Shown piece by piece: positions 1-53,837 of a stretch of DNA of 53,837 nucleotides (position 1 is its first letter; each line of letters begins with the position of its first letter). Location of the stretch: NCBI GenBank assembly GCA_007695175.1, contig REEH01000088.1, positions 1 through 53,837 of the forward strand, given 5' to 3'. Made by a program: the position numbers and the translations under genes. The notes below the pieces were generated by a model, which did not search any database, was not told the origin of the DNA, and saw only the letters and a list, made by a program, of their open reading frames with translations. The DNA comes from Spirochaetaceae bacterium. Lineage in GTDB: Bacteria; Spirochaetota; Spirochaetia; DSM-27196; Alkalispirochaetaceae.

Positions 1-1226
1 TCCCACGTCTCGGGGTGGTGCGTGTTGGCTTCCCGGAACGCCAGGGCACGGTCGTACATGCCGGTCTGAATATCCTCCAGGAGCATCCGGACGCGCGCCG
101 GGACCGCCGGAATCGCTACCGGCTCCTTCTCGCCCGTGTCGCGCCTCACCAGCGTGACCTGGTTCTTCTCCAGGTCGCGCGGGCCCAGTTCCACCCTGAT
201 CGGAACTCCCCGCATCTCCCACTCCGCAAATTTCCACCCGGGAGAACTGTTTTCATCCTGATCGATTTCAAGGCGGAAATCCCGTCTCAACTCCTCCGCC
301 AGCTTTCGCGCTGCTCCAAGCACCTCCTCCTTGTTCTTGTTCCGGAAGATCGGGATGAGCACGAGTTCCGTCGGTGCGAGACGGGGCGGGAGCACGAGGC
401 CGCTGTCGTCGGAATGGGCCATGATGAGCGCCCCCACGAGGCGGGTGGAAACGCCCCAGCTGGTAGCCCAGACGTACTCCAGGCTGCTGGAGCGGTTCTG
501 GAACTGCACGTCAAAGGCTTTTGCAAAATTCTGGCCGAGAAAATGGGAGGTGCCCGCCTGGAGTGCGCGCCGGTCCTGCATGAGTGCCTCGATGGCGTAC
601 GTGTCGACCGCACCGGCGAATTTCTCACTCTCACTCTTGATTCCCGTCAGGACGGGGACAGCCATGTATTCCTGAAGGAAGGTGCGGTAAACCTCGAGCA
701 TGCGCATGGTCTCTTCCCGCGCCTCCTCCTCGGTCTCATGGGCGGTGTGTCCCTCCTGCCAGAGGAATTCCGTGGTTCGCAGAAAGAGGCGCGTTCGCTT
801 CTCCCAGCGCACCACGTTGGCCCACTGGTTGATGAGCAGCGGCAGGTCCCGGTAGGATTGAATCCACTTCTTGTACATGCTCCAGATGATCGTCTCGGAG
901 GTGGGGCGAATGACCAGTGGTTCTTCCAGTTCCTGTCCGCCTCCGTGTGTTACCACGGCCAGCTCAGGAGCGAAGCCCTCCACGTGTTCCGCCTCCTTGC
1001 GGAGAAAACTTTCCGGGATAAGCAGGGGGAAGTATGCGTTGCTGTGGCCCGTCGCCTTGAACATTCCGTCCAGGGCCGCCTGCATCCGTTCCCACAGGGC
1101 GTATCCCCGGGGGCGGATTACCATCGAGCCCTTGACGGGGCTGTAGTCGGCCAGCTGCGCCCGCAACACGATATCGACGTACCAGTCTGAGTAATTTGTG
1201 GATCTCGAAGTTATTTGTTCTGCCAT
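1..1226 (-). CDS. proS: Proline--tRNA ligase, archaeal/eukaryotic-type, 3' end beyond window
   Basis: ProRS charges tRNA-Pro with proline in the cytoplasm. The 408 codons visible begin [20 protein letters not shown] and contain the class II core, including [10 protein letters not shown], the [11 protein letters not shown] motif, [15 protein letters not shown] (motif 2) and [14 protein letters not shown]. There is no roughly 180-residue editing insertion between motifs 2 and 3, so this is the short type 3 form found in archaea, eukaryotes and Borrelia rather than the E. coli form. The C-terminal part (about 70-80 residues) lies off the left edge. The start is the ATG at 1226. It has no ribosome-binding site but sits 13 nt after a promoter -10 box, so the transcript leader should be only a few bases long. 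The DUF2259 gene lies 55 bp upstream on the same strand. Confidence 0.96.
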
Positions 1227-1239
1227 GACGTATCGCGAG

Positions 1240-1268
1240 AGTTTATGGGTAAATTATCACGACGTCAA
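1240..1268 (-). promoter_or_regulatory. Sigma-70-type promoter for proS
   Basis: Read on the minus strand, TTGACG (1263-1268) is followed after 17 bp by TAAACT (1240-1245). Transcription should start about 6 nt before the proS ATG, giving an almost leaderless mRNA. This agrees with the absence of a Shine-Dalgarno sequence. Confidence 0.55.
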
Positions 1269-1281
1269 GAATTAATATTTC

Positions 1282-1995
1282 TCAGCTTCGGGGCAGGCGT
1301 ACCGTTTCCACCATGTAGCGAACCTGCCGGCCACCGGCGACATCGGTAATCCGTTCCATAACGATCACCAGAGAGCGGTTGTCCGGCGCGACGATTACCC
1401 GACCGACGCGATACCGGTTTACCCCTTCCCGGTACAGGGAGGGCCGGCCTACCTGACGTTCCACCACGGTGCCGTCGGCGTAGCGCACGTGAAGATTCAG
1501 ATGAAACGCGGCACTGCCCTCCGAGCCCCGTCCCCGAGCGTTCTGCGTTACGGAAATGGTGTAGCGCGTATCGGTGCGGAAATCACGAAACTCGATTCGG
1601 GATCGATCCGGTTCGTTCTCTCCGTTCACCAGGAGGTAGACTATGCGTCCCAGTTCGAGGTGGTCCACCCGGTGTGTTTCGACGGAGGATCGCAGCTCGG
1701 GCAGGAGCGTGTAGAGCGCACCACTTCCGTCGTGCCCTCCCGAGACGGACCGGTCGAAAACCCGCGTCCGCACGCTGCCTGGTACGAACACGTTGCCCGG
1801 AACGTCCACCATGTAGATCTCGGCGTAAGGTTTGCCGTCCCGGTGGGTTATACCGTACTGCGCAAACATGAAGACTCCCGAATCAGGAGAGAAACCGAGG
1901 TTGGTAAACCGTGCCACGTCAGCGGCTGAGGCGGTGCCGATCGCCGCGACCAGGAGGAAAACAACCATGCTCATGCGTATTCCGTTTTTCACCAT
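1282..1995 (-). CDS. DUF2259 family predicted secreted protein
   Basis: A 237-residue protein with an N-terminal signal peptide (hydrophobic MVVFLLVAAIGTASAAD, cleavage probably after ASA) followed by a beta-rich domain. The sequence VARFTNLGFSPDSGVFMFAQYG at the mature N terminus is typical of DUF2259, a family known mainly from spirochaetes and without an established function. It is probably periplasmic. The ATG at 1995 is preceded by an AGGAG about 11 nt upstream; a downstream ATG at 1974 is possible. The gene is upstream of proS on the same strand, but proS has its own promoter, so they may be transcribed separately. Confidence 0.85.
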   Translation of the reverse strand: MVKNGIRMSMVVFLLVAAIGTASAADVARFTNLGFSPDSGVFMFAQYGITHRDGKPYAEIYMVDVPGNVFVPGSVRTRVFDRSVSGGHDGSGALYTLLPELRSSVETHRVDHLELGRIVYLLVNGENEPDRSRIEFRDFRTDTRYTISVTQNARGRGSEGSAAFHLNLHVRYADGTVVERQVGRPSLYREGVNRYRVGRVIVAPDNRSLVIVMERITDVAGGRQVRYMVETVRLPRS

Positions 1996-2065
1996 GGGAA
2001 TTGAAACTCCTCCACCACAGTATCGTCCTTTTCCGTCCGGGGCTGAAGTTTTTCCGCAGAAAGGA

Positions 2066-2071
2066 TATAGT
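2066..2071 (+). promoter_or_regulatory. -10 box of a predicted leaderless promoter
   Basis: TATAGT matches the sigma-70 -10 consensus at five of six positions and ends 7 nt before the ATG at 2079. That places the expected transcription start on or next to the start codon. The -35 candidate (CTGAAG, 2043-2048) is weak. Confidence 0.4.
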
Positions 2072-2078
2072 CAAGTCA

Positions 2079-2846
2079 ATGACACGAACGGGACGCAACA
2101 ACACTGTTCTGATGATGGCGGTATCCGTTTTTCTCGCCGCTCTGGTCACGATCGTACTCTTCACGTTCAATCTCGGAGAGATCGATCCTCAGCCGGGCCA
2201 ATGGCGGGCAATTGCGGGGGCGCTGGCCACGACCGTGATTGCCTTTACCGTAGCCGTCGTCTATATGCGCCTCTTTCACCGCAGTCCCTCGGTACCGGTC
2301 TTCTTCATGGTGCTCTTTTTCATTTTTTCCGCTCTCGATATCTCCAAGCTTGGACAGGTAATGGTTTCCGCTACGGCGTGGCGGCACTTCTCGCCGCTTC
2401 TGGCGAGAGTTTCCATTTTCGGTCACGTAACAGGTGCATTGGCTCTTTTTGCGGCAGGGCTGTACGCGAGCGTGGCCCGCATGCAGCGTCACGGCACAGC
2501 CATGACGATGGGGCTGGTTATCGCTCTCGGATTGAGCTGGGCCGTTCCCATCGACACGTTCCGCATCCGGGAAAACCTGGTGTACTCCGCCGGCTTTCAT
2601 CCCTCCCTGGACGCGATGATCCTGGTCGTTCTGGTCCTGGCGGTACTCAATTTTATTCACGCCGCCCTGGTGGTGCGGGAGCGCCGCCAGCTGATGTCAG
2701 CCGGCGCGGTTGCCCTCATAGTTCTGGGGAGGGAAACGCTCTTCTACCGGACGGAACCACTCCTGATCGCACTGGGAGCGGCACTCCTCGTGACGGGAGC
2801 CGCCGTATTTGCCGTGGAAAACTATCGGGACTACCTGGTGGGATAG
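2079..2846 (+). CDS. Polytopic membrane protein of unknown function
   Basis: A 255-residue protein with about seven hydrophobic segments separated by short charged loops, so an inner-membrane protein. I recognise no catalytic motif or family. The open frame extends upstream to 1911, but that stretch overlaps the divergent DUF2259 gene and encodes an Arg/Pro-rich sequence. The ATG at 2079 (MTRTGRNNTVLMMAV) is therefore the better start, and it lies 7 nt after a good -10 box with no ribosome-binding site. The gene is convergent with the kinase-like gene 17 bp downstream. Arrangement alone gives no clue to function. Confidence 0.8.
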   Translation: MTRTGRNNTVLMMAVSVFLAALVTIVLFTFNLGEIDPQPGQWRAIAGALATTVIAFTVAVVYMRLFHRSPSVPVFFMVLFFIFSALDISKLGQVMVSATAWRHFSPLLARVSIFGHVTGALALFAAGLYASVARMQRHGTAMTMGLVIALGLSWAVPIDTFRIRENLVYSAGFHPSLDAMILVVLVLAVLNFIHAALVVRERRQLMSAGAVALIVLGRETLFYRTEPLLIALGAALLVTGAAVFAVENYRDYLVG

Positions 2847-2863
2847 GGGTGAGAGAAGGGGTC

Positions 2864-3478
2864 TCAGAGAATCAGCGTGACCGTGAGACCCACCCCTACG
2901 GGAAGAACAAGATTATCCGCATCATACGTGGGCAGCACTTCCAGCAGCGCCGCCGTGGCCGCCACTGCGATAGCGGTCGAAGCTGAGGGGACGACAAGAA
3001 AAGCACTGACCGCCACAGCGGACATGCACGCGAGGCTGCCCTCGAGAGTCTTCCCTCCGGTAAGAGGGATTTCCAGCCGGCCGAAAAGCTTGCCCACGAC
3101 GCTGGCGATCCCGTCACCAAAGGCGAGCGCGTAAATCGCGATCGATGCGGCGGGGTGGGGATACAGCAGCAGCGCGAGCATGGCGCCGATGCCCAGCGTG
3201 ATGGGTCCAAGAACAAAACTGTCGAGATCACGGGATCGTGACGAAAGTTCCGTAATCCGTGTTATTATGGGGATGGAGAAACCCTGCCGGCGGCGTGCTT
3301 CCGCGTATGTGTAAAGCAGCGTCCCGGAGGCAAGGAGCATCAGCGTGACCGGAGTGCCCAGAAGGACGGCGAGTCCCGGGACGGTGGCGACAAGCACGTG
3401 CACGGACTTGCGGATCAGTTCAGTTCTGAGCTCGCCGGATAAGGTATTCCGTTTTTGTACAACAACAATCTGTTCCAT
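2864..3478 (-). CDS. Diacylglycerol/phytol/dolichol kinase-type membrane protein
   Basis: A 204-residue multi-pass membrane protein of the CTP-dependent lipid kinase/CdsA-like superfamily (Dgk1, SEC59 and VTE5 relatives). The family signatures visible are ELIRKSVHV near the N terminus, a charged EARRRQG stretch after the second membrane segment, and FGDGIASVVGKLFGR followed by GGKTLEGS, which resembles the nucleotide- and metal-binding motifs of these enzymes. It probably phosphorylates a membrane lipid alcohol, but the substrate cannot be read from sequence. The ATG at 3478 is chosen over the preceding GTG at 3481. The GH3 lipoprotein gene is divergent from it, with only about 60-100 bp between the starts. 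Confidence 0.82.
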   Translation of the reverse strand: MEQIVVVQKRNTLSGELRTELIRKSVHVLVATVPGLAVLLGTPVTLMLLASGTLLYTYAEARRRQGFSIPIITRITELSSRSRDLDSFVLGPITLGIGAMLALLLYPHPAASIAIYALAFGDGIASVVGKLFGRLEIPLTGGKTLEGSLACMSAVAVSAFLVVPSASTAIAVAATAALLEVLPTYDADNLVLPVGVGLTVTLIL

Positions 3479-3541
3479 CACACAGAAAAGGCTGCAATTA
3501 CCGTGCCAAGATCAGATACCGACAGCGTTGTTTATAAATAC

Positions 3542-5143
3542 ATGTTTCATAAAGAGTTAACAGTTTGTCTTCTGGAAGTGATTCTGGGGGCGGCGAAAAG
3601 TGTAAGAATTTTTGCACAATCGTATTCGATCATTCCTATGGTCTTCCTCCTTTCAGTCTTGCCGGTCGCCTGTTCATCGCTACCTCGGGAGCGTCCGCAT
3701 GTTCCCGCCCGGGAAGCGGTGGAAGAACAGGAGGACCCGGAGGTCGCGGATCTTCCCGAAGCGGCGGAACCCGATTCGCGTGACCCGGTTCCTGATGGCC
3801 CGTCGGTGCCGGCGGAGTCCGCCGACCACGATCAGCCTCGCCCGCCGGACCCTCACCGGGAGGAGCCCTCCGGTCCTCTTGCTGTCGCCCGGCTGGATGA
3901 TCCCGTTCCCTTTTCCCTTCCCTCCGCCCTTCCGGAACGGGTCCCGCCGCTCCGGGAGGAGGAAATAATCGACCGGATCGTGGCGGGCATGTCCCTGGAG
4001 GATCGGGTGGGGCAGCTCTTCATGCCCGCGATCATCGCTGATTCCCGGGGCGTACCGCGCCTCGTGGTGGACGACGAGGTGCGGCGGCTCATCGACACCA
4101 TCCGTCCCGGAGGGGTTATTCTCTTCGGTCCCAACCTGCACGACCCGGAACAGACGCGGCGGCTCGTCCGCGATCTGCAGGAGGCGAGCCCGTTTCCCCT
4201 GCTTATCGCGGTCGATCAGGAGGGCGGAGTGGTGAGCCGCCTCACCTCTAGCGCAATGATGCCCGCCACCATCGCACCCTCCGCGCGGCGCATCGGTCTG
4301 GCCGGTGACGAGGAGCTGGCCTACCAGGTGGCACGCGCCACAGGCCGGGAGCTGCGCACCCTGGGGATTACCATGAACTTCGCTCCTGTGGCGGACGTGC
4401 TTACCAACCCGGGAAACCCCGTAATCGGGAGTCGCGCGTTCGGGAGCGATCCCGAGCTCGTTTCCCGCATGGTGGCTGCCACGGTGCGGGGGCTGCAGGA
4501 CTCCGGCGTCAGCGCCGTCGTCAAGCATTTCCCCGGTCATGGTGATACCTCGCTGGATACGCATCTGCAGACCGTTGTCGTCCCCCACGCCCTGGACCGG
4601 CTGCGGGAGGTGGAGTTTATCCCGTTTACGTCGGGATTCGCCGCCGGTGCCGATGGGGTGATGACTGCCCACATCAGCCTGCCCGGCGTAACCGGTGATC
4701 ACACGCCCTCAACGCTTTCCCCGCTGGTCCTGCGGGAGTTGCTGCGGGGCGAGTTCGGGTACGAGGGTCTGATCATCACGGATTCGCTGATAATGGGAGC
4801 ACTTACAGCGGAAAACGTGCTGCCCGGAATTACCGAGGATCATCTTCCCCTGCGCGCCTTTCAGGCGGGGGCCGATATCCTGCTCTATCCACCCCGGCCG
4901 GAGGTGGGGTACCGGACGCTTCTGGAAGCGTTTCGACGGGGTGACCTTTCCGAGCGGGACCTGGATGAGGCGGTGCGCCGCATCCTGCGGGTCAAATTCT
5001 CACGGGGATTGATGCGTGTCCCGCCGACCCCCCTCTCGGAGGATCTTTACCTGCGGCCGGAGCACTTTTTCCCCGAGGAACTCGAGCTCGGGCTGCCGGA
5101 ACACCGGGCGGTGATGGAAGAGGTGCTTCGGCGCAGCCGGTGA
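3542..5143 (+). CDS. Glycoside hydrolase family 3 beta-N-acetylhexosaminidase, lipoprotein
   Basis: NagZ-like GH3 enzyme that removes terminal beta-GlcNAc, probably in cell-wall turnover. Order: signal peptide ending in LPVACSS (lipobox, acylated Cys), about 75 residues of acidic/Pro-rich linker, then the TIM barrel starting at SLEDRVGQLFMPAI. The NagZ signature KHFPGHGDTSLDTH and the nucleophile region GLIITDSLIMGAL are both present. The C-terminal second GH3 domain is missing, as is usual for the NagZ group. Cytoplasmic in Gram-negatives, NagZ here appears exported and anchored, as in Bacillus NagZ. The start is uncertain: ATG 3542, GTG 3578 and ATG 3638 are all in frame and none has a clear ribosome-binding site. 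A TATAAA box at 3533-3538 would favour the later starts. Confidence 0.9.
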   Translation: MFHKELTVCLLEVILGAAKSVRIFAQSYSIIPMVFLLSVLPVACSSLPRERPHVPAREAVEEQEDPEVADLPEAAEPDSRDPVPDGPSVPAESADHDQPRPPDPHREEPSGPLAVARLDDPVPFSLPSALPERVPPLREEEIIDRIVAGMSLEDRVGQLFMPAIIADSRGVPRLVVDDEVRRLIDTIRPGGVILFGPNLHDPEQTRRLVRDLQEASPFPLLIAVDQEGGVVSRLTSSAMMPATIAPSARRIGLAGDEELAYQVARATGRELRTLGITMNFAPVADVLTNPGNPVIGSRAFGSDPELVSRMVAATVRGLQDSGVSAVVKHFPGHGDTSLDTHLQTVVVPHALDRLREVEFIPFTSGFAAGADGVMTAHISLPGVTGDHTPSTLSPLVLRELLRGEFGYEGLIITDSLIMGALTAENVLPGITEDHLPLRAFQAGADILLYPPRPEVGYRTLLEAFRRGDLSERDLDEAVRRILRVKFSRGLMRVPPTPLSEDLYLRPEHFFPEELELGLPEHRAVMEEVLRRSR

Positions 5144-5160
5144 GAACCGGGACATACCGG

Positions 5161-6342
5161 CTACATGTCGGCCGTTTCACGATACTTGGGAGGCAGGAGA
5201 TCGATCCCGCAGGGCATACCCTGCCGTGTTCTTCCGTTTACGTCCGGTATCTCGATCAGGTGCTCCAGGTACATGCCGGCGGCGCCGTAGGCGACAGCCT
5301 GCTCACCGAGGCGTGAGACCTCGATTTCGCAGTTCACTTCCTCAGGATACGCCCAGTTGGTGCGGACGAATCCTCTCACGGCGGTGGAAATATCCTCCGT
5401 GAGTATTTCCATCTGACCCCCGATAACGACTTTGCGGAGATTCAGCACATTTATCAGGAATGCCAGGTGCCGGGAGAGCTCTTCCACGATCAGACCGTCC
5501 ACCTCGGGATTCTGCAGAAACTGCCGTGCCTGTTCGTCGGTTACGGAAAACTGGTTGACCTGGTGCGATTTGTACAGGATGCTGCGAAACTCTCCGGCCG
5601 AGTAGTCATCACCGTGGTGGACGTGCCCGTTGAGAACAAGACCCAGGCCCAGGGCCATGATGCGATAATCGTCCATGGCGATCGTGTGTTTGCGCAACTC
5701 CCCCAGGACGAAGACGAAATTCCGCGTGCGTTCGCTGTACCGGAACGCCAGTTCTCCCCAGCAGCCGCAGTTTGCGTCGTTATCCACCAGAATCGGCAGG
5801 GAAAAGCCCAGCTTCGCCCGCGATTCCCGGACGAAGGCGATTTCCTCGAAGTGCTCGAAGGGCATGGACGCACGGAGAACACCCCGCAGGGGGTCCACGA
5901 ATCCCGGCAGTCCCACGCCGATTCCCAGGAGGGGCATGCCCGTTGCTTCCAGCCCCGGGCGGAATCGCCGGACGATGTCCGCAAACGCGTCCACCAGACT
6001 CGTCTTGCGAAGATCCAGCGCCTCCGTATGACTGAAGAAGACGTCGCCCTGAAGGTTTATGCCCACCACGGTGAAAGCTTCCGTCTGGATCTCCACACCC
6101 ATGATGCATCCCCAGTTGGAGCAAATGCGCAACTGCAGGGGGCGTCGTCCCCCGGTTGGTCCGGCGTCACCTACCGCGGCGGTTTCCACGATTCCGATCT
6201 CTTCCAGAAGGCTTACTATCTTTGAAACCGTTGACTTGTTCAGATCGAGGATTTTGGATATTTCAACACGGCTCAATCCCTGTTTGAGATAGATAGTCCG
6301 GAGAACGCGAGTGATGTTGACCTTGCTTACGTAGTTTACCAT
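5161..6342 (-). CDS. ROK family transcriptional repressor
   Basis: A 393-residue NagC/XylR-type regulator. Residues 1-70 form a winged helix (recognition region VEISKILDLNKSTVSKIV); the rest is a ROK sugar-kinase-like sensor with GVEIQ, PILVDNDANCG and GLVLNGHVHHG motifs. The usual zinc motif CxCGxxGCxE of ROK proteins is not visible after the conserved His, so ligand or metal binding may be altered. It is divergent from the sugar ABC/GH65 operon and presumably represses it until a sugar binds. The ATG at 6342 is preferred over an upstream TTG at 6360. A perfect palindrome lies 5 bp upstream of it, suggesting autoregulation. Confidence 0.92.
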   Translation of the reverse strand: MVNYVSKVNITRVLRTIYLKQGLSRVEISKILDLNKSTVSKIVSLLEEIGIVETAAVGDAGPTGGRRPLQLRICSNWGCIMGVEIQTEAFTVVGINLQGDVFFSHTEALDLRKTSLVDAFADIVRRFRPGLEATGMPLLGIGVGLPGFVDPLRGVLRASMPFEHFEEIAFVRESRAKLGFSLPILVDNDANCGCWGELAFRYSERTRNFVFVLGELRKHTIAMDDYRIMALGLGLVLNGHVHHGDDYSAGEFRSILYKSHQVNQFSVTDEQARQFLQNPEVDGLIVEELSRHLAFLINVLNLRKVVIGGQMEILTEDISTAVRGFVRTNWAYPEEVNCEIEVSRLGEQAVAYGAAGMYLEHLIEIPDVNGRTRQGMPCGIDLLPPKYRETADM

Positions 6343-6347
6343 ATCAG

Positions 6348-6364
6348 TTGGTTGCCGCAACCAA
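6348..6364. promoter_or_regulatory. Perfect palindromic operator, probable ROK repressor site
   Basis: TTGGTTGCCGCAACCAA has 8-base arms around one central base and sits immediately upstream of the ROK regulator start. A related site occurs at 6452-6472 near the promoter of the transporter operon. The pairing of similar palindromes with both divergent genes is what an autoregulated repressor would need. Confidence 0.6.
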
Positions 6365-6417
6365 TTTACACCCGGTTGCGGGAGCTGTCAAACAGGAATT
6401 TCAGCCCCTATTTTTCG

Positions 6418-6446
6418 TTGACAGCTCGAATGGGCCGTGTTACGCT
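6418..6446 (+). promoter_or_regulatory. Promoter of the sugar ABC/GH65 operon
   Basis: A perfect -35 box TTGACA (6418-6423) is followed after 17 bp by TACGCT (6441-6446), a weak -10. The expected start of transcription, near 6453, falls on the second palindrome at 6452-6472, where a bound repressor would block initiation. A strong ribosome-binding site AGGAGG (6490-6495) precedes the first gene. Confidence 0.55.
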
Positions 6447-6451
6447 CATGG

Positions 6452-6472
6452 TTGGTTGTATAACGCAACTAA
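6452..6472. promoter_or_regulatory. Second operator-like inverted repeat at the operon start
   Basis: TTGGTTG and CAACTAA form 7-base arms with one mismatch, separated by 7 bp. The half-site TTGGTTG is identical to that in the perfect palindrome at 6348-6364, although the spacing is 4 bp longer. Confidence 0.45.
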
Positions 6473-6499
6473 GGGTAATAAACCAAAACAGGAGGTTTT

Positions 6500-7843
6500 A
6501 TGTTCAAAAAAGCTCTGGTACCGGCGCTTGTAGCGCTGCTTGTGCTGGCGACAATGGTATTTGTTTCCTGCGGCCAGGAGGAGGAAGTAGCCGCGCCGGA
6601 CGTGGATTACACCGATAATCCCTGGACCGACGGGCAGGATCTCTCCGGTACGCGGGTGACGATCTTTGGTGCCTTTGTGGATGAGGATGCGCGTCGTTTC
6701 AACCGGTCCATGGCGATCTTCGAGGAAGCCACCGGGATCGACGTCGTCTACGAGGGATCCGGTGACTTCGAGTCGCTCATCACCGTTCGAGTGGAAGGCG
6801 GGAGCCCCCCGGACATGGCGGCCTTTCCCCAGCCCGGTCTTCTGGGAGACTTTGTAGCCGGTGGACAGGTTATCGACATGTCCGAGTGGTTCAGCATGGA
6901 CTACCTGCGGGAACAGTACGAACAGCACTGGCTCGATATGGCGGAGATGGACGGCATCCAGGCGGGATTCTGGCACCGAGCCAACGTGAAGAGCCTCGTG
7001 TGGTATCCCAAACCTGCCTGGGAAGCGGAGGGCTATCCGATTCCCGAAACGTGGGACGAGCTGATGGAACTCTCGCAGCGCATGGTGGACGAGGGCAAGA
7101 CACCCTGGAGCGTCGGTATGGAATCGGCCGGTGCCACCGGCTGGGTAGGCACGGACTGGATCGAGGATCTTCTGCTCCGCACCGCTCCCGTGGAAGTGTA
7201 CGACGCCTGGACAACCGGTGATCACAAGTTCAACACCCCGGAAGTACGGCAAGCCTTCGAGACGCTCGCGGATATCTGGTTCCGCGAGGGCTGGGTCGTA
7301 GGTGGTGTGGACGCGATCGTGGGTGTACCCTTCGGCGACGCTCCCAACGCGCTTTTCACCGATCCTCCCTCGGCCTGGATGCACCGGCAGGCGAGTTTCA
7401 TTCCCGCCTTCTTCCCGAGTCATATCGAGGTGGGCGTGGATGTGGATTTCTTCTATCTGCCCCCGATCGATACCGATGTTGCGCCCAACCCCGTACTGGG
7501 GGCCGGTGACATCTACGGTGTCTTCAACGATCGCCCCGAGGTCCGTGCGCTTGCGCGGTACATGACGCAGGGTATCTCCACGAAAGCGTGGGTTGAAGCG
7601 GGTGGTTTCGTATCGCCCCATCGTGACGCGGAACTGAGTTGGTATCCCACTTCGGCGGACCGGCAGTATGCGGAAATCATCGCCAACGCCGATCCCTTCC
7701 GTTTTGACGGTTCCGACCTGATGCCCGGTCCGGTGGGTGCCGGCTCCTTCTGGTCCGAGATCACCAACTGGGTTAACAACTATCCCAACGTCAGCCTGGA
7801 GCAGACGCTCCAGAATATCGACGACAGCTGGCCCGGCCGATAA
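6500..7843 (+). CDS. Sugar ABC transporter substrate-binding lipoprotein
   Basis: A 447-residue family 1 extracellular solute-binding protein. The signal peptide (KKALVPALVALLVLATMVF) ends in the lipobox VSCG, so the mature protein is anchored by a lipidated Cys facing the periplasm. The typical fold landmarks are GSGDFESLITVRVEGGSPPDMAAFPQPG and later repeated Trp/Tyr-rich segments that often stack on sugars. Together with two permeases and a GH65 phosphorylase, it likely captures an alpha-linked glucose disaccharide or a short oligosaccharide. Which one cannot be decided from sequence. AGGAGG stands 4 bp before the ATG, as expected for an abundant protein. Confidence 0.94.
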   Translation: MFKKALVPALVALLVLATMVFVSCGQEEEVAAPDVDYTDNPWTDGQDLSGTRVTIFGAFVDEDARRFNRSMAIFEEATGIDVVYEGSGDFESLITVRVEGGSPPDMAAFPQPGLLGDFVAGGQVIDMSEWFSMDYLREQYEQHWLDMAEMDGIQAGFWHRANVKSLVWYPKPAWEAEGYPIPETWDELMELSQRMVDEGKTPWSVGMESAGATGWVGTDWIEDLLLRTAPVEVYDAWTTGDHKFNTPEVRQAFETLADIWFREGWVVGGVDAIVGVPFGDAPNALFTDPPSAWMHRQASFIPAFFPSHIEVGVDVDFFYLPPIDTDVAPNPVLGAGDIYGVFNDRPEVRALARYMTQGISTKAWVEAGGFVSPHRDAELSWYPTSADRQYAEIIANADPFRFDGSDLMPGPVGAGSFWSEITNWVNNYPNVSLEQTLQNIDDSWPGR

Positions 7844-7861
7844 GGTCGCGGGGAAAACAAG

Positions 7862-7895
7862 CAGTGACAGGGTGCCGGAGGGCACCCTGTCGCTG
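7862..7895 (+). repeat. Intercistronic stem-loop after the binding-protein gene
   Basis: A 15-bp stem with one G-T wobble and a GGAG loop lies between the binding-protein gene and the first permease gene. No T-tract follows. In importer operons such hairpins commonly protect the upstream mRNA and so raise binding protein over permease levels; that role is inferred here. Confidence 0.6.
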
Positions 7896-7920
7896 TATTC
7901 ACTCCATTCCCGGGGGTTCT

Positions 7921-9000
7921 ATGAGCGATGCAGTAATTCCAAAGAGCAGGGGCACGCAGGTTGCGATTTCAATCGTGGCCGCGGTGGTGCTGTTCGTGAT
8001 CTTTGCGTGGAGTTTCAATTTCTTGCGTGCCGCGGCGGCACCACGGTTTGTGATCGCCCTGGTGGCGCTGGTTGTGGGTGTGGGCGGTATATGGGCGCTT
8101 TTCCTCACGGCGGACCGTCTGGTAAGCCAGTTGCCGGCGCGGGCGCGGGATATTGTGAGACCCTACGTATTTATCACGCCGGCCTTCCTGATCCTGCTGG
8201 TCTATATCATCTATCCCACGATCAGGACGATATACATCAGCTTCTTCGATTTTCAGCGTGGTGGCACACCCCAGAATTTCGGCCTCCAGAACTACGTGCG
8301 GGCCTTTACCAACCCGGCTCTCCTTATCGCGCTGCGGAACAACCTGCTCTGGCTGATCTTTGTACCGCTCTTCGCGGTCTCGATCGGGCTGGTCGTGGCC
8401 GTCCTGGTGGACCGCATCAGTTGGGAGAAGTACGCCAAGTCACTGATCTTCCTGCCCATGGCGATTTCCTTTGTGGGTGCCTCCGTAATCTGGCGTTTCA
8501 TCTACTACCGTGCGCCCTTTGGAGCGCAGATAGGCCTGCTCAACGCCATTGTGGTGAACCTGGGAGGAGATCCGGTGGGGTGGCTCCGGATGGAACCATG
8601 GAACAACTTCTTCCTCATCATAATCATGATCTGGCTGCAGACGGGTTTCGCCATGGTGATTCTTTCCTCGGCGGTCAAGGGCGTGCCCTCCAGTCTCATC
8701 GAGGCGGCCCGGATCGATGGTGCGGGAGAATTCCGCATTTTCTTCCAGGTGATAATTCCTTTCGTGAGCGCCACGATCCTTACCGTAACGACCACGATCG
8801 TCATCCTGGTGCTCAAAGTGTTTGACGTGGTGTTCGTAATGACCAGCGGGCGGTTCAACACGGAGGTGGTAGCCAACATGATGTACAACCAGATGTTCAT
8901 CCAGGGTACCTACGGTCGCGGTGCGGCGCTGGCGGTGATCATCTTCATAGCGGTGACGCCGGTGATGATCCACAACATTCGCAAGCTGAACGAGGCCTAG
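7921..9000 (+). CDS. Sugar ABC transporter permease (MalF/UgpA type)
   Basis: A 359-residue inner-membrane permease with about eight predicted membrane segments. It has two extra N-terminal helices before the core beginning at YVFITPAFLILLVYIIYPT. The EAA loop that docks the ATPase reads EAARIDGAGEFRIFFQVIIPFV. The ATG at 7921 follows GGGGGTTCT; the open frame extends a little further upstream through the hairpin but without a better start. It pairs with the downstream permease to form the heterodimeric channel. Confidence 0.95.
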   Translation: MSDAVIPKSRGTQVAISIVAAVVLFVIFAWSFNFLRAAAAPRFVIALVALVVGVGGIWALFLTADRLVSQLPARARDIVRPYVFITPAFLILLVYIIYPTIRTIYISFFDFQRGGTPQNFGLQNYVRAFTNPALLIALRNNLLWLIFVPLFAVSIGLVVAVLVDRISWEKYAKSLIFLPMAISFVGASVIWRFIYYRAPFGAQIGLLNAIVVNLGGDPVGWLRMEPWNNFFLIIIMIWLQTGFAMVILSSAVKGVPSSLIEAARIDGAGEFRIFFQVIIPFVSATILTVTTTIVILVLKVFDVVFVMTSGRFNTEVVANMMYNQMFIQGTYGRGAALAVIIFIAVTPVMIHNIRKLNEA

Positions 9001-9009
9001 GGGGATCGT

Positions 9010-9897
9010 ATGGCAGATACACTGGCTTTACAGAGAAGAAAGAAAACGCCTGAAGAGATAGCGCGACGGGTGGCGCTCAACGTCGCGGTGATAACGATCG
9101 TCGTCATATGGACGATTCCCACCTTCGGGCTGCTGGTCAGCTCCTTCCGTACACCCCAGGCGATCAATACCACCGGTTGGTGGACGGCGGTCTTCCAGCC
9201 CTTTTCCCAGGGCTTCTGGACTCTGGACAACTACATTTCCGTCCTGACGGAAGACCAGATGGGTAACGCATTCCTCAACAGTCTGCTGGTAACCATACCC
9301 GCTACGGTGATACCTATTACGATAGCCGCCTTTGCCGCGTACGCCCTCTCCTGGATGGAGTTTCTCGGCCGCCGGCTGATGTTCATCCTGGTGGTGGGAC
9401 TCATGGTAGTGCCCCTGCAGACGTCACTGCTTCCTCTCTTCCGGCTCTACAACGATACGGGCCTGGCTGGTACGTACCTGGGAATCTGGCTCGCCCACAC
9501 GGGCTTTGGCCTTCCTCTGGCGACGTACCTGCTGTACGGGTATATCTCGCAGATCCCCAAGGATCTGATCGAGGCGGCGGAGGTTGACGGGACGACTCCC
9601 ATGACGAAGTTCGTCTATCTGGTTCTGCCCGTCTCCGTCCCGGCGATCGCCTCCTTTGCCATCTTCCAGTTTCTCTGGGTCTGGAACGATCTCCTGGTAG
9701 CGCTCATCTTCCTCGGCACAAGCGTGGACGTGGCGGTAGTAACGACGCGTCTCTCGGAACTGGTCGGTTCCCGGGGCCAGGCGTGGTACGTGCTCACGTC
9801 GGGAGCGTTTCTGACGATGATCATGCCGCTGATCGTATTCTTTGGCCTGCAGCGCTACTTCGTTCGCGGTATGATGGCCGGTTCCGTCAAGGGCTGA
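9010..9897 (+). CDS. Sugar ABC transporter permease (MalG/UgpE type)
   Basis: A 295-residue permease with six predicted membrane segments and the EAA loop EAAEVDGTTPMTKFVYLVLP, forming the second half of the channel. It starts 9 bp after the first permease gene. The C-terminal RYFVRGMMAGSVKG is typical of this family. No ATPase gene follows, so the pair presumably uses a shared MsmK/UgpC-like ATPase encoded elsewhere, as is common for CUT1 sugar importers. Confidence 0.95.
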   Translation: MADTLALQRRKKTPEEIARRVALNVAVITIVVIWTIPTFGLLVSSFRTPQAINTTGWWTAVFQPFSQGFWTLDNYISVLTEDQMGNAFLNSLLVTIPATVIPITIAAFAAYALSWMEFLGRRLMFILVVGLMVVPLQTSLLPLFRLYNDTGLAGTYLGIWLAHTGFGLPLATYLLYGYISQIPKDLIEAAEVDGTTPMTKFVYLVLPVSVPAIASFAIFQFLWVWNDLLVALIFLGTSVDVAVVTTRLSELVGSRGQAWYVLTSGAFLTMIMPLIVFFGLQRYFVRGMMAGSVKG

Positions 9898-9925
9898 GGA
9901 ACCATTCCGTCCCTCACCGCGGGCG

Positions 9926-9952
9926 CCACGCCGGACTTCCTCTCCGGCGTGG
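9926..9952 (+). repeat. Stem-loop between permease and phosphorylase genes
   Basis: CCACGCCGGA and TCCGGCGTGG form a perfect 10-bp stem with a 7-base loop. There is no T-tract, so it is more likely an mRNA-stabilising or attenuating hairpin than a full terminator. Confidence 0.5.
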
Positions 9953-10011
9953 TGAGGCGGGAGTCTTCCTCCCGGGTGTGATCTCGGGGGGATGAGCCGG
10001 AGATATAACTG

Positions 10012-12402
10012 ATGCAACTGGAAAACAATCTCGCCACTGACACCACATGGGAGATCTTTGAGACAAGCTTCATACCGGAGCAGCACGTCACCACCGGCAG
10101 CAACTACATGATCGGTAACGGCTACCTGGGGTACCGCGGCACTTTTGCGGACGATCGGGCGGAAGACCGCGTCGCCTGCGTTCTCACCGATACCTACGAC
10201 CGGGCCGACGGTACGTGGACGGAACTGGTTACGGCACCGAACGGTCTCTTCACCGGTATCACCGTGGACGGAAATCCGCGCCGTTGGAAGAGTGAGCCCC
10301 GCAGGGATTACCGCCGCACTCTGGATTTCCGGTACGGCATATGGTCGGTCCGGGCGACGTGGCCCGAGGCGGGCATCTCACTCCGGGAGGAGCGCTTTGC
10401 CTCCCGCGGCGATCTGCACGTGCTCGCCTCGCGCACGCGGATCACTGCCGATCGTGCCGTACGTCTGCGGATCGAGACGGGCATAGACGGCGCGGTGTGG
10501 AGCCTGAACGGGGAACACTACCGGGAAATTTCACTCCAACCGCGGGACGAATCCGGCCCGCCGCCGGTGCAGCTGGAAGCGAGGTGTCTCACCCGGGAGC
10601 ATCGCTATGAGGTGGTTGTGCGGGAAATCTGCCTCCTCGAGCGAAATGGTACCGCCTGCCGGGAGGAGATCCTGCGCGAGGGGGAGGGAATCTACCGCCG
10701 GTACACCCTGGATCTTGCCGCCGGTGAGATGATCAGCATGACGAAATACGTATCCTCCTGGTCCACCAACGACTTTCGCTCCACCGAGCCGATCTCGTCC
10801 GATGCGAGCCGCGGCCCCTGGCCACACAGCGGGGCGGTGCAGGAAGCGGCGGCCCGGTCGGCGTCACAGGCCGCGGAAAAGGGGTGGGAGGGACTGCAGG
10901 ATGAACATCGCCGCATTTGGGATGCCCGGTGGGCCGATCTTGATATCGAAATCGAGGGTGACGATCTGGCTCAGACCCTGCTGCGCTACAATATGTACCA
11001 CAACGTAATCGCCACGCCGGTCCATACCGATCATCTGCCGATCGGGGCGCGGGGCCTTTCCTGCCAGGCCTACCAGGGAGCCGCATTCTGGGACCAGGAG
11101 ATCTTCAACCTGCCCATGTTTCTCTTTACCGATCCCGGGACGGCGCGGAATATTCTGGTGTACCGGTATCGCACCCTCGATGGTGCCCGGCGGAAGGCGC
11201 GTGACCTGGGATACAAAGGTGCCTTTTACGCCTGGGTGAGCGGCGATACCGGCGCGGAAATCTGCCCCTCCTACTTCTTCCGGGACGTCATCTCGGGCCG
11301 GCGCATACGCAACCACTTCAACGACTGGCAGATACATATCTCCCCGGATATCGCCTACACGATCTGGAAGTATGTGCTGGTTACGGAGGACCGGGATTAC
11401 CTCCGCCGCTACGGAGCGGAGATCGTCTTTGAGGTGGCGCGATTCCTCCTCTCCCGTGTCCATTACCGGAAGGATCTTGACCGGTGGGAGATAATACGCG
11501 TGCTCGGACCGGATGAGTACCATGAAAACGTGGACAACAACTTCTTTACCAACTACCAGGCGCGCTTCACGCTGCGTTACGCCCGGGAGGTGTATCAGTG
11601 GCTTGCACAGCACGCTCCAGCGGATCTGCAGCGTCTGCAGCGGGCGATAGGACTTGCCGAGCAGGAGATGAAGGAGTGGCAGGACGTGGCGGACAGGATC
11701 TTTGTCCCTGCCCCGGATGGGGAGACAGGGCTCATAGAGCAGTTCCACGGTTTTTTCCAGCTGGAAGACACACGTCCGGAGGTCATCCGGGAGCGCCTGG
11801 TTGATCCCGGAGAATACTGGGGCTGGCCAAACGGGATAGCAGTGGAAACACAGGTTTCCAAGCAGGCCGATGTTATACAGCTCTTCGTTCTGCACCCCGG
11901 AGCGTACGAGTTGCCGGTAATGAAGGCCAACTGGGAGTACTACGAGCCGCGGACGCAACACGGGTCCTCCCTGAGCTACGCTGTGTACGCCATTGCCGCC
12001 GCCTGGATCGGCCACGGCGAGGATGCGTACCGGTACTTTATTCAATCCTGCACCGTCGATCTCTACAACCGGGGCAAATCCATCAGCGGCGGTACCTTCA
12101 TCGGTGGCATCCATACCGCCGCCTGTGGCGTGGCCTGGCAGATCGTCGTGCAGGGCTTCCTGGGAATGGCCATCTCGGAGGAGGGCTTCCAGTTTGCTCC
12201 GCGATTACCGGAAAACTGGAGCAGCGTTGCCGTTCCGCTTCAGCGCCGGGGTGAGAAGATCACCGTGGAAGCACGAGGGGGAGTCTTCCGGGTGCGTGCC
12301 GATTCCGCAAACGGCGCGACCGTATCCGTTCGTCTGGGTAATGTCCGCCGCGAGATCGCCCCGGGGGAGGAAGTAATCCTGGATCCGGCCCGGGAAGAGT
12401 AG
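10012..12402 (+). CDS. Glycoside hydrolase family 65 disaccharide phosphorylase
   Basis: A 796-residue cytoplasmic enzyme of the maltose/trehalose/kojibiose/nigerose phosphorylase family. It cleaves an alpha-linked glucose disaccharide with phosphate to beta-glucose 1-phosphate and glucose. The domain order is the N-terminal beta-sandwich, a helical linker, the (alpha/alpha)6 barrel and a C-terminal beta-sheet. The general acid is the Glu of GPDEYHENVDNN; the barrel entry region reads GARGLSCQAYQGAAFWDQEIF, and QHGSSLSYAVYA resembles the phosphate loop. Specificity cannot be assigned with confidence. No beta-phosphoglucomutase gene is adjacent, so that step is encoded elsewhere. Being last in the importer operon, it should act on the imported sugar, under ROK control. 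Confidence 0.93.
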   Translation: MQLENNLATDTTWEIFETSFIPEQHVTTGSNYMIGNGYLGYRGTFADDRAEDRVACVLTDTYDRADGTWTELVTAPNGLFTGITVDGNPRRWKSEPRRDYRRTLDFRYGIWSVRATWPEAGISLREERFASRGDLHVLASRTRITADRAVRLRIETGIDGAVWSLNGEHYREISLQPRDESGPPPVQLEARCLTREHRYEVVVREICLLERNGTACREEILREGEGIYRRYTLDLAAGEMISMTKYVSSWSTNDFRSTEPISSDASRGPWPHSGAVQEAAARSASQAAEKGWEGLQDEHRRIWDARWADLDIEIEGDDLAQTLLRYNMYHNVIATPVHTDHLPIGARGLSCQAYQGAAFWDQEIFNLPMFLFTDPGTARNILVYRYRTLDGARRKARDLGYKGAFYAWVSGDTGAEICPSYFFRDVISGRRIRNHFNDWQIHISPDIAYTIWKYVLVTEDRDYLRRYGAEIVFEVARFLLSRVHYRKDLDRWEIIRVLGPDEYHENVDNNFFTNYQARFTLRYAREVYQWLAQHAPADLQRLQRAIGLAEQEMKEWQDVADRIFVPAPDGETGLIEQFHGFFQLEDTRPEVIRERLVDPGEYWGWPNGIAVETQVSKQADVIQLFVLHPGAYELPVMKANWEYYEPRTQHGSSLSYAVYAIAAAWIGHGEDAYRYFIQSCTVDLYNRGKSISGGTFIGGIHTAACGVAWQIVVQGFLGMAISEEGFQFAPRLPENWSSVAVPLQRRGEKITVEARGGVFRVRADSANGATVSVRLGNVRREIAPGEEVILDPAREE

Positions 12403-12486
12403 GGGCGGTCCTCCTTCCCTGGATTCTCCCGCTCCTTTTGCGCGGCTCCCGTTGCCCCGTCGGGGAGAGATGCGTATTTTTCTGAA

Positions 12487-14037
12487 ATGAACAATAGTTC
12501 CGCCGGCGTACCCCGGGTTGTGGTGGTTGGTGCCGGTCTGGGCGGACTCTCCGCGGCGATCCGTCTTGCCGCGGCGGGCTATCCCGTGGAGGTGTACGAG
12601 AAGCAGTCCGGTCCCGGTGGCAAGGCGTTCACGGAACAGATCGGGGCGTATCGCTTCGATACCGGCCCGAGCCTGTTCACGATGAAACACGTCTTTGAGG
12701 AGCTCTTCGCCTCGGCGGGTCGTCGACTGGAGGATTATCTCACGCTGAAGCCGCTGGAGCGGATCTGCAACTACTTCTGGCCCGATGGATCGCGCCTCGC
12801 CACCTGGAGCGATCTCCACCGCATGGCCGGGGAGTTTGAGCGCACCTTCCGGGAGCCGCGGGAACACCTGGATCGCTATCTCCGCCATTCCCGGCGGATA
12901 TACGATATTACGGCCCACCTCTTTCTTGAACGCAGTCTCCACGAGTGGAGCACCCTGGGGGCGCCCCGTTTCGTGAGGTCGCTCCTGCAGCTGCATCGGA
13001 TCGATTTGTGGCGTACCATGGACGAGGCCAACGGGAGCTTCTTCCGGGACGGACACCTGCGGCAGCTTTTCAACCGTTACGCTACCTACAACGGCTCAAA
13101 CCCGTACCGCACCCCGGCCACGCTGAACATCATCCCCCACGTGGAGTATGGCCTCGGCGCCTGGGCTGTGGAAAACGGTATCTACGCGGTATCCAGGGCC
13201 CTGGAACAACTCGCCCGGGAGCAGGGAGTGGTCTTCCATTACCGGTCGCCGGTGGAACGGGTGCTGACAAAGGGCACCGCTCCGGGGAAAAGACCTGTCC
13301 GGGGTGTGCTCGTGGGAGGAGAGGAGGTGCCCGCCGAGGTGGTTGTCTCCAACGCCGACGTGACGGCCACGTACCGCTTTCTTCTGCGGGACGAGCAGGC
13401 GAAGGCCTTCCGTCGCCACCGGAGGCTGGAACCGTCCAGCTCCGGCATCGTCTTCTACTGGGGCGTGCGGCGCCGCTTCCCGGAGCTGGGTCTGCACAAT
13501 ATCTTCTTCTCCGCCGATTACACCCGGGAATTCCGGGAGATATTCCGGGAGGGGCGTTCTCCCACGGATCCCACGATATACCTCAATATCACCTCAAAGG
13601 AGGGATCTCCCGGGGATGCGCCCGAGGGCGGGGAGAACTGGTTTGTACTCCTGAATGCGCCCTGGGATTCGGGTCAGGACTGGAACCGGGAGGCGCTGCG
13701 GGTCCGGACGGCGGTACTGCAACGGCTTTCCCGGGAGCTGGGAACGGAGGTGGAGCCGTTGATCGAGGTGGAGTCACGGATGCTGCCTCCCGATATCGAG
13801 GCACGCACCGACTCCGCCGGAGGGAGCCTCTACGGCATCTCCTCCAATACGCGGGTCGCCGCTTTCCGACGGCACCCCAATCGCAGTCGCCCCTATCCCG
13901 GGCTGTATTTTGTCGGGGGAAGTGCGCACCCCGGTGGCGGGATGCCCCTGGTGGTTCTGGGCGGCCGCATCGTGGCGGACCTGGTGAGACGATATCAGCC
14001 CCGTTCACTTCAACGGGGCTATTCGTCGCGGGAATAG
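12487..14037 (+). CDS. Phytoene desaturase-type carotenoid oxidoreductase (CrtI/CrtD family)
   Basis: A 516-residue FAD enzyme of carotenoid synthesis. The dinucleotide-binding motif VVVVGAGLGGLSAAIRLA, EVYEKQSGPGGKA and RFDTGPSLFTM are at the N terminus, and the C-terminal signature FVGGSAHPGGGMPLVVLGGRIVAD is intact. It may desaturate phytoene or a hydroxylated carotenoid (CrtD-like); sequence alone does not separate these. No crtB or crtE gene is nearby. The ATG at 12487 has no ribosome-binding site at normal distance. A six-codon open frame starting at 12470 directly after GGGGAGAG ends in a TGA that overlaps the ATG, so translation may be coupled to it. The 3' end overlaps the convergent HD-GYP gene by 19 bp. 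Confidence 0.9.
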   Translation: MNNSSAGVPRVVVVGAGLGGLSAAIRLAAAGYPVEVYEKQSGPGGKAFTEQIGAYRFDTGPSLFTMKHVFEELFASAGRRLEDYLTLKPLERICNYFWPDGSRLATWSDLHRMAGEFERTFREPREHLDRYLRHSRRIYDITAHLFLERSLHEWSTLGAPRFVRSLLQLHRIDLWRTMDEANGSFFRDGHLRQLFNRYATYNGSNPYRTPATLNIIPHVEYGLGAWAVENGIYAVSRALEQLAREQGVVFHYRSPVERVLTKGTAPGKRPVRGVLVGGEEVPAEVVVSNADVTATYRFLLRDEQAKAFRRHRRLEPSSSGIVFYWGVRRRFPELGLHNIFFSADYTREFREIFREGRSPTDPTIYLNITSKEGSPGDAPEGGENWFVLLNAPWDSGQDWNREALRVRTAVLQRLSRELGTEVEPLIEVESRMLPPDIEARTDSAGGSLYGISSNTRVAAFRRHPNRSRPYPGLYFVGGSAHPGGGMPLVVLGGRIVADLVRRYQPRSLQRGYSSRE

Positions 14038-15248
14038 GTTTCGCTGACCCGTTCGATCGCAGGCAGAACGTCAAAGAATATATCGACGAGCTCGGGATCG
14101 AACTTGGAACCCTGCAGTCGGCGCAGCTCGAAGAGCGCCTCCTTCTCATCCCAGGCGTCCTTGTATACGCGTTTGGACCGAAGCGCGTCGTAGACGTCCG
14201 CGATGGAAACGATACGTCCCAGGATCGGTATTTCCTCGCCCCGTTTACCCCGGGCCTTGCCGTCCGGCAGGGCATCGATCGGCTCTCCCGTGGAAAGATC
14301 CACGTGCCCGGGATACCCGGTGCCGTCCCAGTTTTCGTGGTGATTCAGCGCCACCACCTGAGCCAGCTCGTCAAACTCCGACTGCCGGTCCATGAAGAGA
14401 CGCGCCCCGTGGATGGCGTGGTTCTTCATGATGTCATGCTCCTCCGGAGTGAACCGTCCCGGCTTCTTCAGGATCGTGTCGGAAATGGCCACTTTCCCCA
14501 CGTCATGCAGCATGGCTGCCATGCGAAGATTGTCCCGGGTGCGCTCAATCTCCTTCCGGGGTATGCCGGCACGACTCGCCCAGGCGTCGTAGATTTCCAC
14601 GCTGTATCCGGCGACGCGGTTTACGTGGGGACCTGTTTCCTTGGGGTCCCGCAGTTCCGCCATGCGTATCATGCGCAGGAGAATGGCCCTCGTCATGTGT
14701 GCGCGCTGGAGCGCCACCGTCGCGTTGGTGGCGAAATGCATCACCAGTAACTCGTCATCCCGGTCAAAAGGCTCAAAGGAGCCGTCCTCGCCCATCTTGT
14801 TGATCATCTGGATCACACCCAGAATTTCACCGGTGTTTGTCTTGAGCGGGACGGCCAGCATGGAGTGACTGCGGTAGGCGGAGATTATGTCGTAACTGGG
14901 ATCAAAGCCGTAGGGAGCGGACTCGGGGATGTTGTAGACGTCGGCGATGTTGAGAGGCTCTCCCGTGGCCGCGGCGTATCCGGAAATCGTCTTCTTGTTT
15001 ATCGGTACGTTGAAGACCTTGTAGATAAGCTTCTGTCCCGGGGGAAGCTCCTTCTGCTTGGTGTCGTTCTGGGCGTAGTTGATAACCAGGTGATCGTCCC
15101 GAACCGCGTAGATCGAGCCCGCGTCGGCCCCGACCACGCGGCGCGCCTCCAGGAGAATCCTCTCCAGGAGAATATCTTCGTCCTGCACCTTGTTCAATTC
15201 GGAATCGAGTGAGATTATATTCCGAAGTTTTTCCGCGTCCTGTGCCAT
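14019..15248 (-). CDS. GAF and HD-GYP domain protein, probable c-di-GMP phosphodiesterase
   Basis: A 409-residue cytoplasmic signalling protein. Residues about 20-185 form a GAF sensor (AGSIYAVRDDHLVINYAQND through VIQMINKMG). Residues about 190-400 form an HD-GYP domain with the metal ligands in MLHDVGKVAISD, the KNHAIHGARL helix, and ALNHHENWDGTGYP. All key residues of an active c-di-GMP hydrolase are present. The GAF domain probably gates activity by binding a small molecule. The ATG at 15248 is chosen because CAGGTG precedes it by a few bases; a GTG two codons earlier is possible. It is convergent with crtI. Confidence 0.93.
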   Translation of the reverse strand: MAQDAEKLRNIISLDSELNKVQDEDILLERILLEARRVVGADAGSIYAVRDDHLVINYAQNDTKQKELPPGQKLIYKVFNVPINKKTISGYAAATGEPLNIADVYNIPESAPYGFDPSYDIISAYRSHSMLAVPLKTNTGEILGVIQMINKMGEDGSFEPFDRDDELLVMHFATNATVALQRAHMTRAILLRMIRMAELRDPKETGPHVNRVAGYSVEIYDAWASRAGIPRKEIERTRDNLRMAAMLHDVGKVAISDTILKKPGRFTPEEHDIMKNHAIHGARLFMDRQSEFDELAQVVALNHHENWDGTGYPGHVDLSTGEPIDALPDGKARGKRGEEIPILGRIVSIADVYDALRSKRVYKDAWDEKEALFELRRLQGSKFDPELVDIFFDVLPAIERVSETYSRDE

Positions 15249-15298
15249 AGTCACCTGCCAGTGTACACCGATCGGGTTGAGAATAGGGAGCGTTGCCG

Positions 15299-15625
15299 AT
15301 GCACCTCTTACGATATATCGCTATCGCACCGCTATTTCTTTACCAGAAAGTTGTCTCTCCCCTCCTGCCGGGGAGCTGCAACTACTTTCCTACCTGCTCC
15401 GAGTATACCCGCCGGGCGATTCTGACCCACGGTGTGATGCGGGGAATCCTCATGGGAGCGATGCGGATCGGCCGGTGCTCCTCCCGTTTTTACGGCGGAA
15501 CCGATCCCGTACCGGAGGCGTTTGACTTTGCCCGACTCCGCCGGGAGTACACCGAGCGGTCCGTCCGGAGACACCGGCGCGACCTCCGCCGCGGCGAGGG
15601 GCCCGGACCGGGTCCTGGGGACTGA
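15299..15625 (+). CDS. yidD: Membrane protein insertion efficiency factor YidD
   Basis: A 108-residue peripheral membrane protein of the YidD family, which helps YidC insert membrane proteins. The diagnostic core PGSCNYFPTCSEYTRRAILTHG is intact, preceded by an amphipathic segment (LFLYQKVVSPLL). The C-terminal 35 residues are Arg-rich and longer than in typical members (about 75-85 residues). The ATG at 15299 lies 8 nt after AGGGAG. The usual rpmH-rnpA-yidD-yidC cluster is not present here; the gene stands alone opposite rpmB-rpmG. Confidence 0.93.
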   Translation: MHLLRYIAIAPLFLYQKVVSPLLPGSCNYFPTCSEYTRRAILTHGVMRGILMGAMRIGRCSSRFYGGTDPVPEAFDFARLRREYTERSVRRHRRDLRRGEGPGPGPGD

Positions 15626-15626
15626 G

Positions 15627-15661
15627 AAAAAAAAGGGAGGAATCCCGTGATTCCTCCCTTT
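15627..15661. terminator. Terminator between yidD and rpmB
   Basis: A perfect 13-bp stem (15632-15644 with 15649-15661) closes a 4-base loop. Eight A residues lie on its left side, giving an eight-T run for minus-strand transcripts, so it is a strong intrinsic terminator for rpmG-rpmB. It can also stop yidD transcripts, less strongly. Confidence 0.85.
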
Positions 15662-15688
15662 CAGACCCGCACCGCCCCGTTCCTGTGA

Positions 15689-15928
15689 TCAGGTCACGTC
15701 CTTGAGCTGCAGACCTTCCTTGCGCAGAAAGGTGATCAGGCCGATCTTGTTGATCGTCCGCAGGGCCCGCGTACTCAGCTTGAGACGGACAAAGCGGTCC
15801 AGCTCAGGGACATACAGACGCTTTTTCTGGATATTGGGATTCTGCCGGCGCCGTGTCTTGTTGTGGGCGTGGGATACGTTGTTCCCCGACATCGGCCTTT
15901 TTCCCGTTATTGCGCATCGACGACTCAT
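15689..15928 (-). CDS. rpmB: 50S ribosomal protein L28
   Basis: A 79-residue L28 protein (MSRRCAITGKRPMSGNNVSHAHNK...), with the conserved N-terminal GKRP and SHAHNKT elements. Only one of the zinc-ligand cysteines remains, so this is the zinc-independent form. The frame extends upstream, but the ATG at 15928 has a good ribosome-binding site (GAGGAG) and matches the family N terminus. It follows rpmG by 13 bp and the two genes should be cotranscribed. Confidence 0.96.
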   Translation of the reverse strand: MSRRCAITGKRPMSGNNVSHAHNKTRRRQNPNIQKKRLYVPELDRFVRLKLSTRALRTINKIGLITFLRKEGLQLKDVT

Positions 15929-15941
15929 AATCTGCTCCTCG

Positions 15942-16115
15942 TCACACCTTGCCCGATTCTTTGAACAGGACATGCTTGCGTACGAAGGGATCGTACTTCA
16001 TGAACTCCATCTTGTTGGGAGTATTCCGCTTGTTTTTTGTGGTGTAGTAACAGAATCCACTTTCCGTACTCTTGAGGCGAACCCGCACCAGGTTGCCTTT
16101 CTTTGCTTTTGCCAC
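15942..16115 (-). CDS. rpmG: 50S ribosomal protein L33
   Basis: A 57-residue L33 protein ([20 protein letters not shown], then [15 protein letters not shown] and [14 protein letters not shown]). It lacks the paired CxxC motifs, so it is the zinc-independent form, as is the neighbouring L28. The start codon is GTG at 16115, preceded by AGGAG at a normal distance. It is first in the rpmG-rpmB pair. Confidence 0.96.
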
Positions 16116-16200
16116 TGTAAAACTCCTGTCAGCTATTCGGGAGGTGAATACATATCACGGAGCGGGGCATGTGGTCAAGCGGGGCTGCTTTGCAGCAGGT

Positions 16201-16242
16201 GTTCTCAAAGTGAAGGGGACTTGTCCCCTTCACTTTGAGAAC
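16201..16242. repeat. Perfect 20-bp inverted repeat
   Basis: Two 20-base arms, beginning GTTCTCAAAGTGAAGG, are exactly complementary and separated by TT. The spacer upstream of rpmG that holds it (16116-16326) has no gene. There is no T-tract on either side, so it is not a classical terminator. It may be a dispersed palindromic element or a two-sided transcription block. Confidence 0.8.
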
Positions 16243-16289
16243 ACGCCATATCGAGGAGCAAAACCATGCATACCACGGAAGATTGGGGT

Positions 16290-16336
16290 GCAATTCTAAA
16301 TGCGGAAGTCGTTCCGACTTTCACATTTAGAATTGC
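16290..16336. repeat. Near-perfect 22-bp inverted repeat overlapping the acyltransferase stop
   Basis: Arms beginning GCAATTCTAAATG pair over 22 positions with one mismatch and one wobble around a 3-base loop. The right arm includes the stop codon of the PlsC-type gene (16327-16329). It may end that transcript, but it lacks a T-tract. Its design resembles the palindrome at 16201-16242, although the sequence differs. Confidence 0.75.
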
Positions 16337-17580
16337 TGGTTTTGCAGGCGGCGCACCGCGTAATCCCACTTCAGCGAGTTGCCTCGGGGACTCTCCGGAG
16401 AGAGGCGGTAAAGGCTGAAGGCGTGGTAGAACTCCAGATGCTCGTTGTTCTGCACGTTGATTCCCTCCAGACTCTTCAGGGGGAAGGTCATCGTGGATCC
16501 GTTCTCCAGGACAAACTCCAGCCGTTTCGTGTAGAGGTATATCGTAGCGCGTCCCAGCGTCCTCAGGGGTTGCGTCTTGTACCCCTCCCGGACGACCATG
16601 CCCGCCTCCTTCAGCAACGGACCGTCCCCGCTCACGCTTGTACCGTTTCTGCTCAGGTAAGCGGCAAACCAGTCCAGTTGCCATCGGTTCCAGTCGGATA
16701 CAGTGGTGAAGTGGAGCGATCCCCGGGGGGCCTCAAAAAAACCCCGCTCATTGAAGAGAACCGAATGGTTGCAGGAGCGGCAACTCAGGCGACGCCCCTC
16801 GGAGACGAGGGTGTCCAGTCCATGGCACGCGGGGCACACGAAGAGGACGCGTTCCAGGTACTCCGCATGGCGGGACCCGCGATACCGGAAGCGCCTGTCC
16901 CGCTGGAAAGCCCAGATATCCACCGCGAGCGCCTCCTCCAGGCGTTCCCCGACCTGGGCGACCGTGAGTTCCTTCAGGTCCGCCGGAGAGAAGAGCCGAC
17001 TGTAGGTGATGCGAATGGGCCCGCGACGGAACCGCCGCGCCCATCGTGGCCATGCCAGGTACGCTCCCTCAATGCGCGCCGTATAGACGGGGACCTTGAG
17101 CGATTTCAGGAGCTTGTCGGTGGCGCGCATAATCGGAAGATTCTTGCCGTCCCAGGAGCTCTGACCCTCGGGAAACAAACCGATTACACCACCGGCGCTC
17201 TTGACGGCTACGATCTTCTTGATCGTATCCAGGTCCGACATGGCTTTCGTCTTTGGTATCGAACCGACCAGGCGGAGCACCCAGCCCAGGAGTCGGGACC
17301 GAAACTGGGAATCTGAGACAACGAAGTGAATCGGCTTGTTCACGTAAATCCCGAGAACCATCGGGTCTATGACGGCGCTGTGGTTCGCCAGGATTATGAA
17401 TGGGCCGGAAGCCCGGTTCACTGTTTCCCGGCCCACGGTCTCAATGGAAAAGGCCGCTCCCAGGACCTGGCGCACGACAAAACGGAGGAAACGGTGAATG
17501 TGGGGGTTTGCGTGGACCCTGCGGCGCTCCCTGCGCCGGGCGCGACGGATGCGACGCTGCTGCTTCGTTTCAGTGCTCAA
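16327..17580 (-). CDS. PlsC-type acyltransferase with zinc ribbon and C-terminal extension
   Basis: A 417-residue protein. Residues about 50-240 carry the glycerolipid acyltransferase domain, with the catalytic motif NHSAVIDP (NHx4D) and the substrate motif FPEGQSSWDG; it probably acylates lysophosphatidate or a related lipid at the membrane. Unusually, a zinc ribbon follows (CPACHG ... CRSC, about residues 270-295). After that comes a roughly 120-residue domain of unknown fold ending in a beta-rich segment. The N terminus is very basic (RRIRRARRRERRR). Ordinary PlsC proteins are about 240 residues, so the extra half is distinctive. It is divergent from lnt, a fellow lipid-handling gene. Confidence 0.88.
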   Translation of the reverse strand: MSTETKQQRRIRRARRRERRRVHANPHIHRFLRFVVRQVLGAAFSIETVGRETVNRASGPFIILANHSAVIDPMVLGIYVNKPIHFVVSDSQFRSRLLGWVLRLVGSIPKTKAMSDLDTIKKIVAVKSAGGVIGLFPEGQSSWDGKNLPIMRATDKLLKSLKVPVYTARIEGAYLAWPRWARRFRRGPIRITYSRLFSPADLKELTVAQVGERLEEALAVDIWAFQRDRRFRYRGSRHAEYLERVLFVCPACHGLDTLVSEGRRLSCRSCNHSVLFNERGFFEAPRGSLHFTTVSDWNRWQLDWFAAYLSRNGTSVSGDGPLLKEAGMVVREGYKTQPLRTLGRATIYLYTKRLEFVLENGSTMTFPLKSLEGINVQNNEHLEFYHAFSLYRLSPESPRGNSLKWDYAVRRLQNQQF

Positions 17581-17656
17581 TTGGCTGTATCCTCCGCGCC
17601 CTGATGAGGGTGCCGGGCGGTGTTCATCCGGCGGTCGGTACCGTTATTATAGAGAG

Positions 17657-19726
17657 ATGCGGGAGAAAACGGAATACCTGCCGGGTTTTGCAATCCCCGG
17701 AACGATCGTCCTGGTAGCAGCCGCAGCTCTTCTGGTCGCCTTCGCACCGGAGATCTCGATAGCCCCGGTTGGGCCCGGGGGTGCCTTTCTGCTGGCATGG
17801 ATCGCCCTCCATGTGGCATGGGCGCTCTCCCTGCTTCCCCCGGCAATGCGGGGACGACCTGTCCGGGAGACCCTGGCTTACCAGGGACCGGTAGCGGAGG
17901 GGCTCTTTTTTCTGGGCGCCTTCCTGTTCCTCTTCGCCTACATTTTTGCCCTGAACGCCAACATGGACTACGTGCAGCGCTTCATCGAGAGCGGCGGCAA
18001 CTTGCAGCTCGCGCTGGATACGCGCACCGAACGGCTGATCGCTACCGCACGGTTTGCGCCGCTCCTCGTACTTGATCTCGGCTTCTGGATTCTCTCGGCC
18101 CGTTACCGTGGAGTTCCCGCCGGAGAGCGGTCGCGCCGTGGTGACCTGCGCCGTCTTTCACCGGCCCTCGTTATCCTGGCGGTCGCGCTTTCCGTCCTGG
18201 CCCAGCCCTCGACGCTACGGCTGGAGGGTATTCCCATCCTCGGGTGGGTTGCCCTGGTACCGCTCTTTGTCGTGCTGCGCCTGCAGGTGGAAGCGGGACG
18301 GATCGGTCGTACCATCTGGTACGGCGTGCTCTACGGCGTCCTCTTCACCCTGGTGGGAAACTTCTGGCTCGGCACCTTCAACCTCGTTTCGCTCCAGGCG
18401 GTGGGGGTGATCTTTCTTGGTTTCTACGCGCTCTTCATGCCGATTGCCGCCGGTGCCCTGTACGCGGTGCGCGACTCCCCTCTTCGCCCTCTGGTGTTGC
18501 CCCTGGCCTGGACCTCCTGGGAGCTTGCCAGGAGCAGTGGGTTTCTCGGCTATCCCTGGTTGCTTGTGGCGCACAGCCAGTACCGGATTCTGCCCCTGAT
18601 ACAGATCGCGGAAATCGGGGGGGTCTGGCTGGTGAGTTTTGTCGTTCTTCTGGTGAACAGCCTTCTGGCGGAGGCTTTGCTGGAAGGGTCTCTCCGGCGC
18701 CGTTGGGTGCCCATCGCGGCCGTGCTGGGGATGGCCTTCGGAACGGGTTTCGTGCTGCAGGCGATCCCGGTTAACTCCCGCGATGTGGTGCGTCTGGCCC
18801 TGATCCAGCAGAACAGTGATCCCCGCAAGCATGAGTACCCCCGTACGCTCGATTCGCTCCGGGAGCTCACCGACGCGAGCCTGGCTTATGAACCGGATAT
18901 GGTGGTATGGTCCGAGACCGCTTTTGTCCCGAACATCCGGCGCTGGTCCGAGGAGGATCCGCGCCGGTACAGCCTGGCGCGGCTGGTGCGCGAGTTTCTG
19001 GCCTACCTGGATACGGTGGATACGTGGCTGATCACGGGAAACGATGATTACTCCCGCGTCCTCGGTGAGGACGGCGAGGAGCTGGAGAGGCATAATTACA
19101 ATGCGGCGGTCCTCTTTGATCCGGATGGCGAGCGGCGTGAAACGTATCACAAGGTGAAGCTTGTCCCCTTTACGGAGTACTTTCCCTACGAGAGGCAGTT
19201 GCCCTGGATCCATGCCATGCTGCTGGACTTTGACGTTGCCTTCTGGACGCCCGGAGCGGAACGGACCGTCTTTGAACACGCCCGATTCCGGTTCTCCACC
19301 CCGATCTGCTTTGAGGATGTCTTTCCCCGGGAGGTTCGTGCCTTTGCCCGGGAAGGCATGGAGGTGGTGGTCAATCTCACCAACGATTACTGGTCACTGC
19401 AGGAGGTAGCGGCGCAACAGCACTTCGTGGCGGCTCTTTTCCGTACGGTGGAACTGCGACGGCCCATGGTACGGTCCACCGCGAGCGGCGTCACCTCCCA
19501 CATCGACGCTCACGGGCGTATCATCGCAACGGTGCCGCAGTATTCGGAACAGTACCTGATTGCGGACGTGGAGGTGCCCGATGGAACGCGCATTACCCTG
19601 TACGAGCGGTGGGGGGACTGGTTTCCCTGGCTGACCGGTGTTGTACTGGTCCTGCTCGTCCTGGGGACCACCGGTATGCGGCGGTATGCGGGGCCGGACC
19701 GGAAACGTCTCAGCGGGGGCGATTGA
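17657..19726 (+). CDS. lnt: Apolipoprotein N-acyltransferase
   Basis: Lnt adds the third acyl chain to lipoproteins in the inner membrane. The C-terminal nitrilase-like domain holds the catalytic triad: Glu in MVVWSETAFVP, Lys in YHKVKLVPFTEYFPYE and Cys in TPICFEDVFP. The protein has 689 residues, against about 510 in E. coli. The excess is an N-terminal region of about 180 residues with several additional membrane segments. The ATG at 17657 is chosen because it follows a TATTAT -10 box by 6 nt; the frame extends upstream across the divergent gene. The 3' end overlaps lgt by 17 bp, tail to tail. Confidence 0.94.
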   Translation: MREKTEYLPGFAIPGTIVLVAAAALLVAFAPEISIAPVGPGGAFLLAWIALHVAWALSLLPPAMRGRPVRETLAYQGPVAEGLFFLGAFLFLFAYIFALNANMDYVQRFIESGGNLQLALDTRTERLIATARFAPLLVLDLGFWILSARYRGVPAGERSRRGDLRRLSPALVILAVALSVLAQPSTLRLEGIPILGWVALVPLFVVLRLQVEAGRIGRTIWYGVLYGVLFTLVGNFWLGTFNLVSLQAVGVIFLGFYALFMPIAAGALYAVRDSPLRPLVLPLAWTSWELARSSGFLGYPWLLVAHSQYRILPLIQIAEIGGVWLVSFVVLLVNSLLAEALLEGSLRRRWVPIAAVLGMAFGTGFVLQAIPVNSRDVVRLALIQQNSDPRKHEYPRTLDSLRELTDASLAYEPDMVVWSETAFVPNIRRWSEEDPRRYSLARLVREFLAYLDTVDTWLITGNDDYSRVLGEDGEELERHNYNAAVLFDPDGERRETYHKVKLVPFTEYFPYERQLPWIHAMLLDFDVAFWTPGAERTVFEHARFRFSTPICFEDVFPREVRAFAREGMEVVVNLTNDYWSLQEVAAQQHFVAALFRTVELRRPMVRSTASGVTSHIDAHGRIIATVPQYSEQYLIADVEVPDGTRITLYERWGDWFPWLTGVVLVLLVLGTTGMRRYAGPDRKRLSGGD

Positions 19727-20765
19727 TCCTTTTCCGGGCCCGGCGACGGGCGTTTCGGTCCGAGGCCGAATGGGCGGTATCCATTGTCTCAAAGGTCTCC
19801 ACCCGTGCTCCCGTCCGTGCATAAATGCGAAGACCGACCAGCACCAGCACCCCCGCGAGCGCCATGAGCAGGCTCAGGACCTGGCCCGTCGTTATATTGA
19901 GCGGCGAGAGGAAAAGCCACCCCGGATTATCCGACGGACCAAGCTGGATAATAAAGCCCAGCCCCGCGTCGGGGGTGCGGAAGTACTCCGCGATGTACCG
20001 CGCCAGGGCATACCCGATCAGGTACACGCCGATCATGAAGCCCTTGAAGGGCTTTCGTTTCCGGAAAATGAACCACATCACCGCCCAGAGGACGACGCCC
20101 TCCAGAGCCGCTTCGTAGAGCTGCGACGGGTGCCGGGGGAGGTTTACAAAGCTTTGCCCCGTGATATCGATGCCCGTCTGCTCCGCCACCATACGGGCGG
20201 CGGGGTGTGCAGTTGGTACCGGTTGAGCGTTGGGAAACCGCACGCCCCAGGGTGCAGCCGTGATACGACCGTAAAGCTCGCCGTTGATGAAGTTGCCCAG
20301 GCGCCCGAAGGTGTATCCCAGCGGTACCGCGGTCATGCCGATATCAGCCATCTCCAGGACATCTATCTTCTTGACCTTGCAGTAGGTAACGCCCGCCACG
20401 ATCGCTCCCACGAGTCCTCCGTGGTAGCTCATTCCCTGCAGGCCCGTGAAGTTCATGTTCTCATCAAAGGGCCAGAAAATGAGCCACGGCCGCGTCAGGT
20501 AGCGACCGGTGGTATCGTAAATGGTGGCCGCAAAGATTCTCGCCCCGATCAGCAGACCCAGGATTGTCCAGAAAAAGAGATTCATCACGTCGTCCTGAGT
20601 CAGTGTACCGGCGATTGCCAGGCGTCTGTCCCTCAGCTGGTACGTCGTCATAAGGTAGGTCACTCCGAACGCCACCAGGTACATCAGGCCGTACCAGCGC
20701 AGGGGAAGCCCCGGTATGATCACCGGGGAGAGCCAACTGGGGTAATCTATGTATAGCAACGGCAC
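19710..20765 (-). CDS. lgt: Prolipoprotein diacylglyceryl transferase
   Basis: Lgt attaches diacylglycerol to the lipobox Cys of prolipoproteins in the inner membrane, the first step of the pathway that Lnt completes. The 351-residue protein has about seven membrane segments. The family signature GRLGNFINGELYG is present, as are SYHGGLVGA and RHPSQLYEA. The basic C-terminal tail (ASDRNARRRARKR) is longer than usual. The gene starts 13 bp after fapA and is the last of four same-strand genes, facing lnt. Confidence 0.96.
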   Translation of the reverse strand: MPLLYIDYPSWLSPVIIPGLPLRWYGLMYLVAFGVTYLMTTYQLRDRRLAIAGTLTQDDVMNLFFWTILGLLIGARIFAATIYDTTGRYLTRPWLIFWPFDENMNFTGLQGMSYHGGLVGAIVAGVTYCKVKKIDVLEMADIGMTAVPLGYTFGRLGNFINGELYGRITAAPWGVRFPNAQPVPTAHPAARMVAEQTGIDITGQSFVNLPRHPSQLYEAALEGVVLWAVMWFIFRKRKPFKGFMIGVYLIGYALARYIAEYFRTPDAGLGFIIQLGPSDNPGWLFLSPLNITTGQVLSLLMALAGVLVLVGLRIYARTGARVETFETMDTAHSASDRNARRRARKRINRPR

Positions 20766-20778
20766 TGCCTCACTCCCT

Positions 20779-23757
20779 TCACTCTCCGTTCAGATCGTTC
20801 ACATCAATATTGCCGGTGTGGGGATTAAATTCAACGGCTATAGCCTTCCGGGACCGCGTGATTTCCACCGTTCTGCCGTGGCTCTCAAAAATGGTGCCGA
20901 CGTGAACCTCGTTTCGAACGACGATCCTGCTGGGAAAGTGCTGTTCGAAGCGTTCCCGCAGCGTAAAGAGCCGCAAGCCGCGTTTCTCCATCAGCTTGAG
21001 AAGCGTTACTTTCTCCTTCCTCAGGGAGTCCAGTGCAGCGGTATCCCGCTCCTTCTCGCTCTTCCGCATTTCCAGATCCACTTGCGTTATCCGGCGCTTG
21101 ACCTTGTCTATCTCCTTCTCTTCCTTCTCGATGAGATCCGCCACCAGATAGTCCTGCCCGAAGGAGAGCTGCGTCTTGACGCCCCGGGTAGAGCCCACGC
21201 TGCTCACCTCGAATCCGTTTCGGGCACGGATTGTTCCCCCCACGATTCGTCCCTTGTCCCCCTTGAAGGCAATCTTCCCGTTGCACTTGATGCGTGAACG
21301 GACGAGCGCGCTTTTCAGAAGAAGATCTCCCACAGCGAGGACGGTGGCCAGTTCCACGAAAGGGCTCACGATATTCTGCTTGCTCCGGAGAACGGCTTTT
21401 CCGGCCCCTTTCACGCCTTCCTTGATATAGATGTGGCCATCGGAGGAGATAAGCGCACCCTCCACGCCACCGGCGATCGTCACGTCCCCCGTGGAGATGA
21501 CGTAGAAGCCTGTCCTGACCGTCCCGCCGATGATCACGGAACCGGGAAACTTGATGTTTCCCACCGACATATCCACGTCGCCCTTTACCGTGTGAGTTGC
21601 GAGGAGGTTGATCGTCTTATCGGAGTACTGAAGTTCACCCTCGATTTCCGCCTTCACGAGGACCGTGCCGTCCTCCAGTGTCTCCTTTGCGAGGTTTTCT
21701 CCGACCTCGAGAGGTATTCCACCCAGCTTCCTCGCCGGTACCGTATTCCCCAGCACGTCCACACCGTCCACCGCTTCCTGGCTGGAGGGCAGGATCCGGC
21801 AGATTTCCTGCCCCGTCCGCACGGTGATGATACTCCCCCGCGTCCGGAAGTCCGCGCTTCCGTCCTTTCTGATACGCACGGGAGAACCTGCGTCGGTGGC
21901 GAGAAGAAACTCGATCCGGTTCTCGCTCTGATCCACCGGCTCCAGGCCCCTGGCGACAACGAAGTCCTTTACGGGTGTTCCCGCGCGGGCAGCCGCCAGG
22001 GCGCGTTCGATCGACTCTTCCTCGATTCCCTGAACGACCTTCGCCTCCGCCAGTGCCCGGTCAACCGAGTCCCGCTCCAGGCGTGTGCCGCTGCCGACAC
22101 CTTCCTCAAGCGTGAGAAGCGCCTGCATCCTGGTGTCGTCGAGCGAGACCTTGACCGTTGCGTCCCGGTGGGGGCGAACGCGGATGAAGGTTGTTCCCTC
22201 GCTTTCCCGGAAGTCGAGTACGCCCGCGGCGGTGGTAACGATCACCTGGTCACGCTGGGTGACATTCTCGAAAAGGCGTATCTTCGGAGCGGCTGCCGCT
22301 TCCGCGTTGATTATCATCCCGTACACGTCCTGTCCCGGCTCCCCCGGTGTGGGCGGGTCGATCGTGCAGATGAGCTGCTCCGCTTTCACAGCGGCGGTTT
22401 TCTGAATCTCCGCCGGGGGAAATTCCGCCAGCGAGGGCATGTGCACCGTCTCATCGCCGGCAGTGGAATCACTCTCGAGAATCCTCCGCAGACCCTCCTT
22501 GAGCGCCTCGGTACGCGCTTCCGGATCGAAGGAGAGGGAGTATTCCACCTGTCGCTCCGGTCCCGGTACCGGTGCAGTACCGGCACAGAGGGGATAACTG
22601 GTGAGGTCCATCTCGCCGCTTTCGTAAAAGGCGTTGATATCGGTCTTGATCTTCTCGAAGTCCAGCTTCCGCAGGCCGCTCTCCTTGATCGCCGTCCCAA
22701 TCTCGCGCAGGCTCAGGGGCTTTCCGCGGCCTTTGCCCTTGTGGATGTTCAGGTATGCCTCGAGGCGGTCTTCCGCCACGATGATGTCAAAGGATGCGTC
22801 CCGGGAACTGCTTACAGGTAAACGGGCCGGTTCACCCTTTGCGATCTGCTCCCGGATGAGAGTCTCGATCTCACTCTCGCTCATGAGCGAGTCCCGGGAG
22901 TAGGAGAGATCATCCACGGCGCTGAGAACGTCCGCCGCCACGGGAGGGGTGCACAGGCGGTGCCCCGGCGTGATCACCAGGTAGCACGTAGCCCGGTCAT
23001 TGCTGAGTTCAACGGACCACTGGTGGGGGGTAAAGGGGATGACATCTACCCAGTTGCGTCCAATCCTGACAAAACCCGTCGCGGCCGCGCGGATCTCGTC
23101 CCCCTTCTGCTCCACGTTGGATCCGGCGTGAAAAGCGGGATCCGGCAGTGCCCGAATCGGTAAGGTCCGGCCGAAGACGTCCCTTCCCGGCAGTCCCGCC
23201 GAGCGGGGCGTGAGGCGCGCCAGAAGCGCGCCCGCATCGCAGTAGGTCACCTTCAGGACGGTGGAATCAACAAAGACTTTCTCCTGGCGATCCACCGTTT
23301 CCCGTACCACCTGGACCTCGGTCCTGTCCTTGCGGAAGAGACGGCCCTCCTTTCGCGTCACCTTCTTCTCCCGCTCCACCGTTTCCTTCACTGTCCGGAA
23401 GATTGTCGGTGGATCGGCATCGGCTGTTACCCGGTCGGCTACGGTGTGAAGTCTTTCGGGAACACTCAGCTCCTCCCAGACCGGCGTGTCCGGTGCCGGT
23501 GGAACGGGCGCGATTCCCTTGAGAACGACGTCGCTGTGAATGCCGCTGCCGCCGGCGGAAGCGCTGCGGAGAAAGGCGGCGATGTTCTCCCCCAGGATGT
23601 CCGTCTTTACACCCCGTTCCCGGAGTGCTTCCACGATACGATCCTCGGTCCACTCGTCACCGTCCGCGGTAGCCTCAAAGGTGAGTGTCACCTTCAAGGC
23701 GGAATCATCGATAGTGATTTTCAGTACGCCCTTCAGGGACTGTGTCGCCTTGCCCAT
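20779..23757 (-). CDS. FapA/DUF342 family protein, unusually long
   Basis: A 992-residue cytoplasmic protein of the DUF342 (flagellar assembly protein A) family. The C-terminal third holds the characteristic beta-helix-like region (IKFPGSVIIGGTVRTGFYVISTGDVTIAGGVEGA) and a Lys/Glu-rich coiled coil at about 880-930. The preceding part contains three copies of the module marked by GRDVFG (about 190), GQDVYG (about 475) and GVDVLG (about 662), whereas typical members have one or two and are 450-650 residues long. It is followed by lgt and preceded by a MinD-like ATPase with 14 bp between. Function in spirochaetes is not established; a link to cell-pole or flagellar organisation is inferred from the neighbour. 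Confidence 0.88.
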   Translation of the reverse strand: MGKATQSLKGVLKITIDDSALKVTLTFEATADGDEWTEDRIVEALRERGVKTDILGENIAAFLRSASAGGSGIHSDVVLKGIAPVPPAPDTPVWEELSVPERLHTVADRVTADADPPTIFRTVKETVEREKKVTRKEGRLFRKDRTEVQVVRETVDRQEKVFVDSTVLKVTYCDAGALLARLTPRSAGLPGRDVFGRTLPIRALPDPAFHAGSNVEQKGDEIRAAATGFVRIGRNWVDVIPFTPHQWSVELSNDRATCYLVITPGHRLCTPPVAADVLSAVDDLSYSRDSLMSESEIETLIREQIAKGEPARLPVSSSRDASFDIIVAEDRLEAYLNIHKGKGRGKPLSLREIGTAIKESGLRKLDFEKIKTDINAFYESGEMDLTSYPLCAGTAPVPGPERQVEYSLSFDPEARTEALKEGLRRILESDSTAGDETVHMPSLAEFPPAEIQKTAAVKAEQLICTIDPPTPGEPGQDVYGMIINAEAAAAPKIRLFENVTQRDQVIVTTAAGVLDFRESEGTTFIRVRPHRDATVKVSLDDTRMQALLTLEEGVGSGTRLERDSVDRALAEAKVVQGIEEESIERALAAARAGTPVKDFVVARGLEPVDQSENRIEFLLATDAGSPVRIRKDGSADFRTRGSIITVRTGQEICRILPSSQEAVDGVDVLGNTVPARKLGGIPLEVGENLAKETLEDGTVLVKAEIEGELQYSDKTINLLATHTVKGDVDMSVGNIKFPGSVIIGGTVRTGFYVISTGDVTIAGGVEGALISSDGHIYIKEGVKGAGKAVLRSKQNIVSPFVELATVLAVGDLLLKSALVRSRIKCNGKIAFKGDKGRIVGGTIRARNGFEVSSVGSTRGVKTQLSFGQDYLVADLIEKEEKEIDKVKRRITQVDLEMRKSEKERDTAALDSLRKEKVTLLKLMEKRGLRLFTLRERFEQHFPSRIVVRNEVHVGTIFESHGRTVEITRSRKAIAVEFNPHTGNIDVNDLNGE

Positions 23758-23771
23758 CAGATCACTCTGTA

Positions 23772-24917
23772 TTATGCCTTGAATCCGAGTTTCATCGCCT
23801 GCACCAACTTTGCACGGTACAAATTCACCTGTTTCCTCAGCTGTGCAATCTCGTGGTGCTGACTTTTTATCGTTTCCACCAGGTCTCCCGTGGAAAGAGC
23901 TCCAGTATTCAGGAGTTCTTCAATATAGCTCATGCGCTCGTCAAAATCATTTTCCGCCTCGTTTTCCGCCGCTTCAAAGGAATCGTCGATCTTCTCCAGG
24001 TCGGGAGCGCTTTCCTCGATTTCTCCCTCCATCTGAATCATTTTGTCGGCGATACGATACACGGCTTGCGAGAGGATCGAGGAGGGTTTGTATCGGATAA
24101 TCGGGAGTCGCGAGGCGAGGGCGGTATCCTGAAGGTCATCCCGGTAGACCACTCCCAGGTGCAGGAGGTCCAGGTCCAGGTATTGCTGAGCGCTGCGGCG
24201 TAACCGGTTGATCTTCTCGGCGTCCTTCGGGTTTTCCAGCATGTTCATGACGAGGCGCGGCCGGAAACGACGGAGCGCCGTGCGGAATGCTCGTCCCGCC
24301 TCGGAGTCGCGTGCGTCCAGCTCCCGGGCTATCTCCGGGAGGTAGACCTGTCGCAGCGCACCGCGGTCCTTGAAAAGCCCCTTCACGTACTCCGCGCCGG
24401 CGCCGCTGCTGCCGGTAGTATTCCGCAGGATGTGGAAGACCGCGTTCTTGAGAAAGAGGTACGCGCTCACCGTAGCGGTCGGCGTCGGAGTTGTGCAGAT
24501 GATGCCATGATTGGAGGTAAGAAAGAAATCCAGCGTAGTCTGTCCCGTCCCGGCTCCCAGGTCCATGATCAGATAATCAGCCTCCAGGGAGAGAAGCTTG
24601 CGTACGAGCATGCGTTTCTGGTTCACCTTGAGGTTTGCCAGGCCCGGAATCTCCGAGTCTCCCGGTATGAACTGCAGATTGGGTATGCCGGTCTCGTTCA
24701 GGACGGAGGTGATCTTTTCCCGCGGTGCGTCCAGGAAGGAACCGATGGAACCCGAAAGGGAGCGGATGCCGAGAATGAGGTGCAGATTGGACCCGCCCAG
24801 GTCCAGGTCCGCCAGCACAACGCGACGGCCCGCCTGGGCCAGGGCGATCGCCAGGTTGGCTGCGAGTAGTGATTTCCCCACGCCTCCCTTGCCGCTCGCC
24901 ACGGGAACAACATGCAT
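23772..24917 (-). CDS. MinD/ParA-family ATPase (FlhG-like)
   Basis: A 381-residue P-loop ATPase. The deviant Walker A motif SGKGGVGKS lies at residues 8-16, followed by VVLADLDLGGSNLHLILG and the YLIMDLGAGTG switch. The C-terminal 100 residues form an acidic coiled coil (EEIEESAPDLEKIDD through LRKQVNLYRAKLVQAMK) beyond the ATPase fold. Such proteins position macromolecular complexes, flagella in the FlhG branch. The ATG at 24917 follows GGAGG at 7 nt and shares a base with the stop codon of the membrane gene upstream (TGATG), so translation is coupled. The long upstream open frame is not needed. Confidence 0.93.
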   Translation of the reverse strand: MHVVPVASGKGGVGKSLLAANLAIALAQAGRRVVLADLDLGGSNLHLILGIRSLSGSIGSFLDAPREKITSVLNETGIPNLQFIPGDSEIPGLANLKVNQKRMLVRKLLSLEADYLIMDLGAGTGQTTLDFFLTSNHGIICTTPTPTATVSAYLFLKNAVFHILRNTTGSSGAGAEYVKGLFKDRGALRQVYLPEIARELDARDSEAGRAFRTALRRFRPRLVMNMLENPKDAEKINRLRRSAQQYLDLDLLHLGVVYRDDLQDTALASRLPIIRYKPSSILSQAVYRIADKMIQMEGEIEESAPDLEKIDDSFEAAENEAENDFDERMSYIEELLNTGALSTGDLVETIKSQHHEIAQLRKQVNLYRAKLVQAMKLGFKA

Positions 24918-25315
24918 CAGGTTTCCTCCATACGTTTGCTGTATATTAGCAGAAAAACGAGGAAGGCGAAATCGGCGATTATCATTACGAATGCTCCCAG
25001 CAGGATCAGGAGAGGCGTCGCGCTGATGAGGGGCATCGTATCCCGGAGGGAATTGAAGAAGAGCGTAACAGCTGTCAGGACGTGGATAACGCCCACCAGG
25101 CGCAGCGCCCACAGTATCATGGCGTTTCCCGTCACGCCGAGCTGGATCAGGAGCAACACCACTACGAGAGCGGGAGCTCCAATCGCAAGGACGAGACTGA
25201 TCGCTCCCGCGGCGGAGGTCTCCTGCAGGGCCAGCATTACCGAGAAGAAGAGAAGGGTGAAGCGCAGCAACTGGTATGCCGTTGCCACAAGAAGAAGTAC
25301 TCCATTGAATCGCAC
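24917..25315 (-). CDS. Small four-helix membrane protein of unknown function
   Basis: A 132-residue protein made almost wholly of four hydrophobic segments with short polar loops and a basic C terminus (IYSKRMEET). I recognise no family. It is translationally coupled to the MinD-like ATPase through a TGATG overlap and so is likely a partner of it at the membrane. The start is a GTG at 25315 without a clear ribosome-binding site, so the N terminus is uncertain. Confidence 0.75.
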   Translation of the reverse strand: MRFNGVLLLVATAYQLLRFTLLFFSVMLALQETSAAGAISLVLAIGAPALVVVLLLIQLGVTGNAMILWALRLVGVIHVLTAVTLFFNSLRDTMPLISATPLLILLGAFVMIIADFAFLVFLLIYSKRMEET

Positions 25316-25389
25316 GGTACGTGCAAGTCTACGCAGCGGTCCTTGCTGAGGTCAACCTGCAATGACTACATTAGAGACAGGAGGCGCAG

Positions 25390-26784
25390 ATGAATAAGCT
25401 AACGCCACGAGCAGGGCGACTGATACTGGTGATAACGTCCACGGCACTTGTCGTGTTCGTTCTCGCTCTTGCAGCGGTACCGACGCTGGCCGCGCAGGGA
25501 GGACAGAACACACCGGACCAGTCTCTCGCACTTTTCGAGCAGGTATACCGGTTTATCCAGCGCAACTACGTGGACGAGGTAGACCCGGCGGATCTGATAG
25601 AGGGTGCGCTGAAGGGTATGTTCGAGAGTCTCGATGATCCCCATTCGGCCTATCTCCATCCGGACCAGATGCGTGGAATGACCGACACCACCAGCGGCGA
25701 GTTCGGCGGCGTGGGTATGTACATCAGCAAGCCTCTGGCGAGAGAGGATGGTCGCCCCCGGTATATCGAGGTTGTGTCGCCCATCGAGGGCACCCCGGCA
25801 TTCCGGGCCGGTGTAGAGGCGGGAGATCGTATCAAGGAGATTGAGGGCGAGTCCACGGCGGACCTCTCTACGGACGAGGTGGTGGACCGACTCCGGGGGC
25901 GGGCCGGAACGGAGGTTCAGATAGTTATCCTCCGGGGCACCGATCTGGAGTTTCCCGTTACTCTGGAGCGCGCCGTAATACAGATTCCCACCGTCCGCTG
26001 GGGAATGATAGACGATGAAATCGGGTTTCTGAGAATTATCCAGTTCACTCCCCACACGGACGACCGTGTGCGTGACGCTCTCGAGGAGTTTCGGTCCGAG
26101 GGCTACAAATCACTGGTAATCGATATCCGTTCAAATCCGGGTGGTCTCCTCAATGGCGTGGTCGATGTGGCGGACCTTTTCTTTGATGGAGGAATGATCG
26201 TGGAGACCCGTGGTCGTGTCTCCGGTGAAAACCAGCGGTTCAACGCCCGCTCCGGGAAAGTGGTGGACGACGAAATCAAGATCGCCGTCCTGATCGACGA
26301 TGGTTCCGCCTCCGCCGCGGAAATCCTGGCGGCGGCGCTCAAGGAGCGCGACCGGGCTACTCTCTTCGGGTCCACAACGTACGGCAAGGGATCGGTGCAG
26401 CAGGTGCGCCGCCTGGGGAGTGCCGGATTCCGCCTGACCATGTCCCGGTACTACACACCGGCCGGTACAAGTATCGACCGGGCCGGCATCGCGCCCGACG
26501 TGGAAGTGGAGGAGGCGCGTCTCACGGAGGAGGAGCAGCGGGAGTACGTGGCTCTGCGCCGGGAGAACCGCATCATCGATTTTATCGAGCGTTCCGGTGA
26601 TCCCTCGATCGGGGAGATCGACGACTTCATACAGAGGCTGCGGGCCGAGGGAATCGACATAGGTGAGCACCACCTGCGGCGCCTTATACGCATGGAGATT
26701 AACCGTGCGCTAAGCCGGGATGTTCTCTTCGATCTGGATTATGACATGGTGCTGCGCCGGGCGGTGGATTACCTCCGGCGTTAG
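25390..26784 (+). CDS. S41 family C-terminal processing peptidase (CtpA-type)
   Basis: A 464-residue periplasmic serine protease. A signal anchor (LILVITSTALVVFVLALAAV) is followed by an N-terminal helical region, a PDZ domain at about 105-195 (GVGMYISKPL, GTPAFRAGVEAGDRI) and the S41 catalytic domain. The nucleophile is in DDGSASAAEI (Ser306) and the general base in YGKGSVQQ (Lys333). It likely trims or degrades envelope proteins from their C termini. AGGAGG stands 6 bp before the ATG. The 80-residue C-terminal helical tail is longer than in short CtpA enzymes. Confidence 0.95.
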   Translation: MNKLTPRAGRLILVITSTALVVFVLALAAVPTLAAQGGQNTPDQSLALFEQVYRFIQRNYVDEVDPADLIEGALKGMFESLDDPHSAYLHPDQMRGMTDTTSGEFGGVGMYISKPLAREDGRPRYIEVVSPIEGTPAFRAGVEAGDRIKEIEGESTADLSTDEVVDRLRGRAGTEVQIVILRGTDLEFPVTLERAVIQIPTVRWGMIDDEIGFLRIIQFTPHTDDRVRDALEEFRSEGYKSLVIDIRSNPGGLLNGVVDVADLFFDGGMIVETRGRVSGENQRFNARSGKVVDDEIKIAVLIDDGSASAAEILAAALKERDRATLFGSTTYGKGSVQQVRRLGSAGFRLTMSRYYTPAGTSIDRAGIAPDVEVEEARLTEEEQREYVALRRENRIIDFIERSGDPSIGEIDDFIQRLRAEGIDIGEHHLRRLIRMEINRALSRDVLFDLDYDMVLRRAVDYLRR

Positions 26785-26795
26785 CGATTCCGCTA

Positions 26796-26824
26796 TTGTC
26801 CAGCATATCGCATCCGGCTACACT
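26796..26824 (+). promoter_or_regulatory. Promoter of the WecG-like gene
   Basis: TTGTCC (26796-26801) and TACACT (26819-26824) are spaced by 17 bp, 27 nt before the ATG at 26852. They lie in the gap after the CtpA-type gene, so the next gene probably has its own promoter. Confidence 0.4.
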
Positions 26825-26851
26825 GGCGTTTCCGTTTGACAGGGGCAGGAC

Positions 26852-27550
26852 ATGGGTTGTACAGAGCGGACGTTTTTCGGTTTACCGATTGTCCGGGAGG
26901 CTCCGCCGGATCTGGCGGAAGCGTGGGGACAGGCCCGGAACGAACCGGGGATACTCTTTTTTGCGCGTCGGCCCTTTCTGTGGCGGCTCGTCCGTTCGAG
27001 TTTCATCCGGGACGCTCTGGCCGGCAAGCGGGCCGCCGTCGTCCCCGTGGGTACGTCCGGTCGCCGGGTGGTTCGGCTCGCGACGGGCTGTGACACGGGG
27101 GATTTTGCTCCCTTCAATGCACCGATTCGCATTCTTTCCCGAGCCGAGATTGATGGGGCCGGAGTATTTATCGTCCACACCAACCCCGCGGCGGTGCGTC
27201 GCATGGAGGAGAATCTCAAGGTTACCTTTCCCGACCTCAGGATAGTGGGGCGGGCTGTCTTTAACGCCGATATCGCCCCGTCCGTGACAACGGCGATACG
27301 AAAATCGGATCCGCGCATTGTCCTGATCGGTTCTGTTCGGATGGCGGTGATCCGGTGGGTTCTTTCGCAGTACGACTCCGTAGGGAATGCTCTTGCTCTC
27401 CTTGCGGCTGACGCAGCGGATCGGATTGCCGAGCGGGACCGCTCGATTATTCCCGGAGAGGTTCTGACACTTCCCCTGCGGATCCTGACGATCCCCCTTT
27501 TGCTGGCGCACCGCCTCGTTCTGGTTCATCGGAAAAAATCGAGAGCTTGA
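26852..27550 (+). CDS. WecG/TagA/CpsF-like glycosyltransferase family protein, divergent
   Basis: A 232-residue protein. The central part, FIVHTNPAAVRRMEENLKVTFPDLRIVGRAVF followed by IRKSDPRIVLIGS, follows the WecG/TagA/CpsF fold pattern for transfer of N-acetylmannosamine-type sugars to lipid-linked acceptors. The N-terminal motif with the catalytic Asp that opens normal members is not recognisable. Enzyme activity is therefore doubtful. The C terminus ends in a hydrophobic stretch and basic residues (RLVLVHRKKSRA), suggesting membrane contact. Its last 104 bp overlap the convergent fxsA gene, an unusually long overlap. No polysaccharide cluster is nearby. Confidence 0.65.
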   Translation: MGCTERTFFGLPIVREAPPDLAEAWGQARNEPGILFFARRPFLWRLVRSSFIRDALAGKRAAVVPVGTSGRRVVRLATGCDTGDFAPFNAPIRILSRAEIDGAGVFIVHTNPAAVRRMEENLKVTFPDLRIVGRAVFNADIAPSVTTAIRKSDPRIVLIGSVRMAVIRWVLSQYDSVGNALALLAADAADRIAERDRSIIPGEVLTLPLRILTIPLLLAHRLVLVHRKKSRA

Positions 27551-27977
27551 GATACTCGTACACCACGGGCAGGGTTTCCCGGTGGCGGCGCAGGAAAAAG
27601 GCCGAAAAGAGGAGACGTCCCGGAGGGTAGTAGATCAGCAGTCCCAGTACGTCACTGGCAAAACCGGGGAGGATGAGCAGTATCGCCGCGGTTACCACCG
27701 AGGCGAGGCGCGCGTACCGGGCGGGACGGAAGAAACCCGCCCGCGCTTCCTCCCGAATCACGCGGATCCGGTGGTTTATGGAGTTGCCCAGGATGATAAC
27801 CGCCGCCAGAGCGACTGCTCCCTCCAGGGCGAGGGCTGCATAGACACCGATCCGGCGGGCAACGTTCACCAGTATCCAACCGTCGGCGAGGACAACGATG
27901 GCGAGCAGAAGCAGGTTGGAGAAGAACGTGGCCAGGTGCTTACGGCTGGTAAAGAGGACCAGCCACTCAGCGTTCAC
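27447..27977 (-). CDS. fxsA: FxsA family cytoplasmic membrane protein
   Basis: A 176-residue protein. FxsA hallmarks visible are an N-terminal membrane segment pair, the charged loop INHRIRVIREEARAGFF, and a second pair containing ILLILPGFASDVLGLLIYYPPGRLL. The family in E. coli suppresses phage F exclusion of T7; its normal role is unknown. The C-terminal tail (RGGAPAKGGSSGSAGEVSEPLRE) is low-complexity and lies within the 104-bp overlap with the convergent gene. The GTG at 27977 starts 4 bp after the upstream gene's stop codon, next to GAGAGG. An upstream in-frame start would sit inside that gene. Confidence 0.85.
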   Translation of the reverse strand: MNAEWLVLFTSRKHLATFFSNLLLLAIVVLADGWILVNVARRIGVYAALALEGAVALAAVIILGNSINHRIRVIREEARAGFFRPARYARLASVVTAAILLILPGFASDVLGLLIYYPPGRLLFSAFFLRRHRETLPVVYEYLKLSIFSDEPERGGAPAKGGSSGSAGEVSEPLRE

Positions 27978-27981
27978 CCTC

Positions 27982-28488
27982 TCAGCGCATCTTCCGGATA
28001 TCGAAGGCGCCCAGCACGGGCACGACGGCACCATCCGGTTCCGTGAAGAGATCAAGTATGCGCACCGCTACGAGGATGCGATCGTTCCGCAGAATCAGGT
28101 CCGGATCGGGATCCCGCGGAGCACGCTCGGCCAGGCGCCCCGAAAAGATGGGGTCATCCACCACGACCCAGGCACGATAGACCTCCACCCGCTCCACGCC
28201 GTGCCACGCACCGGTGATCAGCTCTATCTCGGCGTAGTACTCATCTGCCTCATCGACGTACACCGCCAGGGAAGCGGCGACACCGTCCAGGAGGAGGATG
28301 CGGTTTGAGAGGCGTTCCCACTCTTCGGGATTCTCGATTGCCCGGGTGAGCGATGCGAGGGAACTCCCTACATCGACATTGTTCCGGAAGACCTCCGGAT
28401 CAAACAGCCCCTGCAGAGCAGAACCCTGCGTCCATGCCGTACCGGAACAGAGTACAAGCATTACCACTATCGGGAGCACTCGTTTCAT
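27982..28488 (-). CDS. Secreted protein of unknown function
   Basis: A 168-residue protein with a signal peptide (KRVLPIVVMLVLCSGTAWTQG, cleavage probably near AWT-QG). The mature part has no family I recognise. It is rich in acidic residues and beta-type segments (YYAEIELITGAWHGVERVEVYRAWVV) and probably resides in the periplasm. The ATG at 28488 lies 7 nt after a TATACT -10 box and has no ribosome-binding site. A longer frame reaches 28533 but would start upstream of the promoter. It is followed by fxsA after 4 bp. Confidence 0.8.
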   Translation of the reverse strand: MKRVLPIVVMLVLCSGTAWTQGSALQGLFDPEVFRNNVDVGSSLASLTRAIENPEEWERLSNRILLLDGVAASLAVYVDEADEYYAEIELITGAWHGVERVEVYRAWVVVDDPIFSGRLAERAPRDPDPDLILRNDRILVAVRILDLFTEPDGAVVPVLGAFDIRKMR

Positions 28489-28495
28489 GAAACCA

Positions 28496-28525
28496 AGTAT
28501 AAGACGCAGCACCGCTACATTACAA
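28496..28525 (-). promoter_or_regulatory. Promoter of the secreted-protein/fxsA operon, predicted leaderless
   Basis: On the minus strand TTGTAA (28520-28525) and TATACT (28496-28501, five of six matches) are separated by 18 bp. The -10 ends 7 nt before the ATG at 28488. Confidence 0.55.
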
Positions 28526-28528
28526 CTG

Positions 28529-28556
28529 TTCAAAAGGTCTCCACGCAGGGTACCAT
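28529..28556 (+). promoter_or_regulatory. Promoter of the SDR gene, predicted leaderless
   Basis: TTCAAA (28529-28534) and TACCAT (28551-28556) are spaced by 16 bp, and the -10 ends 6 nt before the ATG at 28563. It faces away from the promoter of the secreted-protein gene. Confidence 0.4.
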
Positions 28557-28562
28557 CGGGCC

Positions 28563-29321
28563 ATGGGGCTACTGACCCGGGCGGATGCCCGCACGACGCA
28601 ACTGGCGGACTGCCGTGCCCTGATTCTGGGAGGGAGCGGAGGCATCGGTCGCGCCGTCTCCTACAGTCTTGCCGATGAGGGTGCCTCCGTGTTCGTCCAT
28701 GGGGGCCGAAACCAGGAACGTCTGGACCGCACCGTCCGATACATCAACAATCGCGGCGGGCGCGCCCGGGGCGCACTCTTGCGCCTCCGGCGGGCGACGG
28801 ACGTTCTTCCCCTGCTTGATAAGGTGGGTGAAATCGATATTCTGGTGGTCAGCTTCGGGCCCGTCCTGTACAAACCCCTGGCGGAAACGACACCGGAGGC
28901 GTGGACAAGTATTGCGGAACTCAATCTTACCCTCCCGGGCCTGCTCGTATCCCGGTACCTGCCGAAAATGATACAGGCCGGGTGGGGGAGAATCGTTCTC
29001 TTCGCGGGGCCGCGGGGAGATCGGCAGCACGGTTTTCGGCAAATGGCGGCGTACAGCGCCGCCAAGTCCGGAGTAGCCTCCTTATGCCGCTCCGCGGCGT
29101 TACAGACGGGGGGAGCTAACGTGTCGGTAAATGCGGTAGCTCCGGGATATATTGATACGGAGTATCTCAGCCCCGAGGAGCGTGCCCGGTGCCGCGAGCG
29201 ATCGCCCCGGAGAAGCCTTATTCCACCGGAACGGGTGGCCAGGCTTGTTCATCACCTGGTATGTGCTGAGGAGCCGGATATCAATGGGGCGGTCATTTCG
29301 GTGGATCAGGGACTATCCTGA
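28563..29321 (+). CDS. Short-chain dehydrogenase/reductase family protein
   Basis: A 252-residue Rossmann-fold protein. The cofactor motif reads LILGGSGGIGRAVSYSLADEG, the active-site helix has YSAAKSG, and the end resembles FabG (NGAVISVDQGLS). The position that normally holds the catalytic Ser (usually in an I-N-I-S-S strand) here reads IVLFAGPRGDR, with no Ser. The N-A-G motif after strand 4 is also altered (VVSFGPVLY). Either the reaction differs from classical SDRs or the protein has a non-catalytic role. Substrate unknown. The start is supported by a -10 box 6 nt upstream. Confidence 0.85.
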   Translation: MGLLTRADARTTQLADCRALILGGSGGIGRAVSYSLADEGASVFVHGGRNQERLDRTVRYINNRGGRARGALLRLRRATDVLPLLDKVGEIDILVVSFGPVLYKPLAETTPEAWTSIAELNLTLPGLLVSRYLPKMIQAGWGRIVLFAGPRGDRQHGFRQMAAYSAAKSGVASLCRSAALQTGGANVSVNAVAPGYIDTEYLSPEERARCRERSPRRSLIPPERVARLVHHLVCAEEPDINGAVISVDQGLS

Positions 29322-29330
29322 GTATATGGT

Positions 29331-29359
29331 TTGACAATTTCCGTGGTGCCAACTACTAT
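29331..29359 (+). promoter_or_regulatory. Promoter of the STAS/PspA-like/regulator operon
   Basis: A perfect TTGACA (29331-29336) is followed after 17 bp by TACTAT (29354-29359), with the operon ATG at 29393. This is among the best sigma-70-type promoters in the window and suggests basal expression by the housekeeping polymerase. Confidence 0.6.
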
Positions 29360-29392
29360 TACGAGGAACAACGGTGGAGTGTACAGATACGT

Positions 29393-29944
29393 ATGGCTAA
29401 TAATGACATAGTACCAGGTTTTGATGAGGAAAAAGACGAGAGTCTCAAGATCCGTCTCGAGAAAGTAGATAAAGCGGAAGGGTGCGTTGTCCTGTTTCTT
29501 ACCGGGTACATCGACACGTACAACTCCAATTTTTTCCAGAAGCGGGTGAATCGCGCCGTGGAGGCCGGATTTACCCGGCTGATTTTCCATTGCGGCGGGC
29601 TGAATTACGTTTCCAGTACAGGAATCGGGTCCTTCACGGCCTTCCTGAAGGCAGTCAAGCCCAAGGGCGGCGATCTCGTGCTGCTGGAGATACAGCCCAA
29701 GGTGTACGAGGTATTCCAGCTTCTCGGGTTCTCCCAGTTCTTCCACATCAAGGATAACCTGGATGATGCGGTTGAGCATTTTACCAAAGGCGGGAAGGTT
29801 CAGCGCTCGGAAGTCTTTCCCAAGATCTTCAAGTGCCCGATCTGCTCGACCAAGCTCAAGGCATCAAAGCCCGGCCGCTTCCGGTGCTCCAACTGTAAGA
29901 CCATCCTCGCGATCGACGCAGCCGGGCAGGTCTTTCTGGGCTGA
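29393..29944 (+). CDS. STAS-domain anti-sigma-antagonist-like protein with C-terminal zinc ribbon
   Basis: A 183-residue protein. Residues about 18-130 are a SpoIIAA/RsbV-type STAS domain whose phosphorylation loop reads YVSSTGIGSF; Ser75 aligns with the regulated Ser of SpoIIAA. A zinc ribbon follows, with ligands C148/C151 and C165/C168 (CPIC ... CSNC). In the known pathway an unphosphorylated STAS protein sequesters an anti-sigma kinase. No kinase or phosphatase is adjacent, so the partner is unknown. The zinc ribbon is an uncommon addition and may bind nucleic acid or another protein. The stop codon overlaps the next ATG (TGATG). Confidence 0.92.
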   Translation: MANNDIVPGFDEEKDESLKIRLEKVDKAEGCVVLFLTGYIDTYNSNFFQKRVNRAVEAGFTRLIFHCGGLNYVSSTGIGSFTAFLKAVKPKGGDLVLLEIQPKVYEVFQLLGFSQFFHIKDNLDDAVEHFTKGGKVQRSEVFPKIFKCPICSTKLKASKPGRFRCSNCKTILAIDAAGQVFLG

Positions 29945-30594
29945 TGGACAGACATCGGGCGGGGTGGTTTTTCCGCCTCCCCGTGCCGTCGCGCCTGCGT
30001 CTTCGTTTCAGCTTTCTCCGGTACAGTCCCGAGGAAAACCTCAACAGACTCCTTCTCGACGCCCAGAAGCAACTGGCTGATGCGCGTCGCCTTACGGCGG
30101 CAGCGGTGGCGCGGGAAAAGCACCTCCTTCAGGAACTGGACGACCGGCAGCGTCGGGCGACACGGCACGAGTCGGACGCGATGGAGGCGCTGCGCCGGAA
30201 TGATGAGGAAGCGGCGCGCCGGGAAACGCGCCACTGGAGCCGGGAACGGGAGTACGCCCGATCCCTGGAGGACGATCTTGCGCAACGACGGGACGCGGTG
30301 GAAGCGCTCCGACACGACTTGCGTCGTCTGCAGGAGCGGATTGCGGATGCGGAACGCAGGAAGGCCTTGATGCTCCCCCGGTTGCGGGATCCGGATACCC
30401 GGAAGCTTGTGGCGCGAACGCTCCGGGACCTGAGCGGTGTGCCGGCGCCGGAGGTATTCGGCCTGCTGGAGGAACTGACCCGTCCCGTACCCGGCCGCAA
30501 TCCGGAAGCGGAAGTGCGGGCCCTCACGGATCCCACGGAAGAGGAAATGCTGGAGGATCTCCGGGCGAGGATTGCGGGAGAAAAAAGAACATGA
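29944..30594 (+). CDS. PspA/IM30-like coiled-coil protein
   Basis: A 216-residue protein that is almost entirely helical. From FSFLRYSPEENLNRLLLD it follows the PspA/IM30 pattern: an amphipathic N terminus, then a long Arg/Glu-rich coiled coil (LADARRLTAAAVAREKHLLQ, about residues 35-145), and a helical tail. The family stabilises damaged membranes and can restrain transcription activators. The first 20 residues are unusually basic and aromatic (MDRHRAGWFFRLP). Its start overlaps the STAS gene stop, and its own stop overlaps the next start (ATGA), so the three proteins should be made together. PspA assignment is by pattern only. Confidence 0.72.
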   Translation: MDRHRAGWFFRLPVPSRLRLRFSFLRYSPEENLNRLLLDAQKQLADARRLTAAAVAREKHLLQELDDRQRRATRHESDAMEALRRNDEEAARRETRHWSREREYARSLEDDLAQRRDAVEALRHDLRRLQERIADAERRKALMLPRLRDPDTRKLVARTLRDLSGVPAPEVFGLLEELTRPVPGRNPEAEVRALTDPTEEEMLEDLRARIAGEKRT

Positions 30595-31226
30595 CCGCTG
30601 CGCTTACTCTTCTTGTGAATGGGAGTGTATCCGCCCGGCGCTCGGCCCGGGCCGTCGAAGGGAGCCGGGACTGGAACGTGCTGGACGTGTCCGCTCTCCC
30701 CCCGAGGGAGGGAGACCCTCCCGCACTCCTCGCACACCTGGTGCGGCACGGTACCGAGATTATTGTCATACCCCTGGCGGTCGCAGCGCGCATAAGCCGG
30801 CACATACCGGAGCGCATCCGCTGGATCGCGTACGGAACGGAACGGGATATCCAGCGCGCCTTCTTCCTCGGTGCCGCCGACTACCTTTCCGATCCCTGGA
30901 GCGAGTTTTCTCTTCTGGCTCGCACGGCAAGAATTACCGGCAGTACCGAGGGGATTCACGGCTCAGTTGTCGTGACCGGCCGGGAAACGGTGGTTTTGCG
31001 CGGACGTGAAAAAGCTCTCTGGGAGACACTCTGCCGGCACGAGGGGAGAGTGATCGACCGATCGGCCCTGGCGGAAGCAATCGGTCTGAGATCCTCCGGG
31101 GGAAGTCCCTCCCGCGGCGTCGACATGGCTATCCACCGTCTTCGCCGGCGATTGGGGGAGGAGGCGGAGCGAATTGAATCGGTCAGGTATCGTGGATACC
31201 GTTTACGCGACATTGCCTGTGGATAA
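30591..31226 (+). CDS. Atypical response regulator with OmpR/PhoB-type winged helix
   Basis: A 211-residue protein. Residues about 125-208 form a PhoB-type winged helix: LRGREKALWETLCRHEGRVI, RSALAEAIGL, then RGVDMAIHRLRRRLG and the wing VRYRGYRLRD. The N-terminal part looks like a shrunken receiver domain. It keeps the late element FFLGAADYLSDPW (compare GADDYLTKPF) but lacks the acidic pocket and the phospho-acceptor Asp. It is probably a phosphorylation-independent transcription factor. Third in the operon with STAS and PspA-like genes, it may report envelope stress to transcription. The final codons coincide with a DnaA-box consensus. Confidence 0.85.
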   Translation: MTAALTLLVNGSVSARRSARAVEGSRDWNVLDVSALPPREGDPPALLAHLVRHGTEIIVIPLAVAARISRHIPERIRWIAYGTERDIQRAFFLGAADYLSDPWSEFSLLARTARITGSTEGIHGSVVVTGRETVVLRGREKALWETLCRHEGRVIDRSALAEAIGLRSSGGSPSRGVDMAIHRLRRRLGEEAERIESVRYRGYRLRDIACG

Positions 31227-31461
31227 CCTGTGGAAACATTGCCGTTTTTGCACCGCGGGAAAGTTTTTTCTTTTCTCCCCTTCATGCTGTCCGACCATCT
31301 GAACACCTCGACGAAGGGCTGTCTCGCTATAAATATCTACAGTATAATCATTTACGGCTTGTCAATACCTTTATCTTCGTCGTTTTGTGTCAATTTTACA
31401 CACCGCTCCTACAAAACTGTACGTTCTGGAACGAGAGAGACTGTGGAAAAGCTGTGGAAAA
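31218..31461. promoter_or_regulatory. DnaA-box cluster flanking an A+T-rich spacer
   Basis: The largest gene-free stretch of the window (31227-31492) is bounded by DnaA-box-like sites. TGTGGATAA, a perfect consensus, is at 31218-31226; TGTGGAAAC at 31229-31237; TTTTACACA at 31394-31402; and TGTGGAAAA at 31442-31450 and 31453-31461, two copies exactly 11 bp apart. The middle (about 31320-31405) is clearly richer in A+T than its surroundings. It could be a replication origin, a DnaA-titrating site or a DnaA-regulated promoter. No dnaA or dnaN gene is in the window. The only open frame here is unconvincing. Confidence 0.5.
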
Positions 31462-31492
31462 CCCGTGGCCGGTATGTTAATCTCCATACACG

Positions 31493-32440
31493 GTGAAACC
31501 AACATTACTTGCACCGGTCTTACTTCTTTCTCGCGCTGTACTCACGGCGCTTCTCGTGGCGGGTGGCATTTTTCTTGCGCGTGGAGAGAGTCTGGCACTC
31601 ATGGATTACCTCCTGGCCGGGATGTCCGGCCTGGTGGTGTCGCTTCCGTGGCTCTACCTCAGATGCGCCGTACGGCCGGTAATCCCGGTCCTGCTGGTTC
31701 CGCTCACGGCTCTCACGGTGGGGCTCGTGTTCTCGCTCGCTCTCTTCCTTGAACTTCCCCGGAGGGCGGTTTCCCTTCACCACCAGGATACGATGCCCTC
31801 GGGTCAACCCGGGACAGCCCTTACCGGATCGATTCAGCAGGGTCGCAACTACTCGCTCTATATCGGTCGGCACACCGGCAGTGAGCTGACCGATACGATC
31901 CTGGTGAATCATCGGGAGATTCCGCGCATGCGCCGGTATGGAGAGCTTCAGTGGAATTTTCTTGACCAGACCCTGCTCGTCCCCGGTGGGGTGGATATTT
32001 CTACACAGGAACTGTTCGCCCCGGGGGGATTGCGGGAGCCGATGATCTTTTCCCGCCTGGCGGAGGATATGCGACTGGTCATCCGGGCTCTGGACGGGCC
32101 ACTTTCCTCACCGCCCCTGATCGCGACGCTTCTTGCCATTTCATTCTCCATGGCCATGGTGTGGACCGCGGCGCGCCTTACCCGCTGGCCCCTGGCCAAC
32201 GGTGTCCTGGTCCTGGCGATCATGGTGGTGATTCTCGGCGTGCCCCGTTTTCTTGAGACCTACGGCGTGCACGCTCTTCTGGCGGAGCGGTTTGCCGCTG
32301 CCGCGGCGCTGCCCCTGGAGGACTACCTGCTCCCGGCGATCCTGCTCCTGCCGGGGCTGGTGCTGCTGGTGGTCGGATTCTTTCTGCCCCGTTTTTCCCG
32401 CTGGCAACGGGAGATGCTACCCCTGGGAGAGAGCTCATGA
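31493..32440 (+). CDS. Membrane protein of unknown function, first gene of a three-gene operon
   Basis: A 315-residue protein. About four membrane segments are N-terminal and three C-terminal, separated by an extracytoplasmic domain of some 120 residues (about 95-215). That domain includes GRNYSLYIGRHTGSELTDTI and ELQWNFLDQTLLVPGG. I recognise no family. Similar proteins exist, as far as I know, only as hypothetical spirochaetal proteins. The start is a GTG at 31493, 32 bp after the last DnaA-like box, without a good ribosome-binding site. Its stop overlaps the next gene (ATGA). Confidence 0.78.
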   Translation: MKPTLLAPVLLLSRAVLTALLVAGGIFLARGESLALMDYLLAGMSGLVVSLPWLYLRCAVRPVIPVLLVPLTALTVGLVFSLALFLELPRRAVSLHHQDTMPSGQPGTALTGSIQQGRNYSLYIGRHTGSELTDTILVNHREIPRMRRYGELQWNFLDQTLLVPGGVDISTQELFAPGGLREPMIFSRLAEDMRLVIRALDGPLSSPPLIATLLAISFSMAMVWTAARLTRWPLANGVLVLAIMVVILGVPRFLETYGVHALLAERFAAAAALPLEDYLLPAILLLPGLVLLVVGFFLPRFSRWQREMLPLGESS

Positions 32441-34185
32441 GCGTCGGTAAGGCCTATGGGCTGGTACTGGGGATCCTCCTGGTACTCCTTCTCGCATGGG
32501 CGATTGTCGAGGGTGTGGGGAACACCCTCCTGGAGCCGCTTCTGCCGCATCTGCGCGTTGCCCTGATCGTGCGCACCGCCTTGCACACCTTTTTCGAGAA
32601 CCTGGCGGTGGCCCTGGTCGTCTGTGGTCTGATCACCTTCTCCCTCCTCCTTTCTCCCGCTGATCTTGGCGGCATCGGGACTCCCCTGATACGGGTGATT
32701 CGTCCCGTTCTGTACATCATCGTGGTGGCCGGTGTGATAAACGGCATCTGGTTCGGCGTATTCGCTCCGCGAACGGAGCTGCGCATACAGCAGATCGGGC
32801 ACCAGAGCCGCGCCGCCCGGGATTCCCTGAAGGAAGCGGAACGGCAGCTCGAGATGGGCTCCTGGGAAACGGCGGAGGAGCAGTTGCTCCTGCACCAGGC
32901 CCTTGCCGGCGAGAGTGAAGAGGTGGCCGACCTTCTGCGGCGCGCCCGGGCCGGCCAGATCGAGGATGAGCAGCTGCGTCGCGCATCCCGCGGACCGGTG
33001 CAGGAAGAGGTGCCACCCTGGATGAGGGAAGCCCGGGAGATGACTGTGCCTCAATTGATTGCCCGGGCGCGGGAATATCTCGAGGGTGGTGATTTCTTCA
33101 GTGCTCACCATTACGCGACGCTGGCCATCGAGCAGAGCAGCACTCCGCGACAGGACGCCCGGCGGATCCAGTCGGACGCCCTGAATCTTATAGAAAGAGG
33201 GTCCCTTGCGCGGGATGAGGCAGCGATCCGGCAACTGTACCGTGACAAAGTCCTCGCGTACGAAGCGTTTGTACAGGGCGAGACTATACCGGAGAAAGCC
33301 CTGGAGGCGTACTACCGTTTCCAGGACCTGGAAACGCGGATTCCCGAGGATCCCGACGTACGGCGTTTTGCGCCGGAAGCGCGCCGGCGCGCCGGCGGAA
33401 TCAGCTTCTTTGTGGAGGAAGCGCGCAGTAACGAGTCGCTTCCCGGCCGGTCCCGCCTGGTATTTATAAACCGGCGCACCGCCGAGGGGGTGGAGATGAT
33501 CACGGTGGACAACCTGGTTCGCACAGGGTCCGGTGATTTTCTCTACGGTATTGAAGTAATGCGCACCAGCGGCAGGGACGAAATCGATCTTCACCTGCGG
33601 GCCCGTTACGGTAAGGTGATCGGCGATCGCCTGGTGATGCGAGCCATAACACGGGAAGGCGACTACCGGGAAGGTGAGGCGAATGTGACTGGCCCCGTCT
33701 TTTTTACCGGTTCCGCTCTGGACATGGAAGGATCGCTGGTACTGCACCACAGGGTTGAGGAGTTTGCGCGATTTGCCGGGGGGGCTGATGCGTTCTCAAC
33801 GCTTTCCCTGCCGGAACTCATGAACCTCTCTCCCCTTATGGAGGATCTGGGAAGGTCGCCTCGGATCGTACAGGGGGCACTTCTTAACCGGATTCTGCGG
33901 ATCGGCGGATTTTTTATCGTAACGATCTATTCGATTTCGCTCGGATGGCACCTGCGCAGCCGCTATGTGGGACGGCCTCCTCTGGTGGTGCTGCTGCTCA
34001 TGCCGATAATTCCTGGTATGACCTGGTGGATTATCACGATTGTCCGGTATCTCCTGGCAGTAAGTACCACGGTGCTCGCATCGCTGGTGCCTCTTTCCGC
34101 TGCGATCGCACTCACCGCGGCAGGAATCATGATGGCCACGATTCTCGCCATGTTTTCCCTGGCGCACCGGAAGGTCGAATTGTGA
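32437..34185 (+). CDS. Large membrane protein with internal helical-repeat region
   Basis: A 582-residue protein. Three membrane segments lie in the first 115 residues. A helical region at about 120-260 resembles TPR/SEL1 repeats (AERQLEMGSWETAEEQLLL, then AREYLEGGDFFSAHHYATLA). A mixed alpha/beta segment occupies 280-460, and three to four membrane segments close the protein. A role in organising an envelope complex is plausible, but nothing catalytic is visible. It is coupled to its neighbours on both sides by 4-bp overlaps (ATGA and GTGA), so the three proteins likely work together. Confidence 0.8.
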   Translation: MSVGKAYGLVLGILLVLLLAWAIVEGVGNTLLEPLLPHLRVALIVRTALHTFFENLAVALVVCGLITFSLLLSPADLGGIGTPLIRVIRPVLYIIVVAGVINGIWFGVFAPRTELRIQQIGHQSRAARDSLKEAERQLEMGSWETAEEQLLLHQALAGESEEVADLLRRARAGQIEDEQLRRASRGPVQEEVPPWMREAREMTVPQLIARAREYLEGGDFFSAHHYATLAIEQSSTPRQDARRIQSDALNLIERGSLARDEAAIRQLYRDKVLAYEAFVQGETIPEKALEAYYRFQDLETRIPEDPDVRRFAPEARRRAGGISFFVEEARSNESLPGRSRLVFINRRTAEGVEMITVDNLVRTGSGDFLYGIEVMRTSGRDEIDLHLRARYGKVIGDRLVMRAITREGDYREGEANVTGPVFFTGSALDMEGSLVLHHRVEEFARFAGGADAFSTLSLPELMNLSPLMEDLGRSPRIVQGALLNRILRIGGFFIVTIYSISLGWHLRSRYVGRPPLVVLLLMPIIPGMTWWIITIVRYLLAVSTTVLASLVPLSAAIALTAAGIMMATILAMFSLAHRKVEL

Positions 34186-34991
34186 GAGCGTACGCAGGCC
34201 GGATCGCCGGTGCGGCTCTGGGCTCGATGGCCGGTGTCCCGGGAGCGGTATTCGGGCTTCTGGCGGGATGTCTGGTGGACCAGTACCGCCTGGACGGCGC
34301 CGCCGGGTATCGTCTGGAGAGATTTATCCGCCGTCCCGACCTGGAGCGGAAAAGACCGGTGGCCCAGCTCCTGACGGTGGTAACGCTGGCAGCGTTCCTC
34401 TCCACCGAGGGGAGCAGCCCCTTCCCGCATGTTCCCTGGGAAAAGCTGCCGAAGATACCCGGGGACCGGCGACATCGGGAGGCTGCTCTGAAGCGCGCCC
34501 TGGAGTACCGTGAGCGGATCGATCCTGCCCGTATAGCGGGGGAGGCGCAACGCAACTTTCCCGATTCCGAGGGAGGCGTCGACCGGCTGCTGGACGTTCT
34601 CGTGGAGGCGGTGGCGGGGGACATGATGGCGGGGAGCACGATGGCGGGAGACACGATGGCGGGCGCAAGGGTGGACGCCGAAACTGCTGCCCGGCTCCGT
34701 CTGATCGGGATGCTCCTGCCCGCGAGTCCCTCCGCCCGGAGCCGCCTGGAGCGGAGTCTGGGCGGGCTGGACCCGCTCAGCTGCCGTGTGCTTGATGTGG
34801 CCGGCTCGGCGGGACGGGAGGAGGTGCGTCGGGCGTATCGGCGGCTCGCGGCCAGCCTGCACCCCGACACGGCCGGAGATCTCGATCCGACCCAACAGCA
34901 GGAGTTGCGGGAGGCCTTCGTGCGCGTCCGCGCGGCACACGACACGCTTCTTGTTCAGCTGGACTGCCGGGAGGCTATCCCGCAACGGTAA
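34182..34991 (+). CDS. DjlA-like co-chaperone with C-terminal J domain
   Basis: A 269-residue protein. The N terminus is a Gly-rich membrane-dipping helix (GRIAGAALGSMAGVPGAVFG) like that of DjlA. A helical middle domain of TerB type follows (LLTVVTLAAFLSTEGS...), and residues about 205-262 form a J domain with the essential HPD motif (AASLHPDTAGD). It should stimulate DnaK at the membrane. Three imperfect 15-bp repeats starting ATGGCGGG (34626-34670) encode MAGSTMAGDTMAG in the linker. The GTG start at 34182 overlaps the stop of the previous gene. The 3' end overlaps murA by 17 bp. I assign DjlA-like from domain order, not from close similarity. Confidence 0.82.
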   Translation: MRAYAGRIAGAALGSMAGVPGAVFGLLAGCLVDQYRLDGAAGYRLERFIRRPDLERKRPVAQLLTVVTLAAFLSTEGSSPFPHVPWEKLPKIPGDRRHREAALKRALEYRERIDPARIAGEAQRNFPDSEGGVDRLLDVLVEAVAGDMMAGSTMAGDTMAGARVDAETAARLRLIGMLLPASPSARSRLERSLGGLDPLSCRVLDVAGSAGREEVRRAYRRLAASLHPDTAGDLDPTQQQELREAFVRVRAAHDTLLVQLDCREAIPQR

Positions 34992-36267
34992 CGCGCTTCA
35001 TGTGCGCACCCAGGGCGCGCAGGCGGCGCGTAAGGTTTTCGTATCCCCGTTCGATCTGGTAGACGTTGAGAATCACGCTTTCCCCTTCCGCACCCAGCGC
35101 GGCGATGACCATGGCCATGCCCGCCCGGACATCAGGTGAGGTGAGCTGGGATCCGGAGAGCCGCGAGGGACCGCTCACAACGGCGCGGTGAGGGTCACAG
35201 AGAACGATGCGGGCACCCATCCCGATCAGCTTGTCCACGAAAAACATGCGTGATTCAAACATTTTCTCGTGAATCAGTACGGTCCCTTCCACCTGCGTGG
35301 CCACCACGGTCATGATACTGGTCAGATCCGGAGGGAATCCCGGCCACGGACTGTCGTCGATCTTCGGAATCATCCCTCCCAGGTCGGGAACGACCCGCAG
35401 GTTCTGCCGGGAGGGAACGTGAATCGTGGTGCCCTCCGTCTCCCACCGGATCCCCAGTTTAGCGAAGGCGATTTTCGTCATCTTGAGCTGCCGCGGGTCC
35501 GCGTTCTCGATCGTCAGCTCGCCCCGCGTCACCGCGGCGAGACCGATGAAACTGCCCACCTCCATGAAATCGGCGCCCAGGGTGAAGTCCGTGCCGTGGA
35601 GGCTCTCCACGCCGGAGATGTGCAGAATGTTTGACCCGATCCCCGAAATCTTCCCACCCATGGCGTTGAGCATGTTGCACAGGTCCTGCACGTGGGGTTC
35701 GCTGGCGGCGTTCTCGATCACCGTGTCCCCCCGGGCGGTAACGGCTGCCATGATCGCGTTCTCCGTAGCCGTTACGGAGGCCTCATCCAGGAATAGCTCC
35801 GCTCCCAGGAGCTTCCGGGCGTGAAGCACAAAGACCCCGTCCGCCTTCACCTGCGCCCCGAGACCCTCAAAGGCGACAAAGTGCGTGTCCAGGCGGCGTC
35901 GACCGATGACGTCGCCGCCGGGAGGCGGAAGCGTTACCGAGCCGGTCCTCGCCAGCAGGGGGCCGGCGAAGAGTATGGAAGCGCGGATTTTCCCGGCCAT
36001 CTCGGGAGAGATTTCGGAGGTATTGAGGCCGGCACCGCAGAAGCGCCACACTCCCTCCTGATCCTCCTCCCTCGTGGCGGATCCGCCCAGGCTCCTCAGT
36101 ATCTCCGCCATCACGTGCACGTCTTCGATATCCGGCACGTTGCGCAGGATAATTTCTTCCCCCGTAAGCAGTGTAGCCGCTATGCAGGGTAGCGCGGCGT
36201 TCTTGTTGCCGCTCGCCCTGATCGTCCCCTTGAGGGGAAAACCGCCATCAATCACGTACTTGTACAT
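34975..36267 (-). CDS. murA: UDP-N-acetylglucosamine 1-carboxyvinyltransferase
   Basis: MurA transfers enolpyruvate from PEP to UDP-GlcNAc, the first committed step of peptidoglycan synthesis in the cytoplasm. The N-terminal motif GTIRASGNKNAALP and the family length (430 residues) fit. The catalytic loop reads PPPGGDVIGRRRLDTH: the general-acid Cys (Cys115 in E. coli) is Asp, a change known from Mycobacterium, Chlamydia and Borrelia that makes the enzyme insensitive to fosfomycin. The ATG at 36267 is chosen over 36276 because a TTGACA/AAGTAT promoter ends 7 nt before it and the upstream ATG falls inside the -10 box. Confidence 0.96.
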   Translation of the reverse strand: MYKYVIDGGFPLKGTIRASGNKNAALPCIAATLLTGEEIILRNVPDIEDVHVMAEILRSLGGSATREEDQEGVWRFCGAGLNTSEISPEMAGKIRASILFAGPLLARTGSVTLPPPGGDVIGRRRLDTHFVAFEGLGAQVKADGVFVLHARKLLGAELFLDEASVTATENAIMAAVTARGDTVIENAASEPHVQDLCNMLNAMGGKISGIGSNILHISGVESLHGTDFTLGADFMEVGSFIGLAAVTRGELTIENADPRQLKMTKIAFAKLGIRWETEGTTIHVPSRQNLRVVPDLGGMIPKIDDSPWPGFPPDLTSIMTVVATQVEGTVLIHEKMFESRMFFVDKLIGMGARIVLCDPHRAVVSGPSRLSGSQLTSPDVRAGMAMVIAALGAEGESVILNVYQIERGYENLTRRLRALGAHMKRVTVAG

Positions 36268-36274
36268 CGGGCAC

Positions 36275-36303
36275 ATACTTAAGGATTAAACGGACCATGT
36301 CAA
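36275..36303 (-). promoter_or_regulatory. Promoter of murA, predicted leaderless
   Basis: On the minus strand a perfect TTGACA (36298-36303) precedes AAGTAT (36275-36280) by 17 bp, and the -10 ends 7 nt before the murA ATG at 36267. The -35 box overlaps the stop codon of the upstream lipoprotein gene, so murA need not depend on that gene's transcription. Confidence 0.55.
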
Positions 36304-37397
36304 TTCTGGGAAGGATCGAGACCGGGAATCGAGACGGGAACGGCCACGAGTGGATTTGCCGCAACCTCCAGCTGGAAGCGGTATATGTACCCGTTCAGGG
36401 AGATTTCCTGATCCAGCAGCCAGCGGTCTTCACCCAGACGCAGGGGGGTGTCCACCAGTCGGGGTAGCTGCAACCATTCGACGGGCATGATCGAGGAGGC
36501 CGGGGGGGCGTCGTCGAGTGGCTTCAGGGTCTGGTCCAGCCGCCGAAGAAAGTCCCGGTCGGGAGCGGGCCCATCCAGTTGCTCCTCCAGGTGGTCGTAG
36601 CGCGCATCAATATGCGCAAAGAGGGCTCTGGAGCGCAGAATCCGGAAGTCCTCCCCGTCCCAGCGGAACGCTTCAACCAGCAGCTCTCGCTTCCCCTCCG
36701 TGGAGAAGATCCGGGAATACCGCAGAAGCTCGGGAAATCCGTCGCCCGTAAGATCCCGCAGAAGGGAGCGGGACACCGAGGAAAGGGGCTGAACCATTAT
36801 GAAGGGAGGGGAATGGACGCGGGGAAGGACGAAAAGGGAGAACTCCTCTCCAGGACAAGCGAGAAGCGCCTCGAGGGCGTGGTATACCCGGCCGGTCTCA
36901 TCCCTGCCCATAGGGGGAACAGGCTTGAATACAAGCGAATCAACAGTGCATTGGTCGCCGATCGCGTGCAGAAAGGGCCGGCGCGACTCCTCCAGAGTGA
37001 TGCTGAACACAAGAAGCGTTTCCGGCGTACCGGCGAGACCCATTATCCGCCGGCCCGGAGCGAAAACCAGGGCCGGTCCCGCTTCCGTGCGGAGGACTTC
37101 CGTTCCGTAAGGGAGGCGCTTCTCTATCATCCGCACGTGCTCCTCCGTCGGGAGGGGGCGTGCGGAGGGGATCGCCTCGTCCCCGGGGGTGGGTCGGGTT
37201 TTTTCCTCCCGCTCTTCCGGGACCTGCTCCGACTCTTCCGTCGGGGGATCGAACTCCCGGGGAATGGTGGTACACGCACCGGCCAGGAGAAGCGCAATCA
37301 CAACCAGACCGGGAAGTACCTGGGGGCGCGCAGGGGCCGGCGAAAGAGCGGAAGGAGGAGGAGAAGAGGATTGTGGCTGCCTGTTCAACCGGCGCAT
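36300..37397 (-). CDS. Lipoprotein of unknown function
   Basis: A 365-residue protein. A 28-residue Pro/Ser-rich N-terminal extension precedes the signal segment VLPGLVVIALLLAGAC, whose lipobox ends in Cys; it should be lipidated. After an acidic linker, the mature part contains DLTGDGFPELLRY, a Ca-binding-like FG-GAP motif also found in beta-propellers, and a hydrophobic C-terminal sheet. I recognise no family. It probably faces the periplasm or the outer surface. It is upstream of murA on the same strand and divergent from thrC. Confidence 0.82.
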   Translation of the reverse strand: MRRLNRQPQSSSPPPSALSPAPARPQVLPGLVVIALLLAGACTTIPREFDPPTEESEQVPEEREEKTRPTPGDEAIPSARPLPTEEHVRMIEKRLPYGTEVLRTEAGPALVFAPGRRIMGLAGTPETLLVFSITLEESRRPFLHAIGDQCTVDSLVFKPVPPMGRDETGRVYHALEALLACPGEEFSLFVLPRVHSPPFIMVQPLSSVSRSLLRDLTGDGFPELLRYSRIFSTEGKRELLVEAFRWDGEDFRILRSRALFAHIDARYDHLEEQLDGPAPDRDFLRRLDQTLKPLDDAPPASSIMPVEWLQLPRLVDTPLRLGEDRWLLDQEISLNGYIYRFQLEVAANPLVAVPVSIPGLDPSQN

Positions 37398-37448
37398 ACT
37401 TGCCCTTAAGGTACTGTCTCAATACAGTTGTGCGCAACACGGAGAAAC

Positions 37449-38792
37449 ATGATGAAGTTTGTTAGCACCAGAAATCCCGGCGGTCCCACCGTATCCTTTC
37501 CGGAGGCCCTGTTCCGGGGCATCGCTCCCGACGGTGGTCTCTATCATCCCGTGGAGGAGCCGGATCTGCGCGCCCTTGTGCGAAGTCTGGGAGAGGATGC
37601 CTCCTATGTGGATTGTGCCGCCGCCCTGATCGAGGGCCTCTTCGGGGAGGACCACGATGCGGAGCAGGCACGCCGGCTCGCCCTGAAGGCGTTCCCCTTT
37701 CAACCCCGTTTACGCTCGCTCGGACCCGGTATGGAACTCCTGGAGCTGTTTCACGGTCCCTCCTGCGCCTTCAAGGACTTCGGCGCCTCCTTCCTCGCCG
37801 CGACCATGGAGGAGGAGCTGCTCCGCGGCGGGGGGGAGAGCTATATCCCCGCGGGGCGTGCGATTATCCTGACCGCAACCAGCGGCGATACGGGGAGTGC
37901 CGTGGCGCACGCCTTTGCGGGCCGGCGGAACATCGACGTGGTGATCCTCTATCCCTCGGGCCGGGTGAGTCCCCTGCAGGAGAAACAGCTGACCACCCTG
38001 GGCGGCAACATACTGGCTCTGGAGGTGCGGGGATCCTTTGATGACTGTCAGCGCATGGTGAAGGAGGCATTTTCCGATCCGGACCTGGCGGGTCGTCTCA
38101 CTTTGACCTCCGCCAACAGCATCAACGTGGGACGTCTCATCCCGCAGAGCTTCTACTACGTGTATGCCTTTGCGCAACTGCGGGAACGGGAAGAGGATGA
38201 ACTGGTATTCTGCGTGCCCAGCGGCAACTTCGGAAACCTCACGGCGGGGATTCTGGCCTGGCACTGGGGCATGCCTGTATCGGGTTTCATCGCCGCCACC
38301 AATGCCAACGACGTGGTGCCACGCTTCCTGGAGACCGGCGTATTCACCCCCCGGCCCTCGGTCAAGACGCTGGCAAACGCCATGGACGTGGGGAATCCCA
38401 GCAACTTCGAGCGTCTGCAGCACCTCTTTGGCGGAGCAGGGTCCATGCCGATCAGAGGGTTGCTCACGGGACTCTCCGTTCCGGACGCGGTGATCGCCGC
38501 CACGATGAAGAAGACCTGGGAGACCCGGGGCGAACTGCTCTGTCCCCATACCGCCGCGGGCGTGTACGCGGCGCAGACCTTCCTGGATGCAGAGCGGGCG
38601 GAGAACACACTCGTGGTCACCCTCGCCACGGCGCACCCCGCGAAATTCGTCGAGGTGTGCCGCGAGGCCGTGGGAGTCGAACCGGAAATACCGGAACGGC
38701 TGGCCTGCCTCCTGGAGCGGCCGAAGCAGTCGGTGCTCGTGGACAACACGCTGCACGCCCTGTCCCGGGAGCTCCTGAACCGTTTTACCTGA
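37449..38792 (+). CDS. thrC: Threonine synthase
   Basis: A PLP enzyme converting O-phosphohomoserine to threonine. The 447-residue length and the N-terminal TRNPGGPTVSFPEALFRGIAPDGGLY are typical of the long ThrC form (E. coli/yeast type). The PLP Lys is in SCAFKDFGA, the phosphate-binding loop in TATSGDTGSA, and the C-terminal TAHPAKF motif is present. Two adjacent ATGs (37449 and 37452) follow GGAG by 4 or 7 nt, so either may be used. No other threonine-pathway gene is adjacent. A stem-loop at 38799-38820 ends the gene. Confidence 0.96.
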   Translation: MMKFVSTRNPGGPTVSFPEALFRGIAPDGGLYHPVEEPDLRALVRSLGEDASYVDCAAALIEGLFGEDHDAEQARRLALKAFPFQPRLRSLGPGMELLELFHGPSCAFKDFGASFLAATMEEELLRGGGESYIPAGRAIILTATSGDTGSAVAHAFAGRRNIDVVILYPSGRVSPLQEKQLTTLGGNILALEVRGSFDDCQRMVKEAFSDPDLAGRLTLTSANSINVGRLIPQSFYYVYAFAQLREREEDELVFCVPSGNFGNLTAGILAWHWGMPVSGFIAATNANDVVPRFLETGVFTPRPSVKTLANAMDVGNPSNFERLQHLFGGAGSMPIRGLLTGLSVPDAVIAATMKKTWETRGELLCPHTAAGVYAAQTFLDAERAENTLVVTLATAHPAKFVEVCREAVGVEPEIPERLACLLERPKQSVLVDNTLHALSRELLNRFT

Positions 38793-38798
38793 GGCGCG

Positions 38799-38820
38799 AG
38801 AACGGGTAGGCGCCCGTTCT
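38799..38820. terminator. Bidirectional stem-loop between thrC and the HD-domain gene
   Basis: AGAACGGG and CCCGTTCT form a perfect 8-bp stem with a 6-base loop. The right arm includes part of the stop codon of the convergent gene. There is no T-tract, so termination strength is uncertain. Confidence 0.5.
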
Positions 38821-39937
38821 AATCGACGTACAGTTTCAGTTTCTTCCGGTGCTCCTCGTCCTGCCGGGCCCAGCTTCCGGAGCTGCGGTGCCGTTTCAGG
38901 TATCGCCGGTAGACCCGGCACGCCCGGTAATACCCCTCGGGTCCCCGGTAGGTGGAACTCAGATCACACCGGTAGACCTCGAGCAGCAGGGGGAAGAGGG
39001 GGGATGCCATGACGGGGTCGCGGCGGTGATCCGGAAGGATGTCCAGCGCACCGGGTATCATGTGGAAACGGATGAGCCAGCGCACGTCCTGAATCACCGT
39101 CTCCGGGAAACCGACGCGCCGCAGGATCTTTCCCGCCATCTCCGCACCGATCTCGGCGTGCCGGTTGAAGCGCCGTTCGCCCCGGGTGTCGGCAAAGGGT
39201 TTCCCGCTGTCGTGCAGGAGAAGGGCGAGGCTCGTTCTCAGATCCGCCGTTTTCCGATAATCGAGCGTTTCCACGGTATGGCGCCAGACGTTGCCCTCCG
39301 GATGACCTTCCTTGCTGTGATCGGTCTCATCCATGAGTGCCAGCTCCGGCAGGACCGCCGGGATGTATCCGCTTTCCATGAGGATCTCCAGTCCCCGGGA
39401 CGCATAGGAGCCGGTCAGAATACCTGAGAGGAGCAGGCGGTGGAACTCCGGAGGAAGGACGGTATCGGGAATCCACGCATCGATCGTTCCTTCCGGTATG
39501 AAGGGAAAACGCGCGCAAAGCAGCGCCGCTTCCAGGGGCATCAGCCCCGGTACGGGGACGGGCTCCAGTACACCCGGGACGCTTCCGCCATTGCGCAGAC
39601 GCAGCCGCGCTTCCTTGAGAAGGGGGTACAGATCGTGGGGATCGTGGAACGCCCGGCGCGCCGGATCCCAGGAAAACTGCAGGAGCGGATGATCGTGACC
39701 GTTAGACCCCGCATCGGTGCGCACCAGCACGTCCCTCTCGCCTCGGGGTATCAGCGCATCCCAGGCGGGAAGTCCGGGATACCGGATGTGCTCAAAGTAG
39801 CGGGCCAGGTCGGCCAGATCCGCCTCCGCTTCCACGGTGGCACAGAGACCGGCGGAGAGGCCAAAGAAAACCTCCAGCGCGCTGATTCCCAGGAGGCGGT
39901 ATCTGAGTGGTGTTGCATCGAGGTCGGGCAGGTTCAT
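38819..39937 (-). CDS. HD-domain protein related to tRNA nucleotidyltransferases
   Basis: A 372-residue protein. Residues about 225-330 form an HD domain: EGNVWRHTVETLD, SLALLLHDSGKP, FNRHAEIGAEMAGKI and RWLIRFHMIP. The order of parts and the helical segment PEFHRLLLSGILTGSYASRGLEILMESGYIPAVLPEL resemble the HD-containing branch of CCA-adding enzymes/poly(A) polymerases. However, the N-terminal nucleotidyltransferase signature (GG.VRD and DxD) is absent. It is probably a metal-dependent phosphohydrolase that has lost the transferase head. Start: ATG 39937, 7 nt after TATCTT and preceded by AAAAGG; a TTG at 39946 is possible. Confidence 0.78.
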   Translation of the reverse strand: MNLPDLDATPLRYRLLGISALEVFFGLSAGLCATVEAEADLADLARYFEHIRYPGLPAWDALIPRGERDVLVRTDAGSNGHDHPLLQFSWDPARRAFHDPHDLYPLLKEARLRLRNGGSVPGVLEPVPVPGLMPLEAALLCARFPFIPEGTIDAWIPDTVLPPEFHRLLLSGILTGSYASRGLEILMESGYIPAVLPELALMDETDHSKEGHPEGNVWRHTVETLDYRKTADLRTSLALLLHDSGKPFADTRGERRFNRHAEIGAEMAGKILRRVGFPETVIQDVRWLIRFHMIPGALDILPDHRRDPVMASPLFPLLLEVYRCDLSSTYRGPEGYYRACRVYRRYLKRHRSSGSWARQDEEHRKKLKLYVD

Positions 39938-39975
39938 CCTTTTCAAGATACCGCGGACTCCGGAAGGTGGTCCAC

Positions 39976-40605
39976 TTATCCGCGGATTACCACCAGGGGA
40001 GATTCTCCACCGCCCAGCCAGAGAATCACCGGAAACTCCAGGAGCCAGACACTCCGGAACTCCGTTACATCGATCGGCGCCGGCTCACCCCCGGCTCCAA
40101 GGACGTGGGCGGAACGTACAACAGGCCAGATCGACTTGTCGAGAATGATGCGATACTTGGCGCTGGCCAGAAAGAATGCTGCCTCATCCATCCCGTCTTC
40201 ATCGCCCGCCGGCAGGGGAATGAGCAGTTCGTTTCCCCTCACGAAAGGAATCAGGGGCGCCTCATTGGTCTGAAAGGCCCGGGCCGTGGTCGTCCTGAGG
40301 GCGAAACCATAATCGTAGTCGGTGATCACCTGTTCAAAGCGGGCGGAAACACCCTCCGGTATATCCTGCAGTACTTCGCTTTCGGTCATGCCGAACTCCC
40401 GGGCGAAGTCATCGTCGGACATCGCCTCTCCGCCGAAGGCTTCGGCAAAGGCGAAGATGCTCCGCTGCAGCGTCACACGGACGTAGTTTTCCAGGGAATC
40501 GTCCGGTCCGGCACCTACGTGTTGCACTACTTCCAGGCAGCCGGTAAGGGTCAGGAGCAGAAGCGGCAGGAGCAGAAGCGGCAGGAACAGTTTGACGGTT
40601 TTCAT
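39976..40605 (-). CDS. Lipoprotein of unknown function
   Basis: A 209-residue protein with a very hydrophobic signal peptide (MKTVKLFLPLLLLPLLLLTL) ending in TGC, a good lipobox. The mature part is acidic at first (DDSLENYVRVTLQRS) and beta-rich later. No family recognised. The signal peptide is encoded by a 15-bp direct repeat (40552-40590, 2.6 copies), which could expand or contract by slippage and change the hydrophobic core. AGGAGG precedes the ATG. It is divergent from the DAC fusion gene with 81 bp between the starts. Confidence 0.82.
   Translation of the reverse strand: MKTVKLFLPLLLLPLLLLTLTGCLEVVQHVGAGPDDSLENYVRVTLQRSIFAFAEAFGGEAMSDDDFAREFGMTESEVLQDIPEGVSARFEQVITDYDYGFALRTTTARAFQTNEAPLIPFVRGNELLIPLPAGDEDGMDEAAFFLASAKYRIILDKSIWPVVRSAHVLGAGGEPAPIDVTEFRSVWLLEFPVILWLGGGESPLVVIRG
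40552..40590 (-). repeat. 15-bp tandem repeat within a lipoprotein signal peptide
   Basis: The unit CAGGAGCAGAAGCGG occurs twice and is followed by a partial third copy (CAGGAACAG). On the coding strand it yields the repeating Leu/Pro core of the signal peptide. A change of one unit would keep the reading frame. Confidence 0.85.
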
Positions 40606-40669
40606 TCCAATCGTCCTCCTGGATGGATAGTACCAGAAAACCGGTTCCCGCGCAGCGCCGGGAGGAATC

Positions 40670-40678
40670 TGTTACAAT
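40670..40678 (+). promoter_or_regulatory. Extended -10 promoter of the DAC fusion gene
   Basis: TGTTACAAT fits the extended -10 pattern (TGn followed by TATAAT, five of six) and ends 8 nt before the ATG at 40687. Extended -10 promoters can function without a -35 box, and no good -35 is seen. The mRNA would be leaderless or nearly so; GGAG at 40681-40684 would then lie outside it. Confidence 0.5.
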
Positions 40679-40686
40679 CGGAGTAT

Positions 40687-42003
40687 ATGAGGGGAGAAAT
40701 CGCGGCAGGGGTTACAGTCAGACGTCTCGCTCCCGCCGGCCGGGACGAGGTGCTGCGGGTCCTGGTGGACGCGGTAGTCCTTGACCAGGGACTTGACCCG
40801 GAGGACGTTCTGGAGGCGGTGCTCGAGCGGGAATCATCGCTCTCGAGTCGCGTATCGGACCGGATCGCCATGCCCCACGCGATCCTCCCCGGCATGAGAT
40901 CGACGCTCTTCGGCCTCGGTGTCTGCCCGGAAGGGATCAACTGGGATGCCCGGGATGAGGATGTTCAGCTGGTTGTACTCCTGGTAGGACCTGAGGACCA
41001 GCATCTCCCGGTTATGGCCGCCATATCGCGGCTCCTGCAGGCTCCCGGTATCGTGGAGACTATTCTCACGGCACAGTCGGAGGATGAGGTACGCCGGATC
41101 TTTGCCGGGGGTGACGCTGCCGCGGTTCCTCTGGCCGGTCGGACCCTGAGTATCACCGCGACGACGGTAAACCATGCGGTGGAACTGGCCCGGCTGCTTC
41201 CGCTCGATCCGGTGGTCGTCTCCACCAGCAACGCCGGGATCCGTTCCCTGCTCGGCGCCCTGGCGGAGCCCCCGCTGGCACAGCGGACCTTTCTCGTCGG
41301 TCCCGGTCTGGACAGGGAGAACTCCTCCCCGGACGAGATCACGGTGGTATCGACGGATCGCTTCCCGGAGGATCCGCACGGGCCGGCGGCTCTCACCCTG
41401 CTGCCGTTGCTTACGACGGGGGCCATCAAGCCGGGCTCGGAGGTGATTCTGCTGACCGGGCGCAGCGACCAGCGGGGACTTGACGCGGTGCGACTGGTGG
41501 ACGTATCGCGGGAACTCCAGATTCCGGAGGGACTCACCGACTCCCACCTGCCCGAGGGAGTTCGTCTGGATGTGGTGGTCCGCGCTCTGCACCTCACCGC
41601 GGAAATGGGACTGCAGGGGCGGGAGGGAAAGCCGATCGGCACGATAATCGTTATCGGAGACGATCCGGAACTGGATACCCATACCCAGCAGATGATCCTG
41701 AATCCCTTCGCGGGACACCCCGCTCCGGCCCGGAACATCCTGGATCCCAGCCTGGGGGAGACGGTCAAGGAGCTGGCCAAAATCGACGGCGCTTTTATCG
41801 TTTCCGGGCAGGGTACCCTGATGTCGGTGGGGGCGCACCTGGCGGGCCGCCCCGACCCGCGGGAGATGGAGGCGGGTCTGGGCGCGCGTCACGCCGCGGC
41901 ACTGGGGATCACCGCGTCGGCGGATGTACTGGCGATCTGCCTCTCCGAGTCCACCGGAACAATTACGCTCTACTTCAGGGGACGACGTCTGATTCGCCGG
42001 TAG
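40687..42003 (+). CDS. PTS EIIA - PK_C-like - diadenylate cyclase fusion protein
   Basis: A 438-residue protein of three parts. Residues 1-145 match fructose/mannitol-type EIIA (PTS_EIIA_2), with the phosphorylatable His at position 64 in RIAMPHAILP. Residues about 153-290 resemble the pyruvate kinase C-terminal domain (ATTVNHAVELARLLPLDPVV, GAIKPGSEVILLTG). Residues about 305-438 are a DisA_N/DAC domain that condenses two ATP to c-di-AMP: GREGKPIGTIIVIGD, NPFAGHP, DGA at 367-369 and GLGARHAAALGI, ending SESTGTITLYF. The canonical RHR motif is RHA here (401-403). PK_C-DAC pairs are known as CdaZ; the added EIIA would allow PTS phosphorylation to control c-di-AMP. The long open frame upstream is non-coding. 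Confidence 0.87.
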   Translation: MRGEIAAGVTVRRLAPAGRDEVLRVLVDAVVLDQGLDPEDVLEAVLERESSLSSRVSDRIAMPHAILPGMRSTLFGLGVCPEGINWDARDEDVQLVVLLVGPEDQHLPVMAAISRLLQAPGIVETILTAQSEDEVRRIFAGGDAAAVPLAGRTLSITATTVNHAVELARLLPLDPVVVSTSNAGIRSLLGALAEPPLAQRTFLVGPGLDRENSSPDEITVVSTDRFPEDPHGPAALTLLPLLTTGAIKPGSEVILLTGRSDQRGLDAVRLVDVSRELQIPEGLTDSHLPEGVRLDVVVRALHLTAEMGLQGREGKPIGTIIVIGDDPELDTHTQQMILNPFAGHPAPARNILDPSLGETVKELAKIDGAFIVSGQGTLMSVGAHLAGRPDPREMEAGLGARHAAALGITASADVLAICLSESTGTITLYFRGRRLIRR

Positions 42004-42035
42004 GGGGCGGTCAATTCCGATTCCAGTTCCGATTC

Positions 42036-42066
42036 AAAAAAAAGGCCCCCGGGAGCCGGGGGCCTT
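42036..42066 (-). terminator. Strong terminator of the small lipoprotein gene
   Basis: An 11-bp perfect GC-rich stem (42042-42052 with 42056-42066) has a 3-base loop. On the minus strand an eight-T run follows. It lies 19 bp after the small lipoprotein stop codon and also faces the end of the DAC fusion gene. Confidence 0.9.
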
Positions 42067-42085
42067 GCTGTGGTGGTGTGGAGAC

Positions 42086-42217
42086 TCAGTCCAGAGGCTG
42101 CTCCATCGGAGGCTCTTCCAGGTCGCCTTCCTCGATTGGCTCACAGGCTGCAAACACCAGGGTGAACGCGGATGCGATCACGGCCATCACCAGCAGTTTC
42201 TTCAACAACGTCTTCAT
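42086..42217 (-). CDS. Very small lipoprotein (43 residues)
   Basis: The frame encodes MKTLLKKLLVMAVIASAF, then TLVFAAC and an 18-residue acidic tail (EPIEEGDLEEPPMEQPLD). The lipobox VFAAC is good, so the mature peptide would be a lipidated Cys with only 18 further residues, eight of them acidic. A full AGGAGG ribosome-binding site stands 8 nt upstream, and a strong terminator follows, so this is a discrete, probably well expressed gene and not a fragment. Comparable tiny lipoproteins (entericidin, Lpp-like) act in the envelope, but the sequence is not similar to them. The function is unknown. Confidence 0.85.
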   Translation of the reverse strand: MKTLLKKLLVMAVIASAFTLVFAACEPIEEGDLEEPPMEQPLD

Positions 42218-42314
42218 AACACTACCTCCTCGTAGTTTGTTATCCTCAATGATACGAGGAGAGTATCAACTCCGTTTTTACGCTTCTTCAAGATTCCTTC
42301 AAGATTGTCCTGTT

Positions 42315-43019
42315 CTACCGGCGGTTGCCCAGGAAACGGAGCAGAAAAAGAAAAAGGTTGATGAAGTCCAGATACAGCTTGAGAGCGCCCATGATCGAGA
42401 CCCTGATGTAGTCCGCCTCGTCCGCGTCGGGGCCGAGGTGACGGCTCCAGTTCCTGATGACCTGGGTGTCGTATGCGGTGAGCCCCATGAAGAGAAAGAC
42501 TCCGAAAAAGGAAATCACGTATTCCATGGTGGGGCTGCGCAGAAACATGTTGACCACGAAGGCGATAAGCAGGCCCATGAGCCCGGCGAAGAGGTACTGC
42601 CCCATGCCCCCCAGGTCGCGATCGGTCGTGACCGCATAGACACTGAGTACGGCAAAGGTCCCGGAGGCCACGAAAAAGGCCTGGGCGATACTCGCGGCGG
42701 TGTAGGCGAGAAAGATCACGGAGAGGGTGAGTCCATTGAGAACCGAATAGGTTGCAAAGGCGATCGTCGCTGCTCCGGGACTCATCGTCTGCACGCGGGA
42801 GGACAGGATGAAGACCAGACCCAGCTGGGCGATTATGAGGCCGAAGAAGAGTCCCCGGTTCAGCACAATGGTCCTCACGAGCTGCGGGTTGCTTGCCACA
42901 TACATCGCCACCACACCGGTGATGGCAAGACCGAGGGTCATCCACATGTATACATTCCGCAGAATACTGCGCTCCGCCAGAGCGGCGCGAAACTGTTGTA
43001 CGTTCTCCTGAACAGGCAT
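42315..43019 (-). CDS. Bax inhibitor-1/YccA family membrane protein
   Basis: A 234-residue protein with seven predicted membrane segments. BI-1 signatures include RNVYMWMTLGLAITGVVAMYV at the N terminus, VYAVTTDRDLGGMGQYLF, and GLTAYDTQVIRNW near the C terminus, whose Asp belongs to the proton/calcium leak pore of the family. The C-terminal LKLYLDFINLFLFLLRFLG is diagnostic. The bacterial role is uncertain; YccA relatives interact with FtsH and others leak Ca ions. GGAGG precedes the ATG. Confidence 0.95.
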   Translation of the reverse strand: MPVQENVQQFRAALAERSILRNVYMWMTLGLAITGVVAMYVASNPQLVRTIVLNRGLFFGLIIAQLGLVFILSSRVQTMSPGAATIAFATYSVLNGLTLSVIFLAYTAASIAQAFFVASGTFAVLSVYAVTTDRDLGGMGQYLFAGLMGLLIAFVVNMFLRSPTMEYVISFFGVFLFMGLTAYDTQVIRNWSRHLGPDADEADYIRVSIMGALKLYLDFINLFLFLLRFLGNRR

Positions 43020-43121
43020 CGTTATTCCTCCGCGAATAAACTACTACCCTGCACGAAAAAGTCAAGATCCCGGAATATCCTCCCGATCCAGGATAACCGT
43101 GATACACTGTGTGCAGGGACT

Positions 43122-43574
43122 ATGGAAACGATGGTGTCGGAATCCACCTGGCCTTCTCGCGGAGAAACGGTGCTGCACCGGGCGTTCTGTCATGAGAGTC
43201 CTTACGCCGTGGTGATAGCCGACGCACGGGGCCGGACGATAGAGTGGAACAGGGCGGCGGAGCGTCTTACCGGCATACCGCGGGAGGAGGCGTTATCCCT
43301 GGAGGTATGGCAACTCCTCGGACGGATCGCGCCTGCCCGCATACCCTATGAAGTTGCCGTTGAAGCAGGGCGATCCACCTTCCGGGAGGTGATGGACATG
43401 GCGCTCCTGAGCCGCCATGAGGGGATTTACCGGGAGGCTCCCGTTCAGCGGCGGGACGGACTGATACTGTCCACCTCCGGTAAACTGCTTCATCTTACCG
43501 TCGATTTCTTCAGCTTCTGGGCCGACGAGGAACCTGCGTTTGCGGTCTGTGCTACCCGCGTAGTGCCTGCGTGA
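43122..43574 (+). CDS. Single PAS-domain protein
   Basis: A 150-residue protein consisting of one PAS domain (ESPYAVVIADARGRTIEWNRAAERLTGIPREEAL, then a helical connector and the beta-sheet end LHLTVDFFSFWADEEPAF). There is no output domain, so it must act by binding another protein or a ligand. The long open frame upstream crosses the BI-1 gene and is spurious. The ATG at 43122 lies shortly after TGATACACT, an extended -10 sequence also found before tkt. The 3' end overlaps the convergent aminotransferase gene by 23 bp. Confidence 0.85.
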   Translation: METMVSESTWPSRGETVLHRAFCHESPYAVVIADARGRTIEWNRAAERLTGIPREEALSLEVWQLLGRIAPARIPYEVAVEAGRSTFREVMDMALLSRHEGIYREAPVQRRDGLILSTSGKLLHLTVDFFSFWADEEPAFAVCATRVVPA

Positions 43575-44877
43575 GCCGCCGGAGGCACTCTTCCAGGACA
43601 TGCGGGGCGTGCAGGCAGGTGATCACGAAGAAGGGGTCCGCCGTACCGGTGACCGACCGGTCCAGGCCGTAGAGGTATCCCGGGTGGAGATACACTCCCT
43701 GTTCGCTCACCAGCTTTCGCGCGATCCTCTCGTCATCGAGAGTGCCGAATCTCTCGGCGCAGAGGTTGCCGTCCAGTTGCACTATCCGGTGGATCCCGCC
43801 GGATCCTCCGCCGGCAGCGGCGGGATTCCCACCCGGCACCGAGAGACCCTTCACTTGCAGCAGTCCCTCCAGCAGGGCGCAGCGCATGGTGTCCACGCGG
43901 CGCGCAAGCTCTCCCCGGGCGGAGGCGGCCGCGGGTGAGAGAAAGATCTCCGCCGCCTTCCCGGCAAAGCCCGAGAGCGTGAGGTAGGTGTCGTGCAGGG
44001 TGTCCAGGGTCTCCACCGCCTCCCTGACCGCCTCGGTGGAACCGTGAACAGCGATCCAGCCCAGCTTTACCTCCGGCGCCGCACAGAGCTTGGAGAGTCC
44101 GTTCAGGGAGAAGACCAGGGGAATGCGGCTGCTGCCGCCGCCGGCCTTCCCGTTCCGGTCGAGGAGGGCCGCGGGACGGGGCAGGAGCGAACGGTCCTGG
44201 CCGGAATCTCCCCGGAATGAACTGAACACTTCATCGCTGATAATGGGGATTCCTCTCTCCGAGCACAGGAGGAGCAGATTCTTCAGGACCTCCCGGCCGT
44301 AAACAGCTCCGCTGGGGTTATTTGGAGAAACCAGCACCAGGGCAAGGGGGTTCTGCTCCAGAACCGCTCGGACCGCGGGAGGATCCGGAATAAAACCGCC
44401 GGCGGGATCAAGGGTATACCAGAGCGGGGAGAGTCCCGCCGCGTGGACAAGCTCCTCGAACAGGGGGTATCCCGGGCGGGGTAGCGCTATCGTGCCGTCC
44501 CCGGGGGCGGGGGCGCCCTCGGGGTTGCCCCCGGCGCCGCCCCCGAGAGCGCCCCCGGAGCGTTCGCGGCGACCCTTTAGAAAGGCAAAGAGCAGGCTGT
44601 AGGAGATGCTGGAGCCGGCTGTCAGGATCAGCTCCTCTGCCCGAGTCTCCAGGCCGTCTCCGGAGAGGAACGCGGCCACCGCCCTTCGCGCTTCCGGACT
44701 GCCCCTGCCGGTGGGAGGGCAGGCCGGATCGGCGCGCCACCGGTCCCACGCCTCCCGGTAAAACTGCTCGGGGAAGAGGAGGCCGGCGGCACGAAAATCG
44801 GAGTTCACCATATTGATACAGCCACCCCGTTCCTCCCGCGATCTCCGCGCCCGTTCCAGCTCCGTGATTCCGTTCAT
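43552..44877 (-). CDS. PLP-dependent class I/II aminotransferase
   Basis: A 441-residue fold-type I enzyme. The conserved NPSG (SPNNPSGAVYG), the cofactor Asp region (IPIISDEVFSSF) and the PLP Lys (SLNGLSKLCAAPEVKLGW) are visible, with the C-terminal Arg region less clear. The substrate is unknown. Because it is divergent from hisA through overlapping promoters, a role in histidine or another amino-acid pathway (for example histidinol-phosphate aminotransferase) is possible but unproven. Two Gly/Ala-rich inserts (about residues 105-125 and 355-365) are low complexity. The ATG at 44877 lies 8 nt after a CACAAT -10 box; an ATG at 44811 is an alternative. Confidence 0.86.
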   Translation of the reverse strand: MNGITELERARRSREERGGCINMVNSDFRAAGLLFPEQFYREAWDRWRADPACPPTGRGSPEARRAVAAFLSGDGLETRAEELILTAGSSISYSLLFAFLKGRRERSGGALGGGAGGNPEGAPAPGDGTIALPRPGYPLFEELVHAAGLSPLWYTLDPAGGFIPDPPAVRAVLEQNPLALVLVSPNNPSGAVYGREVLKNLLLLCSERGIPIISDEVFSSFRGDSGQDRSLLPRPAALLDRNGKAGGGSSRIPLVFSLNGLSKLCAAPEVKLGWIAVHGSTEAVREAVETLDTLHDTYLTLSGFAGKAAEIFLSPAAASARGELARRVDTMRCALLEGLLQVKGLSVPGGNPAAAGGGSGGIHRIVQLDGNLCAERFGTLDDERIARKLVSEQGVYLHPGYLYGLDRSVTGTADPFFVITCLHAPHVLEECLRRLTQALRG

Positions 44878-44885
44878 GACCAGTT

Positions 44886-44915
44886 ATTGTGGCGTCCCCG
44901 TGGAGTGATTACAAT
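44886..44915. promoter_or_regulatory. Face-to-face overlapping promoters of aminotransferase and hisA
   Basis: On the plus strand TTGTGG (44887-44892) and TACAAT (44910-44915) are 17 bp apart. On the minus strand TTGTAA (44909-44914) and CACAAT (44886-44891) are also 17 bp apart. Thus the -10 of each promoter occupies the -35 position of the other. RNA polymerase can bind only one way at a time, so the two transcripts should compete. Confidence 0.5.
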
Positions 44916-44923
44916 AGGCGGAA

Positions 44924-44949
44924 ATGGAACGGGATAATGGAACGGGATA
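44924..44949 (+). repeat. 13-bp tandem duplication at the hisA start codon
   Basis: ATGGAACGGGATA occurs twice without a gap (44924-44936 and 44937-44949). The second copy opens the hisA frame; the first opens a frame of eight codons ending at TAA (44948-44950). The first ATG is 8 nt after the -10 box, the second 21 nt. Confidence 0.95.
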
Positions 44950-45716
44950 ATAGAACAACAGATCCGGTATCACGACCGATAACGGTTATTCCCGCGATCG
45001 ACCTGATCGGGGGACGGTGCGTCCGGCTTCGGCAAGGCTCCTACAGCGATGCTACGGTCTACGATGCTGATCCCGGAGAGGTGGCGCGCAGTTTTGCCGA
45101 CGCCGGTGCCGAACGGATTCACCTGGTGGATCTCGACGCGGCCCGGTCCGCCGGGGACAACAGGGAGACAATCGGACGGATCAGGAAGACCGTGTCCTGT
45201 TCCCTGGAGGTGGGTGGTGGCGTGCGCGACCTGGAGTCCCTGGACGCGCTGCTCCAGATCGGGGTGGATTACGTGATTCTGGGGACCGTTCTTGCCCGGG
45301 ATCCGGATCTGGTGGCGCGCTGGGCGGCCCGCGATCAGCGTGGTTCCAGGATGCTCGCCTCCATCGACGCGCGGGATGGCATCGTCCAGATCGCGGGCTG
45401 GCAGGAGGGATCCGGAATCGCCGCCCGGGATCTCGCCGTGAAGGCGGCGGAGATTGGTCTTGCGGCGGTGGAATACACCAATATAGCCCGGGACGGCATG
45501 CTGACCGGTCCCGATATCGAGGGCACCCGGGAAATCGCCGGGGCGGTTTCGATACCGGTCATTCTCTCCGGTGGTATAGCCGGGACGGCGGACACGGAAC
45601 GTATCATCTCCCGGGGCGGAGGGATGATCGCCGGCTTTATCGTGGGGCGGGCCTTGTACGAGGGTTCGTTTGACCTGGCCGCCGCGATCAGAATTGCCCG
45701 GGGGAGCAGCGCATGA
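44937..45716 (+). CDS. hisA: ProFAR isomerase
   Basis: HisA isomerises ProFAR to PRFAR in histidine synthesis. The 259-residue (beta/alpha)8 protein has the catalytic Asp of strand 1 (VIPAIDLIGGRCVRL) and of strand 5 (YTNIARDGMLTGPD), plus phosphate-binding GGGVRD and LSGGIA segments. The N terminus carries about 14 residues before the first strand. The start is the second copy of a duplicated ATG segment; an upstream frame to 44889 would begin inside the promoter. The stop overlaps the hisIE start (ATGA). Confidence 0.94.
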   Translation: MERDNRTTDPVSRPITVIPAIDLIGGRCVRLRQGSYSDATVYDADPGEVARSFADAGAERIHLVDLDAARSAGDNRETIGRIRKTVSCSLEVGGGVRDLESLDALLQIGVDYVILGTVLARDPDLVARWAARDQRGSRMLASIDARDGIVQIAGWQEGSGIAARDLAVKAAEIGLAAVEYTNIARDGMLTGPDIEGTREIAGAVSIPVILSGGIAGTADTERIISRGGGMIAGFIVGRALYEGSFDLAAAIRIARGSSA

Positions 45717-46285
45717 ACCCACTTGTGATCATGGACGCGGGCGGTCGCGTACGGTCCGTGCTGGCCTGCAATGAGAAGAGCCGGGCCAAAAGTCTGGAGC
45801 AGAACGAACTCTGGATCCTGCGGCCCGACAACGGACGGGTTCTGCCCTGGCGCGGCGGCGGTGTGCGTTGCGGTACGTTCCGGCAGCGTGACGGGGAGGG
45901 TATACCCTGGTATGAGGTTGAGGTCCACCTGGAGGCGGACGGAGGGGACACCGCCGATCCGGAACCGCGGAATCCCCCGTCCGGCGGAGACCGCCCGGCG
46001 GCTCTTCCGGTCATTCCGGTGCTTACGGACCTGGCCGATCTGATAGCGGATCGTCGCCGGGTGATGCCCGAAGGCAGCTACACGACGCACCTCTTCAGGC
46101 AGGGACCGTCCAAGATCCGCAAGAAAACGGGCGAGGAAGCGGTGGAACTGATTCTGGCGGAGACGCGGGATGAAGTCATCTCGGAAACAGCGGACCTCCT
46201 CTACCACGCCTTGATTCTGCTGGAGTCCGAGGGGGTGCGGATTGAGGACGTGCTGGCGGAACTGAGCCGCCGTCACCGCAGTTAG
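45713..46285 (+). CDS. HisIE-like protein: HisE domain with degenerate HisI half
   Basis: A 190-residue protein. Residues about 101-190 are phosphoribosyl-ATP pyrophosphohydrolase (HisE), with PEGSYTTHLFRQGPSKIRKKTGEEAVELILA and the metal-binding DEVISETADLLYHALILL. Residues 1-80 keep the outline of HisI (IMDAGGRVRSVLACNEKSRAKSL ... NELWILRPDNGRVLPWRG). They lack the CDxDxD and downstream Cys ligands that bind Mg and Zn in the cyclohydrolase. So the HisE step looks active and the HisI step probably does not occur in this protein. A separate HisI would be needed elsewhere. It is cotranscribed with hisA. Confidence 0.85.
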   Translation: MNPLVIMDAGGRVRSVLACNEKSRAKSLEQNELWILRPDNGRVLPWRGGGVRCGTFRQRDGEGIPWYEVEVHLEADGGDTADPEPRNPPSGGDRPAALPVIPVLTDLADLIADRRRVMPEGSYTTHLFRQGPSKIRKKTGEEAVELILAETRDEVISETADLLYHALILLESEGVRIEDVLAELSRRHRS

Positions 46286-46291
46286 TGCGGA

Positions 46292-46315
46292 CGCGGGGGT
46301 CCACCGTCCCCCGCG
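46292..46315. terminator. Stem-loop between hisIE and csaA
   Basis: CGCGGGGG and CCCCCGCG form a perfect 8-bp stem with an 8-base loop between the two convergent genes. No T-tract follows on either strand, so it may work with Rho or only weakly. Confidence 0.45.
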
Positions 46316-46323
46316 CAGTGCGG

Positions 46324-46653
46324 TCAGTAGAGGCGCCCCCCGTCCGGGACGATCCGATCCGGTTTGACCAGGACTACGCCGCCCTCCCCGTCAGGGACAC
46401 CCAGGACGAGGCACTCCGACTTGAAACCCGCCACGCGTCGGGGGGGTACGTTTGTCAGGGCCAGGACCTGCCGTCCCGGCAGACTGTCCGGTTCGTAATT
46501 ATCCGTGATCTGAGCACTGGACCAGCGGTACTCCTGCCCGCCGAAATGAAGATGCAGCTTGATGGCCGGTATCCGCGCTTCCGGGAAGGAGTGGGCTTCC
46601 ACCACCGTGGCGACCCGGATTTCCGCCGCCAGGAATGGGTCGAGTCCGTTCAT
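46324..46653 (-). CDS. csaA: CsaA-like tRNA-binding-domain protein
   Basis: A 109-residue OB-fold protein of the CsaA/MetRS C-terminal family. The core matches CsaA: IRVATVVEAHSFPEARIPAIKLHLHFG, SSAQITDNYEPDSLPGRQVLALTN and SECLVLG. In Bacillus subtilis CsaA binds tRNA-like ligands and aids protein secretion as a dimeric chaperone. It follows leuB by 11 bp on the same strand, an association without obvious functional meaning. Confidence 0.94.
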   Translation of the reverse strand: MNGLDPFLAAEIRVATVVEAHSFPEARIPAIKLHLHFGGQEYRWSSAQITDNYEPDSLPGRQVLALTNVPPRRVAGFKSECLVLGVPDGEGGVVLVKPDRIVPDGGRLY

Positions 46654-46664
46654 ACTGCCTTGTC

Positions 46665-47792
46665 TCAGTTGCCGGGATGCTCACCGCGGGCCAGGTGTTC
46701 CGCGATGCGTCGACCCATCTCTTCGGTACCGATCACCGCCTCCCCGGCGGTGACCCCGTCCGCGATATCCCGGGTTCGGTATCCTTCATCCAGGACCGCT
46801 CCAACGGCCGAGAAGATGCCCTCGTACGCCTGGGTCAGGCCGAAACTGTACTTGAGCATCATCGCCGCGGACAGAATCTGCGCGATCGGATTGGCTACTC
46901 CCTGCCCTGCGATATCCGGTGCACTGCCGCCGGAGGGCTCGTAGAGGCCGAAGGACCCTTCCGCAAGGCTGGCACTGGGAAGCATTCCGAGGGATCCGGT
47001 CAGCATCGACGCCTCGTCGGACAGAATATCCCCGAACATGTTTCCCGCGAGAATCACGTCAAACTGCGCGGGATTCCGTACGAGCTGCATTGCCGCGTTG
47101 TCCACATACATATGGGTCAGCTCAACGCCGGGATACTCCGCGCCCACCGACGTTACCACTTGGCGCCAGAATACCATGGAGGCGAGCACGTTGGCCTTGT
47201 CGATCGAGGTTACGCGCCGGTTCCGCAGGAGCGCAGCCTCAAAGGCGACGCGGGCGATGCGTTCGATTTCCGACCGGTGGTACACCAGGGTATCGTACGC
47301 CCGGGGATCGGGCTCACCCGCGGCGTTCAGGGCGGCATCGTCACGGCCCTTGGGCGTGCCGAAATAGATGCCTCCCGTCAGCTCCCGCACCACCAGCACG
47401 TCCAGGCCCTGTTCAAGCAGATCCGGTCTCAGGGGTGAGGCGTGCACCAGCTGTGGAAATACTATCGCCGGCCGCAGGTTGGCAAAGAGGCCGAATATCT
47501 TTCGCAAGGGAAGAAGAGCGCCCCGTTCAGGCTGCTCCTCCGGTGGAAGGGATTCCCACTTCGGGCCACCCACGGAGCCGAAGAGAACGGCGTCGCTCCG
47601 GCGGCACGTTTCCACCGTTTCCTCGGGGAGGGCGCGGCCGTGGCTGTCGATCGCGGCACCGCCCACGGGGGCGCTCCTCTTTTCCAGCGTTATTCCGTAC
47701 CGTTTCTCCACGACCGCAAGCACCCTGAGGGCCTGCTCCATTACCTCGGGTCCGATCCCGTCGCCTGCCAGAAGGGCAATCCCTTTGTTCAT
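46665..47792 (-). CDS. leuB: 3-isopropylmalate dehydrogenase
   Basis: LeuB oxidises and decarboxylates 3-isopropylmalate with NAD in leucine synthesis. The 375-residue length is exact for the family. Visible motifs are [12 protein letters not shown], the substrate loop [22 protein letters not shown], and the NAD region [29 protein letters not shown]. The ATG at 47792 is preferred to 47801, because a TTTACA/TACGAT promoter ends 7 nt before it. leuA, leuC and leuD are not in the window. Confidence 0.97.
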
Positions 47793-47799
47793 GCCGGGC

Positions 47800-47828
47800 A
47801 TCGTACCGATGCGGAGGACCGCTGTAAA
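47800..47828 (-). promoter_or_regulatory. Promoter of leuB-csaA, predicted leaderless
   Basis: On the minus strand TTTACA (47823-47828, five of six) and TACGAT (47800-47805) are separated by 17 bp. The -10 ends 7 nt before the leuB ATG at 47792, and no ribosome-binding site is present. Confidence 0.55.
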
Positions 47829-47881
47829 GTATGCGGCGCCTCAGATGACCGGCGGCGGGAGGACCCGGGGTTGCTCAATCC

Positions 47882-48637
47882 TCAATTGGGTGGTTGCCAG
47901 ACGCCCTCGCGCTCCTCCCCGTCCAGGCTGGGAATCTCAAAGCGCATTCCCGGATGGATCAGGTGAGGATTATCCGGATCGTGCAGAATATGCCGATTTG
48001 CCTCATAGAGGGGCCGCCACCGCGTGCGGTCTCCGTAGACAAAATCATAGCCGGCAATCTTGTTGAAGGTATCCCGGTCTTCCGGTATGCGCCGGACCAC
48101 GTAGTATCGGGGCAGAACGTCCCGTGGAGCTGCTTCCCGCGGAGGCAGCGGTTCCGTGACCATCTCCTGACGCCGCGGCTGTACCGTTCTCACCGGTTGC
48201 AGATCCATGAGCGTATCCCGCACGAGGCGGAACTTGGGAAAGCTCGCCTCAAAGCGACGGGCGGAGAAATCCTCCTCCGCGTCCTCCATGGTGGAGGTGG
48301 CGAGGGCGTATTCCTCCGGGTAGTGTGTGGCCGCATCAATGCGATTCGCGTAGACAATCTGTTCCCGAGCACGATTGCGCATGCTGTTGGCGCGGAAGGC
48401 CCATACCTGCTCCTCCGCCCACGTTACCGCCAGGGCGCGTTCCTTCTCCGCTTCCTCGGTGTACGCGATCGAATCCTCGTAATTACCCTCGTTGAACGCT
48501 CGGTCCGCGAGAATTCTCAGATCCCGGGCGCGCCGGGCATGGGGGTTGTCTTCCAGAAGATTCTGCGCACCCAGCGGAAGGAGAATTGCGAAGAAAGCAA
48601 GGGCGATAAAAAGCGCCTTTCCCTGTACCTTAGTCAT
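47882..48637 (-). CDS. Exported protein with C-terminal LysM-like domain
   Basis: A 251-residue protein: a signal peptide (KALFIALAFFAILLPLGAQ), a helical region rich in Ala/Arg/Glu (about 35-145), a basic-Pro linker, and a LysM-type peptidoglycan-binding domain at about 178-242 (YYVVRRIPEDRDTFNKIAGYDFVYG ... HLIHPGMRFEIP). The domain is longer than a standard LysM. It should sit in the periplasm against the cell wall. The ATG lies inside the 3' end of the preceding lipoprotein gene (8-bp overlap), so the two are coupled. Confidence 0.88.
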   Translation of the reverse strand: MTKVQGKALFIALAFFAILLPLGAQNLLEDNPHARRARDLRILADRAFNEGNYEDSIAYTEEAEKERALAVTWAEEQVWAFRANSMRNRAREQIVYANRIDAATHYPEEYALATSTMEDAEEDFSARRFEASFPKFRLVRDTLMDLQPVRTVQPRRQEMVTEPLPPREAAPRDVLPRYYVVRRIPEDRDTFNKIAGYDFVYGDRTRWRPLYEANRHILHDPDNPHLIHPGMRFEIPSLDGEEREGVWQPPN

Positions 48638-49295
48638 TGCTCACCTCCATGTCCTGCTGCATGCGTTCAAGCCGCCCGGACGTCTCGACCAGGTCAGAAT
48701 CCAGCTGATCGAGAGCGCGCTGTGCCCGTTCCCGTTGTTCCCGCGCCGCGGTGTACGCTGTATGGAATCCACTCCGGGCATCCTCAAAGGAAGAAAAGGA
48801 ACTCTCGAAGGATTCCTCTTCCAGGAGCGTCTCCGCCCGGTCCAGATCGCTCTGGGCTCTATTGTACCGGTCACGCTGGGCTACCTCCGCGCGAACTGAC
48901 CTCGCCCGGTCCCGCTCCTCATGAGCCGCGGCCCTCAGCTGATCCGCTCGTGCCCGGGATCCCTGGTCGATCACGGACCGATAATGCGTGGATGCTTCCT
49001 CGTACAGCGTTATCGCCTGCTCCGGAGCGTTCTCGTAGGCCTGCTCTCCCGCGGTAAAAGCTGTCTCCGCGGCGGCGTATGCTTCCGGCGCTTCCGGGCC
49101 GAAATTATTCCGCTGCACAATTGAACGCAGCTCGGTTGCCGATGCCCGGGCGGGATCCGCCAGTGCTCTCTCCGGAGTTTCCGCGGGAGCCGGCTCCGGT
49201 GGGACGGCTCGCTCAGGCTCCGGATCAGGAGCTCCGGCGCACCCTGCTGCTGCCAGAATTGACAGCACGAATAGAATCCTGGAAAAGTTTTTCAC
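48630..49295 (-). CDS. Helical lipoprotein, partner of the LysM protein
   Basis: A 221-residue protein. The signal peptide NFSRILFVLSILAAAGC gives a clear lipobox, followed by a Pro/Glu-rich linker and a long helical region of Ala/Arg/Glu heptads (about 60-215), rather like TolA or TPR-type spacers. Its helical part resembles that of the following LysM gene in composition, which could reflect duplication. The GTG at 49295 follows AGGAG; a frame to 49337 is less likely. The promoter is at 49343-49370. It may link the membrane to the peptidoglycan together with the LysM protein. Confidence 0.82.
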   Translation of the reverse strand: MKNFSRILFVLSILAAAGCAGAPDPEPERAVPPEPAPAETPERALADPARASATELRSIVQRNNFGPEAPEAYAAAETAFTAGEQAYENAPEQAITLYEEASTHYRSVIDQGSRARADQLRAAAHEERDRARSVRAEVAQRDRYNRAQSDLDRAETLLEEESFESSFSSFEDARSGFHTAYTAAREQRERAQRALDQLDSDLVETSGRLERMQQDMEVSND

Positions 49296-49342
49296 GAGAA
49301 ATGTCTCCTTTTTTATTGTTGCCCACCAATGCATCATACCCT

Positions 49343-49370
49343 AGTATAGCACGCCGAAAAGGGTATTCAA
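49343..49370 (-). promoter_or_regulatory. Promoter of the lipoprotein/LysM operon
   Basis: On the minus strand TTGAAT (49365-49370) and TATACT (49343-49348, five of six) are 16 bp apart. The leader is about 40 nt and includes a ribosome-binding site, unlike the leaderless genes nearby. Confidence 0.5.
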
Positions 49371-49475
49371 ATAGGCCCGTGCCGGTCCGGGGAAAAAGTA
49401 CGGGTCAAATCCTCTCATGGATCGCGCGGTATCAAGGGGGTGCCGCATATGCCGATAGGATGTAGAGAGGTGGCA

Positions 49476-50249
49476 GTGTCTCAGCTTCTGGTCCGCATCA
49501 ATGTACTTTCCCGACCCCTTCCGGTACGCGCCCTCCTGCTCGGCTGCGTTCTGGCTCTTCTCGTTCCCTTCAATGCCCGTGCTCAGGTCATACCTCCGAT
49601 CGTTCTCGAATACGAGTACGAAGAGGACGATTCCTCCCGGTACGAGGATATCATCCGTGACCTGGTGGACCGCTACGAAGACCTGCGCGAGCGACTCCGT
49701 GTGGAGATCAGACGCAACGAAGACATGTTCACGCGGGCGGAAATGGATGAGGCCCTGCGTCTTTTCCGGGCGGATCTGCAGGAAGCGCGCGCGCGAATCA
49801 CGGTACTGGAAGCGCGTCTCAAGGAGTCGGAAGTGCGCCGCCGGACGGCGGAGGAGAAGTCCCGCCGATACAAAGCGACCCTGCTCAAGACCGAGGACGG
49901 ACTGCTGCGGGAGCTGGAAACAACGTGGAGTATCGTCGATGCGATGCAGGTGGAGCACCTTTTCCAGGGGGGGCCCACCTTCTCGCCCTCCGGTAGGCTG
50001 GGCGCCCTGGGAATCATCAATATACCCGGCACACGGCTCAGCCTGGTGGCCGGGACGGATTACGATCTTCGTGACCAGGACTGGACCACAACGTTCGGCG
50101 TTACGTTCCGATTTCTTTCCCAGCGCACGATCGTGGAAAACTGGATTCGTCTGCGCAATCGGGAGCATCAGAAGGAGTATCTTACGCCGGATGAACTGCA
50201 GGCGATCCGCGCTCGCCGGCGTTTTGCTCCAACCGTTCCCCTCCCGTGA
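49476..50249 (+). CDS. Exported coiled-coil protein of unknown function
   Basis: A 257-residue protein with a signal peptide (PVRALLLGCVLALLVPFNARAQ), a long acidic/basic coiled coil (about 55-140, DLVDRYEDLRERLRVEIRRN onward), and a C-terminal segment with alternating hydrophobics (ISLV-type strands near GTDYDLRDQDWTTTFGVTFRF) that looks like part of a beta-barrel or sheet. No family recognised. The GTG at 49476 follows GAGAGG; upstream ATGs at 49440 and 49449 are less likely. It is probably periplasmic or outer-membrane associated. Confidence 0.75.
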   Translation: MSQLLVRINVLSRPLPVRALLLGCVLALLVPFNARAQVIPPIVLEYEYEEDDSSRYEDIIRDLVDRYEDLRERLRVEIRRNEDMFTRAEMDEALRLFRADLQEARARITVLEARLKESEVRRRTAEEKSRRYKATLLKTEDGLLRELETTWSIVDAMQVEHLFQGGPTFSPSGRLGALGIINIPGTRLSLVAGTDYDLRDQDWTTTFGVTFRFLSQRTIVENWIRLRNREHQKEYLTPDELQAIRARRRFAPTVPLP

Positions 50250-50255
50250 CCATCG

Positions 50256-50264
50256 TGATACACT
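50256..50264 (+). promoter_or_regulatory. Extended -10 promoter of tkt
   Basis: TGATACACT fits the extended -10 pattern, 33 nt before the tkt ATG. The ten-base string CGTGATACAC is also found upstream of the PAS gene (starting 43098), so the two may share a promoter type. GAGGAG near 50283 serves as ribosome-binding site. Confidence 0.4.
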
Positions 50265-50297
50265 GCTCGCAACTAAGGATATGAGGAGATACTCGTT

Positions 50298-52280
50298 ATG
50301 GATAACAAGGCAGTAGCAGCGATAGCGCGTTCGGTGCGCACTCTTACGATCGATGCCGTGCAGGCGGCGAATTCCGGCCATCCCGGTATGCCCATGGGCA
50401 TGGCCGAGCTGGGAGCTCTGCTGTACGGGGAGTTCATGAACCACAACCCCGTCGATCCCGGATGGGCCAACCGCGATCGCTTCATCCTTTCCTGCGGTCA
50501 CGGATCGATGTTTCTCTATTCTCTCCTGCATCTGGCTGGATACGACCTGCCCCTGGAGGAGCTCAAGCAGTTTCGCCAGGTAGGCAGCAGGACCCCGGGA
50601 CATCCGGAATACGGTCATACTCCCGGTGTCGAGACGACCACGGGACCGCTCGGCCAGGGTCTCGCCAACGCGGTGGGCATGGCGATTGCGGAGCAGATGC
50701 TGGCGGCGCGATTCAACACTCCGGAGCACACCGTGGTGGACCACCATACTTACGTCATCGTCGGCGACGGCTGCCTGATGGAGGGCATCACCAGTGAGGC
50801 TTCCTCCCTGGCGGGCCACCTGGGACTCGGAAAGCTGATCGTATTTTATGATTCCAATCGAATCTCGATCGAGGGATCCACGGAGTTGGCCTTTACCGAG
50901 GATGTGGCCGCCCGCTACCGGGCCTACGGGTGGCAGGTGCTCCCGGGCGATGCCTACGATCCGGACCAGATCCGCACCCTTCTGGCGGAGGCAAAGGCGG
51001 ATCAGAGGAAGCCGACCCTGGTGATTCTGGAATCCGAGATCGGTCGTGGCTCGCCGAACAAGGCGGGCAGTCATGCTGTGCATGGTGCGGCCCTCGGCGA
51101 CGATGAAGTAGCGGCGACCAAAAAAGCGATCGGCCTGGATCCGGGGGAGATGTTCTATATCGATCCGGAGGCGACGGCGTTTTTCCGTACGCGCCGGGAG
51201 GAGCTGACCGCTCTCCAGGCTGAGTGGCGGAAAACGTTCGATGCATGGGCGGGAGCGAACCCGGGATTGCTGGCGCAGTGGAAGGAAATGGTAGGGGGAG
51301 AGTACAAGGATGTGCTGAAAGATATCGGACTGCCGCAGTACGAGAAGGGCAAAGGTGTCGCCACCCGTCAGGCCAGTGGAAAGGCGCTCCAGGCGATTGC
51401 CTCCATGCTGCCCGGTGTTGTGGGAGGGTCGGCGGACCTGGCCCCTTCCAACAACACGGCCCTGCCCGAGTACGGCGATTTCACACGGGACAACCGTGGC
51501 GGCCGGACGCTCCACTTCGGTGTGCGGGAGCTGGCGATGGCGGCCATCGGAAACGGAATGGCGCTTCACGGTGGCCTGCGTCCCTTTGTGGCGACCTTCC
51601 TCGTGTTCAGCGACTACCTGCGTCCGGCCCTCCGCCTTTCCGCGCTGATGCAGGTTCCGGTGGTCTACATTCTCACCCACGATTCCTTCTTTGTCGGTGA
51701 GGATGGCCCGACACACCAGCCGATCGAGCATATCGCGGCGATGCGGGCGATACCGGGGTTGCGTGTTCTGCGCCCCGCCGATGCGGAGGAAACGGGCGAA
51801 GCCTGGCTCATGGCGCTTGAGCACGATGGACCGACCGTGCTCGCCCTGACACGACAGAATCTGCCCACCCTGGAAAAAGCGGATGGAGAATGGAAAAAGG
51901 CCATGCGCCGTGGAGCCTACGTGGTGAAGGAATCGGAGACGGAGGGACGTCCGGAGCTGATTGTTGTGGCCACGGGCAGTGAAGTCTCTCTCGCCCTGGA
52001 AGCGGTGGAAGCAGCGGGGTGCGATGCGCGGGTGATATCGATGCCAAGCGTCGAGCTCTTTCGTGCGCAGGATGCGGCGTACCGCTCCGCTCTGCTGCCG
52101 GAGGGTGTCCCCGTTGTGACGGCGGAGGCCGGTGTCGCTCAGGGCTGGGACGCTCTGGCCGGTTCAGGGGATCGTATCTTCTCGATTGAGCGTTTCGGAG
52201 AGAGCGGCCCCGGTGGTGACGTGGCGAAGGCCCTGGGCTTTACCGCGGCGGACCTGGCGGAGCTTCTGCGGACGATCTGA
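50298..52280 (+). CDS. tkt: Transketolase
   Basis: A 660-residue thiamine diphosphate enzyme of the non-oxidative pentose phosphate pathway, moving two-carbon units between sugar phosphates. Key features are AANSGHPGMPMGMAELGALLYG, the cofactor motif GDGCLMEGITSEASSLAGHLGLGKLIVFYDSN, the catalytic Glu region LHFGVRELAMAAIGNGMALHGG, and THDSFFVGEDGPTHQPIEH. Length and domain order (PP, PYR and C-terminal) are normal. It faces rpiB, an enzyme of the same pathway, with 21 bp between their stops. Confidence 0.98.
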   Translation: MDNKAVAAIARSVRTLTIDAVQAANSGHPGMPMGMAELGALLYGEFMNHNPVDPGWANRDRFILSCGHGSMFLYSLLHLAGYDLPLEELKQFRQVGSRTPGHPEYGHTPGVETTTGPLGQGLANAVGMAIAEQMLAARFNTPEHTVVDHHTYVIVGDGCLMEGITSEASSLAGHLGLGKLIVFYDSNRISIEGSTELAFTEDVAARYRAYGWQVLPGDAYDPDQIRTLLAEAKADQRKPTLVILESEIGRGSPNKAGSHAVHGAALGDDEVAATKKAIGLDPGEMFYIDPEATAFFRTRREELTALQAEWRKTFDAWAGANPGLLAQWKEMVGGEYKDVLKDIGLPQYEKGKGVATRQASGKALQAIASMLPGVVGGSADLAPSNNTALPEYGDFTRDNRGGRTLHFGVRELAMAAIGNGMALHGGLRPFVATFLVFSDYLRPALRLSALMQVPVVYILTHDSFFVGEDGPTHQPIEHIAAMRAIPGLRVLRPADAEETGEAWLMALEHDGPTVLALTRQNLPTLEKADGEWKKAMRRGAYVVKESETEGRPELIVVATGSEVSLALEAVEAAGCDARVISMPSVELFRAQDAAYRSALLPEGVPVVTAEAGVAQGWDALAGSGDRIFSIERFGESGPGGDVAKALGFTAADLAELLRTI

Positions 52281-52301
52281 GTACGGGGGGACGGGAGCCG
52301 C

Positions 52302-52760
52302 TTATTCTTCCAGTTCCATGATCTTGCGCACCCGGTTTGCGTGGCGGCCCCCCTCCGGTCTCGAGTCGATGTAGGCGTCCAGCATCGCCTCCACCGGTTC
52401 CGCGTACTCGACCCGGCCCCCAAAGGCGAGGACGTTTACGTCGTTATGCTCCCGGGCCATGCGGGCGGAGAAGATATTCTGGGGCAGGGCGCAGCGGATT
52501 CCGTGGATCTTGTTGGCGGAGATACTCACTCCGATCCCCGTTCCGCAGGCGAGTATGGCAAAATCGAAGGAATCCTCTTCGGCGTGCCGCGCCGCCAGGA
52601 ACTCCTCGCATACGTCCTGAGCGATATCCGGGTAGTCCACGGCGTCATCGCTGTTGACGCCGCGGTTCACCACCGTGAAACCGCGCTTCTCCAGATGGCG
52701 CACGATTCTCTGCTTGAGCTCCACCGCGCCGTGATCGTTCCCGATTAGTACTCTTCCCAT
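52302..52760 (-). CDS. rpiB: Ribose-5-phosphate isomerase B
   Basis: RpiB interconverts ribulose 5-phosphate and ribose 5-phosphate. The 152-residue protein has the N-terminal IGNDHGAVELKQRI, the active-site Cys in ILACGTGIGVSISANKIHGIRCAL, and ARMAREHNDVNVLAFGGRV. The ATG at 52760 lies 7 nt after a TACAAT -10 box and has no ribosome-binding site, so a leaderless mRNA is expected. It is convergent with tkt. Confidence 0.97.
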   Translation of the reverse strand: MGRVLIGNDHGAVELKQRIVRHLEKRGFTVVNRGVNSDDAVDYPDIAQDVCEEFLAARHAEEDSFDFAILACGTGIGVSISANKIHGIRCALPQNIFSARMAREHNDVNVLAFGGRVEYAEPVEAMLDAYIDSRPEGGRHANRVRKIMELEE

Positions 52761-52767
52761 GGGGAAG

Positions 52768-52795
52768 ATTGTACACGCTTTCCCCGGAGGATCAA
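52768..52795 (-). promoter_or_regulatory. Promoter of rpiB, predicted leaderless
   Basis: On the minus strand TTGATC (52790-52795) and TACAAT (52768-52773, five of six) are 16 bp apart. The -10 ends 7 nt before the ATG at 52760. The -35 box overlaps the stop codon of the upstream gene. Confidence 0.5.
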
Positions 52796-53837
52796 TAGTA
52801 CAGGATGATGTCCCCGACCGTGCTGCTGTCGGTGTATTTTATCATCAGCGTCTCGGTCCTCGGCTCGTAGTGGCGTCCCTTTATGTACAGCTCGAAGGTG
52901 GGGTCGTTACGCCATTGCAGGTTGAAGAGGATCATGGACTGAAAGGGTGGAATCCCCTGCATGATGATGTAGTGAGTCCGGTTCTGCGGGGACTCCAGGC
53001 GGAAGGTGTGCTGCTGCGTCCCGATATCCACGCGGGTGAAATCCGCGATCGTCCAGATGAAGGAGCCCGCCCCGAGGTCGTCGTACAGGGAAATCATGCG
53101 GGGATACCAGGGGTTGTTTGACAGCACCGGGTACAGTACCTCGGGACCGAAACTCCCCTCCTGCCGGTCCATGCCCTGGTCGCTGAAAAAGAGCAATTGC
53201 GGCAGAAATCCGCGGTTGTCCGCCAGGGAGAGACCGGAAAGCACAAGATTTCGCCCTACCGTCACGGCGAGCATATCGCCGAATCGCAAGCCGTATGCTT
53301 CCAGAACGGCGCCGGCCCGGATCGAGTACTGCACATCAATCTCACCCTGGGAGGTCTCCAGGAAGAAAAGATCCTCAAACTGCCGGACAGCGGGAAAGAG
53401 GCGCTCCTCCATGATTGGAATGAAGCGACGCGCCGCCTCGCGCGATTCCTCCGAGGGGTGCTCCTGCGTGACAGCCGTTTCAAACATTCCCACCGCCGTC
53501 TTCACGTCCACCTCGCGGTAGTCCACGGAGCGGATCAAATCGATGAGATTCCGGTACAACGCCTCGGACCCGCGAAGAGCGGCAAAGGCCATGATGTTCC
53601 GGTCACGGAATACCGTAGGGTCACGGCCGGCTACACGAGTAGACAGATTGAGGGATTCCTGCTGATCCCGGGCGATAAAGCGATCGGTCACTTCCCTCAG
53701 ATTTCCCAGGAATGGAGCCGACAGAAAACCGGTCTCTCCCGGATGCTGATCGGCGGCGCGGCGCATCTGGTTGAATGCGGTGGTGTACTGATCGCGGTAC
53801 CACGCCTCGGCGAGGTACGCCGTGAGAATCTCCTCCG
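52792..53837 (-). CDS. Hypothetical protein, 5' end beyond window
   Basis: The frame is open from the right edge and ends at 52792; 347 codons are visible. An ATG at 53766 is internal, since the frame continues upstream as EEILTAYLAEAWYRDQYTTAFNQM. The first 180 visible residues are helical and resemble tetratricopeptide-type structure. The C-terminal part (about 190-347) is beta-rich (VLSGLSLADNRGFLPQLLFF, HYIIMQGIPPFQSMILFNLQ, LYIKGRHYEPRTETLMIKYTD). I recognise no family. Any signal peptide would be off the edge. It is upstream of rpiB, which has its own promoter. Confidence 0.75.
   Translation of the reverse strand, partial: EEILTAYLAEAWYRDQYTTAFNQMRRAADQHPGETGFLSAPFLGNLREVTDRFIARDQQESLNLSTRVAGRDPTVFRDRNIMAFAALRGSEALYRNLIDLIRSVDYREVDVKTAVGMFETAVTQEHPSEESREAARRFIPIMEERLFPAVRQFEDLFFLETSQGEIDVQYSIRAGAVLEAYGLRFGDMLAVTVGRNLVLSGLSLADNRGFLPQLLFFSDQGMDRQEGSFGPEVLYPVLSNNPWYPRMISLYDDLGAGSFIWTIADFTRVDIGTQQHTFRLESPQNRTHYIIMQGIPPFQSMILFNLQWRNDPTFELYIKGRHYEPRTETLMIKYTDSSTVGDIILYY

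Follow-up and report, generated by a model that had tools for sequence, protein, structure and literature searches.

A fused EIIA, pyruvate-kinase-C-like and DAC protein of several bacterial phyla as a putative PTS-controlled diadenylate cyclase

A single gene at positions 40687-42003 (forward strand) of the window – the whole stretch of 53,837 nucleotides analysed here, from a Spirochaetaceae bacterium – encodes an EIIA domain, a middle domain resembling the C-terminal domain of pyruvate kinase, and a diadenylate cyclase (DAC) domain. We propose that the product is an active diadenylate cyclase of the DacZ/CdaZ type with an EIIA-Ntr-like receiver at its N-terminus, through which the phosphotransferase system (PTS) would control c-di-AMP synthesis, a reading to which we give a probability of roughly 0.65. 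The catalytic and phospho-acceptor residues of the protein are intact, and its genome contains a full EI/HPr phosphorelay.

How the level of c-di-AMP is set is a long-standing question, and the inputs recognised so far come largely from partner proteins, GlmM and CdaR among them; in this family an input is likely written into the protein itself. If so, carbon and nitrogen status would be tied, in several phyla that have received little study, to the messenger governing potassium and osmolytes. Natural variants are also on offer, with Tyr, Gln, Ser or Cys at the phospho-site or with no EIIA domain at all. DAC domains, DacZ, the pairing of PK_C and DAC, and EIIA switches are already known, and DacZ_P is listed in Pfam as a 'probable sensor domain'. 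The new elements are a phospho-acceptor histidine (His64) conserved throughout the family without a conserved donor histidine, the status of the gene as the sole DAC in one order of Opitutia, an account of its RHA motif as a trait of the DacZ clade, and the parallel loss of switch and PTS. In the literature covered by our search there was no description or test of an EIIA-DAC fusion, and the architecture may already be catalogued in the survey of DACs by Galperin (2023; 'All DACs in a row').

Domain architecture, distribution and locus

The gene has 438 codons plus a stop, and full-length relatives exist. The 698-aa frame in the list of open reading frames begins upstream of the ATG at 40687, and both homology and the AlphaFold model support a true start at this ATG or close by. 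The EIIA domain spans residues 1-142 (40687-41112) and matches PTS_EIIA_2 at residues 19-139 with an E value of 1e-20 (74.6 bits, relative to a Pfam cut-off of 27), a profile also matched by 30/30 members of family set A1. It is followed by a low-confidence linker (residues 143-150; 41113-41136; pLDDT below 50 at 143-147), the pyruvate-kinase-C-like or DacZ_P middle domain (residues about 151-280; 41137-41526), and the DAC domain (residues about 290-438; 41554-42000), matched by Pfam at residues 308-433 (E 4.8e-19; 68.5 bits, cut-off 27). The middle domain of the protein itself falls below threshold for DacZ_P (E 0.1) and is identified by its fold and by its relatives, whose middle domains match DacZ_P in 58 and PK_C in 13 of 69 cases.

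The full-length AlphaFold model has a mean pLDDT of 84.6 with confidently predicted domains, and its pTM of 0.58 leaves their placement relative to one another uncertain. The EIIA part finds its best structural match in EIIA-Ntr (1a6j; Z 20.5, rmsd 1.8 over 141 residues), and the DAC part matches the structures of CdaS, CdaA and DisA at about Z 14-17. A model of the middle domain built from 69 relatives (pLDDT 83, pTM 0.80) is matched by pyruvate kinase C-terminal domains with a Z of 12.6 over 120 residues. All three domains that the earlier note had read in this gene are thus real, and the AMPHA and RHA motifs that it pointed out, with His64 in the former, are present.

Relatives are widespread. 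All 100 of the 100 relatives searched match somewhere, often in the EIIA part alone, and about half give long matches spanning both ends of the fusion. At least 431 relatives emerged when named genomes were scanned; the 80 that were kept are assigned to Spirochaetota (including Alkalispirochaeta), Opitutia and other Verrucomicrobia, Kiritimatiellae/Pontiellaceae, and Fibrobacterota/Chitinispirillia, together with single records labelled Deltaproteobacteria and Brocadiaceae. The same domain order recurs in Spirochaetota, Opitutia/Kiritimatiellota and Fibrobacterota, and the fusion is conserved over several phyla and is no oddity of a single species. One Chitinispirillum (Fibrobacterota) MAG carries two copies of the fusion, one with His (L064) and the other with Gln (L108) at the phospho-site.

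The locus shows synteny at the level of the genus, with murA, thrC, and genes for HD, lipoprotein-like and Bax1-I proteins, an aminotransferase, and hisA. Operon context was considered as a guide to function and rejected because these conserved neighbours are functionally unrelated; the usual upstream gene in Opitutia is one that we take, judging from its sequence, to resemble NuoA. No mscS neighbour of the kind present in Haloferax was seen among the neighbours of the fusion, and neither an Rfam element near the gene nor a sigma-70-like site for it was found. Just past its stop codon is a strong GC-rich hairpin (42042-42066) whose T run lies on the minus strand, likely the terminator of the convergent Bax1-I gene (42315-43019, minus strand). 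A frame at 42078-43574 (plus strand) matches PAS domains in its C-terminal part, at residues about 368-448 (E 1e-6), and the gene itself probably starts far into this frame.

Elsewhere the window genome encodes four HPr domains and several EI-type genes, one of them an HPr-EI fusion frame. It also has a separate canonical CdaA (GTRHRA) followed by a YbbR (CdaR-like) gene, so the fusion would be a second cyclase in this organism. Candidate downstream parts are TrkA-TrkH, an RCK channel, and possibly a 324-aa DHH/DHHA1 protein that scores weakly to NrnA and may be a c-di-AMP/pApA phosphodiesterase.

Cyclase residues and sole-DAC genomes

Three motifs mark the DAC active site in an alignment of 109 proteins. 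DGA lies at residues 367-369 (41785-41793), GARHA, the equivalent of GTRHR, at residues 399-403 (41881-41895), and SEST at residues 420-423 (41944-41955), corresponding to the SEET metal/ATP motif of CdaA (PMC12974146). D367, G368, G399, R401 and H402 do not vary, A369 varies once, and S420 and S422 (108/109) are absent only from one truncated sequence. In Leptospira CdaA, neither D172, from the DGA motif, nor the initial R of RHR is dispensable (PMC12974146), and the corresponding residues are among those that are invariant in the fusion family. The third position of RHR is different: residue 403 is Ala in 83 proteins and Thr in 16, with Ser and Val also occurring (A, T, S or V in 107/109 altogether), and just two proteins have Arg. 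At the same place, GTRHH is the reading in two haloarchaeal DacZ proteins, and H. volcanii DacZ, a member of the haloarchaeal DacZ family, makes c-di-AMP (PMC6741144).

Among 103 genomes of the order to which a Puniceicoccales symbiont (Opitutia) belongs, 93 encode a DAC domain; for 88 of these 93, the only DAC is the gene that the fusion profile recovers, whether or not its EIIA part is present. Were this enzyme inactive, those organisms would have no c-di-AMP. Taken together, the invariant residues and the sole-DAC status indicate that the fusion protein is almost certainly active as a diadenylate cyclase.

DacZ paralogs without an EIIA domain were also seen (L226, L227 at 192-1085 on the minus strand, L228 and L229). 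They are about 300 aa long, have DGG for DGA and read GSRH; L227, the one scanned, consists of DacZ_P and DAC by Pfam. Such paralogs occur beside a full-length fusion in three genomes (G209, G234 and G243) and alone in a fourth (G194).

The EIIA histidine and loss of the PTS

The predicted phospho-acceptor His64 (codon 40876-40878, within IAMPHA) aligns with the active-site PH of EIIA-Mtl (1a3a) and is present in 103/109 relatives across phyla. The second EIIA histidine, which in sugar EIIA serves transfer to EIIB (PMC13104625), corresponds to His106 (codon 41002-41004) and is not conserved, with His in 61/109 and Tyr in 36/109. This combination points to a regulatory receiver EIIA and not to a component of transport.

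EI is present in 48 of 50 named carrier genomes, and the two that lack it are reduced Puniceicoccales genomes in which His64 is replaced by Tyr. A wider test was confined to the Opitutia order, whose genomes are mostly MAGs, so that absence of EI or HPr may represent an assembly gap. By the criterion of EI, 61/70 genomes with EI retain His64 within a complete EIIA, versus 7/20 without (Fisher p 1e-5, kinship ignored); by that of EI and HPr together, it is kept in 58/67 genomes with both versus 3/12 with neither (p 4e-5, again with kinship ignored). Put the other way round, His64 or the whole EIIA domain has gone from 9/12 genomes lacking both EI and HPr versus 9/67 having both. Tree-aware tests on the gene's own tree (middle and DAC domains), allowing one extra rate of His loss, gave p 0.006 for dependence on EI and HPr, and, for EI alone, 0.009, or 0.003 with four doubtful genomes left out; the fitted loss rate in the absence of the PTS exceeds that in its presence about 8- to 12-fold, and the general correlated-evolution test with 4 degrees of freedom gave p 0.056. 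Several genomes near 0.8-1 Mb have lost the EIIA domain wholly while retaining DGA or DGG and RH.

A strict rule tying every loss of His64 to loss of EI was also considered, and is broken by a clade of five related genomes (L204, L207, L215, L216 and L221) that have Tyr64 and an intact EIIA fold together with EI and HPr; this clade may represent a constitutive form. Position 64 is Ser or Cys in three more genomes that have EI as well as HPr, four Fibrobacterota copies carry Gln although EI is present, and several genomes lacking EI retain His64. In three reduced genomes of about 0.8-0.9 Mb (L165, L166 and L169) without EI and HPr, His64 is still there, reflecting either a recent loss of the PTS or another phosphodonor. 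The association is thus real but moderate. Shedding of His64 or EIIA in PTS-less genomes in which the DAC core is intact supports phosphorylation of His64 by the PTS as a regulatory input.

Proposed regulation and relation to known systems

HPr~P would phosphorylate His64, and the phosphate would go no further to any EIIB. DAC chemistry requires two DAC domains placed head-to-head, and GlmM inhibits CdaA by blocking this pairing (PMC8573169); phosphorylation of His64 could act on pairing, by altering how EIIA packs against the pyruvate-kinase-C-like domain. In PTS-Ntr, PEP-derived phosphate on a histidine reports carbon and nitrogen state (PMC13104625). Lineages without PTS or EIIA keep the cyclase as their only DAC, so the enzyme must be able to work unphosphorylated or without EIIA, and on this argument we lean slightly towards phosphorylation restraining the enzyme rather than licensing it. 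On that view c-di-AMP would rise when the PEP:pyruvate ratio is low or the PTS is actively carrying flux, with effects on potassium and osmolyte targets such as RCK_C proteins, and the middle domain may supply an additional metabolite input. Nutrient status would probably control c-di-AMP directly, with sugar or nitrogen as the presumed signal. The earlier note's proposal of a PTS input to c-di-AMP synthesis gains from the conservation of His64 across phyla and its tendency to go with the PTS; its accompanying doubt about the RHA motif does not hold up.

That doubt, that the DAC domain is catalytically dead and the protein a sensor of c-di-AMP or ATP, draws on the missing third Arg, on the loss of activity when RHR of M. 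tuberculosis DacA is changed to AAA (PMC3328451), and on the canonical CdaA in the window genome. We rejected it as very improbable, since DGA, G-x-R-H and SxS show little or no variation, non-Arg residues are the rule at position 403, haloarchaeal DacZ reads RHH in a family with a member that makes c-di-AMP, and the fusion is the sole DAC in most Opitutia genomes examined. Still more remote is the view that this EIIA passes phosphate on to an EIIB as a genuine sugar-PTS component and that its fusion is incidental: the NCBIfam models for fructose IIA and PtsN do score it about equally (43.9 and 42.1 bits), but both scores are far below their own cut-offs, the second histidine is not conserved, and no EIIB or EIIC gene lies among the annotated neighbours.

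The other two alternatives accept an active cyclase and differ as to its input. EIIA could be mainly a docking or structural element, for example for TrkA/RCK or KdpD partners, with phosphorylation of His64 hardly affecting catalysis. Unphosphorylated PtsN works in this manner, through contacts with the potassium transport regulators TrkA and KdpD and with YcgO (PMC13104625), the window genome encodes TrkA and an RCK channel, and some clades with a complete PTS lack His64 and yet keep the EIIA fold; against this, His64 but not the second histidine is otherwise conserved, and loss of the PTS is accompanied by loss of His64 or EIIA more often than expected, leaving docking a possible but rather unlikely explanation. 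Alternatively, the pyruvate-kinase-C-like domain could be the principal input, sensing a glycolytic metabolite, with EIIA only fine-tuning. This domain has the pyruvate kinase C fold, is common to archaeal DacZ/CdaZ and is retained where EIIA is lost, and pyruvate kinase C domains bind fructose-1,6-bisphosphate (PMC6741144). It is, however, the least conserved part of the protein, with zero invariant columns in 69 sequences and hence no apparent conserved ligand site, and we regard this as unlikely too.

We therefore prefer control of an active cyclase through its EIIA receiver. More broadly, it seems somewhat probable that the PTS phosphorelay sets c-di-AMP synthesis within one polypeptide across Spirochaetota, Opitutia/Kiritimatiellota and Fibrobacterota, in one Opitutia order through the only cyclase. 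Two separate regulators of potassium and osmotic balance, EIIA-Ntr and c-di-AMP, would have been merged, and PTS-less lineages would have kept the cyclase and shed the switch.

EIIA-type domains are fused to output modules in other proteins, such as PRD transcription factors, where EIIA likewise serves as an intramolecular phospho-switch; the output of the present fusion would be second-messenger synthesis instead of transcription. The EIIA domain shares with EIIA-Ntr (PtsN), its best structural match, the conserved phospho-histidine, the absence of a conserved donor histidine and the regulatory logic, and differs in being joined to a cyclase and in scoring 42.1 bits where the PtsN equivalog TIGR01419 has a cut-off of 138.7. 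With the membrane cyclase CdaA (DacA) the protein has in common the DAC fold (about Z 15-16) and the same catalytic D and first R, whereas EIIA and the pyruvate-kinase-C-like domain replace the CdaA_N transmembrane domain, RHA stands for RHR, and the score to TIGR00159 is 32.1 bits against a cut-off of 188.8. DacZ, DacY and CdaZ (Haloferax volcanii DacZ and Methanocaldococcus jannaschii CdaZ) have the same order of a PK_C-like N-terminal domain and then DAC. The top NCBIfam model is haloarchaeal DacZ (NF041371; residues 245-429), its 77 bits being far from the equivalog cut-off of 430, and haloarchaeal DacZ and the fusion both keep DGA and both lack the third Arg of RHR. The fusion is distinguished from these archaeal enzymes by being bacterial and by its additional N-terminal EIIA domain with a conserved phospho-acceptor histidine.
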